Below, piece by piece: positions 1 to 64,000 of a DNA stretch of 64,000 nt. Position numbers and translations under genes: made by a program. The stretch covers positions 10,772,948 through 10,836,947 of the forward strand of contig NC_133948.1 of assembly GCF_031877795.1 (NCBI RefSeq). Direction: 5' to 3'. The number at the start of each line of letters is the position of its first letter. The stretch's first letter is position 1. The notes under the pieces were generated by a model. It did no database searches and was not told the origin of the DNA. It saw only the letters and a program-made list of their open reading frames with translations. This stretch comes from Strix aluco (Eukaryota > Chordata > Aves > Strigiformes > Strigidae).

Positions 1-3000
1 ACGCAGGGGCTGGGGATAACTTTTCTGACTTTGCCTCTCGTCGTACGAGCAGCCGCGGGAGGTGAGATGCGCTGCCTGCCCGCCCCCCTCCCGGGGTGTC
101 TGGGGTGGCCGGAGGGGACGGCGGGTCCCTTCGGTGGGAGAGGATGAGGGGGTGCGGGGTGTGGGGCTGGGGTGCGCCTGTGCCAGCCCTGTTTCTTCCT
201 TTCCTTTTCCCACATGCTGGGGGAGTGATGCAGGGCCGGGGGGCTGGGGGCAGCTGCACTAGTAGGGCTGGAGACAGGGACTGGGGGATCTGGTCTGGCC
301 CAGGAGCCATCTCCAGCCCTTCCACTATCCTCCTGCCCTCCCACCATCCTCCTCCCCACTGGTGGATGTCCCCACTGTGCCGCCAGGCTCGGGGAGGTCT
401 CAGCCCGCCTGGGGCTACCTGACCTGGCAGGAGGTGTCTAGGCCAGGGTCCCCTTGGTGTAATTTGGGTCTTGGGCTTCAGCCCACCCACCCCACAGACC
501 TGCACCACTGGGAGACACCAATGAGGATGAAACCTCTGGGCAAACTGGCACTGCTGTCCCAGGACCGAGGTGCTGGGGTGCTCACCTGTGTTTGGGCCAG
601 GCTTGGCTCCTGCCAGAGGATGCTCGAGGTCGGGCGAGGTCTGGTGGGTGCGGATCCAAGGGTCTCCCAGGAGCTTGGCCTCCCCCTGGGCAGGGAGGAA
701 AGCTTGAGGTCCCTGCCCTGGGGAGACTCTGAGTCCTGCACCGTCCTGCTCCCGGCTCTCCTCTGGGGCTGGTGTCTCCTGTACCGCCGTAGCGAGGATT
801 GGGGTGCGGTGCTGCAGGCTGGGGCGATGAGCAGCACAGGTGGAGGCAGGCAGGGCTGCCTTCGTCCTGCTGGTCCGAGCAGTTGTGGCTGCCACGAGAG
901 CATGGCTCAGCTTGCCTGCAGCCGGCCCCATTGGCACGTCCCCTCGGCCAGCAGTGGGGACCTTTTGTGTAGGCTGGCCCCAAGCAGCACCGGGTTGCTC
1001 TGTGCCTCCTGCTGGGAGCAGGACAGGGAGCTGAGGAGGGAAGGGGTGTGCTCCCTGGCTCCCATTGCAGAACCGGTGGCCCTGGGTGGATGTGCAGACA
1101 GCAGGAGCAGGGCTCCAGCTTCCTCGGCATCTCCTTGGCATCCCCGCGTCTGCTGCACTGGCACCCGGCATCGAGTGCGTGGTCCCGCAGCCGCCCCGAG
1201 CGCAGGCAGCAGCGCTGGTGGGAGTTCGGCAGCTCTGGCTGAGGTGGCCCTGAGTGATGGGGCTGAGTGACGGGGTGAGCCGTTGTCCCCGCAGCGTGGG
1301 CAGAGGCCTGCCCACTGCCACCCCCTGCCTGCTGCAGCCCCCAGCAACCGCCTTCTGCTGCCAGCCCACCCGCGGGGAACTGCAGAAAGCACCAGGGGAG
1401 GGCTGCAGCAGCCCCCCCTCGGTTCCTCGCTCACCCAGGGCTGCTGGGGGGCAGGTGAGGTGTCTGGTGTGGGGCGAGGGTCTGCCTTGACTCCCCAGGG
1501 TGGGTAAGGAGGGGATGGCCCCACAGCAGCTGGGGAAGGAGCCCTACGAGCAGGGAGCTTTGGTCGCCTTGGAGCAGAGCAGAGTGATGCCGAGGGAGGT
1601 TTCCCTGCGGAGCGGCCGGGGGAGGTAGGGAGGGTGCGAAAACACCAGTGCCAAGAATAACCGGGATGAACACAAGTGCCGGCGGGACCCTGGCTGCGAT
1701 GAGGGGTGCCCTCACCATCGGGGGGGAAGGGTCTGGGAGTGGGTGCCTGTTTCTACCATCACCTGACCTGAGCTCTCCTCTCTCCCACAGGGCAGTGGTG
1801 TTACGACTCACAGGACCCCAAATGTGGTGAGTGGCGCCATGTGTGGGGTGGGGGGTATCGGGACTGTGTGGGGCTCAGACCCCTGTGTCCCCTGCACCCT
1901 GGGCAGCATCAGCGAGGCCACAGTGGGGAGCGTGGCTTGGAAAAGGGCAAATCCACCCACACCACTCCAAGGTGGGAATGGTTAGAGGAGCTTCACTTTC
2001 AGATGTGCTGGTGTAGAGACTGGAGACAAATGCCTGAGCCCCTTGGAGCAGCTCAGTCCCCGTCCCCCACCCCAGCCAGGTCTGGGTGTTCCCGGGGCAG
2101 CACCAGCCTCTCCCCTTTCACCTCAAGCATATTAAATCCCAGATTTAAAACATGCCATTAGCAATCCCAGCGAGGCGCAGGCATCGAGGGGGCTGTGTGG
2201 TGCAGGGACCCGGCTGGAGGAGGGACAGCTCCATTTGGGCAGGCAGCAAGCCCTGCCTGCCTGCGCTGGGGACGGGAAGCATGGCTGGGGGCACTTTGTC
2301 TCAAGGCATGTAAATAGCTTGTAAAAGGTTAATTAAGGATCAACGAGCATTTAATCAGCTGTTACGGCCCAACTGTTTTATAGCTCTTGGGTTTACATGC
2401 CCCGTGCCCAGCTGCCGTGGCACATCGGCTGTGGCCGGAGAGCGTGAATTGCTGGGCTCCACTTATCCCTGCCGGACCAGTGCTTGGTGTTACCATCAAT
2501 TTAACGTCATCAGGCCGGCGGCGAGGGCATATTTCAGCAGGGGAGCAAGGCCGGTGGGAAGCGGCTTGGGCAGCGTGGAGCCGGCCATGTGCCCACAGCA
2601 GGGCTGCAGGGAACGGTACCTTAATGAAGGCACTGGGTAATTTGTGGGGCCACCTGGTAGCATCATGCCAGGGAGCTGGTGAGGCAGCGGCACGACCAGG
2701 CTGTGACTCCCAGGGTTTCCAGGCAAAAAGCTGCCTGGAGTAATGAGACGAGAAGGGAAGGAGATAGGGCTGAGCCCAGGGGGCCAGGAGGTGGGGGTGA
2801 GCGTGTGTTTGTGGTTTTGTCTGCCCAAGAGGAAGGTTGGTAAATGCAAGAACTGAACCATGGGGCGCTGCTGGGGGAACGGCACCCCCAGACCCTGGTT
2901 GTAGGGGATATGGGGGGTGACAGTGTGTGGGTCAGCCAAAAGCTGCCCGACCATAGTGTGTGCCAGAGCAGAGCCAGCGGTGCCCATGGAGGGATGCCCT

Positions 3001-6000
3001 GAGCTCCCGGGACTGGGGGTGCCCCAGGTGGGCAGTGCTGGAGACGTCGGGGGAGCTCCCTTTCACCAGACGGGACTGCAGCCCAGCTGCTGGCAGTGCC
3101 CAGGGCTGACACCTCCACCCTGAGCACCTGCAGCTCGGGCTGGCCCGGGGCCACCAGGCGAAGGAGCGGGATGTCACAGCAGCCACACTGGAGCAGTGAC
3201 CAGCAGGATGGCCAGCTACATCCCACAGCTGTGGACCACAATGAGTGTTGTAAAAAGAGATGGTGCTAGGCTGATGAGGGCAGCGAGCCACACATAGGGG
3301 GTGTGTGGTCTGGCCATGGTGGCAGCTGTGGGGACCTCTGCTCACAGCTCCCAGGCAGCATTGTGGGTTGGCAGCGGGTCCAGCCGGCTGCCAGCGTTGC
3401 CGCATCCTCGCCCAACTCCTGCCACGGTGACCCCCCACCCTGGGAGCTGCCGACGGGTGCTGTGTGGTCACGCTGGATTCCATGTGGGGTTTGCCCCAGG
3501 GTGAGCCGCGTGGCCAGGATGCACTGTCACCTGCCGTGACTGGACAAAACCAGCTTGGGTAGGCTAAAATATGGTAAAACCCAAACCATGTGTTCTGTGA
3601 ATGGGCCTTATGTCCTTCACCCCTCCTCCTCAGCAGCTCCTGTCCATCCTTCCCTTGCAGACGCTCTATGGGGTAGTTTGCTCCTTTTGTTTAGAGCAAC
3701 CCCCTGCCCAGCCCTGCCGTGAGCCCCAGCCTGGGGGTCGTGGGGGGGACGACAGCTGGCGCAGCCCCACAGTGAGGGTTTGCTTGCAGGGACGGGCAGA
3801 AGGGGCTGGGAGAAAAGCCTGCCCTTCACCAGTGGCAACGAGGAGGGATGGACACTGCTGCCAGGCTAAATATAGCCCCCAGCCCCTGAGGAAATCCTGA
3901 TGAATTATGGATGAGGCTGCACTAAATCCCTGCTCATCAATAGAGAGAAAAGTTGGCTGGGCAGGAGGGCAGCTCCTGCGGGATGCAGGCGAGCACGGCA
4001 GGGCTGGCAGGGACAGCAGGGCTGGCTGGGGACCCAGCCACCCCTGGTCTGGTGTCCCCCCTGGGGGTGGCAGTGGCTGCCCGTGGTTCCCCTGCTCTTC
4101 CTCTGCAGGCCCCAGCCACTGGAAGGAGCTGAAAGCCACGTGCGGCGGCGACAAGCAGTCCCCTGTGAACATCGACAGGCGCCGGCTACAGCGGGACAGT
4201 GGCCTTGGAGACATCCTCTTCGAGGGCTATGATCAGGCCCCCCCTGGCACGTGGAGGCTGGCAAATGACGGGCACACGGGTGGGTGCTGTAGCCGGGCAC
4301 CCTCCTCTGCCCCGGCTCACTGGGCACCATCCTGGCTGGGGCTTGGCTCTGCCACCACTCCTGGGTCTTGGGCTGGCTCCTGCCCCGTGGGTTTGTGTTA
4401 GTGCTACGAAGGAGCCTGGGGAGGACAAGCCCAGGTGTGCCAGGGCTGTCCCCCATCCTTACCCCGTCCCGCTGCCCTTGCAGTGATGCTGAGCCTGGCA
4501 AGCGAGTCGGCCTCTGAGCACATCACCATCAGCGGTGGGGGCCTCCCCGGCAGGTACCGCGCGCTGCAGCTCCACTTCCACTGGGGCAGCCCAGTCAGGA
4601 ACGGCTCTGAGCACACCCTTGACGGGCACCAGCTCCCCATGGAGGTAGGTGAGAAAAAGCACCCATTGTGCTCTCTGGGTGGCCCAAGTCCTTGGTGTGA
4701 CAGAAAGGTGTGATGCTGGTGCGTCCCAAGGCTGCCATGCAGTGGGGGGACCGGGCTCTGTGGCGCTGCACTGACGGGTTCAGCCGTTCTCCCTGTGACC
4801 ACAGCCTTGCACTGATGGTGGGATAAAGGACAGCTGCTGCACAGGGTACCTGGGTGGTTAACAAGCAGCTGACATGAGACTCAAGGCTTTTCTTTACTAT
4901 GCGTGGGCCAAGCTGCCTCATTGGAGGCACTCAGTGGGGTTTGGAGGGCTCTGCACCCCACCGGGACTGCACGCTGGGTCAGTGAATGCAAGCAAGAGCG
5001 TGTAGGAGCATGCTGTGCCAAGAGCGTCAGGATCCTTCTGGAGTCTGTGCCTCTAAAATATTAATTGTCTGCCAAAGGAGAGTAAAATTTATGTATTGCG
5101 GCTGGTGAGCACTCTGGGACTGCTGGCCCCCCTTCCCCACCCCCTTCAAAGGATGCTCGCTTCATTGGGGTGCTCTGATCCTCTGAGGGGCCGCCCTGCA
5201 GAAGCGCCCATGGGACTGGGAGGGCTTTTCTTGGGGGTGGTTGGCTCAGTGTCTGACTGTCCCAGGCTGGCCGAGGAGATCTGTGGGTGAGATCCCTGCT
5301 GCCAGTGGTTGGCCAGGGGTGGTTGCCCACGCTTGGTCCCTCCGTGCTTTCCCCAGCTGCACATCGTCCACATCAATGTCAAGTACCGGACGCTGGCAGA
5401 GGCCAAGGGGCATCCCAACGGGCTGGCTGTCCTCGGCTTCTTCTTCCAGGTGGGTCTGCAGGGGCTCACGGTGCTGGTGGGAGGGGACCCCGCAGGGACA
5501 GGCTGCTCACAGTGTGGCTGGGGAAGCATTGTACGGCTGCCCTGAGGGAGTGGGAAGGGGCAGGAGGTGCTGGGGAACCTCAGTGGTGAAAGGTGCCGTG
5601 CCCCCCCCACTGGCTTTGTGCAAAGGGGGTGCCAGCTGGGAGCTCGCCCACCCCCTCTGCGGTGACGTGGGGCTGGGGCAGGCTCTGCCTGTGGGTGCTC
5701 GGTGGTGCTGGATCACCCAGCTCTGCCTTGCACCAGCCGCTTACTCTCCCCCTGTGCAGGTCTCTGAAACCCCGAACACCAACTACAACACCATCGTGGC
5801 AGGACTGAGGAATGTCTCCCACACTGGTGAGTCGCCTCCTGGTTGGGGCAGGGGTGGAAAGGGGAGAGACCCCAGTGAGGGGGGGCAGGGGTGCGCCCTG
5901 GCGGGTGGGGTGGGGGGGGACCTGCTGGTCCGTGGAGCTGTATGGCTGAAGGGAAACTGATGGGGGTGGCCCTGCTGTCCCCACCATGTCCCCGGCACGG

Positions 6001-7036
6001 GACAGGCTGAGTGCCCGTGTCTCTCCCCGCAGGGGACGCTGTGGATTTGGCTTCCACCTTCCGCCTGAGCACCCTGCTGCCACGCGCCGGCCGGCTCTCG
6101 GGGTACTACCGCTACCAGGGCTCCCTCACCACCCCTGACTGCAGCGAGGTCGTCGTCTGGACCGTCTTTGAGGAGCCGGTGGAGATCGGCCGGGAGCAGG
6201 TACTGACATGCAGAGCCCCACTCTCCAGCACCCAAAACCCCTGGGTGGCCCCTCTCCTTGACCTTCCTGACCTGTAAGCAAGAGCACAGGGAAAGTCATC
6301 TCTGTAATAATGCTCCTGGCAACCTGGCAATTAATTTTATGAGGGGTAAGTAATGGAGCTATGGCCAGTGAAGAGAAATCCCATTTGTAGCGCTCTCTCA
6401 CCCAGCCCCTGCAAATGGGAGCAAACCCATTGGAGCCTGGAAGAGGCTCCAAGATGGATGGATGGATGGATGGATGGATGGATGTTCTCTGCTGCCCAAG
6501 CATCTTAGTAGACATATTTCCTTGGGGGTGTCATGGGCCAGCTACTCTTTAAGTGCTCAGCACAGCCAGTGAAACATGATTAGCTCCTTTAAAACTCAAG
6601 AGCTGATCCTTGCAAGGCCCTGGCTTGTGTACTTACCCTCCAGGTCTGGTTTCAGGAGAGCGGTGAGGGGTGTCAGGAGGACACCCGTCAGCATGGGGCC
6701 ATGCTGTGGGCTCTGTGCCATCAGCTGTGGGGCAGCACAAAAGGGGGCTCACAAGTGGGTGGGGGCTCGGGCTGCCCAGCGAAGCAGCTGCCCACCCCTG
6801 CCTCTCCCCCTGCGCAGCTGCAGGCGTTCGTCAGCACCCTCCACTTCCCTGCCGCCGGCCCCGTGCTCCTAAAAATGACTAACAACTTCCGCCCGCCGCA
6901 GCCCCTCCGCAGCCGGAAGGTCTTCGCCTCCAGGGCGGCCACGGCCAGCGGCGGGTCCCCGTGCGGGGGCCGCTGCCAGCTCCTCTCCCCCCTGCTCCTG
7001 CTAGCCCTGCTTGGCCCCTTCTCACCAACCCTGTAG
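1..7036 (+). CDS. CA15: Carbonic anhydrase 15, GPI-anchored type; eight exons, 5' end cut by window edge
   Basis: Extracellular membrane-anchored alpha-carbonic anhydrase (CO2 + water to bicarbonate). Exons read as 1-61, 1791-1826, 4109-4279, 4484-4644, 5357-5449, 5760-5826, 6033-6199 and 6818-7036; all boundaries are GT/AG and phases agree, giving 975 nt (324 residues plus stop). Exon 1 reads [17 protein letters not shown], a signal-peptide end whose ATG lies before the window. Exon 2 gives [10 protein letters not shown], the CA4/CA15 N-terminal cysteine motif. Catalytic residues are present: shuttle His in NDGHT, zinc histidines in LQLHFHWG and LHIVH, and Thr in SLTTPDC. The C-terminus ends in a hydrophobic stretch ([14 protein letters not shown]), as for a GPI signal. 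CA4 is the main alternative, but exon 2 fits CA15 better. Exon 1 is the least certain part. Confidence 0.9.
6454..6485. repeat. (GGAT)n microsatellite in the last CA15 intron
   Basis: About eight uninterrupted GGAT units. The same tetranucleotide recurs at 17.2 kb. Confidence 0.9.
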
Positions 7037-7290
7037 AGTCTGGCCCAGCCTTTCAACAGTCTCCACACGAGCATCGCCCTGCTGCAATGGTGATGGGAAG
7101 GCAACACATCTGGTTCATGGGTAAATGGGAAAAAAAATTTTAAAAAAAGCACGTCGAGACCTCAGCTGGGTGAAGATTTTGCATACCTGGATCTCTGCAG
7201 AGGTGAATCTCTGCAAGCCCGGAGCCTCCCTTGCAATGCCCCTGTAACCAGGTGGTGGGGGCCACCAGGAGGGGATGCTGGAGGGGCTGG

Positions 7291-7296
7291 AATAAA
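7291..7296 (+). terminator. Probable CA15 polyadenylation signal
   Basis: AATAAA 255 bp after the CA15 stop codon. A second AATAAA near 7499 could serve as an alternative. Confidence 0.6.
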
Positions 7297-7299
7297 GCC

Positions 7300-8570
7300 G
7301 AGGTCCTCGCTGGTGGCTGCGGGTTGCTGCCTCTTTGGGTCTGTGTCCCTTCGGCGTTGCTGGGGCAGGGTGCTTGGCACGGGGGTGCGGGCTTAGTGGG
7401 GAGGGAGCTGGGGGACGGTGTCTGGGTGGCACTCGGAGATACTGGCCCTGCGCATGGCTGCGCAGGCGGGTATGAGACTCTCCCCCTCCTCCCTGTGCAA
7501 TAAATTCCCAGGGCCAAATCCTGACCCTGCATGTGGCTCAGGGTCCTTGCAGCCCCTGTGCTTGCAGACGCTGCCCTGTTGCTTTCCCCAGGGTTGGGGC
7601 TGGCTGATGGAGGGATGGGGCTGTCCCTGGGGATGCAGCTCCCCTCAGTGCCCTGGGGCAGGATGCAGGGAACCGATGGCTCTTTCCACGGAGCTAATTT
7701 TATGCTGGCAGAAATAGCTGCAGCTGCTGGCGCTACTTCTGTGCTGCCTGGCAAGGTGGGGGCAGAGCCAGGGCCCAGGCGAATGGAGTGGTTCATAATT
7801 AATGTGCTGAAGCTCCAGGCGTGTTCCTGTCTCCCCCTGAATTATGGGTGCAAGAGCGCAGGTTGTTGTCTGGAGCAGAGTGGGGCGGGTTGAAGTTTTC
7901 ATCATTTCTGGGGGGGAAAATGCTGCCACTGCAGGGCTCCAGCCCAACCCAAGAGATGGGTGCTGCACCCATGGGTCCAGGGGGCCTGAGCATCCTCCTG
8001 CCATGAGGCTTGGGCTCCCTCTGAAGCCTGCAGCAGGGAAAAGTCATCTCCAGTGGGTAAAGGGGCCCAGCCACAGACCCCATGATGCCCCCACTGGGGT
8101 GCTCGCAGGCCCCCGCGGTGCTGGGGCTCTATAAACCCACCCCAGAGCTCAGGTGTGGGGACTTGGAGCAGCCACCCTGGTCTGGAGAGGGAAGGGCAGA
8201 GCTGGTGCTCATGCTCTGGGGTGCTGGGTGCCGTTGGGTGTGCAGCACACGCAGGATGCTGAGCGCGGGCTGCCCTGGGCTGCTGCAGCCTCCTGCCAGC
8301 GGCGTGGTGGTGACCGTTGCTCAGCTCGGTGATTCCTGCCGGGCTCTGCCTGGCAGCAGCGGCCTCGCTCAGGGCCTCTGTGCTGACCTTTCATTAAGGC
8401 CTTCGTTAGGGCAGTAACGGCCGTGCTGGGGGCTCAGGCCGGGGGCAGCCGGCAGATGTGGGGTCACGCTCGCCTCATGTGCCCAGGGCAGCCTGGGCTG
8501 CCACCGCCTCGGGGGGCTCGGGCTGTCCCCACCCGTGTCCTCCCACACACACCCCTCCCGTGTGCTGCCG
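7300..8570. other. Intergenic, no gene recognised
   Basis: GC-rich sequence after CA15. Open frames here are short or overlap on both strands, as expected from high GC. I see no splice-consistent coding pattern. Confidence 0.5.
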
Positions 8571-8574
8571 TGCC

Positions 8575-8900
8575 CAGGTACCGCCCCGGGCGGGGGGACA
8601 CGGAGGGGGGGACATGGGACACGGGCGGGGGGACAAGGGACACGGGGGGGGACACTCGGGCCATGAGGGGGCCGGGCGGAGCGCAGCAGCCGCCAGGGGG
8701 CGCCCGCGTCCCGCCTGCAGCCCCCGCACCCCGTCCCGCCGCCACCCGTGTCCCCGTGTCCCCCCGCCCCCTCCGCTCTGCTCTCTGTTTCTCCCCGTGT
8801 CCCATCATGTCCCCTTGTGTCCCCGTGTGTCCCTCGTCCCCCCACGTTCCCCCTGTCCCCTCCATGCTGTCTGTACCCGCTTGTCCCTCGCTGTCCCAGC
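8575..8900. repeat. GC-rich degenerate minisatellite (GGGGACAC-type, then its CCCCGTGT complement)
   Basis: Irregular GGGGACACGG units at about 8592-8660 are followed at 8745-8890 by pyrimidine-rich CCCCGTGTCC units, so the two arms are roughly complementary. No protein is supported. Confidence 0.6.
8690..8704 (+). promoter_or_regulatory. Candidate CTCF site between CA15 and IGL
   Basis: CCGCCAGGGGGCGCC is a near-perfect core of the vertebrate CTCF motif on the plus strand. It lies in the gap between CA15 and the lambda locus, where an insulator or loop anchor would be expected. Occupancy is inferred, not seen. Confidence 0.55.
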
Positions 8901-8904
8901 GTTC

Positions 8905-10370
8905 CCCCCGTGCCGCAGTCCCCCCTGCCCCGCTGCGCCGCCCAGCCCCAGCCCCTCGCACCCACAGGCTGTGGGGCCACTGCCCCACGAATGTGCCCTG
9001 GCCCAGGTGGCAAGAGCGGCGGGTTCAGCCGCAGAGCATGGCGGGACCTGGTCAGCCACGGTGACCCCCAGGTGGCTGCAGCCCCCCAGTCCACTCCAGT
9101 GCTGGGCCAGGGTGCAAGGGGCAGCTGGGCACTGGGGCCAGATGTTGCCTGCCCAGGCCCAAGGGCAGCAGGGGACCAAAAAGTCTGACACGAGCCCTGG
9201 GAGCAGACACCCCTATGCTGGGGGTCCCCAGCCCTGGGGTCCCCATCCCAGCTGGCTGTGGTGTCCCTGGCAAAGGATGGTAGTGGCACCAGGCAGGGTC
9301 AGGCAGCCAAGCCCTCTGTATGGCCAGACAGCAAAACCGCCCCAAGGGCTCGGCACACACTGTGCAGCCTGCTGGGACCCCAAATCTGGGGAGGTGTTGT
9401 GCCTCTAGGAACACTGGGCTGCCCTGGATGCCTGGGTAAAGGACCTAGACACCCCCCCCTGCCCTCAGACCCTTTGCTGAAATGGGGCTGAAAAATGGCT
9501 TTTCCCATCTCCCGCCCTCCCCGCAGCATGGCCGGGCAGCGATGCTCTGGGTGCCACATACTGGAAAGTTTGTGCCGAGGAAGCAGTGCATGCCGGGGCC
9601 GGGGCTATTCCTGGCTCCCAGGTGGTGTTTGACCAAAGTTGGCTCTTGTTTTCGACCTGGCTGTAATTTTAGCAAAGGCTGTTCCTGAGCAGCGGGGCTG
9701 TGGTCGGCACAGCTGCCCAGGGTCAGCTGGCTCAGCTGGGGGGTTGGCGATGCGTGTCAGCACCCCGCTGCCCACAGCCGGCCGGGGTGTCTGGCCAAAA
9801 GTGCCCAAAACATGGCAGAAATGCTTAAACCTGATGTTCTTCCGCTGCCGTGCCTGCAGAAGAAGGGGAAAGCGCTGGGGGTCTGCTGGGGCTGGGGCCG
9901 GCGACATTTGCTCAGGCTGTTGGTGAGGGTGGCACTGACTGGGGTGCAGGATCCAGCCCCGGGGTGCACCCCTCGTTCTCCCCCCCACCACTGGCTGCAG
10001 AAGCCATGACACTGGTACTGCTCACCCCGGCAGGCTGTGGAAGGGGAGAAAACCAAATTTGGCTTAAAGTCCTCCCTAACTGGCTGAGTCAAACCCTTCT
10101 CTTCCCTCCTGAGGGCCCAGTGAGGACTGTGGCGGCCACCTCCATTACACCCATCAGCCACCACTGCCACCAACATTCCCTAGCTAGAAATTTCTTAACA
10201 TTAACCTAAAAGAACCCTATCTTGGGAATCCTAACAAGGGCTGAAACTTAACGGCCATATTTCTCCAGGCAGGCAGTACCAGCCCTGTGATAAAACCTCT
10301 CCATCAGCACACCTGCCTGGAGACGCATGGCTGTTTACAGCAAATATGAGCAGAAAACGAGGGTTTTCTT
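8905..10370. other. Intergenic, no gene recognised
   Basis: GC-rich, non-repetitive sequence in the C-lambda to CA15 gap. Long open frames overlap on both strands and resemble no family I know. Confidence 0.45.
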
Positions 10371-10374
10371 GGTC

Positions 10375-10950
10375 CTCAGACCAGGCTGAAGCTCTGCTGG
10401 GAGTTTTATTTTTATTATCACGCTAAACTGGAGATGATAAATATTTTGAAGCAGCTGAAAGGTGTTTATTTTTGAGTTGGTTCAGCTTGTTTACAACCTG
10501 TTTACAAGCCCGGGCGTTTATCTTTAGGGCTGTTTACTTCTCCCCAGTCTGTGGCTAGGGTTTAATACACATCTAAATAAACCGTTGGTGGGGGGTCCGG
10601 CCTCCCCTCCTGGTGCCTTCCTGCCAGCCGCCAGCTGCATACCGCGGCAGTTGCTGTTTTGACAGAGCTATGCAAATGTTCTCTGCTTCGCAAGTGGGCT
10701 TGATTGCTCAGGTTGTGTTTTCGACCACGCCAGCCTCAAACATTTATTTATTTCATTTAATTCCCTTTCAATTGCAGGGTGATAAACCTCAGCCTTGGGC
10801 TTTCTAGCTGGCCCTAGCCGGGGCTTTGACCCAGGGCTGCCCAGGGGGTGCTGGATAGTATTTTATAATTCATAACTTGTATTTTATTATTTATAACCTG
10901 TATTTTATTAATTTACAGTCTGGATTTTATTTCCCAGATTCAGGGAAATC
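10375..10950. promoter_or_regulatory. AT-rich island with octamer and E-boxes; candidate IGL 3' regulatory element
   Basis: An AT-rich stretch in GC-rich surroundings. It holds a perfect octamer ATGCAAAT (10670-10677), E-boxes CAGCTG near 10453 and 10633, and TTATTTTTA-type MEF2-like tracts near 10407 and 10466. In chicken, the region between C-lambda and carbonic anhydrase holds the lambda enhancer and the diversification activator (DIVAC). Its role here is inferred from position and motifs. Confidence 0.35.
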
Positions 10951-11269
10951 TGCCCCATATTGTGGGAGTCTGGAGGCAGCCTCACACATATTGCAGCAGG
11001 TTGGACTGACAGACAAGCCCAGCTAAGGGACTGCCTGGCAGGAGGCAGGGACTGATTAGTTTAATTCAGTTAATGAGAGAGGATTCAGGGTGACCCGGCA
11101 GTGAGGTGGCAGCAGGAGGCCCTGGGCTGGTCCCCCTGTGGTGGTAGCACAGGGGACAAGGCCATGAGCTGAGCAGTGTCAGGGTCAGCCCTGGCCCTGA
11201 ACCCCACATGTGTGGGGTCAGCGGTGCCCGTCCTGGGGGGCCAGGATGCACTGGGATCACTGGGAGGGG

Positions 11270-11360
11270 TGTGTGGGTGTGTGCGCATACATGTGCAAGT
11301 GTGTGTGCTGATAAGTGTGTGTGTGTGTGTGTGCAAGTGTGTACATGCGTGTGCATGTGC
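11270..11360. repeat. (GT)n-rich imperfect dinucleotide repeat
   Basis: GTGTGT runs interrupted by GCATAC, GCAAGT and ACATGC. Confidence 0.9.
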
Positions 11361-11755
11361 AGCAGCTGGAACATCCCACACTGGGACAGGGACCACTCTG
11401 ACAGCTGAGACCCCGCTGGGGAGGGCCCTGCCAGGGACCCTCCAGGAGACAGGAGGGGTGACCCTGGGCTTGGGACACGCACCCTGCCATGGCATGCAGC
11501 CCCGCCAGCCTCAGCACCAGCCCCCAGTGGGGCACTGGTGCCCTCCCCACCATCCACCCTGCCAATTTTGGACAGCTTCAGGCTGCCCCAAAACCTGTCC
11601 CCCCGCCGTGGTGGCCCCACACGGTGACAGCCCGGCGGGGCAGAGGCAAAGCTCACCACAGCAAAGAGCCAGTAACCATCTCGGGGCCGAGCAGAGTCAG
11701 GGCTCAGCCGCGTGGCACCCACTCGCCTTCACACGTCAGCACCCACTGGAAACAG

Positions 11756-11765
11756 TTTCGTTTCC
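11756..11765 (-). promoter_or_regulatory. PU.1/IRF4 composite element (EICE), candidate lambda enhancer core
   Basis: The minus strand reads GGAAACGAAA, an exact match to GGAANNGAAA, the Ets-IRF composite typical of Ig light-chain enhancers. An AT-rich TTATTTT and an inverted CCAAT (ATTGG) follow within 45 bp. It lies about 7.7 kb 3' of C-lambda. Short motifs occur by chance, so position is the main support. Confidence 0.4.
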
Positions 11766-12392
11766 TTATTTTGGGCCCCCTTTCGAGTTTCTGATTGGAG
11801 ACTTGTGGCGGGTGAGGAGTAAATTTAGCTGGGGGATGCCCCGTGGCTGCACAGCTGCATGGTGGTGCTGGCTGGGGGGTTGGGTGGGGCCAGAGCTGGC
11901 GTGGCACAGCCTGGGCTCTGCACAGCGTTTCCCCAAACCCTTCAGAGAAGGTGGCTATGTGAGCAGGGGGATGTCGGGATGGGGTGCAAGGAGCCACCAG
12001 TCACCCCTCCGGGTGCTCAGGGTCTGCACCCCCTGGCTCAGGCAGGACAGAGGCTGTGGGGTATTGCCTGAGCTTGGCACAGCCACAGAGCCAAAGTGGG
12101 GAGACTTGTGCCATCCTGCCACAGCCACCCCAGCGGGGTCTGACTCTGTCCTGCTCCCCCCAGCCTGGGCTGGGGCTATTCTCAGCCCCAACTCATGCTT
12201 TCGAGTTTCATCACTGCTGCTTCCAGGAACGGCAGCTCTTTGGGTGGCTGCAGCTGCTGTGGGGAGGGCAGGCAGGACACCCCCGTCCTCTCTGGGCTGC
12301 GCCACGTTGCCCATGGCTCTCCAGAGGAGGTGTTTCATCAGCCCCAGGTGCACTCACTCCACTCCTGCCACATCAGCACAAAGGAAGACCCT

Positions 12393-13755
12393 AAATCATA
12401 GAATCAGACTCATAGAATGGTTTGGGCTGGAAGGAACATTAAAGATCACATAGTTCTAACACCCTGCCCTGGGCAGCGACACCTTCCACTAGATCAGGTT
12501 GCTCAAAGCCCTGTCCAACCTGGCCTTGAACACTGCCAGGGAGGGGGCATCTACCACCCCCCTGGGCAACCTGTGCCAGTGTTTCACCACCCTCAGTGTA
12601 AAAAATTTCTTCTTTATATTTAGTCTAAATCTACCCTCCTTTAGTTTAAAACTGTTACCCCTTGTCCTATCGCAACAGGCCCTACTAAAAAGTCTGTCCC
12701 CATCTTTTTTATAAGCCCCCTTTAAGCCCTGGAGACTGCTCTAAGGTCTCCCCGGAGCCTTCTCTTCTCCAGGCTGAACACCCCCAACTCTCTCCTGTCC
12801 TCACAGGGGAGCTGCTCCAGCCCCTGATCATCTTCGTGGCCTCCTCTGGACCCGCTCGAGCAGGTCCATGTCCTTCTGATGTTGGTGCCCCCAGAGCTGG
12901 ACACAGGACTCCAGGTGGGGTCTCCCGAGAGTGGAGTAGAGGGGGAGAATCCCCTCCCTCGACCTGCTGGCCACACTTCTCTTGATGCAGCCCAGGACAC
13001 GGTTGGCTTTCTGGGCTGTGAGCGCACATTGCTGGCTCATAGGCAGTTTTCAACCCACCAATACCCCCAAGTCCTTCTCCGCAGGGCTGCTCTCCATCCA
13101 CTCCTCGCCCAGCCTGTGTTTGTGCTTGGGATTGCCCTGACCCATGGGCAGGACCTTGCACTTGGCCTTGTTGAACTTCATGAGGTTGGCACGGTCCCAC
13201 CTCTCCAGCCTGTCCAGGTCCCTCTGGATGGCACATCCCTTCCCTCCAGCATGTGACTGCACCACACAGCTTGGTGTTGTTGGCAAACTGCTGAGGGTGC
13301 CTCAATCCCACTGTCCAACAAAGATGTTAAACAGTGCTGGTCCTAACACCGACCCCTGAGAAACACCACTTGTCACTGCTCTCCACCTGGACATAGAGCT
13401 GTTGACCACAAGTCTTTGAGTGTGACCATCCAGCCAATTCCTCATCCACTGAGTGGTCCATCCGTCAAATCCATGTCTCTCCAATTTAGAGACAAGGATG
13501 TTGTGTGTGCCAAAAGCTTTGCACAAGTCCAGGTGGATGACATCAGTTGCTCTTCCCTTATCCACCAACACTGTAACCCTGTTGTAGAAGGCCACCAGAT
13601 TTATCAGGCATGATTTTCTCTTAGTGAAGCCATGTTGGCTGTCAATCACCTCCTTATTTTCCATGTGCCCTAGCATAGTTTCCAGGAGGATTTGCTCCAT
13701 GATCTTACCAGACAGAGGTGAATCCTCCTGGCATGAGATGCAGCAGCTTGCTGTG
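12393..13755 (-). mobile_element. CR1 LINE fragment (reverse transcriptase C-terminal part and 3' UTR)
   Basis: The minus strand encodes CR1 reverse transcriptase pieces, including [25 protein letters not shown] and [19 protein letters not shown] (13302-13700), then [16 protein letters not shown] and [13 protein letters not shown] further on. It ends at 12393 with the ATTCTATGA-type tail typical of CR1 3' ends. It is 5'-truncated with frame breaks between open pieces, a usual dead CR1 copy. Confidence 0.9.
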
Positions 13756-13759
13756 GCCT

Positions 13760-14350
13760 GGGGAAGTCTCTGAGTGTCGTTCAATAAAGAAAAAGCAAGC
13801 CTGGGCTGGTTTTCGGGGGACAGACCTGGCCAGAGGTGGCCTCAAGGAGGGGTTCCATCATGGCCGCCCCAAAGTGCAAGGCCATGGGTATGGGAGCTGC
13901 CCTCACCCCAGGGCAGGGTTTGGGGACCAGAGCAGAGCTTTTCCCTCCAGGGCTGGAGGTGGTGTTTTGGGGCAAGAGTTGCAAGAGCTCCTGTGGCCCC
14001 ACACCCATCTGCTTTCATCCTCACTTCCCTCTCTCTGGCCTCAGCCATGGGCCCTCTCCAAGCCCAAACCATCTAAACCACCAAGGTTTATTAAACTCCC
14101 CTGAAGGCCTTGCTAAGCCTTTGCCTGTGAGCCTCATCCTGAGAGTGCAGCTCTCACCAATCCCCAACCCCGCCATGGGACCTGCCGCCTCTCTCTGCAG
14201 CTAATTAAAGCCTTTCTGAAGCATCTCATTTACTAAATTAGATCCCCCTTGTTTTAAAATTAATGGCAAGCTGGGAAAATGAAAAAAAAAGACTGTTTAA
14301 AATTGCAACACAGGAGACGGCAGAGCGAGAGCAAGAGCTGCAGCTGGGGA
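13760..14350. other. Intergenic, no gene recognised
   Basis: Mixed-composition spacer with no coding pattern or repeat that I recognise. Confidence 0.4.
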
Positions 14351-14360
14351 GAGGCGTGGG

Positions 14361-14370
14361 TTTCAGTTTC
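14361..14370 (-). promoter_or_regulatory. IRF element (ISRE-like)
   Basis: The minus strand reads GAAACTGAAA, an exact GAAANNGAAA. It is 5.1 kb 3' of C-lambda, next to a CAGCTG E-box at 14341. Candidate only. Confidence 0.3.
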
Positions 14371-14592
14371 GCTCAGCACATTTGCTCACCAGAAAACCCC
14401 ACTGAAGGCAACTGCGGGAGCAGGATGGGCCTTTCCTTCTCAGGCACTGCTCCCCTCCCTGCTGGGGACTGGATCAGGCACCGCATCCCAGTGTGATTCC
14501 CAGCAGTGGCTCTCCAGCCCTGTTAAAGACTTGTTATGGATAAAACTGTGGCTGGAAATTTGCTGGGCGGTGGGGGGAGTGTGGGAGTTCTT

Positions 14593-14611
14593 GGGGGGGG
14601 GGGGGGGGGGG
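14593..14611. repeat. Poly-G tract (19 G)
   Basis: Uninterrupted guanine run, prone to length errors in assembly and to G-quadruplex formation. Confidence 0.9.
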
Positions 14612-14699
14612 CAGGGCCACTGATGTATAATTCAGCAGGTTTTTTCTTGCCAGTTGTTGCTTACGGAAAGGATTTAGCCAAATCTTTTAATCAATAATT

Positions 14700-17200
14700 A
14701 GTGAGGTTTCCTGCCCCCGAAGTCAGAGACGTGCCTGTGTTCTGCTCAACCAGATCAGAGCTGCAGCAAGACCTCAGCTTGTGGCCCAGCGCTGCCTGCC
14801 CCAAACTGAGCCCATGCAAAGCTTGGTCTGGTTCCTGTGACCAAGGGACAGGCTTTACCTGTGGTACATCAAGATGGATTTCAAGCCCTGTGGAAACCAT
14901 TGCCCTGCCACCCCTTTTCCCTGCCAGCTACTCCCCCTCCCAAATGTGTCATTTACAGCAGGGGAAAACCTGGCAGCGTGACTGGGACAGACACTCCTGT
15001 GTTACCCTGTTGTTCACTCCAGCCTCAGCCACTACTTAAGCGTGTGATTTGCCAACTACTGGAATCAATAATTACAGAGACTTGAGCTTTCTCAGCATAA
15101 AAAAAGTGAGCATCCGTCCTGGCAGCAGGTCTCAGTCCTTGGGGCATTTTTGGCCGGCAGAAACCCAGGCAGCCACTCTCCTGGGTGAAAGCCCTGGCAG
15201 CATCATGAGGCTGGGGATGAGAATGCTGTGGGCAGGGGTTTGCTTGAGCTTGGAAAGGGGCTGAGCGCCAGGGAGGAGGAGATGGTGCCATCTCCGGGTC
15301 TGTGTCCCCCAGCAGTGAGTTGGGACAGGTGTGTGTGGCCGTGCTGCGGGGACCCTTGCCTCCCAGACTTCCAACCACAGCCCGGCAGCTTCCCAGGACC
15401 AACTCTGCCAGCTCTCCACCACTGCAGGCTCTCTCTGCCCAAGAAACTGTGTCTTAAAGGAGCTGATCTTGAAACACAGCAGGACAGATCCCTCCGTTGC
15501 ATTTCCTTCCTTCCCCTGGCTCTGGTGCAGGCTGAGCATCCTGCTGCCCGCTCCTTCCCTGGGGCCAGCGGTAGCCCAGTGGGGTGCAATCTGCCCTGGG
15601 CACAGGTTTGCTCCATGGAGAGAGGGTTTCCTGGGAAAACCCCAAGCCTTCACCCCACACATGGGCAGGGTCACTGGGACTGCCCCCATTGTCCCAGTCT
15701 GTTGTGCAGAGTGATGGAGAGGGGGTTTACCCCATGCACAGGGCTGTGCCATGGCAGGGACTCCCGTGCCTGTTTGGGGAGCCAGATAAAGCCAGAATAA
15801 AGTCAATAAAGTTGTTCTCGAGTACAAGGTGCCTGTTGGCACCTCTGGTGGAGTCCAAGCCCTGCTGCCAGCTCCCTGCCAAAAAGCAGGAGGGAAGGAG
15901 GGCTGAAGCAGACCAGGGCTCACATCCCACCTGCCTCTCCCATATGTGCCTTGCCAGGACTGCACAGTGCCCACGGCCCCCACAGGGCTGGCACGCATCC
16001 CCGCAGGGCTGGCACGAATCCCTGGAGCTGCTCGGGGTGCCTGGGGAAGGCTCATGCTGTCACCCGTTGGGTACATAATGCCTGGTGCAGCCGGGGAAAC
16101 CCCAGCAGCCTCAGACTGGGGCACCCCAGGCAGAGCGGGTGTGAGTCTTTGCTGGGGGTCAGAGTGGGGCTGTGCTGCGGGGGCTGAGCCCCTGCCTGCA
16201 CTGGCTAGGATGACCCCCTTCAGTGGCACGCAGGCAGGGAGGCAGGCTGGAAGAGGCCTGGGGCACTCGGTGCACCTCCCAGTGCCCCACGTCCCCAGGG
16301 ACTGCAGGGTCACCAGGCAGTGAGAGAGAAACAGCAGCTGCAAACAGCCCCGCTGTTTGACCAAAGCTGATTTTAGTGCACGTGGAGATAAGGCCGGCAC
16401 AGGAATGGGGTGTGGGGGGCAGGAGACATGGCCATCCACGCAGAGCCAGCGTGAGCTCGGTGGCAGTGTTTGGGTGACCCCTGGGTGCAGGGGACATAGG
16501 CAGGGCAGGGGGGAGAGATTTGGGCATGGGGACATGGGGACAGTATGGAGTGAGGAGCTGCTGTCTCCATCAGCAGTGGGGAGGGATGGGGACAGGGATG
16601 GGGATGCTGCTCCAGGCAGGAGCCTCAGGCTGGTGCTGTGGTTGTGACTGTGGACCCAGAGCTGGCTGGAGACCTGCACACCCTGCAGAAATACACGCTG
16701 AGAAAAGCACCTTATCTGAGTAAATAGCAGCATTTTCCCACCAGAAGAAAGTCTTCTGAAATGCTCAAATGGTGTGGTGTTGTTGCTGGGAGGTCCCCCG
16801 CAGTGCTGGGGGACATGGGGCTCCTTTTGCCAGCAGCAGGACCATTGCTCTGTTCAGGCCATCACTGCCTACCCTGGCGTGTCCATGTGAGCAAGAGATG
16901 GATGAAAGAAACTTGATTCCACTCAAAGTTCCTATTTGATATTTGCTTTCATGGCAGGTTTTGGGTTGCTGCGGCAGTGCTCATTCCCTGGGAGGCTCCA
17001 CTCCCTTAGACATTTTGCCAGACAAGGAACAATGCAGGGAGCAGAAACTGCCCCCTCAGATCTTGTCTTGTAGAGATTGAGTTTGGCAGAAGATTTTTGG
17101 TTTCGTTTTGGCTTAATTTCCTGAGAAATCCTCAAGTAGTTGCTAAAGACTGGTTAAAAAAAGAACAATAAAAACCTGGGGTGGGCAACTCCATCAGAGC
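14700..17200. other. Intergenic, no gene recognised
   Basis: A 533-codon open frame on the minus strand (15132-16733) overlaps several plus-strand frames, is proline- and serine-rich and shows no domain, so I read it as GC-driven chance. Confidence 0.45.
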
Positions 17201-17206
17201 TTTCTG

Positions 17207-17220
17207 GGATGGATGGATGG

Positions 17221-17256
<36 letters not shown>

Positions 17257-17278
17257 ATGGATGGATGGACGGATGGAG
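17207..17278. repeat. (GGAT)n microsatellite
   Basis: About 17 GGAT units with two GGAC variants, followed by degenerate GGATGGAGGT copies to about 17350. Confidence 0.9.
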
Positions 17279-17689
17279 GTGTTGGGGTGGGTAGGATGGA
17301 TGGAGATCCTCAGGTGAGTAGGTGGATGGAGGTATTGGGGTGGGTAGGAAGGACAGAAGCATTGAGGCAGACAGGACAGAGGCGCTGGGGTGGACAGGAC
17401 AGATGGACACAGCAGGGAGGACACACAGCCAACAACACTGCACAGAGCAGTGCTTTCTCCTTGCTGGCTGCTGGGGGCTTTGCCATGGTGAAGGTGTTGG
17501 CTGGCCACTGGACTTCCCAGGACAGCCAATTGCCAGCAGGAGACAGGGAGGAGCCATGGTGGTCATGGGGGTCCAGGTCCCTGGGACAGACAGGGGACTG
17601 ACCCAAGTGGGGTTAACCTCTGCGCCTCAGTGGCCATCACTCCTCATGGCTGGGCTCCCAGGAGTCCGGTGACCCCTCCTGTGCTCCAG

Positions 17690-18421
17690 TATCAATACAG
17701 GCAGGGGATGAAGGAATTGAGAGCAGCCGTGCAGAGAGGGACTTGGGGGTATCGGTGAATGGAAAACTGCCTATGAGCCAGCAATGTGCGCTCGCAGCCC
17801 AGAAAGCCAACTGTGTCCTGGACTGCATCAAGAGAAGTGTGGCCAGCAGGTCGAGGGAGGGTATTCTCCCCCTCTACTCCACTCTCGGGAGACCCCACCT
17901 GGAGTCCTGTGTCCAGCTCTGGGGGCACCAACATCAGAAGGACATGGACCTGCTCGAGCGGGTCCAGAGGAGGCCACGAAGATGATCAGGGGCTGGAGCA
18001 GCTCCCCTGTGAAGACAGGAGAGAGTTGGGGGTGTTCAGCCTGGAGAAGAGAAGGCTCCGGGGAGACCTTAGAGCGGCCTTCTAGGACTTAAAGAGGGCT
18101 TATAAAAAGGATGGGGACAGACTTTTTAGTAGGGCCTGTTGCGATAGGACAAGGGGTAACAGTTTTAAACTAAAAGAGGGTAGATTTAGACTAAATATAA
18201 GGAAGAAATTTTTTACACTGAGGGTGGTGAAACACTGGCACAGGTTGCCCAGGGGGGTGGTAGATGCCCCCTCCCTGGAACCATTCAAGGCCAGGTTCGA
18301 TGGGGCTTTGAGTAACCTGATGTAGTTGCAGATGTCCTGTCTCATTACAGGGGGAGTTGGACTAGATGACCTTTAAAGGTCCCTTTCAACCCAAACCATT
18401 CTATAATTCTATGATTCTGTG
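17690..18421 (+). mobile_element. CR1 LINE fragment, plus strand, 3' terminal part
   Basis: Encodes the same CR1 C-terminal peptides as the 12.4-kb copy ([51 protein letters not shown]) and ends in ATTCTATGATTCTGTG at about 18405-18421. It is closely related to the 12.4-kb copy but in opposite orientation. Heavily 5'-truncated. Confidence 0.9.
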
Positions 18422-19020
18422 TCCCCAGAAGACACCTGCAGAGACACATGGCAGCCTGGTGGGGCCAGGCACCCCACTGGCACTGACACAGCCTGGGGAG
18501 GGGGATGTGGTGGGGCCGTCCCCCTTTTACCAAAAGGGTGGCAAGGTGTCATTTCCACCAGAACTGCACACAGCGTGGATGGGTGCTCCCATCCCCTGTC
18601 CCCTGGGTGGCTCCTGACAGCTCTGATGGGGTGACTGCAGCTGAGCACTGGCGCTCTCGGCATAGCTGTGACCGTAAGCCACTCTGTGCAGGGCCACAGG
18701 GAAACTGCCCTAGGGCTGTGCTGTGGATGGGAACAGGGCATGTGGCATGCAGGGGCCCACGCTGTCGTGGCACAGGGTGCAAGGGACAGACTGGTGCATG
18801 TGTATGACTGGTGGCTACACCAGCACCCCCATCCCAGGGGACATGGGGGTGACTGAGGAAATGGGGACAGAGCCAAGGCTGGCTGGCAAAGGGGCATGGC
18901 TGGCTGTGGCCCCACCACAAGCCATGTGTCTCTGTAAAGGACCTGGCACCCAGAGGCCAGTGGGCAAGGGACGTGGACAGCGCAGCCAGGGCCGTGTGCT
19001 CGCTGCTGGCATGGGGGAGC

Positions 19021-19081
19021 TTGGACCAGGCTGCTGCCGCAGGCTGCTCATCCCCTGGTCTTGGCAGTTCCAGGGGTGTTC
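19021..19081. repeat. Left arm of a 61-bp inverted repeat flanking C and J
   Basis: Matches the reverse complement of 22177-22237 at about 60 of 61 positions. The arms lie 3.1 kb apart and enclose the C and J segments. Confidence 0.85.
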
Positions 19082-19126
19082 ATCAGGGTCCCCAGGGGTG
19101 AGCAAGAGCGGCAGAGAGCACCAGCA

Positions 19127-19182
19127 ATATATATATATGTGTGTGTGTGTGTGTGCGCGCGCGCGCACACACATGTGTGTGT
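19127..19182. repeat. Alternating purine-pyrimidine tract (AT)n(GT)n(GC)n(AC)n, Z-DNA prone
   Basis: About 56 bp of strictly alternating dinucleotides just beyond the 3' end of the C-lambda transcript. Z-DNA potential is inferred from sequence. Confidence 0.85.
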
Positions 19183-19296
19183 TCCCATTCCACCCCCCAT
19201 CCATACTGGTGCCACTGGGGTGATGCCGGGGTGAGCGGGCGCATTGGAAGGACACAGAGACAAGGATGCTGAGCCAGCGCTAGTTCAGTGTCGGTG

Positions 19297-19302
19297 TTTA
19301 TT
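19297..19302 (-). terminator. C-lambda polyadenylation signal
   Basis: AATAAA on the minus strand, 152 bp beyond the C-lambda stop codon. Confidence 0.75.
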
Positions 19303-19453
19303 TGTGTGACACTCAGGGTGGGGGGACAGGAGCAGGGGACAGGGGGATGTGAGGAGACACATTTGTGATGGAGGGGGAGCTGCTGTTCCCAGCAGCGGGG
19401 AAGAGGGAGGGGGCTGGCAAGGGGCTGCCAGGCGCGGGGAGGTCCCGGCGGGG

Positions 19454-19773
19454 TTAGAAGCATTCGGATTTGTTCAGGGTCTTCACCACATTGCTGGCCT
19501 CGTGCGTGACCTTGCAGGTGATGGTTTTGCACTTGTTCCACTCAGAGGCAGTCAGCGTCATGTAGCTGCTGGCCATGTACTTGTTGTTGGTTTGCCGCTG
19601 GGGCTGACTGGTCTCGACACCACTGTTGAGGGTGCAGCCTTCAGCTGACCAGTCCATCTTGGCGGCGCCGGGGTAGAAGTCTCCCGCCAGACACACCACA
19701 GTGGCTTTGCCCTGCGACATCTCCTCCTTGGACGGTGGGAAGAGGGTGACGGTGGGGGCGGCCTTGGGCTGAC
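19454..19773 (-). CDS. IGLC: Immunoglobulin lambda constant region exon
   Basis: Single C1-set immunoglobulin domain of the lambda light chain, joined by splicing to a rearranged V-J. The acceptor TGCAG precedes the exon, whose first two bases complete a glycine codon with the J exon (G-QPKAAPTVTLFPPS). Canonical landmarks are VVCLAGDFYPG (first domain Cys), MDW (core Trp), ITCKVTH (second domain Cys) and the terminal SECF, whose Cys bonds the heavy chain. About 106 residues, the normal length. Odd points: an extra Cys in SAEGCTL, another in EWNKCKT, and one Phe after the terminal Cys. It is the only C exon I find. Confidence 0.97.
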
Positions 19774-19929
19774 CTGCAATGGGGAGAGAGAGCAGCGTGG
19801 AGTCAGGGGGTGCCCTGTCACAGCCCCCTGCTTGCCTGCCCTGCCTGCCCTGCCTGCCCAGCTGGCACTGCCCAGAGACTTCCCACTTCCCCCACAGCTA
19901 AGAGTTTATCATTTATCACTCTAACGTTT

Positions 19930-20320
19930 TAGATTTGGAAAACATCTACATATATATCTTTAGTATATATATGTATATATAGACATATACGTGTATGTGT
20001 AATACATATACACATATATACACATCCCATATGTACTTGTATATGTTATATATACACTATAAGTATATATATGTGCATAGGCACATTATATATTATAGAT
20101 ATATATACAGCTGATATACATAATATATGTATATTATATGTCACATATATAAAATATCCAATATACTACACATCTATGTAGTATACATCACTATATACAT
20201 ATATGTGTAATTATATATCATTTATATAATATACATATTTATGTATTTATATATATGTCACATATATAAAATATATATGAGATATATAATATATATATGG
20301 CATATATATATAAAACAAAA
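19930..20320. repeat. AT-rich (TA)n-like low-complexity tract in the J-C intron
   Basis: Nearly 400 bp of ATATAT/CATATA units inside the 1.5-kb J-C intron. A possible matrix-attachment or unwinding element, but only the composition is seen. Confidence 0.85.
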
Positions 20321-21312
20321 TCTCTGGTTAGTTGCCATAAACCCATTTCTTTCCATTTAAAAGGCAATTTTTTAAAAAATCAAAATTTCAAAGACAAACC
20401 ATCCTGTTTTCTGCCCAGTTTTGCTTTTAGACACTTTCAGACTTATCTCAGAAAGAGTACAACTAAGAATCACCCAAAGGAAGATGGAGAAAAGATGTTT
20501 GGTCTCTCTGAGGTGGTTCTGCTGTATTCTCAAATGTACAAAGTCTCTATCTCTGTCTCTATCTCTATTCAAAACCCAGAAGACTCCACAATTAAAAACT
20601 TTCTGCCAAAGAAATTAGCAAACTACATTTTTCTCTGTTTTATGCCCCTAGTAATTTGGTTCAGATTGGGATTTTTGGCCAAATTATTTTAAAAATTGCA
20701 GACAAAGACAGACAAATGATGTTCCTGGCAGCATTTTCAACACAATAATCTCCATTTTTGACATGGCTTACCCAGACAACAGGTTCTTTAAGATACCCCT
20801 GAAAACTTTTGGTTAAGATCCCAGGACATGCCATTTTAACACAAAGTCAGATGGGACTTCAGCCTGCTTATGTCCGAGGATGGGCTGCCATTTCACAGCG
20901 CCTGCACCCTCAACTGCGGGACCCTGCAGAGAAGTCCCTGCTCCTCACCAAGGGTGACAGACTTAGTCCTCAGGACTAAGAGTTGAGGACTTAGACCTTA
21001 GTCTAACAATTAATTTCTTTAACAAAGACCAAAATTGACTTTTTTAGAGACCTAAACCTGAGATTCTGAAATAGGGTCCCTGAGACCAGACACATTTTAT
21101 GGCCAAATTTTAAGATCTTTCAATTGAGAAAATACCCCCCAATCTTCCGTGGCACAGCCCTAAACCCTGCGCTTAGTGCCCATTCCCAAACCAGCGGCAA
21201 ACCCCAGCCCAGCGCCAAGTCCAAGGTAAAAACCCCCAAATCACCAAAAATCGACAAAATGTCACAATTTCGTGGTGGGGAAGGAAAGACAGAGAAGAAG
21301 TCGGCGACTCAC
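20320..21312. other. J-C intron remainder
   Basis: No coding content. Light-chain intronic regulatory sites could lie here, but I find no motif strong enough to call. Confidence 0.5.
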
Positions 21313-21350
21313 CTAGGACGGTCAGGAGGGTCCCGGCCCCGAATACACCA
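21313..21350 (-). CDS. IGLJ: Immunoglobulin lambda joining segment (canonical J)
   Basis: Encodes GVFGAGTLLTVL with the FGXG motif and ends CTAG|GTGAGT, a phase-1 donor matching the C-lambda exon. Its RSS (21351-21378) abuts the 5' end. The distance to C is 1.54 kb, similar to the chicken arrangement. Confidence 0.96.
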
Positions 21351-21378
21351 CACAGTGATACAGGGCTGTGCAAAAACT
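21351..21378 (-). promoter_or_regulatory. 12-bp-spacer RSS of the canonical J
   Basis: In J orientation: nonamer AGTTTTTGC (21370-21378), 12-bp spacer (21358-21369), heptamer CACTGTG (21351-21357). The heptamer is consensus. It pairs with the 23-bp-spacer RSSs of the V genes, as the 12/23 rule requires. Confidence 0.95.
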
Positions 21379-21424
21379 TCCTGCTTCATGGTAGAAGCGC
21401 TCCGGGGCCCCATGGACGTAGAAG

Positions 21425-21640
21425 GATGAAGATGGTGAGATGGAGGTGTCCTGATGGACACAACAGGATGAAGGTGATGGGATGGAGGTGTCCTGATGGA
21501 CACAACAGGATGAAGGTGATGGGATGGAGGTGTCCTGATGGACACAACAGGATGAAGGTGATGGGATGGAGGTGTCCTGATGGACACAACAGGATGAAGG
21601 TGATGGGATGGAGGTGTCCCGATGGACACAGCAGGATGAA
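21425..21640. repeat. Minisatellite, 42-bp period, about five copies
   Basis: Near-identical 42-bp units beginning about 45 bp from the J nonamer. The period is a multiple of three, so it reads open in several frames. That is a repeat artefact, not a protein. Confidence 0.95.
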
Positions 21641-21988
21641 TGCATGGTGCTGGATGTGCCCCGGTGGATATGGCAGGGCCGGAGCAGCAGGACAGCTGTA
21701 TGGGGATGACTGTGTGTCCCTGCTGGAGGGGCCATGGCAAAATGGGTGGCCTTAGCCCTGCCATCTGTCATGGACTGCATTGGCCAGGCTCTCCAGAGCC
21801 GTGGCTGTGTCACTGGCTGCTCCAGAGATCCACTGCTACCCAGGACCGGGCGCCTTGTTCTTGTTACAAGCCCATGTCCCTGCCTGTCGTGTGAGGATGT
21901 TAATCCCAGGTGAGAAAGGGCTGGTGGAGGCTTTGGGTGCCCCTAAGGCATGACAGGCAGAACCTTGCTTCAACCTGCACTGCTGCCA

Positions 21989-22179
21989 TGAGGGGGTGCT
22001 GGTCCTGGGTGGGCACTGGGGAGGCCACGCATGATGGCTGTGTCCCAGCTGCCAGGGATGAGCCGAGGAAGCCATGCAGGGCAGTCTCCGTTGCTGCCAC
22101 GTCACTCCCCCAGACATGCCAGGAAGCAAACAACAAGGGAAAGGGTAGGATGCAGCATTGCAGCATAAACCATCCTGAA
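21989..22179. repeat. 191-bp direct duplicate, J-proximal copy
   Basis: Nearly identical and in the same orientation as 24590-24780. It lies about 0.6 kb upstream (V side) of the canonical J RSS. The partner copy lies about 0.9 kb upstream of the second J-like segment. Confidence 0.9.
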
Positions 22180-22237
22180 CACCCCTGTAACTGCCAAGAC
22201 CAGGGGATGAGCAGCCTGCGGCAGCAGCCTGGTCCAA
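22177..22237. repeat. Right arm of the 61-bp inverted repeat
   Basis: Reverse-complement partner of 19021-19081. It begins where the 191-bp duplicate ends. Confidence 0.85.
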
Positions 22238-22239
22238 AT

Positions 22240-23610
22240 GGGGACCACTGGCAATTGAACAGTATGTGTGTGGGTAAACCTCATGAATAAACCATCCATC
22301 CATCCTTCCCACTGCCCAGGAACACCAGCGCTGGCATAGGTGCTGTGGTTTCATAGGGGACCCCCACCTCCCCTTGCCTGTGCCACCCTGCAGCCTGACC
22401 CTGCTCTCTGAGGCAAAACCAGACCCTGGCACAGCTCGCAGCCCTACCTGGGCAGGATTTTCAGTGTCTGGCGGGTGGGCGAGCCTCCTTGCAGCAGCTG
22501 TGTTGGGGCGTCCTGTGCTGGGGCAGCATGTGGCAGGGAAGTGGCGTGGCCCCAGCTGCTGTCACACTGCTCCTGCCACTGTGCCGGAGCTCAGCCCTGC
22601 GCTCGGGGCTGGGTGTGGGGCACTGAGCCATCCCGCCAAGGGTAAAAAAGCATTTCCCTTTGTCACATCTGGCATCTCGGCACTGGCAAAAACACTAGTG
22701 TGGGGTTGGTTCCCGTGAGGGGGAGTGCAGAGCCCCGCTGAGCCAATACAGCCTGCCAGCCATGACGGAGGATCACGCCCTGGGATGCTTGCTGAAGGCG
22801 CCTATTGCTGCATCAGTGGGTGATGACCAATGGCTGAATTCACAGGGTGTTTTATTTCTGCCCTAACAGAGCTCAGTGCATGTCTCAGCACTTAATGCCC
22901 TGCCTGGGTCAGGGGACCCGGTCCGCAGGTGAAGGGGAGGTCTAGAGGCATCAGCCAGCACTGGGTGCTGCAGCAGAGAAGCCCTGGCCGGCTGCTTTCT
23001 CCAACTTAATTTAGCTCCCACCTTTGCTGCAGGAGATCAAGCCAGTGCCCACAAACTCAGCTACACTGCTTTTTGGAGGCTGAAGAGGTGGCCATCGTCC
23101 TGAATGCCTGAAGAGACAACCTTGTCCTGAGCCAGCAAGCCCAACTCCTCTTGCTCACACTTGAAGCCTTCCACTTCAACCCCCGATATATTTCCTCACC
23201 ATACCATAGAGCACAGCTGGGAGTGTCTCCTTAGGAGAAAGAGAAATGTTAAGAAATCTCTGTTTCATAAACTCCAATATAATCTGGCTGTCTGGCAAAT
23301 ATATAGATACACTTTTACCCAGTAACTCCTGCACTCAGACAAGATGAACGAAACTCAGGGGATCAGTAGAGGGTCTGCAGATTTGAAAGGACCAAAAACA
23401 TTTTGCAAGTAGCAAAGCCCATTATCCCATAAAACCTTGTTTCCTCCTGTCAAAGAAAGGCACATGAATGTGTTTCAGTGTGGTTAGGCAGACGGACACA
23501 CTACTATAACCAAATGGAGATGTTGAAGAAAGAAAAAAACCACCTCAAACCCCAGGAAGAGCCCATACAGGTCCCAGCACTGGACAGACCATGTGTGAAC
23601 ATCAGAGTGA
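22240..23610. other. Spacer between the two J segments
   Basis: I looked for a second C-lambda exon or its remains on the minus strand and found none. AATAAA appears at 22286 on the plus strand. No gene recognised. Confidence 0.45.
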
Positions 23611-23615
23611 CTTAC

Positions 23616-23654
23616 TGAGGATATTCAGCTGGGTCCCACTGCCAAAGAAATAAA
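23616..23654 (-). CDS. Second, J-like segment (orphan lambda J candidate)
   Basis: The minus strand reads YFFGSGTQLNIL, keeping the FGXG motif. It ends CTCA|GTAAGT, a strong donor in the same phase as the canonical J, so splicing to C-lambda would give Ser-Gln-Pro-Lys at the junction. Directly 5' is a 12-bp-spacer RSS-like block. At 39 nt it is one base longer than the canonical J (38 nt). It lies 2.3 kb upstream of the canonical J, between J and V1. It could be a working second J, a decayed J from a lost J-C unit, or a T-cell-receptor-like J by origin. Expression is unknown. Confidence 0.7.
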
Positions 23655-23682
23655 CGCAGTGACACATTGCTGTGCAGGACAC
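23655..23682 (-). promoter_or_regulatory. 12-bp-spacer RSS-like sequence of the J-like segment
   Basis: Heptamer CACTGCG (23655-23661, one change from CACTGTG), a 12-bp spacer (23662-23673) starting ACAGC as in the canonical J, and a weak nonamer GTGTCCTGC (23674-23682). Geometry is exact. The nonamer has lost most of its T run, so efficiency is probably low. Confidence 0.6.
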
Positions 23683-23699
23683 CGAGCAGCTGCTTAGGC

Positions 23700-24588
23700 C
23701 CAGCCAGTGGCCCCGGCGCCCCAGGCTGCTGCTCCTTGTAGCACCCTATTAGCCCCCGCCTTCACAGCCCCTTGGAGCAGCAGCCCTCGAGTGACTGCTC
23801 CTGGGAGCATCTGCCTAGGGCCATGACACACAAAGGGGGTTGGAGAGGAGGCATCAGAGGCTGTTGGTAAAGAGGAAGAGCTGGGACTAGCAGAGAAAAT
23901 TGTGCAAGGTATGCAGATGCCTACATACATCTGAAATAGTCAAGGCAGGGGTGAACCAGGATGGGTTTCAGCTAGAGCAGATTAAATACAAATTCCCCAC
24001 GGGAGGCTTGGCTACTGCTTTATAAAGTATTTTCCCAGTGTGGTGCAAATCTCACAGGGCACAGAGTGCTCAGCTCTGGGCAAACTAGCTCTTGGAGCAC
24101 TGAATTTCAATAGCACCAGCTTAAATTGAACAAAAAGATATTCAAATGTTGTGGTTTGTGCAAGTGGTTGTAGAAAGAGGCAAAGTCAGTGAACCTCCTG
24201 AGTCACTATAAAATAAATGATGCTTCGAAGATTTTGTGGTTTGAGGCACTTCCTGTTTCAGAGGTTTAGTTTGCCTCTGGGTAAGCTTATGCATTGGTGC
24301 AAAGGCTGAAACTAGACAGAAAAATCACTGAAATTGTCTATGCAAAGGATTTAGCTGAAGCCAATGCCATCTGTTTTGGACAGCCAGTTTCTGAGCATTT
24401 CTCAGACTTTGATGAGGTTTCAGTTTGATGTTAAGAGAGGGCAATAAAGGGGGACAACACTCAGCGTGAAAGTCCAGCTCTTCTCCTTGGAGGGAGGCAT
24501 GAAGGAGAACTGATGCTGGGCTGGCTGTACCAGGGGTGTTGGCCTTCAGCACCTGCCTGACACATGGCCTCGGCAGGAGCAGGGGCAG
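23700..24588. other. Spacer between the J-like segment and V1
   Basis: No gene, V fragment or RSS seen. Confidence 0.45.
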
Positions 24589-24589
24589 G

Positions 24590-24780
24590 TGAGGGGGTGC
24601 TGGTCCTGGGTGGGCACTGGGGAGGCCACGCATGATGGCTGTGTCCCAGATACCAGGGATGAGCCGAGGAAGCCATGCAGGGCAGTCTCCGTTGCTGCCA
24701 CGTCACTCCCCCAGACATGCCAGGAAGCAAACAACAAGGGAAAGGGTAGGATGCAGCATTGCAGCATAAACCATCCTGAA
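24590..24780. repeat. 191-bp direct duplicate, V-proximal copy
   Basis: Partner of 21989-22179. The pair brackets the J-like segment, which suggests that a J-containing unit was duplicated. Confidence 0.9.
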
Positions 24781-25166
24781 ACTGCCTTGGCATGGCTTGT
24801 GCAAATACCTACCCCCAGAAACAGCTTCCTTTATAGTTAAAATCAGCACTTCTGGGGGAAGCAGGTAACCTGAGACCAGGGGCTCCTGTCACAGCTGGGC
24901 TGGGAGGACAGGCAGGCAGCCGGCAGGCCCCAGGGTGCGAGATGGGGATCACAGGAGACCTTGGACCCTCAGGGTTGCTGGTCGTCTTCCCCTCCCCAAA
25001 TGACAGGGCATGGGTACAGACCTGGGGCTCTAAGGAACGGCTGAACCGGGACACCAGGAACAGGCACCTGCAGCACAGGGCAGCAAGGCCAGCAACATGG
25101 TGGAAACCTGCCCCACCATCACACAGGGACAGCAGAGACTCCTAACTGTTCCCTGCAATGGCGGGA

Positions 25167-25658
25167 GGTTTTTCTATCACTTCCCCATTGCTCTGTGTCA
25201 ATGTGTCAGCACTGCTGCTGCTGTCGTAGCTACCACAGTAATAGACAGCCTCGTCCTCGGCTTGGACCCCAGTGATGGTTAACGTGGCTGTGGAGCCAGA
25301 CTTGGATCCGGAGAATCGCGAAGGGATGCCCGAGGGTCTCTTGTCGTTGTAGTAGATCACAGTGACAGGGGCACTGCCAGGGACCTTCTGCTGGTACCAG
25401 CCATAGCTGTAGCTACTCCCAGAGCAGGTGATCTGGACAGTTTGTCCCGGGTTCGCTGACACCGAGGGTGGCTGAGTCAGCGCTGCCTGGACCAGGGAAC
25501 CTGGAGAGGGAGAGGAGAGAGGGGAGAAGATGGGGGTCAGCCAGTGCCCCAGGAGCATGGCCCCCCACAGGCAGGGGGATGAGCCCCTGTGCAGAGAGTC
25601 TGGCCAGGTCACCTGAGACATGGGCGAGCACCACGAGGAGGAGAGGGGCCCAGGCCAT
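25167..25658 (-). CDS. V1: intact V-lambda gene, J-proximal, with leader and RSS
   Basis: The leader exon (25613-25658) gives [16 protein letters not shown], a hydrophobic signal peptide, with donor CAG|GTGACC. The V exon (25206-25500) follows acceptor CCAG. Framework landmarks are present: [22 protein letters not shown] (Cys23), GWYQQK (Trp41) and DEAVYYC (Cys104). CDR2 is YYNDKRPS and CDR3 starts [10 protein letters not shown]. The RSS has heptamer CACATTG (25199-25205), a 23-bp spacer and nonamer AGAAAAACC (25167-25175). Promoter octamer and TATA are upstream. This is the best positional equivalent of the single functional chicken V. Confidence 0.93.
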
Positions 25659-25731
25659 GGCGCGATTCCACCAGCTCCGTGTCCCCACGCCGATGGGGCT
25701 GTGCTGTGGACCCTGACTCCCTTTTAAGTGC

Positions 25732-25764
25732 CCACCCACCTGGGCACGGCCCCTCCATGCAAAT
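25732..25764 (-). promoter_or_regulatory. V1 promoter: octamer plus TATA-like box
   Basis: ATTTGCAT (25757-25764) in coding orientation, then TTAAAA (25732-25737), about 75 bp before the leader ATG. Octamers of this kind drive B-cell V promoters. Confidence 0.85.
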
Positions 25765-27381
25765 CTGACCCCACGGTCACAGCCGGATCCTGCCTGCGTC
25801 TCTCTCCACACCTCCCTCCCCGCTCCACGCCCAGCCCCACCACCCCAGATCAGCGGGGCTTGTCCCCGGGCACAGAGCGGAGACACGTCCCAGTTCAGAG
25901 CCCAAAACCCGCCAGCATGGACTCCCCCCCACTAGCCTGAGCCTGGGGCTGCAGGGCCAAAGGGCACGGGAGAGCCAGGATGCTGGGGGCGAGGGTGGCA
26001 AGCGGCACCCAGAGCTCCAACATCCCCGTCATGGGTTGTGGGGAGCAGATGAGCTGGTGCTTGTGCCGGGGATGGAAGGACAAGCCCTTGTCCAGGCTAT
26101 TGCCACTGGGGTGGATTCTTGGGTTCCAGCTGGGCCCAGCTAGCAACAGCAGTGGTGAAAGGGATGGGAAGAGGCAGGAGTAAAGCCCCGTTTCCATCCC
26201 TCCGGGGTCCCCAGCTGAACATTATCTGCAACCAGTGAGCACACAGGATCTTAACCTGGAGTGCTTGAGGGGAGCAGGGCTGAGAGCCGGGCTCATTAGA
26301 GAGCAGAGTAGCCTTCTCCCCTGAGGACCGCAGGGTGCTTGGTGCAGCCCTGCCTGTGCCCACCTGGCCCCAACCCATGGCACGTGGCCCCCCACTCCAT
26401 ACCACAGTCCCGGGCACAGAGCTGGGGGACAAGATCACCTGGGACCCAGCTGCCCACATGGCAGCTCCCAGCACCACAAGTGCAGCTCCCATGGGCCCAG
26501 CAGCCCTGCCCAAAGCCTGGCCCTATCACAGCCTCAAACCCAGACCTTGTCCCCTGCCCCTCACACTCATGGGGTCACAGGAAATGTCACTGCTGAAAAC
26601 AAGCAGCACCCCATGACACAGGAGAGCCGGTGTCTTTGTCCCCAGCAGTAGCCACAGTCCCAGGGCCCTGCATCAGGATGGGGACAGGCTCAGGGTGCCG
26701 GGCAGCCCCTTGCTGTCTAGGGGTTGTAGTGGGAGATTGCCCAGTGCCAGGGGCTTCCCCGGGGGCCAGAGGTGCTGGGGGGGTCCTGTGCAGGCTGAGC
26801 ATGACCCAATGGTCCAGCACTGGGCAAACACAGCCAATGTTGAAGTAGCCCATGAGCTCCTCTTGTGACATGGCAGATCCTCTTCCGGCCACTCCTACTC
26901 TGCCCCAGGAGCATCACACATGGCCCTGGAGATGTTGCTCCTTTGGGAAATGTCCCTTCCCACGGTTCGAATGTAGAGCTTTGGCCCAGCTGCGCAGCCC
27001 ATGGCATGTTCCCACCTCCTGGTGCTGGGGTCACATTTTCAGCAGGGCTGAACCCCGCAGGGGTGATGCTCTGGGGGCTCCTGGAACAGTTGGTTTTGGA
27101 GGAGAGAAGGGAGGCACCTGAAAGTCTCTGGGTACCAGCTGGGGAGAGTGAGGGATCTTGGACCCACAGAGTGGGGCAAGGAGAAGACTGGTGGGGGTCT
27201 TCCCCTCCCAAAAAGGCGGGAGACAGGCATACACCTGGGTTACCTATGGGATGGCCAGGCCAGGACACGAGACACAGCCACCTGCACCACAGGGCAGCAA
27301 GGGCGGCGCCATTGCAGGCACCCGTGCCACCATCAAATGGGGACAGCAGAGACTCCTAACTGGTCCCTGCAATGGGAGCAG

Positions 27382-27873
27382 GATTTTTGTATCACTCCCC
27401 CTTTGTTCCGTGTCACCGTGGCAGCATTGCTGCTGCTGTCCCAGCTACCACAGTAATAGACAGCCTCGTCCTCGGCTTGGACCCCAGTGATGGTTAACGT
27501 GGCTGTGGAGCCAGACTTGGATCCGGAGAATCGTGAAGGTATGCCTGAGGGTCTCTTGTCATTCCAGTAGATCACAGTGACAGGAGCACTGCCAGGGACC
27601 TTCTGCTGGTACCAGCCATAGCTGTAGCTACTCCCAGAGCAGGTGATCTGGACGGTTTGTCCCAGGTTTGCTGACACCGAGGGCGGCTGAGTCAGCGCTG
27701 CCTGGACCAGGGAACCTGGAGAGGGAGAGGAGAGAGGGGGGAAGACAGGGGTCAGCCAGTGCCCCAGGAGCACGGTCTTCCACAGGCAGGGGAATGAGCC
27801 CCTGTGCAGAGAGTCTGGCCAGGTCACCTGAGACATGGGCGAGCACCACGAGGAGGAGAGGGGCCCAGGCCAT
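27382..27873 (-). CDS. V2: intact V-lambda gene with leader and RSS
   Basis: Leader 27828-27873 (same peptide as V1) and V exon 27421-27715, open throughout. Both domain cysteines and the core Trp are present. CDR1 is like V1 (SSYSYGW), CDR2 is YWNDKRPS and CDR3 starts [14 protein letters not shown]: heptamer CACGGTG (27414-27420), 23-bp spacer, nonamer ACAAAAATC (27382-27390). Flanks match V1 over the whole unit. Confidence 0.92.
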
Positions 27874-27936
27874 GGCGCGATTCCACCAGCTCCGTGTCCC
27901 CACGCCGATGGGGCTGTGCTGTGGACCCTGACTCCC

Positions 27937-27979
27937 TTTTAAGTGCCCACCCACCCAGGCACGGCCCCTCCATGCAAAT
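27937..27979 (-). promoter_or_regulatory. V2 promoter: octamer plus TATA-like box
   Basis: ATTTGCAT at 27972-27979 and TTAAAA at 27937-27942, same spacing as V1. Confidence 0.85.
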
Positions 27980-29596
27980 CTGACCCCACGGTCACAGCCG
28001 GATCCTGCCTGCGTCTCTCTCTCCACACCTCCCTCCCCGCTCCACGCCCAGCCCCACCACCCCAGATCAGCGGGGCTTGTCCCCGGGCACAGAGCGGAGA
28101 CACGTCCCAGTTCAGAGCCCAAAACCCGCCAGCATGGACTCCCCCCGAATAGCCTGAGCCTGGGGCTGCAGGGCCAAAGGGCACGGGAGAGCCAGGATGC
28201 TGGGGGCGAGGGTGGCAAGTGGCACCCAGAGCTCCAACATCCCCGTCACGGGTTGTGGGGAGCAGATGAGCTGGTGCTTGTGCCGGGGATGGAAGGACAA
28301 GCCCTTGTCCAGGCTATTGCCACTGGGGTGGATTCTTGGGTTCCAGCTGGACCCAGCTAGCAACAGCAGTGGTGAAAGGGATGGGAAGAGGCAGGAGTAA
28401 AGCCCGTTTCCATCCCCCCGGGGTCCTCAGCTGAACATTATCTGCAACCAGTGAGCACACAGGATCTTAACCTGGAGTGCTTGAGGGGAGCAGGGCTGAG
28501 AGCCGGGCTCATTGGGGAGCAGAGTAGCCTTCTCCCCTGAGGACCGCAGGGTGCTTGGTGCAGCCCTGCCTGTGCCCACCTGGCCCCAACCCATGGCACG
28601 TGGCCCCCCACTCCACACCACAGTCCCGGGCACAGAGCTGGGGGACAAGATCACCTGGGACCCAGCTGCCCACATGGCAGCTCCCAGCACCACAAGTGCA
28701 GCTCCCATGGGCCCAGCAGCCCTGCCCAAAGCCTGGCCCTATCACAGCCTCAAACCCAGACCTTGTCCTCTGCCCCTCACACTCATGGGGTCACAGGAAA
28801 TGTCACTGCTGAAAACAAGCAGCACCCCATGACACAGGAGAGCCAGTGTCTTTGTCCCCAGTGGTAGCCGCAGTCCCAGGGCCCTGCATCAGGATGGGGA
28901 CAGGCTCAGGGTGCCGGGCAGCCCCTTGCTGTCTTGGGGCTGTAGTGGGAGATTGCCCAGTGCCAGGGGCTTCCCCGGGGGCCAGAGGTGCTGGGGGGCT
29001 CCTAGGCAGGCTGAGCATGAGCCCAACGGGCCAGCACTGGGCAGTCAGAGCCAACGCTGAAGTAGCCCATGAGCTCCTCTTGTGACATGACAGATCCTCT
29101 TCCGACCACTCCTACTCTGCCGCAGCAGCCTCACGCATGGCCCTGGAGATGTTGCACCCACGGGAAATTTCCCTTCCAGGGATTGAATGCAAAGCTTTGA
29201 CCGAGCTGCACAGCCCATAACATGTTCCCACCACTTGGTGCTAGGGACACATTTTCAGCAGGGATAAACCCCGCAGGGGTGATGCTCTGGGGGCTCCTGG
29301 CACAGCTGGGCTGGGGGGAGGGCAGGGAGGCACCTGAAGGTCACTTGGTACCAGCTGGAGAGCGCAGCAGACCTCGGACCCACAGAGTGGGGCAAGGAAA
29401 AGACTGGTGGGGGTCTTCCGCTCCACAAATGGCATGGGACAGGCACAGACCTGGGTTATCTATGGGATGGCCAGGCCAGGACACAAGACACAGCTACCTG
29501 CAGCACAGGGCAGCAAGGGCAGCACCATTGCAAGCACCTGTGCCACCATCACACAGGGACAGCAGAGACTCCTAACTGGTCCCTGCAATGGCGGGA

Positions 29597-30073
29597 GGAT
29601 TTTGTATCACTTCCCCATTGCTCCGTATCAACGTGTCAGCACTGCTACCACAGTAATAGACAGCCTCGTCCTCGGCTTGGACCCCAGTGATGGTTAACGT
29701 GGCTGTGGAGCCAGACTTGGATCCGGAGAATCGCGAAGGGATGCCCGAGGGTCTCTTGTCGTTATCATAGATCACAGTGACAGGGGCACTGCCAGGGACC
29801 TTCTGCTGGAACCAGCCATAGTAGCTGCTACTACCGGAGCAGGTGATCTGGACGGTTTGTCCCGGGTTCGCTGACACCGAGGGCGGCTGAGTCAGCGCTG
29901 CCTGGACCAGGGAACCTGGAGAGGGAGAGGAGAAAGTGGAGATGATGGGGGTCAGCCAGTGCCCCAGGAGCATGGCCCTCTGCAGGCACGAGGAGGGGCC
30001 CCTGTGCAGAGAGTCTGGCCAGGTCACCTGAGACATGGGCGAGCACCACGAGGAGGAGAGGGGCCCAGGCCAT
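29597..30073 (-). CDS. V3: intact V-lambda gene with short CDR3 end
   Basis: Leader 30028-30073 and V exon 29636-29915, open, with [11 protein letters not shown] and CDR2 YDNDKRPS. The germline CDR3 part is only CGSSA, some five codons shorter than in V1. RSS: CACGTTG (29629-29635), 23-bp spacer, nonamer ACAAAATCC (29597-29605). All parts for rearrangement are present. The short CDR3 end looks like a small deletion in a serine-rich repeat. Confidence 0.9.
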
Positions 30074-30136
30074 GGCGCGATTCCACCAGCTCCGTGTCCC
30101 CACGCCGATGGGGCTGTGCTGTGGACCCTGACTCCC

Positions 30137-30179
30137 TTTTAAGCGCCCACCCACCCGGGCACGGCCCCTCCATGCAAAT
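30137..30179 (-). promoter_or_regulatory. V3 promoter: octamer plus TATA-like box
   Basis: ATTTGCAT at 30172-30179 and TTAAAA at 30137-30142. Confidence 0.85.
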
Positions 30180-31799
30180 CTGACCCCACGCTCACAGCCA
30201 GATCCTGCCTGCGTCTCTCTCTCCACACCTCCCTCCCCGCTCCACGCCCAGCCCCACCACCCCAGATCAGCGGGGCTTGTCCCCGGGCACAGAGCGGAGA
30301 CACGTCCCAGTTCAGAGCCCAAAACCCGCCAGCATGGACTCCCCCCCACCAGCCTGAGCCCAGGGGCTGCAGGGCCAAAGGGCACGGGAGAGCCAGGATG
30401 CTGGGGGCGAGGGTGGCAAGCGGCACCCAGAGCTCCAACATCCCCGTCACGGGTTGTGGGGAGCAGATGAGCTGGTGCTTGTGCCGGGGATGGAAGGACA
30501 AGCCCTTGTCCAGGCTATTGCCACTGGGGTGGATTCTTGGGTTCCAGCTGGACCCAGCTAGCAACAGCAGTGGTGAAAGGGATGGGAAGAGGCAGGAGTA
30601 AAGCCCCGTTTCCGTCCCTCCGGGGTCCTCAGCTGAACATTATCTGCAACCAGTGAGCACACAGGATCTTAACCTGGAGTGCTTGAGGGGAGCAGGGCTG
30701 AGAGCCGGGCTCATTAGAGAGCAGAGTAGCCTTCTCCCCTGAGGACCGCAGGGTGCTTGGTGCAGCCCTGCCTGTGCCCACCTGGCCCCAACCCATGGCA
30801 CGTGGCCCCCCACTCCATATCACAGTCCCGGGCACAGAGCTGGGGGACAAGATCACCTGGGACCCAGCTGTCCACATGGCAGCTCCCAGCACCACAAGTG
30901 CAGCTCCCATGGGCCCAGCAGCCCTGCCCAAAGCCTGGCCCTATCACAGCCTCAAACCCAGACCTTGTCCTCTGCCCCTCACACTCATGGGGTCACAGGA
31001 AATGTCACTGCTGAAAACAAGCAGCACCCCATGACACAGGAGAGCCAGTGTCTTTGTCCCCAGTGGTAGCCGCAGTCCCAGGGCCCTGCATCAGGATGGG
31101 GACAGGCTCAGGGTGCCGGGCAGCCCCTTGCTGTCTAGGGGTTGTAGTGGGAGATTGCCCAGTGCCAGGGGCTTCCCTGTGGGCCAGAGGTGCTGGGGGG
31201 CTCCTGGGCAGGCTAAGCATGAGCCCAACAGGCCAGCGCTGGTCAGTCAGAGCCAATGTTGAATTAGTCCATGAGCTCCTCTTGTGCATGACAGATCCTC
31301 TTCCGACCACTCCTACTCTGCCCCAGGAGTCCAATGCATGGCCCTGGAGATGTTGCGCCCACGGGAAATTTCCCTTCTCAGGGTTTGAAGGCAAAGCTTT
31401 GGCCCAGCTGTGCAGCCCATGGCATTTTCCTGCCATCTGGTACTGGGGCCACATTTTCAACAGGGATAAACCCCGCAGGGGTGATGCTCTGGGGGCTCCT
31501 GGCACAACTGGGCTGTCAGGAGGGCAGGGAGGCACCTGAAGGTCTCTGGGTACCAGCTGGAGAGTGCAGCAGATGTCAGACCCACAGAGTGCAGCAAGGA
31601 GAAGACTGGTCGGGGTCTTCTCCTCCACAAAGGGCAGGGGACAGGCATACACCTGGGTTATCTATGGGATGGCCAGGCCAAGGACACGAGACACAGCCAC
31701 CTGCAGCACAGGGCAGCAAGGGCAGCGCCATTGCAAGCACCCGTGCCACCATCAAATGGGGACAGCAGAGACTCCTAACTGGTCCCTGCAATGGCGGGA

Positions 31800-32291
31800 G
31801 GTTTTTGTATCACTTCCCCATTGCTCTGTGTCAACGTGGCAGCATTGCTGCTGCTGTCGTAGCTACCACAGTAATAGACAGCCTCGTCCTCAGCTTGGAC
31901 CTCAGTGATGGTTAAGGTGGCTGTGGAGCCAGACTTGGATCCGGAGAATCGCGAAGGGATGCCCGAGGGTCTCCTGTCACTAGCATAGATCACAGTGACA
32001 GGGCCACTGCCAGGGACCTTCTGCTGGAACCAACCATAGTTGTAGCTACTCCCAGAGCAGGTGATCTGGACGGTTTGTCCCGGGTTCGCTGACACCGAGG
32101 GCGGCTGAGTCAGCGCTGCCTGGACCAGGGAACCTGGAGAGGGAGAGGAGAGAGGGGAGAAGATGGGGGTCAGCCAGTGCCCCAGGAGCATGGCCCCCCA
32201 CAGGCAGGGGGATGAGCCCCTGTGCAGAGAGTCTGGCCAGGTCACCTGAGACATGGGCGAGCACCACGAGGAGGAGAGGGGCCCAGGCCAT
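31800..32291 (-). CDS. V4: intact V-lambda gene with consensus nonamer
   Basis: Leader 32246-32291 and V exon 31839-32133, open. CDR1 is SSYNYGW, CDR2 is YASDRRPS and CDR3 starts [14 protein letters not shown]: heptamer CACGTTG (31832-31838), 23-bp spacer, perfect nonamer ACAAAAACC (31800-31808). The change TEVQAEDEA (usually TGVQAEDEA) in framework 3 is harmless. Confidence 0.92.
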
Positions 32292-32354
32292 GGCGCGATT
32301 CCACCAGCTCCGTGTCCCCACGCCGATGGGGCTGTGCTGTGGACCCTGACTCCC

Positions 32355-32397
32355 TTTTAAGTGCCCACCCACCTGGGCACGGCCCCTCCATGCAAAT
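32355..32397 (-). promoter_or_regulatory. V4 promoter: octamer plus TATA-like box
   Basis: ATTTGCAT at 32390-32397 and TTAAAA at 32355-32360. Confidence 0.85.
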
Positions 32398-34014
32398 CTG
32401 ACCCCACGGTCACAGCCGGATCCTGCCTGCGTCTCTCTCCACACCTCCCTCCCCGCTCCACGCCCAGCCCCACCACCCCAGATCAGCGGGGCTTGTCCCC
32501 GGGCACAGAGCGGAGACACGTCCCAGTTCAGAGCCCAAAACCCGCCAGCATGGACTCCCCCCCACTAGCCTGAGCCTGGGGCTGCAGGGCCAAAGGGCAC
32601 GGGAGAGCCAGGATGCTGGGGGCGAGGGTGGCAAGCGGCACCCAGAGCTCCAACATCCCCGTCATGGGTTGTGGGGAGCAGATGAGCTGGTGCTTGTGCC
32701 GGGGATGGAAGGACAAGCCCTTGTCCAGGCTATTGCCACTGGGGTGGATTCTTGGGTTCCAGCTGGGCCCAGCTAGCAACTGCAGTGGTGAAAGGGATGG
32801 GAAGAGGCAGGAGTAAAGCCCCGTTTCCATCCCTCCGGGGTCCTCAGCTGAACATTATCTGCAACCAGTGAGCACACAGGATCTTAACCTGGAGTGCTTG
32901 AGGGGAGCAGGGCTGAGAGCCGGGCTCATTGGAGAGCAGAGTAGCCTTCTCCCCTGAGGACCGCAGGGTGCTTGGTGCAGCCCTGCCTGTGCCCACCTGG
33001 CCCCAACCCATGGCACATGGCCCCCCACTCCATACCACAGTCCCGGGCACAGAGCTGGGGGACAAGATCACCTGGGACCCAGCTGCCCACATGGCAGCTC
33101 CCAGCACCACAAGTGCAGCTCCCATGGGCCCAGCAGCCCTGCCCAAAGCCTGGCCCTATCACAGCCTCAAACCCAGACCTTGTCCTCTGCCCCTCACACT
33201 CATGGGGTCACAGGAAATGTCACTGCTGAAAACAAGCAGCACCCCATGACACAGGAGAGCCAGTGTCTTTGTCCCCAGCAGTAGCCACAGTCCCAGGGCC
33301 CTGCATCAGGATGGGGACAGGCTCAGGGTGCCGGGCAGCCCCTTGCTGTCTTGGGGCTGTAGTGGGAGATTGCCCAGTGCCAGGGGCTTCCCCGGGGGCC
33401 AGAGGTGCTGGGGGGGTCCTGTGCAGGCTGAGCACGAGCCCAGTGGTCCAGCACTGGGCAAACACAGCCAACGCTGGAGTAGCCCACAGGCTGCTCTTGT
33501 GGCAAAGCAGATCATCCCCTGGTCAGTCCTGCTCTGCCCCAGGAGCCTCATGGATGATGCTGGAGATGCTGCACCCATGGGAAATGTTGCTTCCCAGGGT
33601 CTGAAGGCAAAGCTTTGGTCCAGCTGTGCAGCCCATGTCATGTTCCCACCTCCTGGTGCTGGGGCCACATTTTCAGCAGGGCTGAACCCCGCAGGGATGG
33701 TGCTCTGGGGGCTCCTGGCACAGATGAGCTGGGAGGAGAGCAGGGAGTCACCTGGCAAGGCCCTGGCTACTACCTGGGGAACTCAGGGGACATTGGACAC
33801 ACAGACTGGGACAGAGAGGGGACTGGTGGGGGTCTTCCCCTCCCCAAATGGCAGGGGACAGGCACAGACCTGATGCTCTAATGGACGGCCGAGCCAGGAC
33901 ACCAGGCACAGGCAACTGCAGCACAGGGCAGCAAGGGCAGCGCCATGGTGGTGATCTGCCCCACAATCACAGAGGGACAGCAGAGACTCCTAACCGCCTT
34001 CTGTCATGGCAGGA

Positions 34015-34509
34015 GCCTTTTGTACCACTTCCCCTTTGCTCTCTGTCACCATGGCACCAGTATAGCTGTCCTCGTAGCCACCACAGTAATAGACATCCCC
34101 ATCCTCAGCTTGGACCCCAGTGATGGTTAACGTGGCTGTATAACCAGACAAAGATCCAGAGAATCGTGAAGGGATGTCTGAGGGTCTCCTGTCATTCCAG
34201 TAGATCACCGTGAGAGGGGCACTGCCAGGGACCTTCTGCTGGTACCAGCCATAGTAGCCGCTGCTACCCCCGGAGCAGGTGATCTGGACGGTTTGTCCCG
34301 GGTTCGCTGACACCGAGGGCGGCTGAGTCAGCGCTGCCTGGACCAGGGAACCTGGAGAGGGAGAGGAGAGATGGGAGAAGACAGGGGTCAGCCAGTGCCC
34401 CAGGAGCATGGCCCCCCACAGGCAGGGGGATGAGCCCCTGTGCAGAGAATCTGGCCAGGTCACCTGAGACATGGGCGAGCACCACGAGGAGGAGAGGGGC
34501 CCAGGCCAT
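34015..34509 (-). CDS. V5: open V-lambda gene with weak RSS
   Basis: Leader 34464-34509 and V exon 34054-34351, open. It has [17 protein letters not shown]2 YWNDRRPSD, framework 3 [11 protein letters not shown] and AEDGDVYYC (Gly for the usual Glu), and CDR3 [11 protein letters not shown]. The RSS heptamer is CATGGTG (34047-34053), which breaks the critical CAC, and the nonamer is ACAAAAGGC. It could be transcribed but probably joins poorly. It ends the homogeneous tandem array. Confidence 0.85.
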
Positions 34510-34572
34510 GGCGCGATTCCACCAGCTCCGTGTCCCCACGCCGATGGGGCTGTGCTGTGGACCCTGACTCCC

Positions 34573-34615
34573 TTTTAAGTGCCCACCCACCCGGGCACGG
34601 CCCCTCCATGCAAAT
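34573..34615 (-). promoter_or_regulatory. V5 promoter: octamer plus TATA-like box
   Basis: ATTTGCAT at 34608-34615 and TTAAAA at 34573-34578. Confidence 0.85.
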
Positions 34616-34850
34616 CTGACCCCACGCTCACAGCTGGAACCTGCCCGCGTCTCTCTCTCCACACCTCCCTCCCCGCTCCATGCCCAGCCCCACCACCCCA
34701 GATCAGCGGGGCTTGTCCCCGGGCACAGAGCGGAGACACGTCCCAGCTCAGAGCCCAAAACATGCCAGCACGGACTGCCCCCCACCAGCCTGAGCCCAGG
34801 GGCTGCAGGGCCAAAGGGCACGGGAGAGCCAAGATGCTGGGGGCAAGGAC

Positions 34851-35590
34851 GGGCAGGTGTCTCTCAAGGCTCCCTGTGGTGGGGCTGTATGATGTCAAAC
34901 CCCAGCACTTTTGAACGTACAGTTGGCATCTTTCTTTGCTACAGGTGTCCCAGCCACCTAAGGTACCCTCATGCTCTTCTGCTTTTCTGCCCTGGCTCTT
35001 CCCCTGCCAGCCCAGCCCCACAGGTCAAGACCTTTGCTCTTCCCAGGAATCCACTCCCCAGCACAACAGGAGCCATCCGGCACTGAGCCCCAGGTGCTCC
35101 AGCAGTGCCTCCCCATGACCTGGTCACGAGCCCAGTGGACCGGTGCTGGGCAAATGCAGCCAGAGCTGGGGCATCCCAGGAACTCTGCTCGCAGTGGTTG
35201 GGGCAGCCCCCGGCCAATCCTGCTCCAAGCCAGGGCACAGGGATTGCTGCCACCTTTGGCAACATCATGCCCAACCCAAGAGTGTCTGCATCTGTGGGAA
35301 ATGCCCCCATGCCCACAATCCCTCCCTGTCCCAGACGCTGTCCCCTCCAAGGTGCCCGGGGCACAGAGCACAGTGGGCAGAGGCAGGGCAGAGCTGCAGG
35401 TGGGCTGTCTCTCTGTGGTCAGCTCAGAGAGGACCTGCTGGAGCAGAGCAGGTGCCCCACAGCTGGAGCTGCCTCACAGGCACACATGCTGCTTCAATGC
35501 CTCGTCCAAGCAACAGCAGTGGCGGCAGCAGGTGACACCCAAATGGCCCTGGGGCAACAGTGGGTTTGGGCCTCATGTTCCCAGTGCTGG
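34851..35590. other. Spacer beyond the tandem array
   Basis: The 2.2-kb unit homology stops near 34850. No gene recognised. Confidence 0.45.
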
Positions 35591-35596
35591 AAGTCA

Positions 35597-35715
35597 CCAT
35601 AACGCTGACCAGCACTGGTGTGGTGTCCCAGAGAGCACAGTAAGAGACAGCCTCTGCCTGAGCTTGGACGTCACTGATGGGTAATGTGGCAATGGAGTGG
35701 CATGTTTCCAAGTGC
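35597..35715 (-). pseudogene. Isolated V framework-3/CDR3 fragment of a divergent subgroup
   Basis: The minus strand reads IATLPISDVQAQAEAVSYC then ALWDTTPV, clearly the end of a lambda V domain. It differs from all other segments here, which read YYCG. No framework 1-2, leader or clear RSS. Confidence 0.7.
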
Positions 35716-35903
35716 TGCACATCCCCTCCCGAGATCAGGGCAGGAGACAGGCAGAGACCTGGGCCTTTATGGGGTGACTCAGCCAGGACACCAGGCACAG
35801 CGACCTGCAGCACAGGGCAGCAAGGGCAGGGCTAAGGCAGGGACATGCCCCACCATCAAACGGGGAGAGCAGAGACTCCTAACTGGTCCCTGTGATGGGG
35901 AGA

Positions 35904-36237
35904 GGTTTTTGTATCACTTCCCCATTGCTCCGTGTCAGCGTGGCAGCATAGTTGCTGCCGTCGTAGCTACCACAGTAATAGACAGCCTCGTCCTCGGCTT
36001 GGACCCCAGTGATGGTTAACGTGGCTGTGGAGCCAGACTTGGATCCGGAGAATCGTGAAGGGATGCCTGAGGGTCTCTTGGTGTTATCATAGATCACAGT
36101 GACAGGGGCACTGCCAGGGACCTTCTGCTGGTACCAGCCATAGTAGCTGCTACCCCCGGAGCAGGTGATCTGGACGGTTTGTCCCGGGTTCGCTGACACC
36201 GAGGGCGGCTGAGTCACCGCTGCCTGGACCAGGGAAC
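35904..36237 (-). pseudogene. V6: open V exon with RSS but no leader or promoter
   Basis: V exon 35943-36237 is open, with [19 protein letters not shown]2 YDNTKRPS and CDR3 [14 protein letters not shown]: heptamer CACGCTG (35936-35942), 23-bp spacer, perfect nonamer (35904-35912). About 60 bp upstream of the exon, homology to the leader region ends and unrelated sequence begins, so no signal peptide is available. It could donate sequence by gene conversion. Confidence 0.85.
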
Positions 36238-36822
36238 CTGGAGAGGGAGAGGAGAGAGGGGAGAAGATGGGGGTCAGCCAGTGCCCCAGGAACACGGCCT
36301 TCCCTGAGCAGTGGTATGGGGCCCCTTGCCCAAAATTCCTAATTGTAAATAGGGACCAACAGACCCATGCAGAGAGCCCAAGGTCTGAGCCCTGGGGTTC
36401 TGTGAGGAGAACTGACAGGAGCCTGAGGATGTGGCTGTCAGCAGCATGAGGCCGTGGGGCAGGCGACAGGGCAACACCGTGCTTTTTGTCAGGACAAACA
36501 GAGCTCCAGGGTCACCTCCTTCATGGCATGGTACAATCAGAAGGACATTCACAGCCATAGCCATACAGAGGGGACATGAAGGTGCCCCAGCCCCACATAC
36601 CTGCTCAGCCATGAGAGAGAAGGGCAGAGAATCTCCATTTTAAAATCCTATGTAGCTCACTTCCACATCTCTCTGTGTCACCACAACAGCATCACTGCTG
36701 CTGTCCCAGCCACCACAGTAATAGACAGCCTCGTCCTCGGCTTGGACCCCAGTGATGGTTAATGTGCCCGTGGAGCCAGACTTGGATCCGGAGAATCGCG
36801 AAGGGATGCCCGAGGGTCTCTT
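36237..36822. repeat. 586-bp duplicated block, copy 1 (V6 intron to V7 framework 3)
   Basis: Almost identical to 41697-42282. It holds the leaderless V6 upstream sequence and the 3' half of V7. Confidence 0.88.
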
Positions 36823-36980
36823 TGTGCTTTCATAGATCACAGTGACAGGGGCACTGCCAGAGACCTTCTGCTGGAACCAGCCATATTCATTGCTACTCCC
36901 AGAGCATGTAATTCAGAGAATGTGTCTCAGGTTCTCTGACACTGAGGGCGGCTGAGTCAGTGCTGCCTGGACCACAGATC
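36686..36980 (-). pseudogene. V7: V-lambda pseudogene with in-frame stop
   Basis: Framework 1 reads [16 protein letters not shown] and then meets TGA, before ITCSGS and a normal downstream frame ([31 protein letters not shown]). The heptamer position reads TGTGGTG and the nonamer is lost. No leader. Confidence 0.88.
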
Positions 36981-37572
36981 CTGGAGAGGGATAGGAGAGA
37001 GGGGAGAAGAAGGGGGTCAGCCAGTGTCCCAGGAGCACGGCCCTCCCCGGGCAGAGGGACAGGTCTCCAATGTCGAACAGTCCTGATGCCACAGAGGGAC
37101 CCACAACCCCACAGACAAAGCTGAAGACTAGAGACCCGTGGCCCTACAAGGAGACTTGGCAGTAGCAGGGAAGTGAAACAACACCCTCACAGGGAACGGG
37201 ACCTGGTCATGGCTACAGAAATGTCTGGGGAGCAGAGCCTGGCCTGGCTGAGAGCAACCCAGCAGAGGCAGCTTCAGCAGCAGCAGGAGGTTGGGGCTGC
37301 CAGGAGCAAAATGCAGTGGGGCTGGGGATGAGGTGTTTCCTATTATAGAGATGGAGAAAAGGAACCCCCAGCCCCAGAGTCACCTCCTGTGCCTTGGGGT
37401 ATGGATGTGGGGACATTCACAGTCATGTGCTTGGACAGGGGACAGGAACCTGCCTCAGCTCCACAGCCACAAATCTGCTTGTCCATGAGGGAAAAGGGCT
37501 TAAAACCTTCCTCTTTGATGTGCAGGTCTGTGTCTCAATTCCCCATTAGTCAGTGGCTTCATCACCCCGGTC

Positions 37573-38035
37573 AGCACTGCTGCCGTCCCAGATACCACAG
37601 TAACAGCCTCATCCTTGGCTTGGACCCCAGTAATAGTGAAAGTGCCCATGGAGCCAGACAAGGATCCAGAGAATCACGAAGGGATGTTGCTCTTATAAAT
37701 CACAGTGACAGGGGCAGTGCCAGGTTTCTGCTCATACCATCCATAATAACCATAGCTGCTCCCGGAGCAGGTGATCTGGACGGTTTGTCCTGGGTTCGCT
37801 GCCACTGAGGGCGGCTGAGTCAGCGCTGCCTGGACCAGGGAACCTGGAGAGGGAGAGGAGAGAGGGGAGAAGACGGGGGTCAGCCAGTGCCCCTGGACCA
37901 CAGTCCTCCCCAGGCAGCAGGATGGTGTCCTTGTGCCCAAAGGCCCTGGCCAGGTGCAGCAATTCTGTCCAGGGCACCTGAGCTGTGGGCGAGCACCACG
38001 AGGAGGAGAGGGGCCCAGGCCAGCCAGGCACCAGG
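37573..38035 (-). pseudogene. V8: V-lambda pseudogene with leader remnant
   Basis: Exon 37573-37843 starts normally ([15 protein letters not shown]), has CDR1 [12 protein letters not shown], lacks codons in framework 2/CDR2 (IYKSNIPS), then meets a TGA and a small deletion at YYC. A leader-like [15 protein letters not shown] region with an intact donor (about 37981-38030) lacks the ATG. No RSS. Confidence 0.85.
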
Positions 38036-38760
38036 TGACCAGGCAGCAGCTCCTGACCCAGGATGGGCATGGAGTGAGGGTGCTGGGCAGCTCCTTGCTG
38101 TTTGGGGTCATAGTGGGAAATTGCTCAGTGTCAGCGGCTTCCCCGGGGGCCAGAGGTGCTCGGGGGCTCCTGCCAAGGCTGAGCATGAGCCCAACGGGCT
38201 AGCACTGAGCAAACACAGTCAACGCTGCAGTAGCCCATGGGCTTCTCTTGTGGCACAACAGAGCAGCCCCTGACCAGCCCTGCTCTGCCCCAGCAGCCTC
38301 ATGTGTGGCCATGGAAATGCTGCACCCACACAAAATGTCCCTTCCCAGGGTTTGAAGGCAAAGCTTTGGCCCAGCTGTGCAGCCCATGGCATGTTCCCAC
38401 CTCCTGGTGCTGAGGCCACAGTTTCAGCAGGGCTGAATCACCCCAGGATGATTCCCCAAGGGCTCCTGGCCCAGCTGATCTGGGAGGAGAGCAGGGAGTC
38501 ACCTGGCAGGACCATGTGTGCCAGTGGGTAATTTGGAGGACCTTGCAGGCTGTGGGGCAGGGACAGAACTGCTGGGCATCATCCCCTTCTCAGATGACCA
38601 CAGACAAGCACAGACCTGGAGCTGTAAGGGACAGCCAAGCCAGGACACCAGGCACAGGCACCTGCAGCACAGGGCAGCAAGGGCAGGGCCATGGCAGGGA
38701 CCTGCCCCACCAACAAACTGGGACAGCAGAGACTCCTAACTGGCCCCTGTGATGACGGGA

Positions 38761-39286
38761 GGCTTTTGTATCAGTTCCCCATTGCTCTGTGTCACTGTGG
38801 CACCAGTATAGCTGTCCTCGTACTGACCACAGTAATAGACAGCCTCGTCCTCGGCTTGGACCCCAGTGATGGTTAACGTGGCCGTGGAGTCGGAGAAGGA
38901 TCCGGAGAATTGCGAAGGGATGTCTGAGGGTCTGTTGTCATTCCAGTAGATCATGGTGACAGGGTCACTGCCAGGGACCTTCTGCTGGTACCAGCCAGCA
39001 TAACTATAACTGCTAACCCCAGAGCAGGTGATCTGGACGGTTTGTCCCAAATTCGCTGACACCGAGGGCGGCTGAGTCAGCGCTGCCTGGACCAGGGAAC
39101 CTGGAGAGGGAGAGGAGAGAGGGGAGAAGATGGGGGTCAGCCAGTGCCCCAGGAGCACAGCCCTCCCTGGGCAACTGGTTGGGGACAGAACCCCTGAGCC
39201 CGAAGGCCCCGGCTGGGCATAGCGAGTCTGGCCAGGGCACCTGAGCCATGAGCGAGCACTGCGAGGAAGAGAGGGACCCAGGCCAT
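38761..39286 (-). CDS. V9: intact V-lambda gene with the best RSS of the array
   Basis: The leader exon (39241-39286) gives [16 protein letters not shown] and donor CAG|GTGCCC. The V exon (38800-39100) is open: [36 protein letters not shown]2 [16 protein letters not shown] and CDR3 [14 protein letters not shown]: consensus heptamer CACAGTG (38793-38799), 23-bp spacer, nonamer ACAAAAGCC (38761-38769). It is 13 kb upstream of V1, among pseudogenes, and its leader and flanks differ from V1-V5, so it is an older unit kept intact. Confidence 0.92.
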
Positions 39287-39349
39287 GGCACAATCCCACC
39301 AGCTCTGTGTCACCACACTGATAGGGCTGTGCCCTGGACCCTGGCTCCT

Positions 39350-39393
39350 TTTTAAGTGCCTGTCTGCCTGGGGCATGACCCCTCCATGCAAAT
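39350..39393 (-). promoter_or_regulatory. V9 promoter: octamer plus TATA-like box
   Basis: ATTTGCAT at 39386-39393 and TTAAAA at 39350-39355. Confidence 0.85.
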
Positions 39394-39419
39394 GTGACTC
39401 TACACCTCGGGCTGTATCC

Positions 39420-40600
39420 TGCCAGGACCGCCCAGAACAGAGAGGGGCTGGGGCAGCACCAGCTGCAGACAGCTCTGGGGACATGGCATGGGGTGGCACC
39501 AATGACTTTCTGCCCCCCAGTTCCAGACATCAGGACAAATCTCTCCTTTACTCAGGTCCAGCTGCAGCCTTTCCCCCTGCCCAGCCCTTCTCCTGCCCTG
39601 TCACGGCCTGGGGCAATCTGAGGAGCTATTGCCCAACCCCATGCCTTTGAGCTCTGCCCCACATCCCAGCGCTCTCCAGATTGGCTCAGGCCTCTCACGG
39701 GCCATCCCCAGGGCACACTGCAGTGCCTGTGGGGCAGCTCCAGTGGGCAGGGTCCCTGGGCATGAAGCCACAAGCTCCCCTGGGCTGTAGCCCTTGGTAG
39801 ACTGTCACTGCTCAGGCTTCCCAGCAGCAGGGCTTTGCTCCCCAAAACTCCTCATCCCAGGGTTTGAAGGTGAAGCTTTTTCCTTGCCCCTCAGTCAGCA
39901 GCACAGTCCTGAATACCCACGATGGGGCTGAGCTTTCAGCAGGCTGTACTCCCCCATGGCGATGCCCAGGAGCAAGGCAGAGACCTTCCTGCAGGCAGGT
40001 CCTGTCCAAGCACAGGCAGGTGCCCCTCACCTGCAGCCCAGGTCAGCTGAGCTGCCCCAGCCTGCACTCAGCCGTGCTGGTCACGCTGCACCCATGGCAG
40101 CACCAACAGATTCTCAGCCCACACCTCCTCCTGCCAAGCCCTTGCACGTCCCCGCAGCACAAGGGCCTCTGAAACAGCCCAGCGTTGTCATGCTCCCTCC
40201 CTGCTGCACAGCTCCAGCAGGAGCCTTGTGGCTGCAGGAGCCGTTGGACATTTCTGTGCTGGTGCTCGCGCAGGGCTGTGTTGGCTGGACACCTCCCGGC
40301 CAGGGAGAAGCCCACCAGCAGCTGCAGCGTCTCATGGCAGCTCCAGGACAAGAGGGTGGTGGGGAACAGGTGCCAGTGAGGAGGGGGGTCCTAGTGCAAC
40401 AAGGGACAGGGATGGGAGGAGGGCTGCTGGTGGTCATCACCTCCCCAAATGACAGGGGACGAGCACAGACCTGGAGCTGTAAGGGACAGCTGAGCCAGGA
40501 CACCAGGCACAGGCACCTGCAGCAGAGGGCAGCAAGGGCAGGGCCATGGCAGGGACCTGCCCCACCATCAAACAGGGACAGCAGAGACTCCTCACTGGCT
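39420..40600. other. Unique spacer between V9 and V10
   Basis: A diverged copy of the common spacer motif near 39855. Otherwise no V homology or gene. Confidence 0.45.
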
Positions 40601-40615
40601 CCTGTAATGGCAGGA

Positions 40616-40873
40616 GGTTTTTGTATCACTTCCCCATTGCTCTATGTCAATGTGTCAGCACTGCTGCTGCCGTCATCGCTACCACAGTAATAGACAGCCT
40701 CGTCCTCGGCTTGGACCCCAGTGATGGTTAAGGTGGCTGTGGAGCCAGACAAGGATCCGGAGAATCGTGAAGGGATGCCCGAGGGTCGCTGGTTGCTCTT
40801 GTAGATCACAGTGACAGGGGCACTGCCAGGGACCTTCTGCTGGTACCAGCCATAAGCACTGTTGCTACTCCCG
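40616..40873 (-). pseudogene. V10: 5'-truncated V-lambda with intact RSS
   Basis: Open from CDR1 ([11 protein letters not shown]) through CDR2 YKSNQRPS to CDR3 [10 protein letters not shown]. Framework 1 and all upstream parts are replaced by unrelated sequence at about 40873. RSS: CACATTG (40648-40654), 23-bp spacer, perfect nonamer (40616-40624). Confidence 0.88.
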
Positions 40874-40879
40874 CCCTAG

Positions 40880-41390
40880 ATCTAGCTGCTGTGCCCCAGG
40901 GACACGGACATGGGGGTGGCTCAGCCAGAGCCGTGTGAGAGTAAGGGGCTGAGGCAGAAGCTCTCCCTACCCAGCCACAGTGCCCAGGGCTCCCATGGGG
41001 TGGCAAATGCCCATGCACCGAGACCCACACACCCAGGGTGGCTGCAAGGCCACAGGGCCCCAGGCAAGACTCTGTCTGGGGGAACAGAAACGCAGCAAAG
41101 TTTTTCTCAGGCAGCTCCGCAGGCTCTAGCTCCTAACACTGTCCCAGGCTCCTCTGCCCCTCACGTGGATATTGGGCAGTCAGGAAGAGCCCAGCCAGGG
41201 TCTTTCTAGCACCAGGGCCCCGACCCCTGGGGACATAGTCACAGCCCTGAGACAATGGGCACATGGGGGAGGGCATCGGCAGGGAAAAGGAAAAACCCCA
41301 AAGCCAGAGAGAGGGGCCAGCCTGGCTGTGAGGCAGGAGAAGATAAAATTGACCCCTTTGACACTCAAGGACTCACTTGCCTGTGGCTCA
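40880..41390. other. Spacer, no gene recognised
   Basis: Non-V sequence between truncated V10 and V11. Confidence 0.45.
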
Positions 41391-41401
41391 GTGTCACCAT
41401 G

Positions 41402-41697
41402 AGATCAGCAATGTTGCCATCTTTGCCACCACAGTAATAGACAGCCTCGTCCTCGGCTTGGACCCCAGTGATGGTTAACGTGGCTGTGGAGCCAGACAAG
41501 GATCCGGAGAATCGTGAAGGGATGCCCGAGGGTCTCTTGTCGTTGCTGTAGATCAGTGACAGGGCCACTGCCAGGGACCTTCTGCTGGTACCAGCCATAG
41601 TAGTTGCTGCTACTCCCAGAGCAGGTGATCTGGACGGTTTGTCCCAGGTTCGCTGACACCGAGGGCGGCTGAGTCAGCGCTGCCTGGACCAGGGAAC
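41402..41697 (-). pseudogene. V11: V-lambda pseudogene, frameshift in framework 2
   Basis: Frameworks 1-2 are open ([20 protein letters not shown]). Two bases are missing before the usual VIY, so CDR2 to CDR3 ([22 protein letters not shown]) continue in another frame. The heptamer position reads CATGGTG and the nonamer is lost. No leader. Confidence 0.88.
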
Positions 41698-42282
41698 CTG
41701 GAGAGGGATAGGAGAGAGGGGAGAAGAAGGGGGTCAGCCAGTGCCCCAGGAACACGGCCTTCCCTGAGCAGTGGTATGGGGCCCCTTGCCCAAAATTCCT
41801 AATTGTAAATAGGGACCAACAGACCCATGCAGAGAGCCCAAGGTCTGAGCCCTGGGGTTCTGTGAGGAGAACTGACAGGAGCCTGAGGATGTGGCTGTCA
41901 GCAGCATGAGGCTGTGGGGCAGGCGACAGGGCAACACAGTGCTATTTGTCAGGACAAGCAGAGCTCCAGGGTCACCTCCTTCATGGCATGGTACAATCAG
42001 AAGGACATTCACAGCCATAGCCATACAGAGGGGACACGAAGGTGCCCCAGCCCCACATACCTGCTCAGCCATGAGAGAGAAGGGCAGAGAATCTCCATTT
42101 TAAAATCCTATGTAGCTCACTTCCACATCTCTCTGTGTCACCACAACAGCATCACTGCTGCTGTCCCAGCCACCACAGTAATAGACAGCCTCGTCCTCGG
42201 CTTGGACCCCAGTGATGGTTAATGTGCCCGTGGAGCCAGACTTGGATCCGGAGAATCGCGAAGGGATGTCCGAGGGTCTCTT
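41697..42282. repeat. 586-bp duplicated block, copy 2
   Basis: Direct repeat of 36237-36822, with few differences. Confidence 0.88.
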
Positions 42283-42640
42283 GTCATTGTAGTAGATCAC
42301 AGTGACAGGGCCACTGCCAGGGACCTTCTGCTGGTACCAGCCATAGCTGTCAGTACTCCCGGAGCAGGTGATCTGGACGGTTTGTCCCGGGTTCACTGAC
42401 ACCGAGGGCGGCTGAGTCAGTGCTGCCTGGACCAGGGAACCTGGAGAGGGAGAGGAGAGGAGAGAGGGGAGAAGAAGGGGGTCAGCCAGTGTTCCAGGAG
42501 CACGGCCCTCCCCAGACAGTGGGATGGGCCTCTGTGCCCAAAGGCCCCTGACAGGTGCCGTGAGTCTGCCCAGGGAATCTGAGCAGTGGACGAGCACCAT
42601 GAGGAGGAGAGGGACAAGGCCAGTCACGTGCCAGGTGACC
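42146..42640 (-). pseudogene. V12: open V exon, broken leader and RSS
   Basis: V exon 42146-42440 is open ([47 protein letters not shown]). The leader-like [14 protein letters not shown] lacks a proper ATG, and its donor reads CAG|AT instead of GT. The heptamer position is TGTGGTG and the nonamer is lost, as in V7, whose 3' half it shares. Confidence 0.85.
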
Positions 42641-43378
42641 AGGCCACCTCCTGGCATAGGACAGGGACAAGCTCAGGGTGCTGGGCAGCCCCTTGATGTC
42701 ATGGGCCCTCAGGAGACATTGCCCAGCTTCAGGGGCTTCCCCGGGGGCCTGAGGTGTTGGGGGGCTCCTGCACAGACTGAGCATGAGCCCAAAGGGGACA
42801 GCACTGGGCAAACACAGCCAATGCTGGAGTAGCCTACAGGCTCCTCTTCTGGCACAACAGAGCAGCCCCTGACCAGCCCTGCTCTGCCCCAGCAGCCTCA
42901 TGCATGGCCATGGAAATGCTGCACCCACACAAAATGTCCCTTCCCAGGGTTTGAAGGCAAAGCTTTGGCCCAGCTGTGCAGTCCATGGGATGTTCCCACC
43001 TCCTGGTGCTGAGGCCACAGTTTCAGCAGGGCTGAAGCCCCCTGGGGTGATGCCCTGAGGGCTCCTGGCCCAGCTGATCTGGGAGGAGGTCAGGGAGGCA
43101 CCCAGCAGGGCTATGGGTGTCAGCTGGGGAGCACAGGGTACCTTGGACCCACAGGGCTGCCGGGGGTCTTCTGCTCCCCAACTGGAAGGGATTGAGCACA
43201 GACCTGGAGCTGTAAGGGACGGCTGAGCCAGGACACCAGGCACAGGCACCTGCAGCACAGGGCAGCAAGGGCAGGGCCATGGCAGGGACCTGCCCCACCA
43301 TCAAACAGGGACAGCAGAGACTCCTAACTGGCCCCTGTGATGGCAGCAGGATTTGTATCAGTTTCCCATTACTCCGTG

Positions 43379-43655
43379 GCACCAGTATAGCTGTCCTCAT
43401 AGTTACCACAGTAATAGACAGCCTCGTCCTCGGCTTGGATCCCAGTGATGGTTAACGTGCCCGTGGAGCCAGACGTGGATCCAGAGAATCGCGAAGGGAT
43501 GCCCGAGGGTCTCTTGTCGTTAGTATAGATCACAGTGACAAACGGACTGCCAGGGACCTTCTGCTGGAACCAGCCATAGTTGTTGTTAATCTGGGAGCAG
43601 AAGATCCAGCTGTTTATTCCTGGAGACACATACTTCGTGGGCAACTGAGTGGGCC
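43379..43655 (-). pseudogene. V13: V-lambda with an unusual framework 1
   Basis: Open from acceptor TGCAG. The first part reads GPTQLPTKYVSPGINSWIF then CSQINNNYGW, unlike the common [11 protein letters not shown] framework. From WFQQKVPGS onward it is a normal family member ([20 protein letters not shown]). No RSS with correct spacing and no leader. V16 shares the framework 1. Confidence 0.8.
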
Positions 43656-43693
43656 CTGCATAGAAACCAGAGAGCAAGAGGAGAGAGGGAAGA

Positions 43694-44089
43694 AGACGGG
43701 GGTCAGCCATTGCCCCAGGAGCACGGCCTTCCCCGGGCAGTGGGACAGGGACAGAACTCCTCTGCCTGCAAGCACATGGATGGGACACCCTGGCTGCAGC
43801 CCCCAGCCCAGGCACTCCCTGAGGGGAGGCTGTAGGCAGAGCCTGGAGCCTCTCCCTGCCTGCTGACCCTCGGGGCACACCTCATCCCTGAGTCACTGAG
43901 AGGGGGCAGCCCAGGGGCATGGCCTGCCATGGGCACCCAGCATTTGCGGCAGCCTGGAGACACCCCTGCCCATGCCCCAGGTGGGGCCACGTCCAGGCCA
44001 GCAGCCAGGGGCTGCAGGGCAGGGAGTCCCCAGTCTGTGAGAAGCTGTGTCGAGAGATGGTGTGTGACAGAGAGAATGGGGGCATCTCC
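43694..44089. repeat. About 395-bp duplicated spacer, copy 1
   Basis: Nearly identical to 49631-50033, upstream of V13 and V18 respectively. Confidence 0.88.
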
Positions 44090-44770
44090 AGCACAGCACG
44101 GTCTGGTGAGAGTCACCAACCTGGAGAACAAAGATGGGGGACTGCCTGGGCAGGGGGCATGAGCTCCACTGGGGCCTTTCCATGTTCAAATATGCCCCAA
44201 GAAACACCCTCTCCCCATACACCTCCTTTCCCCACAGCAGCACAAAGCACCCAGGGCACACGGGCTCTGGCTCCTGGTTTCCTCCACACCCCTTGGGATG
44301 AGAAAGAAACATCCCCAGCTGCAGCCCAGGCTCAGAGTGCTGGGGGGGAATGGAATGGGGGGATACAGTGCCTGATGGCATACAGCATAGTCCTGCAATG
44401 GACAGAGTTTCCCAGAGCCAGTGGGTCCCTACCCAGCCCATGAATTCCCCCAAAGCCCACCTCTGCTCATCTCCATGGAGAGGCTCCCAGACACAAGAGG
44501 GACAGAAACTCCCCCTGCCCAGCAGCACGCCACTACTGCTCCACAGAAACCAATGCTTGCAGGTCCCTGGGGCAGGGAAGTAGGTGCATGGGCAGCACCA
44601 GAGGGGAGGTGACATCAGGACAGAGTTGCAGACAGAACCCTGCAAAGCAAGAGCCACAACAGCCGCGAGTGCAAAAGAGTGCAATTGTCCACCCTCTGCA
44701 GCTCTTTCCCACACAGGGGAAGCAGAGGAACAAACAGGAGGGAAAATAATAATCTCAGCATCACCATGAC
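44090..44770. other. Spacer, no gene recognised
   Basis: Long open frames run through V14 and this spacer but have no coding support outside the V exon. Confidence 0.45.
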
Positions 44771-44774
44771 CCTG

Positions 44775-45249
44775 ACCAGCACTGCTGCTGCTGTCCCGGC
44801 TACCACAGTAATAGACAGCCTCGTCCTCGGCTTGGACCCCAGTGATGGTTAATGTGCCTGTGGAGCCAGACTGGGATCCGGAGAATCGCGAAGGAATGCC
44901 CGAGGGTCTGTTGGTGTTGCGATAGATCACAGTGACAGGGGCACTGCCAGGGACCTTCTGCTGGAACCAGCCATAACCATAGCTGCTCCCGGAGCAGGTG
45001 ATCTGGACGGTTTGTCCCAGGTTCGCTGACACCGAGGGCGGCTGAGTCAGCGCTGCCTGGACCAGGGAACCTGGAGAGGGAGAGGAGAGAGGGGAGAAGA
45101 CAGGGGTCAGCCAGTGCCCCAGGAGCACGGCCCTCCCTGTGCAGGGGGATGGGCCACTGTGCCCAGAGGTCCTGGACGGGCACAGCAAGTCTGGCCATTG
45201 CATCTGAGACGTGGGCGAGCACTGCAAGGACAAGAGGGACCCAGGCCAT
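44775..45249 (-). pseudogene. V14: open V-lambda with leader, but lost donor and RSS
   Basis: Leader 45204-45249 gives [15 protein letters not shown], but the donor reads CAG|AT. The V exon (to 45070) is open ([30 protein letters not shown]). After the CDR3 there is no heptamer-23-nonamer. The octamer has decayed to ATTTGCAA (45348-45355); TTAAAA is kept. Confidence 0.85.
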
Positions 45250-45450
45250 GGCGCGATTCCACCAGCTCCGTGTCCCCACAACGCTGGGGCTGTGCTGCAG
45301 ACCCTGACTCCCTTTTAAGCCCCCACTTGCCTGGACACAGCCCATCCTTGCAAATCTGGACACAGACCCCAAGACCAAAATATGAAGGTTCTGCAAAAAG
45401 GCAGCAGCAATTGGAGGGGGAATGCCAGAGTTGGTGCCTCCATCACGCTG

Positions 45451-45749
45451 ACCAGCACTGCTGCTGCCGTCCCAGTTACCACAGTAATAGACAGCCTCGT
45501 CCTCAGCTTGGACCCCAGTGATGGTTAACGTGGCTGTGGAGCCAGACCTGGATCCAGAGACTCATGAAGGGATGCCCGAGGGTCTCTGGCTGCTGTTGTA
45601 GATCACAGTGACAGGGGCACTGCCAGGGACCTTCTGCTGGTACCAGCCATAGTAGCTGCTGCTACCCCCGGAGCAGGTGATCTGGACAGTTTGTCCCGGG
45701 TTCGCTGACACCGAGGGCGGCTGAGTCAGCGCTGCCTGGACCAGGGAAC
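45451..45749 (-). pseudogene. V15: V-lambda pseudogene with in-frame stop
   Basis: Frameworks 1-2 are normal ([25 protein letters not shown]), then a TGA replaces the Arg of SRFSG. The frame continues to [12 protein letters not shown]. No RSS and no leader. Confidence 0.88.
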
Positions 45750-46191
45750 CTGGAGAGGGAGAGGAGAGAGGGGAGAAGACAGGGGTCAGCCAGTGCCCCA
45801 GGAGCATGGCCCTCCCTGGGCAGCAGGAGGGGGAGTGCCACAATCAGGGGAGAAGACATCCAGACAAGGTCACAGTAAACCTTAGGGAGCAGAGCCCAGC
45901 CCAGTGCATCCCACCGCAGCAGCAGCTCAAGCAGCAGCAGGAGGCAGTGGGGTGGCAAACAAAGCCATGCTGTGAATTTTGTGGGGACAAGGACAATGGG
46001 GACAACGGTCCACAGCCATGGAGTCACCTCCAGTGCTCTAGGACAAGAAAGGGAGGACATTCACAGCCATGGCTGTGCAGAGGGGACAGGAACCTGCCTC
46101 AGCCCCACAGCCACACCGATGTTTGGCCAGGAGGGAGAATGTCTGAAAATCTTCTTCTGACTTTCAAGGCTTTCTCTTATTCATGGTCAGC

Positions 46192-46471
46192 AGACACCAT
46201 AGCTGCTGTCTCCATTGTTGCCACCACAGTAATAGACAGCCTTGTCCTCAGCTTGGACACCACTGATAGTTAATGTGCCTGTGGAGCCGGATCTGGGTCC
46301 AGAGAATTGATAAGGGAGGCCCGTGGGCCTCTGTGCTATCATAGATCACAATGACAGGGGCACTGCCAGGGACCTTCTGCTGGAACCAGCCATAGATGTT
46401 GTTAATCTGGGAGCAGGAGATCCAGCTGTTTACTCCTGGGGACACGTACATTGAGGGCAGCTGAACAGGCC
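46192..46471 (-). pseudogene. V16: V-lambda pseudogene, unusual framework 1, frameshift in CDR2
   Basis: Framework 1 resembles V13 (YVSPGVNSWISCSQINN). The frame breaks after IYDSTE; framework 3 to CDR3 resume in another frame ([13 protein letters not shown]). No RSS. Upstream it joins the 2.1-kb block with a V promoter remnant: octamer ATTTGCAT at 46727-46734 and a leader region without ATG. Confidence 0.85.
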
Positions 46472-47920
46472 CTGCTTAGAGACCAGAGAGGGAGAGGAGA
46501 GATGGGAGAAGACAGGGGTCAGCCAGTGCCCCAGGAACACAGCCCTCCCTAGGCAGCGGGAGGGGGACAGGAACCCTGTGGCCAAAGGCCGTGGGCAAGC
46601 GCTGTGTGGAGGAGAGGGGCCAGGCCACAGCGCAATCCCACCACCTCCAAGTCCCCACCATGATGGGGCTGTGCTGTGAACCCCAACTCCCTCTTATAGC
46701 CCCACCTGCCCGGGCATGGCCCCTCCATGCAAATGTGGCCCCCAACATGCACTGACAGCTCCTGTGCCAGTGCCCACCCTGCCCACTGCAGGCTCCTCTC
46801 TGGCCCACCAAAGGCACCAGGACCACCCTGGGCTGTCTGTTCCCTGGGCACTCACCTGGGAAAACCAGCTCCCGCTCCACACCAGAGCACCACGAGCAGC
46901 TTTCGCTCAGAAGCCACAAGACTGGGACCAGCTGGATCGAGGGGTCTGGGAAATTGCTCCTTGACTCTGCTTTTGGCAAACACAACCGTAGCCAAGACAC
47001 GTGCCAAGGGATGGCAGCAACGCTTTTCTACCCACCCTTGCTGAAGCATCCTCTGCAGCTGCCTCAGCCCGGCCTGCGACCGGGGCCATCACCCCCACAC
47101 CCCCCCACCCTTAGAGCATCCCTCTGTGGCAGCACAGCTCCTCCAGCTGCGCTCCCCTTCCCCTCCCGCCCTGGTGCTTCTCCAGGGGGCTCTGCACCCA
47201 CGGCCGGCCCCACACAACCCCGCAGCGTCACGCCAGCACCCGCTGCCCACAGCGCACCCCCACTGCGGGCTGGTGCCCCGAGATCTCCCGCCCCAGGGGC
47301 CAGGGTTGTCCGGCAGCACAGGCGCTCCCACTTCTCAGCAGCACCACGGGGATGGGGAGAAGCGCTCTGGCCTCTGCTGCCTCTGGAGCATGAGGGCAAA
47401 CGCCCCCCCTGCCCAGCTCCACACCCCCGGGCAGAGCTCTCCACACCACCCTTCCCAGACCCGCCTCCCCTTTCCCTGATGCCCCAAACAGGTGGTGGGA
47501 TGCACCTGCCCAAGCAGCCAGAGCCCTGGGGCAGCTCTGACAGATCCTGAAATGCCTCAGGAAGCAAACAGCAGCTTCCTTTCAGCCCTCAGAGCCCCCT
47601 CACTCCAAATCCCAGACCCCCTTCACCTCTTAGAACCACAGTGAGTAGGACCCAGACACACAAAGACAGGGATTTATTAGTCTACGTTCCTTTCGCACAA
47701 GAGGTTCAATGACAAGACACCACCACCCTCTCTGGCTCCCTCAGGCCACGAATGCAGCAGCTCCTCCTCAGACACAGCAGAGTTCCCACAGGCCTCTTTC
47801 TCTTCATCAGCAGTTTCTTCTGCTTCAAGTTCTGGTTGGGAACCAAGACTCAACGTTTTCCTACAAGCTCACAAGCAATGGAGCCTCGTGGCTGCTTTAC
47901 AGTCCAACACGCCAGAGCAG

Positions 47921-47939
47921 CAGCACCCCCTCGTGGCCT
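47921..47939 (-). promoter_or_regulatory. Candidate CTCF site in copy A
   Basis: The minus strand reads AGGCCACGAGGGGGTGCTG, close to the CTCF consensus and opposite in orientation to the 8690 site. An identical site is in copy B (58870-58888). Confidence 0.5.
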
Positions 47940-48014
47940 GCCTCCACTCAGACTTGACTGGAAAGAGCAGGAACGAAAGGCGGCGAGAAGTCAACGAGCA
48001 GCTTTGAACACGAT

Positions 48015-48132
48015 TCAGAACTTCTTGAACTCAATTCTTTCTACTTTCACATCCTCTTCAAGTAGTTGGTATACATAAGCCACAACGGTGGAGGCCTGGA
48101 TATCCATCAGCACAAACGAAGGGATGACGTTC
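48015..48132 (-). pseudogene. Duplicated last exon of VPS29 inside the V array
   Basis: Acceptor CAG, then [20 protein letters not shown] and on to VERIEFKKF and a stop, with its AATAAA. It matches the VPS29 terminal exon at 58964-59081 except for the last residue (Phe for Tyr). No other VPS29 exons are nearby, so it is an isolated exon copy. Confidence 0.92.
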
Positions 48133-48825
48133 CTGGAAAGAAAACACACTTTGTGCATCTTCCCAAGGAGCTTACACTTCTTGCTATTAACATACCCTGT
48201 GCTTGTGTGTTCTAACAGCCGGGGTTGCCAGGGGCTGCAGGGATGTGGGAACCACGGCGGTTTGCAGGCACTGACAACAGCGTCTCGGGCAGAGTTGCTC
48301 TTAGCCTAGAACAGCCCTCGAGGTTGCTGAACAGCCCAAGTCGTGCCAGGCTCAGACATTTAAGCTGACAGTGCCTCCACGAGTCTGAATTCCTATGAAA
48401 TAGTAGCATGCAGCTTCTGGGAAGACACCAGAAAGCAAAACGACTTCAAGAAGCTGCTGCAACTCGTCCCACTGAGGGCCCAGGAAGCCGCCCCAGACAC
48501 ACCAGTGCCGGGCTGTCGTGCCCAACACGTGGGCTAAGTAAAACCCTGGTAACCGGGGAGCCCCACTGCGCTCCCTGGGAAGGGAGAGAGCTGGTCTCGT
48601 GGCACGATGGCTACCCAACAGTAAATTAACACACAGCACCAGTGCCAACATCATATTTTGTGGGCAGGGGCAACCAGCCCCACCAAGGCCTGCACAGCGA
48701 GGAGCTCTGCCACTCCACATCCCCCAGCACCATCACCACTATCGCTGCCACCCGCGCACAGCAGAGAGTAACGGTCAACCCACAGCACCCATCCACGGCC
48801 ACGCTGCTGGGCACGTGGGTGCTGA

Positions 48826-49114
48826 TCAGCACTGCTGTCCAAGGCACCACAGTAATAGACAGCCTCGTCCTCGGCTTGGACCCCAGTGATGGTTAACGTG
48901 GCTGTGGAGCCAGACTTGGATCCGGAGAATCGTGAAGGGATGCCCGAGGGTCTGTTGGTGTTCCCATAGATCACAGTGACAGGGGCACTGCCAGGGACCT
49001 TCTGCTGGTACCAGCCATAGCTGCCGCTACCCCCGGAGCAGGTGATCTGGACGGTTTGTCCCGGGTTCGCTGACACCGAGGGTGGCTGAGTCAGCGCTGC
49101 CTGGACCAGGGAAC
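48826..49114 (-). pseudogene. V17: open V exon without leader or RSS
   Basis: [31 protein letters not shown]; open throughout, with both cysteines. The sequence after CDR3 has no RSS and no leader is found upstream. A gene-conversion donor by structure. Confidence 0.85.
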
Positions 49115-49305
49115 CTGGAGAGGGAGCGGAGAGAGGGGAGAAGATGGGGGTCAGCCAGTGCCCCAGGAGCACGGCCCTCCCTGGGCAGCAATACAGGGCT
49201 TGTGATTAGAGACCCAGAGCCCAAGGCCAGAGAATGTGGGTTCTGCAAGGAAAACTGGCATCAGCAAGGGGAGGGGGAATGCCAGAGTCTGTGACTCCAT
49301 CACGC

Positions 49306-49606
49306 TGACCAGGATTGCTGCTGCTGTCAGAGCTACCACAGTAATAGACAGCCTCGTCCTCGGCTTGGACCCCAGTGATGGTTAACGTGCCCGTGGAGCC
49401 AGACTTGGATCCGGAGAATCGTGAAGGGATGCCCGAGGGTCTCTTGTCATTGATATAGATCACAGTGACAGGGGCACTGCCAGGGACCTTCTGTTGGTAC
49501 CAGCCAGCAAAGACGCCGCTACTCCCAGAGCAGGTGATCTGGGCGGTTTGTCCCGGGTTTGCTGACACCGAGGGCGGCTGAGTCAGCGCTGCCTGGACCA
49601 GGGAAC
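49306..49606 (-). pseudogene. V18: open V exon without leader or RSS
   Basis: [33 protein letters not shown]; framework 1 has TAQITC for TVQITC. No RSS, no leader. Confidence 0.85.
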
Positions 49607-49630
49607 CTGAAGAGGGAAAGGAGAGAGGGA

Positions 49631-50033
49631 AGAAGACGGAGGTCAGCCATTGCCCCAGGAGCACGGCCTTCCCTGGGCAGTGGGACAGGGACAGAACTCC
49701 TCTGCCTGCAAGCACATGGATGGGACACCCTGGCTGCAGCCCCCAGCCCAGGCACTCCCTGAGGGGAGGCTGTAGGCAGAGCCTGGAGCCTCTCCCTGCC
49801 TGCTGACCCTCGGGACACACCTCATCCCTGAGTCACTGAGAGGGGGCAGCCCAGGGGCATGGCCTGCCATGGGCACCCAGCATTTGCGGCAGCCTGGAGA
49901 CACCCCTGCCCATGCCCCAGGTGGGGCCACGTCCAGGCCAGCAGCCAGGGGCTGCAGGGCAGGGAGTCCCCAGTCTGTGAGAAGCTGTGTCGAGAGATGG
50001 TGTGTGACAGAGGGAATGAGGGCATCTCCAGCA
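49631..50033. repeat. About 400-bp duplicated spacer, copy 2
   Basis: Direct repeat of 43694-44089. Confidence 0.88.
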
Positions 50034-50215
50034 CAGCATGGGCACCAGAGCAGAGGTGGCCACAGGACAGCATTGCTGACAAACCCTGCAAAGCAAAAGC
50101 CACAACAGCCACAAGACCCAAGGCTCCAAACTGCCCACCATCCACAGCTCTTCCGGATGCAGGGGAAGGTATAGCAATGAATACAAGGGAAAAAACAATC
50201 TCAGCTTCACCGTGA

Positions 50216-51055
50216 CCCTGACCAGCATTGCTGCTGCTATCGACACCACCACAGTAATAGACAGCCTCGTCCTCGGCTTGGACCCCAGTGATGGTTAACG
50301 TGGCTGTGGAACCAGACGTGGATCCGGAGAATCGCGAAGGGATGCCCGAGGGTCTCTGGTCACTCCAGTAGATCACAGTGACAGGGGCACTGCCAGGGAC
50401 ATTCTGCTGGAACCAGCCATAGCTGTAGGTACTCCCAGAGCAGGTGATCTGAACGGTTTGTCCCAGGTTCGCTGACACCGAGGGTGGCTGAGTCAGCGCT
50501 GCCTGGACCAGGGAACCTGGAGAGGGAGAAGAGAGAGGGGAGAAAACGGGCATCAGCCAGTGCCCCAGGAGCGCGACCCTCCCTGTGCAGGGGGATGGGC
50601 CCCTGTGCCCAGAGGTCCTAGACAGGCACAGCAAGTCTGGCCATTGCACCTGAGACGTGGGTGAGCACTGCAAGGATAAGAGGTGCTGGTCTCGGACCAG
50701 CCAGAATCAGGGCAACGCGCTGAATCATGACAAACTCACTCCATTTTGTTGAAGGGGGAGCATTGCCAGGAGTAAATGTTGCCACAACGTATGCAAGCTC
50801 CCAATTTATCACCACTTGTTTACATAGGCTCATTTTTACTTCTGCATCCTACTGACCTTCAGGTTTTGTCTGTTTACTGCTCACACGCTCACCACGCTCT
50901 GCAGGTGGTGTTCTGACCTGCTGTTTCTCACACTCACAACACACTGTTCTGTAATATTGCCTCAGTTATCCACAATCATTATTCTAACCTCAACGTCAGT
51001 TTACATTTTGCTAACTACCAATTCTTAATTCCCACAAAGAGGGACCCAGGCAATG
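50216..51055 (-). pseudogene. V19: open V exon, leader split by an LTR
   Basis: V exon 50216-50516 is open ([32 protein letters not shown]). The leader exon is in two parts, 50635-50683 (3' half with donor CAG|GTGCAATGG) and 51037-51055 (5' half, ATG changed to ATT), separated by a 353-bp LTR. The octamer upstream is decayed (GTTTGCAT). No RSS. Confidence 0.85.
50684..51036. mobile_element. Solo LTR of an endogenous retrovirus-like element
   Basis: 353 bp with TG...CA ends, flanked by an identical 6-bp target-site duplication AAGAGG (50678-50683 and 51037-51042). It interrupts a V leader exon that is continuous in V14. No internal retroviral sequence remains, so it is a recombined solo LTR. 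Family not assigned; the intact duplication suggests modest age. Confidence 0.8.
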
Positions 51056-51255
51056 ATGCGATCCCACCAGCTCCGTGTCCCCACACCGATGGCCTCTGTT
51101 GCGGACCCCGACTCCCTTTTAAGCTCCCACTCGCCTGGGGATGGCCTGTCCATGCAAACCTGAACACAGACCCCAATGCCATAACATGAGGGTTCTGCAA
51201 AGACAACTGGCAACAGCAATTGGAGGGGGAATGCCAGAGTTGGTGCCTCCATCAC

Positions 51256-51555
51256 ACTGACCAGCACTGCTGCTGTCGTCCCAGCTACCACAGTAATAGA
51301 CAGCCTCATCCTCGGCTTGGACCCCAGTGATGGTTAACGTGCCTGTGGAGCCAGACTGCGATCCGGAGAATCGTGAAGGGATGCCCGAGGGTCTCTTGTC
51401 GTTAGCATAGATCACAGTGACAGGGGCACTGCCAGGGACCTTCTGCTGGAACCAGGCATAGTTCCAGCTGCTCCCAGAGCAAGTGATCTGGACAGTTTGT
51501 CCCGGGTTCGCTGACACCGAGGGCGGCTGAGTCAGCGCTGCCTGGACCAGGGAAC
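51256..51555 (-). pseudogene. V20: open V exon without usable leader or RSS
   Basis: [32 protein letters not shown]; open. The upstream leader region reads CTGTGGCC where ATGGCC is expected, though octamer ATTTGCAT (51793-51800) and a TATA-like box remain. No RSS. Confidence 0.86.
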
Positions 51556-51563
51556 CTGGAGAG

Positions 51564-52389
51564 GGAGAGGAGAGATGGGAGAAGATGGGGGTCAGCCAGT
51601 GCCCCAGGAACACAGCCCTCCCTAGGCAGCGGGAGGGGGACAGGAACCCTGTGGCCATGGGCAAGCGCTGTGTGGAGGAGAGGGGCCAGGCCACAGCGCA
51701 ATCCCACCACCTCCAAGTCCCCACCACGATGGGGCTGTGCTGCAAACCCCAACTCCCTCTTATAGTCCCACCTGCCCGGGCATGGCCCCTCCATGCAAAT
51801 GTGGCCCCCAACATGCACTGGCAGCTCCTGTGCCAGTGCCCCCCCTGCCCACTGCAGGCTCCTCTCTGGCCCACCAAAGGCACCAGGACCATCCTGGGCT
51901 GTCTGTTCCCTGGGCACTCACCTGGGAAAACCAGCTCCCGCTCCACACCAGAGCACCACGAGCAGCTTTCGCTCAGAAGCCACAAGACTGGGACCAGATG
52001 GATCGAGCCCGGCCTGCGACTGGGGGCATCACCCCCACACCCCCCCACCCTTAGAGCATCCCTCTGTGGCAGCACAGCTCCTCCAGCTGCGCTCCCCTTC
52101 CCCTCCCGCCCTGGTACTTCTCCGGGGGGCTCCGCACCCACAGCCAGCCCTGCATGAGCCCGCAGCGCCACGCCAGCACCCGCTGCCCACAGCGCACCCC
52201 CACTGCGGGCTGGTGCCCCGAGACCTCCCGCCCCAGGGGCCAGGGTTGCTCCGGCAGCACAGGCGCTCCCACTTCTCAGCAGCACCACGGGGATGGGGAG
52301 AAGCGCTCTGGCCTCTGCTGCCTCTGGAGCATGAGGGCAAACGCCCCCCCTGCCCAGCTCCACACCCCCGGGCAGAGCTCTCCACACCA
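51564..52389 (-). repeat. 2.1-kb block, truncated copy C
   Basis: Matches the V-proximal part of copies A and B, lacks about 130 bp internally near 52008, and stops at 52389, before the VPS29 sequence, where it is fused to V21. Confidence 0.9.
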
Positions 52390-52591
52390 CTGGATCCGGA
52401 GAATCGTGAAGGGATGCCCGAGGGTCTCTGGTCACTCCAGTAGATCACAGTGACAGGGGCACTGCCAGGGACCTTCTGCTGGTACCAGCCAGCATAGCTG
52501 CCACTAATCCCGGAGCAGGTGATCTGGACGGTTTGTCCTGGGTTCGCTGACACCGAGGGCGGCTGAGTCAGCGCTGCCTGGACCAGGGAAC
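52390..52591 (-). pseudogene. V21: 3'-truncated V-lambda
   Basis: Normal from framework 1 ([12 protein letters not shown]) through CDR2 YWSDQRPSG to SRFSGS, then cut by the junction with copy C. Framework 3, CDR3 and RSS are absent. Confidence 0.9.
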
Positions 52592-52730
52592 CTGGAGAGG
52601 GAGAAAGACTGGAGAAGATGGGGGTCAGCCAGTGCCCCAGAAGCACAGCCCTCCCCAGGCAGTGGGCCAGAGAGTGCCACAGTCAGAGAAGACACCCAGA
52701 CACAGTCACAGGAAACTTTGGGGAGCAGAG

Positions 52731-53551
52731 GCTGATGATGAGCAGAGCAGAGCAGAGCAGATCCCGCTCAGATGAGGGAGACAAGTGACTTAGATTCACA
52801 ACTTCCCAGTGGAGCGGACAACAAATCTCCAAGTCCAAACATTTATTAACTACCCACAATGTACTAATTGAACACATGATAATTGGCTAAGTATATAGCA
52901 AGTTGTGGCAAGCAATAAAATATGCCTTCCATTTCTTAATGGAAAAGGGAAAAGAGGGAGGTAGAGGGAATGGGGAAATACAGATCACCGGTCTGGGTTT
53001 CTGCGCTGATCCCGCCAGCGAAGGTTCCAGGAGGCATCCATCTTTTTCGCTTGCATCCGTCTTCTTTGCTTCACTGCTCTCTCCAGGGCCCCCCCCTTTC
53101 TTCCCCCCACCTTGATTTATACACACTTTCCTTGGGGGCGTCCCCTAGGTCGACCCACGTACCTATGTATCCCATATATGGGGAGGGGTAAGGTGTTTCA
53201 TGGGATGATGTAATTAGCATGATCATGTTAGCCCTCGTTAGAATATTGAGGGGTGTTAACTTTAATATGCATTTCGTGGATAATGACACAAAGGTCATTC
53301 ACCAGACAGATGCCCCTTGAAATTCGGCCAGGTGCACCAGAGCAGAGCCATCCTATCTCCACAGGGCTCCCTCCTCCAGCTGCATCTTGTGTAATTCGGG
53401 CAGCCTTATTAGCTTCAACCTCCACACTATCCACACTGTGACTCATAGTTTTGTCTTGCGAGTGTTTGAGGCATTCCTTCGATCAGCCTCAACTTTTGCT
53501 TTCTCAGGCTGTTTTTCTTAGTTTTGCGCAGGCCTGGTTTCTCATCTCTCA
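52731..53551. mobile_element. About 820-bp insertion, possible solo LTR, unclassified
   Basis: Sequence upstream of V21 matches that upstream of V24 on both sides, but is interrupted here by about 820 bp absent from the other copies. A 5-bp direct repeat CAGAG (52726-52730 and 53552-53556) flanks it. It contains AATAAA near 52914 and a mixed AT-rich/CT-rich body. An LTR is likely from size and flanks; the ends do not settle the family. Confidence 0.5.
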
Positions 53552-53869
53552 CAGAGCCCAGCCCAGCATATCCCAGCACAGAGGCAGCTCGAGCAGCAGC
53601 AGGAAGACACGGTCATCAGGAGCAAGAGACAGTGGGGTGTCAGACAAGGCCACGCTGTGAATTTTGTGGGGACAAGGACAATAGTCCCGAGACAAGGAGT
53701 CACCTCCAGTGCTCTAGGACATGAAAGAGAGGACATTCACAGCCATGGCTGTGCAGAGGGGACAGGAACCTGCCTCAGCCCCACAGCCACACCGATGTTT
53801 GGCCAGGAGGGAGAAGCTCTGAAAACCTTCCTCTGACTTTCAAGGCTTGGTCTCACTCATGGTCAGCAG

Positions 53870-54337
53870 ACACCATAGCTGCTGCTGCCGTCGTTGCCAC
53901 CACAGTAATAGACAGCCTCGTCCTCGGCTTGGACCCCAGTGATGGTTAACGTGGCTGTGGAGCCGGACGTGGATCCGGAGAATCGTGAAGGGATGCCTGA
54001 GGGTCTCTTGTCATTAGCATAGATCACAGTGACAGGGGCACTGCCAGGGACCTTCTGTTGGTACCAGCCATAGCTGCTGCTACTCCCGGAGCAGGTGATC
54101 TGAACGGTTTGTCCCGGGTTCGCTGACACCGAGGGCGGCTGAGTCAGCGCTGCCTGGACCAGGGAACCTGGAGAGGGAGAGGAGAGAGGGGAGAAGATGG
54201 GGGTCAGCCAGTGCCCCAGGAACACGGCCTTCCCTGAGCAGTGGTATGGGACCCTGTACCCTAAGTCCCCGGTCGGGCGCAGTGAGTCTGGCCAGGGCAC
54301 CTGAGCTGTGGGCGAGCACCATGAGGAGGAGAGGCAT
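53870..54337 (-). pseudogene. V22: open V exon with short leader, no RSS
   Basis: V exon (to 54167) is open ([33 protein letters not shown]). The leader (54301-54337) could start at an internal [16 protein letters not shown], with intact donor, but no octamer is seen and no RSS follows CDR3. Confidence 0.82.
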
Positions 54338-54379
54338 GAGGCCAGCAACGTGCCAGGTGACCAGGCGGTGGCTCCTGAC

Positions 54380-55060
54380 ACAGAACAGGGACAGGCTCAG
54401 GTTGCTGGGCAGCCCCTTGCTGTCATGGGCCCTCAGGGGGACATTGCTCAGCTTCAGGGGCTTCCCCAGGGGCCAGAGGTGCTGGGAAGCTCCTACACAG
54501 GCTGAGCATGAGCCCAAAGGGGACAGCACTGGCAAACACAGCCAATGCTGGAGTAGCCCACAGGCTCCTCTTCTGGCACAACAGAGCAGCCCCTGACCAG
54601 CCCTGCTCTGCCCCAGCAGCCTCATGCATGGCCATGGAAATGCTGCACCCACACGAAATGTCCCTTCCCAGGGTTTGAAGGCAAAGCTTTGGCCCAGCTG
54701 TGCAGTCCATGGGATGTTCCACCTCCTGGTGCTGAGGCCACAGTTTCAGCAGGGCTGAAGCCCCCTGGGGGCTTGCCCTGAGGTCTCCTGGCCCAGCTGA
54801 TCTGGGAGGAGGTCAGGGAGGCACCCAGCAGGGATATGGGTGTCAGCTGGGGAGCACAGGGTACCTTGGACCCACAGGACTGCCGGGGATCTTCTGCTCC
54901 CCAACTGGCAGGGGATGAGCACAGACCTGGAGCTGTAAGGGACGGCTGAGCCAGGACACCAGGCACAGGCACCTGCAGCAGAGGGCAGCAAGGGCAGGGC
55001 CATGGCAGGGACCTGCCTCACCATCAAACAGGGACAGCAAAGACTCCTCACTGGCCCTTG
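54380..55060. repeat. V-spacer unit related to 42640-43350
   Basis: The upstream region of V22 resembles that of V12 over about 700 bp, including the common spacer motif at 54668. Part of the old unit duplication. Confidence 0.75.
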
Positions 55061-55071
55061 CTATGGCAAGA

Positions 55072-55560
55072 GGTTTTTGTATCAGTTCCCCATTGCTCTG
55101 TGTCACCGTGCCAGCACTGATGCTGCTGTCGTAGCCACCACAGTAATAGACAGCCTCGTCCTCGGCTTGGACCCCAGTGATGGTTAACGTGGCTGTGGAG
55201 CCAGACTTGGATCCGGAGAATCGTGAAGGGATGCCCGAGGGTCTCTTGTCGTTGTAGTAGATCACAGTGACAGGGGCACTGCCAGGGACCTTCTGCTGGT
55301 ACCAGCCATAGTTGTTGCTACTCCCAGAGCAGGTGATCTGAACGGTTTGTCCCGGGTTTGCTGACACCGAGGGCGGCTGAGTCAGCGCTGCCTGGACCAG
55401 GGAACCTGGAGAGGGAGAGGAGAGAGGGGAGAAGATGGGGGTCAGCCAGTGCCCCAGGAGCGCGACCCTCCTCAGGTAGCGGGACAGGACCCCTGTGCCC
55501 CAAGGCCCTGGGGGTGCAGCAAGTCTGGCAAGGACACCTGAGCTGTGGGCGAGCACCACA
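55072..55560 (-). pseudogene. V23: open V exon with good RSS but no leader ATG
   Basis: V exon 55111-55405 is open ([33 protein letters not shown]). RSS: CACGGTG (55104-55110), 23-bp spacer, perfect nonamer (55072-55080). The leader reads [16 protein letters not shown] with intact donor but has no ATG, and no octamer is found. Confidence 0.85.
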
Positions 55561-56352
55561 AGGAGAGGGATGAGACCAGCTAGGCACCAGGTGACCAGGC
55601 AGCAGCTCCTGGCACAGGACCAGGACAGGGTCAGGGTGCTGGACAGCCCCTTGTTATCATGGGGCCAGAGTGGAACTTTGCCCAGCATCACGGGCTTACC
55701 CAAGGGCCAGAGGTCCATGGGGACTCCTGCTAAGGCTGAGCATAAGTCCAATGAGCCAGCACTGGGAAAATAACGCCAGCACTGGAGTATTCCACCAGCT
55801 CCTCTTGCAGCACAGCAGAGCATCCCCTAGCCAGTCCTGCTCTGCCTCAGCAGCCTCATGCATGGCACTGGAGCTGCTGGACCCACGGGAAATGTCCCTT
55901 CCAGGGTTTGAAGGTAAATCTTTGGCCCAGCTGCGCAGCCCATGGCATGTTCCCACCTCCTGGTGCTGGGTCCTGCAGATTCAGTGGAGCTGAACTGCCC
56001 CAGGGTGATTCCCTGAGGGCTCCTGGCACAGCTGAGCTGGGAGGAGGGCAGGGAGGCACCTGGGAGGGCACTGCATGACAGTGAGTAGTTTGGAGGACCT
56101 TGGATCCACGGGGCTGTGGGGCAGGGACAGAACTGCTGGGGGTGCGGGACAGGGACAGAACTGCTGGGCATCATCCCCTCTTCAAATGACAGGGGACAAG
56201 CACAGACCTGGAACTGGAAGGAACAGTCAAGCCAGGACACCAGGTACAGGCACCTGCAGCACAGGGCAACAAGGGCAGGGCCATGGCGGGGACCCGCCCC
56301 ACCATCAGACAGGGACAGCAGAGACTCCTAACTGCCTTGTGCAAGAGTGGGA

Positions 56353-56681
56353 GGATTTTGTATCACTTCTCCATGGTTCTGTGTCACCATTATAGCTGCT
56401 GTCGGAGCTACCACAGTAATAGACAGCCTCGCCTTCGGCTTGGACCCCAGTGATGGTTAACGTGGCTGTGGAGCCAGACGTGGATCCAGAGAATCGTGAA
56501 GGGATGCCCGAGGGTCTGTTGGTGTTCCCATAGATCACAGTGACAGGGGCACTGCCAGGGACCTTCTGCTGGAACCAGCCATAGGGGTTGCTGCTAGTCC
56601 CGGAGCAGGTGATCTGGATATTTTGTCCCAGGTTCGCTGACACCGAGGGTGGCTGAGTCAGCGCTGCCTGGACCAGGGAAC
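56353..56681 (-). pseudogene. V24: open V exon, decayed heptamer, no leader
   Basis: V exon 56392-56681 is open ([39 protein letters not shown]). Heptamer position AATGGTG, 23-bp spacer, nonamer ACAAAATCC (56353-56361). Upstream is spacer shared with V15 and V21. Confidence 0.85.
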
Positions 56682-57136
56682 CTGGAGAGGGAGAAGAGAG
56701 AGGGGAGAAGACGGGGGTCAGCCAGTGCCCCAGGAGCACAGCCCTCCCCAGGCAGCAGGCCAGGGAGTGCCACAGTCAGAGAAGACTCCCAGACATGGTC
56801 ACAGGAAACTTCAGGGACCAGAGCCCAGCCCAGCACATCCCACCACAGAGGCAGCTCGAGCAGCAGCAGGAAGACACGGTCATCAGGAGCAAGAGACAGT
56901 GGGGTGTCAGACAAGGCCACACTGTGAATTTTGTGGGGAGAAGGACAATAGTCCCGAGACAAGGAGTCACCTCCAGTGCTCTAGGACAGAAAAGGGATGA
57001 CATTCACAGCCATGGCTGTGCAAAGGGGAGGGTGAACCTGCCTCAGTCCCACAGCTTCACTGATGCTTGGCCAGGAGGGAGAAGCTCTGAAAACCTTCCC
57101 CTGACTTTCAAGGCTTGGTCTCACTCATGGTCAGCA

Positions 57137-57438
57137 GACACCATAGCTGCCGCTGCTGTCGTAGCCACCACAGTAATAGACAGCCTCGTCCTCGGCTTGG
57201 ACCCCAGTGATGGTTAACGTGGCTGTGTAACCAGACGTGGATCCGGAGAACCGTGAAGGGATGCCCGAGGGTCTCTTGTCATTGTTGTAAATCACAGTGA
57301 CAGGGGCACTGCCAGGGACCTTCTGCTGGTACCAGCCAACATAGCTGCTGCTAGCCCCGGAGCAGGTGATCTGGACGGTTTGTCCCGGGTTCGCTGACAC
57401 CGAGGGCGGCTGAGTCAGCGCTGCCTGGACCAGGGAAC
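57137..57438 (-). pseudogene. V25: most distal V-lambda; open V exon, no leader ATG, no RSS
   Basis: [45 protein letters not shown]; open. The upstream leader lacks ATG (CTGTGGCC) though an octamer remains at 57676-57683. CDR3 ends without RSS, as in V22. It is the last V before VPS29. Confidence 0.86.
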
Positions 57439-58621
57439 CTGGAGAGGGAGAGGAGAGATGGGAGAAGACAGGGGTCAGCCAGTGCCCCAGGAACACAGCC
57501 CTCCCTAGGCAGCGGGAGGAGGACAGGACCCCTGTGGCCATGGGCAAGCGCTGTGTGGAGGAGAGGGGCCAGGCCACAGCGCAATCCCACCACCTCCAAC
57601 TCCCCACCACGATGGGGCTGTGCTGCGAACCCCAACTCCCTCTTATAGCCCCACCTGCCCGGGCATGGCCCCTCCATGCAAATGTGGCCCCCAACATGCA
57701 CTGACAGCTCCTGTGCCAGTGCCCCCCCTGCCCACTGCAGGCTCCTCTCTGGCCCACCAAAGGCACCAGAACCACCCTGGGCTGTCTGTTCCCTGGGCAC
57801 TCACCTGGGAAAACCAGCTCCCGCTCCACACCAGAGCACCACGAGCAGCTTTCGCTCAGAAGCCACAAGACTGGGACCAGCTGGATCGAGGGGTCTGGGA
57901 AATTGCTCCTTGACTCTGCTTTTGGCAAACACAACCGTAGCCAAGACACGTGCCAAGGGATGGCAGCAACGCTTTTCTACCCACCCTTGCTGAAGCATCC
58001 TCTGCAGCTGCCTCAGCCCGGCCTGCGACCGGGGCCATCACCTCCACACCCCCCCACCCTTAGAGCATCCCTCTGTGGCAGCACAGCTCCTCCAGCTGCG
58101 CTCCCCTTCCCCTCCCGCCCTGGTGCTTCTCCAGGGGGCTCTGCACCCACGGCCGGCCCCGCACAACCTCGCAGCGCCACGCCAGCACCCGCTGCCCACA
58201 GCGCACCCCCACTGCGGGCTGGTGCCCCGAGATCTCCCGCCCCAGGGGCCAGGGTTGTCCGGCAGCACAGGCGCTCCCACTTCTCAGCAGCACCACGGGG
58301 ATGGGGAGAAGCGCTCTGGCCTCTGCTGCCTCTGGAGCATGAGGGCAAACGCCCCCCCTGCCCAGCTCCACACCCCCGGGCAGAGCTCTCCACACCACCC
58401 TTCCCAGACCCGCCTCCCCTTTCCCTGATGCCCCAAACAGGTGGTGGGATGCACCTGCCCAAGCAGCCAGAGCCCTGGGGCAGCTCTGACAGATCCTGAA
58501 ATGCCTCAGGAAGCAAACAGCAGCTTCCTTTCAGCCCTCAGAGCCCCCTCACTCCAAATCCCAGACCCCCTTCACCTCTTAGAACCACAGTGAGTAGGAC
58601 CCAGACACATGAAGACAGGGA

Positions 58622-58627
58622 TTTATT
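58622..58627 (-). terminator. VPS29 polyadenylation signal
   Basis: AATAAA on the minus strand, 337 bp beyond the VPS29 stop. Confidence 0.7.
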
Positions 58628-58869
58628 AGTCTACGTTCCTTTCGCACAAGAGGTTCAATGACAAGACACCACCACCCTCTCTGGCTCCCTCAGGCCACGA
58701 ATGCAGCAGCTCCTCCTCAGACACAGCAGAGTTCCCACAGGCCTCTTTCTCTTCATCAGCAGTTTCTTCTGCTTCAAGTTCTGGTTGGGAACCAAGACTC
58801 AACGTTTTCCTACAAGCTCACAAGCAATGGAGCCTCCTGGCTGCTTTACAGTCCAACACGCCAGAGCAG

Positions 58870-58888
58870 CAGCACCCCCTCGTGGCCT
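58870..58888 (-). promoter_or_regulatory. Candidate CTCF site in the VPS29 3' UTR
   Basis: Same AGGCCACGAGGGGGTGCTG as in copy A. It is convergent with the plus-strand site at 8690, with the whole IGL locus between them. Confidence 0.5.
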
Positions 58889-58963
58889 GCCTTCACTCAG
58901 ACTTGACTGGAAAGAGCAGGAACGAAAGGCGGCGAGAAGTCAACGAGCAGCTTTGAACACGAT

Positions 58964-61016
58964 TCAGTACTTCTTGAACTCAATTCTTTCTACTTTCACA
59001 TCCTCTTCAAGTAGTTGGTATACATAAGCCACAACGGTGGAGGCCTGGATATCCATCAGCACAAACGAAGGGATGACGTTCCTGGAAAGAAAACACACTT
59101 TGTGCATCTTCCCAAGGAGCTTACACTTCTTGCTATTAACATACCCTGTGCTTGTGTGTTCTAACAGCCGGGGTTGCCAGGGGCTGCAGGGATGTGGGAA
59201 CCACGGCGGTTTGCAGGCACTGACAACAGCGTCTCGGGCAGAGTTGCTCTTAGCCTAGAACAGCCCTCGAGGTTGCTGAACAGCCCAAGTTGTGCCAGGC
59301 TCAGACATTTAAGCTGACAGTGCCTCCACGAGTCTGAATTCCTATGAAATAGTAGCATGCAGCTTCTGGGAAGACACCAGAAAGCAAAATGACTTCAAGA
59401 AGCTGCTGCAACTCGTCCCACTGAGGGCCCAGGAAGCCGCCCCAGACACACCAGTGCCGGGCTGTCGTGCCCAACACGTGGGCTAAGTAAAACCCTGGTA
59501 ACAGGGGAGCCCCACTGCGCTCCCCGGGAAGGGAGAGAGCTGGTCTCCTGCTCCTCACAGCACCTCACCAGCACTCTGCAGCACGGTGGCTGGACACTTG
59601 CAGGTGAACACACACATTTCAGGTAACACCTACGGGCTCTGCAGTGCTGGGCAGCTCAGGACCTCCTCTCACTCACATTTCCAAAGCACTGTAGGCTCCT
59701 GTAGCTGATCCCGGGTTGATGTAGAATTTGTTTTCATGTTCAAATGCTTCAAATCTGTGCGTGTGTCCTGAGATGAGAATGTCCACATCCAGCTGCCTCT
59801 GCAGCAGCGCCAGGCTGGCGACATCGCCCCAGGGAATAACCTGATGGCCATGAATCAGTCCGATTCTGAACTGCCCGACAGTTACAACCTTCTCTTCAGG
59901 ATAATTCAGGCTCTGAGGAGAAAGGCACAGCCTATAAATCAGCCCCTCACCTATGCAATACAGGTTCCTACGTTCCAAGACACAAACCCTCATTTCACTA
60001 TTTGAGTGCACAAGGTCTTTTTCAATGTGCGGACCCACTGGATGCTTGTACCACACCCCACCGAGAGCAACTGCAGAGTTAAGAGCTGGGAATTTGCACC
60101 AGACTGGAACCTCAAGGCTACACAACAGTAAATAAACACACACACAAGCCCCCAGTTCCTACAGCCACACAGCTGGCTGAGGGACTCCAGTGGCTTCACA
60201 GCATTCACACAGACTTGTGCCAGATTTCATATGAATCAGGTTCATGTATTAACCCCCAACAGCCAGTCCCTCCTGTTTCAAGCTCAAGAATGGTCTAGAA
60301 AATAATTTTGTTTCTTAATTCTTACTCATTCCTACTTCCTATCCCAGTGAATTACAGTTCAGGAATTGCTAATGCTGAAGGGCTCCCCAGGTTTCATCGA
60401 GATGACCACAGCATGCAGGAAGGCAGGCTGAGCAATTAACAGCAGCAAGAACATTACCTCAGAGTCCCCCCTAACAACATGGATGTCTCCAGCCAGAGTC
60501 CTGAGGTAGTCATAGCTCTCCTTGCTGCAGAGGTTTCCTGTACACAAGATATGCTGAATCTTTCCTGGAACCAGCAGCTTCTTGAACTCCACCGGCAGAC
60601 CACTGCACCGGTGTGGGATGTGAAGGTCTCCTAATACTAACACCAACTTTGCACACAGCGGGAGGAAAGAGAGAGTTTTAACCAGGTTACCCAACAGAAG
60701 AGCACAAAACCTCCTTGCCGCTCAGGGCGCCCGCAAAGTCTGGTAAAATCGTCACAGGCCCAGCAGGGATTTCTCTCAGATTCAGCTTTGAGAAAACAAC
60801 CCCTCAGCACGCCCCAGCTGCCCCGCACAGGCAGCCCAGGCTGCTCCCGCCCGGGGAGCGTCCGGCGCTCCCGCACGGAGCCGCAGCGGAGGGAACGCGC
60901 TGCCCGAGGAAGACCGATGCGGCGGGCCCCCGGCAACGGGCCGGGCCGGGCCGCCGCTCCACGCTGAACCCGCGGGCCCGGGGCCGCCACTCGCCCCCAT
61001 CCCCGCCGCTCACCAT
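58964..61016 (-). CDS. VPS29: VPS29-type retromer subunit, four coding exons
   Basis: VPS29 binds VPS35 in the retromer complex, which sorts cargo from endosomes to the Golgi and plasma membrane. Exons: 61014-61016 (ATG only, then GTGAGC), 60458-60646, 59677-59912 and 58964-59081; phases agree, giving 181 residues against 182 in human. The metallophosphoesterase-like fold is seen in [44 protein letters not shown] and [20 protein letters not shown]. Introns exclude a retrocopy. It differs from the mammalian protein at some two dozen positions, much for such a conserved gene, so it may be a VPS29-like paralogue. A CpG-rich promoter surrounds exon 1. Confidence 0.92.
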
Positions 61017-61215
61017 CGCGCCACACAGCTCCGGCCGCTCCGTTACCCCGGCGCGCTGCGGTAACCAGGAAGTGACGCGCCTCCTTTTCCCCGCCTCCGA
61101 GCCAACGGCAGCGCCAGCAGCTCCCCACGTGACGCCAGCGCCCGCGGCAGGGCCCGCCCCCCGCGCCTGCCCGCAGTGCCGAGCATGCGCAGGGCGGAGC
61201 CGGTGCTGGGCTGAG
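60820..61215. promoter_or_regulatory. CpG-rich promoter region of VPS29
   Basis: Dense CpG around the VPS29 start codon, typical of a housekeeping promoter. Confidence 0.7.
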
Positions 61216-61219
61216 GGAC

Positions 61220-61735
61220 CGTTTGTCCGGTTGTCCCCTCCCAGTGTTTTTAATGAAATCTGTGGGATTTTTGTGGAAAAATACATTCTCTTTCTGTGTG
61301 AAAATGTTCATATAAAGTACCCACAGGTGCCCGTGTGGTTAAACGTGTCCTTCTCCCCTCAGAAGCCCCGCTGGGGCTGTGAGGGGTGTAGGTGAGGGTT
61401 GATGGTGGCGCCGGGAGACGAAGGGCGAAGTGAGACCGGGGGGAGACGCCGGGGGCCGCGAGGAGCCATTGAGGGTGGTCCGGCAGGGGCGTGGGGACAG
61501 GCCTCTGCGTGGGCAGGGCAGCGTGGGTGGGGGTCTCTGGGGAAGGTGGGTGCTGACGGGGTGGGTGACACAGCTCCACCCAGGCCCCGGAGAAACCACC
61601 AGACATGGCGCCGCAGCGCCTTTGGCTCACCCTTCCAACACGGGTACCCCAGGGCGCGGCGCCACCCCGCAGAGAGACGCCCAAGGGGCTCCTCTGGCCT
61701 CCACACGCGTGACACAAACCACGCAGCTGAGGATT
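61220..61735. other. Intergenic between VPS29 and VPREB3
   Basis: GC-rich, no gene recognised. Confidence 0.45.
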
Positions 61736-61739
61736 AACC

Positions 61740-61745
61740 TTTATT
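61740..61745 (-). terminator. Probable VPREB3 polyadenylation signal
   Basis: AATAAA on the minus strand, 374 bp beyond the VPREB3 stop. Confidence 0.55.
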
Positions 61746-62118
61746 ATGAGGTGAGCCAAACCGCGCAGAAGCCCAAGCTGGGACCAAGCCCACATTGTGC
61801 CAAGCGCTGGAAGAGCCCAAGAAAGCCAGGCCACAGCAGAGCTCTCCATCCTCCCACCGCAGCAGATCCCTGCTCCTCTGTGTTCCTGGGCTGAGCCCTG
61901 GCAGATCTCGCACCACGTCAGGCTGCCTAATGCTCCACGGGGGATGTTTGGGGTTGAAGAGGAGGTTGCTGCATCTCACAGCACAGCGCAGTGCTGCTGG
62001 GCTCGCTCAAGCATGCAAGAGAGTCTTTCTCCATTCCTCCTAAGGCTGCCATTCTCCCTGTTGAGGGCTTTGTGTCAGGGTTGCAAGGGAAAACGCCGAA
62101 AACTTTTGTTCCCTGTTT

Positions 62119-62742
62119 CTAAAACCAGTTGAAGGCATGTGACAGGGAGCAGTAATAGTTGCCATTGTCTTCATGGCAAGCGGATGCAATGATGAGGATG
62201 CAGGCATTGCTGGTGAGGTCTTTGGTAGCAGAGAAGCGGTCGGGAGTCTTGGCAGGCTTGTGCTTGTCTCGCTCAGAGTTGTAATAGAGCAGATACGTCA
62301 GGGAGTGCCCCGGGCGCTGCTGGTACCAGGAGATGCCAAACTCGCTGATATTGTACTGGGGGCTCAGGGTGCAGGACAACCGAGCGGTCTGCCCGGGCAG
62401 CACCAACACAGCGGATGGCTGGGTCAGCACGGGCTGAGCCCTGCAAGCTGCACACACCAAGGATGCAGTCACTGATGGGCTGAGCCATGTCCCTCATCTC
62501 CCCCAGCCCTAAAATGACCCTCTGCTCCCTTGAGGCAACCCCATTACCCAACCTCCACCCTGTTCATCACACCACACAGCCCTGGAGCAAAATGCCCTAT
62601 GGAGACTAACATCCCCCTTGTGCAGCCCAGTCCCGCCCGTCACCCCACAGTGTCCCCCCCAGACAGCAGCTAGCTCAGCCACACCACCCTTACCTGTCCC
62701 CGCCGTTCCCACCAGGAGCAGGACCATGAAGCCCAGGGCCAT
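62119..62742 (-). CDS. VPREB3: Pre-B lymphocyte protein 3 (VpreB3), two exons
   Basis: A V-type immunoglobulin domain protein of B-lineage cells that associates with mu heavy chain or light chain during assembly. Exon 1 (62694-62742) encodes signal peptide MALGFMVLLLVGTAGT with donor CAG|GTAAGG. Exon 2 (62119-62447) uses acceptor GTGCAG; the next AG, seven bases on, would meet a stop at once. Domain landmarks are AQPVLTQPSAVLVLPGQTA, LSCTLSP, ISWYQQRPG, LLYYNSE, PDRFSATKD and NGNYYCS. No RSS or J follows, as expected for a non-rearranging gene. At 125 residues it matches the human size (123). It lies beside IGL, as in other vertebrates. Confidence 0.94.
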
Positions 62743-62749
62743 GGCAGGA

Positions 62750-64000
62750 AGCAGAGGAAGGGAGGCTGTTTCAGAGAGGATCTGCGGTGCTACACAAACC
62801 CAGGTTGCTGTGTCGCTGGCAACAGTGAGGCATATGTAAATGACACAGGGGGCTCGGGGACTCCAGCTCCCCGCATTGCTCGCTTTGCTGCAGCCGGGCT
62901 TCAGGGAGGGGGTCAAAGCAGTGAGGCAAGAGCTGAGCATTGTGACCCACCACCCACCTTTGCACCAGGCTAGGCCATTTCCTCCAGGCTCACGGATGCA
63001 CGCACAGCTCACCCCACCACCCTCTGCCCCAGGCACTGGGGTACAGTGGGGAGGCATCACTGACCCTCTCTCCTCTCCCATGGGGGGAGCAGAGAGGTTT
63101 CCCTCAGACCTTTTGCCTCTGGCCCTCTGCCACCAGGTGCGCAGGAAGCCAGGAGCCTGAGCCACACCATGCCAAGGATGAGCTGTGGTAGCAGCAGGCT
63201 GGGGGCCAGCTGGATCTGCTGCCACCAGGGAGAATGAAAGGACGTGCCAGAGCTCCCCAGCAGCTGTCTCATCACAGAAGCAATATAAGGAAAGTTGCTG
63301 CTCCATCGCTGTGACAAGAATTTCTGCCCCGCAGCATGGGCTGGGAGCTGCTGACGGTGCTGAGAGTGCTGCCTCTTTGCCAGGGCTGCCTCAGAAAGAG
63401 CAGCCATGGGCAAACACGTGGGGGTGGCTGCCAAAGTCACCAGGAGGCATTTCCCCAGGGAGCTGGTGCAGTGAGACTCTGCTGCGGCACAGCTGGTGCC
63501 TTGTGCGGAAGGACAGCAGACCGTTACAGCAAAAGGCTGCCAGACTCACCAGGTGTAAAGCCCCTCCTGTCTGTAACACCCGTCACAGGGCGCAAAGACG
63601 CCGCATTACGTAGCCGGCCACAATCAAGGGCTGGCCTCCCCCTAGCACAGCTCTGCACCCTCCAGCCCATGGTGGTCCTTCGCAGCAGGGTGGTCAGCAG
63701 GCACTTCGCAGTGTCCCATAACCAGTGGGTACCTCCTGCCCTCCACAGGCAGGCTCAGCTCCCTGCAATGCCAACACATCACCATCCAGGGATGGCCCTT
63801 TCCCTCCCCTCTGCAGCACCCAGCCCTGCTCCTGAGGTGTCCCCAAGCCAAAGATGTTTGCAGGTGGTTCCTGATGTGACTGGCCTGTGCATGCCCTGGG
63901 CTTGAGGGAAAATGGAGCTCTGAGACAGAGCCCTGCCTCGTTAGAACACCCCAGCACTGCACCTCTGGCACAGGCAGACGCTGAAGAGGAAGCACCACCA
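62750..64000. other. Right end, no gene recognised
   Basis: Upstream of VPREB3. Short overlapping frames only; I see no V segment, RNA gene or known repeat. Confidence 0.45.

Follow-up and report, generated by a model that had tools for sequence, protein, structure and literature searches.

In the available text of the avian reports, the immunoglobulin lambda locus (IGL) of birds consists of a single J-lambda-C-lambda block (PMC3308330, PMC3315531, PMC13060830), and light-chain diversity is described in the same literature as being gained by gene conversion. The IGJL count is one in chicken and one in zebra finch (PMC3315531), and the mallard is credited with one IGLJ and 11 functional IGLV (PMC13060830). 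Crocodilians differ in unit number: the accessible portion of the Alligator sinensis report gives six C and seven J, one J without a C being found behind it, and its authors take this C-less J to indicate that more C genes exist (PMC4762898). The premise of the first-pass annotation of the present locus, that one J is known, agrees with the bird literature on chicken, zebra finch and mallard. Our search of the literature, which mostly excluded subscription papers, found no mention of a second avian J-lambda in titles or abstract openings.

Here we examined 64,000 nucleotides of Strix aluco DNA (the window), whose minus strand carries an avian immunoglobulin lambda locus. A second J segment, J2, lies on the same strand in the V-J interval, between V1 and the canonical J1-C.

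Anatomy of the owl lambda locus

The features on which the analysis is based are collected in Table 1. The array of V copies continues to about 57.4 kb of the window. In V1 to V4 at least, a tandem group at 25208-32291, an identical leader accompanies an open V exon and a 23-RSS of the CAC type, and a fifth V gene (34065-34509) has the leader, but its heptamer is CATGGTG. The owl C-lambda equals Strix uralensis model P0039 over all 106 residues. Three other features were recorded: a tandem array of 42-bp repeats immediately 5' of the J1 RSS (21370-21705), an AT-rich repeat tract in the J1-C intron (19940-20315), and an Ig V-like exon at 62149-62436 with 36% identity to V1 and without a good RSS (QPVLTQPSAVLVLPGQTARLSCTLSPQ...). 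The last may resemble VPREB3.

The first-pass annotation had reported a J-like segment with FGXG, an RSS at 12 bp and a splice donor in the phase of J1, and J2 has the position and the motifs it described. The J2 coding end is open, carries FGxG and retains the FGxGT, L and L of J1. Both J segments leave their exon in the same phase, which is that of C-lambda (J1 ...CTA G|GTGAGT; J2 ...CTC A|GTAAGT), and the codon formed at the junction with C-lambda is Ser for J2 (A|GT) and Gly for J1 (G|GT). A 201-bp sequence around J2 has itself as its sole match in the 1.41-Gb owl genome.

Table 1. Positions of the J, C and V features in the window.
Feature	Position	Strand	Remark
J2 coding segment, (TT)YFFGSGTQLNIL plus one base	23616..23654	minus	39 nt from heptamer to donor
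J2 splice donor GTAAGT; phase 1, shared with J1	23610..23615	minus	starts at 23615
J2 heptamer CACTGCG; CGCAGTG read from coding end (consensus CACAGTG)	23655..23661	minus	
J2 12-bp spacer	23662..23673	minus	9/12 identical to J1 spacer
J2 degenerate nonamer GCAGGACAC, 4/9; GTGTCCTGC in the CACTGCG reading	23674..23682	minus	
J1, canonical J-lambda GVFGAGTLLTVL	21313..21350	minus	
J1 12-RSS: CACAGTG / 12 bp / GCAAAAACT	21351..21378	minus	heptamer 7/7, nonamer 7/9
Sole C-lambda exon found in window	19457..19774	minus	own C vs whole window; 19.0-25.2 kb searches
V1 exon, open	25208..25498	minus	leader 25611-25658, 23-RSS 25167-25205
V2: leader, open V exon, 23-RSS (CACGGTG / ACAAAAATC)	27423..27873	minus	

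Homology of J2 to J1 and J2-type segments in other birds

J2 agrees with J1 in the spacer (9/12), in the RSS as a whole (19/28) and in the coding region (19/31 bases), and it retains FGxGTxLxxL and the donor; an ungapped comparison of the two revealed no clear likeness beyond the RSS, the coding end and the donor. The RSS match is not unique, as four places in the window, J1 included, reach at least 19/28, and a spacer match of at least 9/12 occurs at three of the 141 CACTGNG sites of the window (J1, J2 and one other). A composite motif, written after J1 and J2 had been seen and consisting of CACTGNG, 5-12 bp, FGxGT and a donor at +16, has two occurrences in the window, namely J1 and J2; it was found in 0/400 dinucleotide shuffles of the window and was likewise absent from 178,955 bases of genuine control sequence, drawn from 18 further stretches of this contig. 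A chance resemblance could draw on the consensus count, by which the J2 RSS scores 10/16 and is no better than background, eight sites in the 3.8-kb V1-J1 interval (J2 included) reaching 10/16 against the 12-RSS consensus. The shuffles, the control bases and the occurrence of the same segment in light-chain models of other birds, which by itself already refutes chance, led us to reject this reading, to which we attach practically no weight. J2 is a true J-lambda segment and a homologue of J1.

How much of its J character was kept by constraint can be gauged from simulated neutral change. When J1 was let drift neutrally until it differed as much as J2 does (13/37 bases), all the marks counted (FGxGTxLxxL, open frame and GTRAG) survived in a fraction of 4.75e-5 of 400,000 runs, a figure that overstates the case, J1 being assumed ancestral and J2 having been noticed for its retained J marks. 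Because the neutral walk so rarely retains these marks, most of the J1-J2 divergence probably arose while J2 was a working J, and J2 is probably old and was once used. The walk bears on constraint during most of this divergence and not on present function. Neutral copies of the present J2 keep its marks in 14% (strict) to 34% (loose) of cases at 0.12 substitutions/site, an approximate value for the owl branch based on an assumed rate, and in 2% to 13% at 0.24 substitutions/site. With 14-34% of neutral copies keeping the frame at 0.12, we rejected the retained frame as proof of J2 function in the owl. The intact frame and donor are nevertheless features that a long-dead segment need not show, and we counted them against a relict reading.

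Protein models indicate that J2 is not private to this owl. Our survey of J types comprised 157 proteins of bird, reptile and mammal origin. It covers a small part, as a contributing search listed the best 120 of its 2072 matches and the database is clustered at 90% identity. FGxGT is present in 109/157, preceded in 105 by V, I, A, T or S, as in J1, and YFFGSGTQ is found in 3/109, namely P0071 of Buteo buteo and P0114 and P0157 of Strix occidentalis caurina. The J-C junction residue is Gly in 102, Asp in two and Ser in three of the 107 readable rows (Columba rows ending TIS-N are not readable by the junction pattern), and all three with Ser are of the J2 type, as the J2 donor phase (A|GT) predicts. 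Both Strix occidentalis models translate straight across the RSS into J2 (AMCHCVYFFGSGTQLNILS in P0157, MCHCVYFF... in P0114) and therefore show germline J2, not a joint; their amino acids are compatible with a heptamer CACTGCG or CACTGTG alike. Buteo P0071 (V...YYCGSDDSSNN-V-YFFGSGTQGTVL-S-QPK) looks like a V-J2 joint, but the entry comes from a protein database and was probably modelled automatically. A region search for J2-bearing proteins returned only three candidates and missed Buteo P0071, and its yield is no evidence of rarity. Among viral_contigs, a J2 24-mer had 0 matches, and P0039 gave 15 pattern matches and no relative.

The J2 recombination signal

The heptamer of J2 matches the consensus at 6/7 positions, versus 7/7 in J1, and its mismatch falls inside the essential CAC triplet, so that the coding-side edge of the 12-RSS reads CGCAGTG. 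At 12 bp, no A-rich nonamer is recognisable: GCAGGACAC scores 4/9, versus 7/9 for GCAAAAACT of J1. The first-pass annotation was right that a heptamer CACTGCG and a nonamer-like block are present at this spacing, but it overlooked the break in CAC that shows when the heptamer is read from the coding side, and both elements are degraded as signals. CAC is needed for RAG cleavage according to the available text of PMC9723617, and that of PMC7337519 describes heptamer positions 1-3 as perfectly conserved and changes at position 3 as almost completely suppressing cutting; the position changed in J2 is 2, and these suppression data concern position 3. Because the CAC triplet is broken and the nonamer is 4/9, J2 is probably unable to rearrange in this owl, and loss of CAC would be expected to abolish its use in vivo. 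The ideas that J2 could join V genes in this bird or act as a decoy for recombination are weak for this reason. Splicing past J1 to C-lambda, also proposed, is permitted by the phase and drawn in the Strix occidentalis gene models, but a V must join J2 first.

A cryptic heptamer, CACATTG (23663-23669), lies 8 bp beyond the J2 heptamer and is identical to that of V1. It keeps CAC, has a nonamer of only 4/9 and is one of the eight sites at 10/16. A cut at this site would yield an in-frame J with HCV ahead of YFF (HCV-YFF); its use is possible by CAC and unlikely by nonamer.

J2 might still be rearranged at a low level in the owl, through CGCAGTG or CACATTG, and spliced past J1 to C-lambda, giving FGSGTQLNIL-S chains. 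Such use would be in keeping with the open frame and the consensus donor in the right phase, with the Buteo model in which a V is joined to a J2-type J, and with the in-frame J that V1's heptamer would provide 8 bp out. We consider it quite improbable, given the requirement of RAG cutting for CAC (PMC9723617, in the text available), the 4/9 nonamer at both candidate sites and the use of J1 in Strix uralensis P0039, although the latter is one sequence of a 9-sequence cluster.

An apparent second C-lambda in relatives and the proposed orphan J of the owl

The distribution of J types leads to the question of which constant region they accompany. In Buteo, the J2-type J of P0071 is joined to a C domain distinct from that of P0064, which has a J1-type J; in these protein models (not DNA), the two C domains agree at 93/107 positions and differ at 14/107, junction residue included, and the two are listed on contigs of equal size (44,556,007). 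A tree of 64 C-lambda rows places the P0071 C (C2) with Fulmarus, Mycteria and lgn P0033 at 98/90. A cleaned tree of 48 rows recovered the same four together with an Accipiter nisus fragment, both hawks together, at 94/90, which is under the star threshold. This cleaned tree dropped 18/64 rows (Strix P0157, Lepidothrix, Columba, Heliangelus, Colius, Cuculus, two Falco, two Pezoporus, one Amazona, Chroicocephalus, Cyrtonyx and lgn P0007, P0008, P0015, P0017 and P0020), shortened P0033 to 83 residues, and took in Gopherus as well as the Accipiter nisus fragment. The C2-group sequences share the ending HETGT-x-x-KVL, the Fulmarus row stopping after HETGT. Plain identity is higher between Buteo C2 and Buteo C1 (87%) than between Buteo C2 and Mycteria C2 (78%), so that C1 and C2 may have exchanged sequence by gene conversion, or a lineage-specific duplication may have taken place. 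Buteo P0071 is the only C2-type protein with a visible J. Compared with the Strix uralensis C, that of Strix occidentalis P0114 is the same at 96/107 positions and different at 11/107, and is either C1 or another C.

No second C was found in the owl between 19.0 and 25.2 kb, where tblastn with seven C-lambda queries, C2 included, and a profile of 22 C domains recovered C1. The remaining tblastn matches in this interval had E of at least 0.95, except J1 and J2 themselves, both matched by the alligator query, which carries its own J. A search of the whole window with the owl's own C gave nothing but C1 with E below 0.4. A C2 remnant between J2 and J1 was rejected on these grounds and, as these searches found no C2 in the window, we call J2 an orphan and not part of a unit.

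The interval between J1 and V1 also contains a composite patch (21989-22237), made of 191 bp 99% identical to 24590-24780 and, directly after it, a 62-bp inverted copy (98%) of 19021-19082; a 4-bp overlap joins the two parts, and the patch looks like a recent templated insertion. The 191-bp repeat, whose copies (21989-22179, 24590-24780) flank J2, was rejected as the source of J2 because J2 sits between the copies and inside neither. The patch is near the site expected for a C2 exon, 1.5 kb behind J2, and one may speculate that it marks the loss of C2.

We think it likely that J2 is the orphan of a second J2-C2 unit whose C2 was lost in this owl, in line with the suggestion in the first-pass annotation of a relict J from a duplicated J-C unit, which gains support from the J2-type J of Buteo on a distinct C-lambda, from the grouping of that C with Accipiter nisus, Fulmarus and Mycteria, and from the absence of a C2 remnant at 19.0-25.2 kb. 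A unifying model would have the J2-C2 unit predate the split of owls and hawks (Strigiformes, Accipitriformes) and, as it appears, survive in other birds. The Strix lineage to which this owl belongs would have lost C2, and the J2 signal would have lost the CAC of its heptamer and a recognisable nonamer. RAG would then no longer cut at J2, V genes would join J1 only, and J2 would persist between the V genes and J1 as an inert remnant in the germline, its coding frame and donor still undecayed. The model takes the Buteo J2-C2 pair to be orthologous and functional, and we infer the order J2-C2-J1-C1. Any use of J2 in a bird would be putative.

Duplication of J1 alone, without a C, could also have given rise to J2, the Buteo J2-C2 pairing then being secondary or a gene-model artefact. 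The lack of a second C in the owl locus (19.0-25.2 kb) and the restriction of the J1-J2 likeness to RSS, coding end and donor are what such an event would leave. The C2-type constant sequences in four named genera, and the J2 type and Ser junction of the sole C2-type protein with a visible J, argue against it, and we regard it as unlikely. The orphan reading, in which C2 was lost, is the one we carry forward.

A second J, and apparently a second J-C unit in some birds, alters the inferred history of the avian locus and conflicts with the one-J-C-block view in the published accounts available. More tentatively, and with rather less than even confidence, we suggest that many Neoaves have two working units, J2-C2 upstream of J1-C1, that V-J2 joining followed by V-J1 re-joining could edit light chains, and that the upstream unit collapsed to an orphan J in Strix. 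Where several V genes and two working J-C units exist, J1 and the V genes upstream would remain after V-J2 joining and could serve a second rearrangement. Such editing would not be available to a bird that has a single V and a single J. With a second J, and in some birds apparently a second J-C unit, the capacity of some birds for light-chain re-rearrangement becomes testable.

Mammalian loci contain non-functional J segments in which the J coding end is kept and the RSS is defective. The owl J2, a clear case of a damaged J signal with frame and donor still intact, is like these, and in the avian literature accessible to us such segments are undescribed. The locus as a whole resembles the one-J, one-C avian IGL in its V array with many further copies, in a J with a good RSS adjoining one C and in its single orientation, and is unlike it in having a second J between V1 and J1. 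Its at least four V genes with leader, open frame and CAC-type 23-RSS recall ducks and not chicken, the mallard having 11 functional IGLV in the available text of PMC13060830. The Buteo model pair would fit two of the tandem J-lambda-C-lambda units known from crocodilians and mammals. Unlike the C-less J of the alligator, as described in the accessible part of PMC4762898, the lone J of the owl stands upstream of the working J-C and its RSS is broken.
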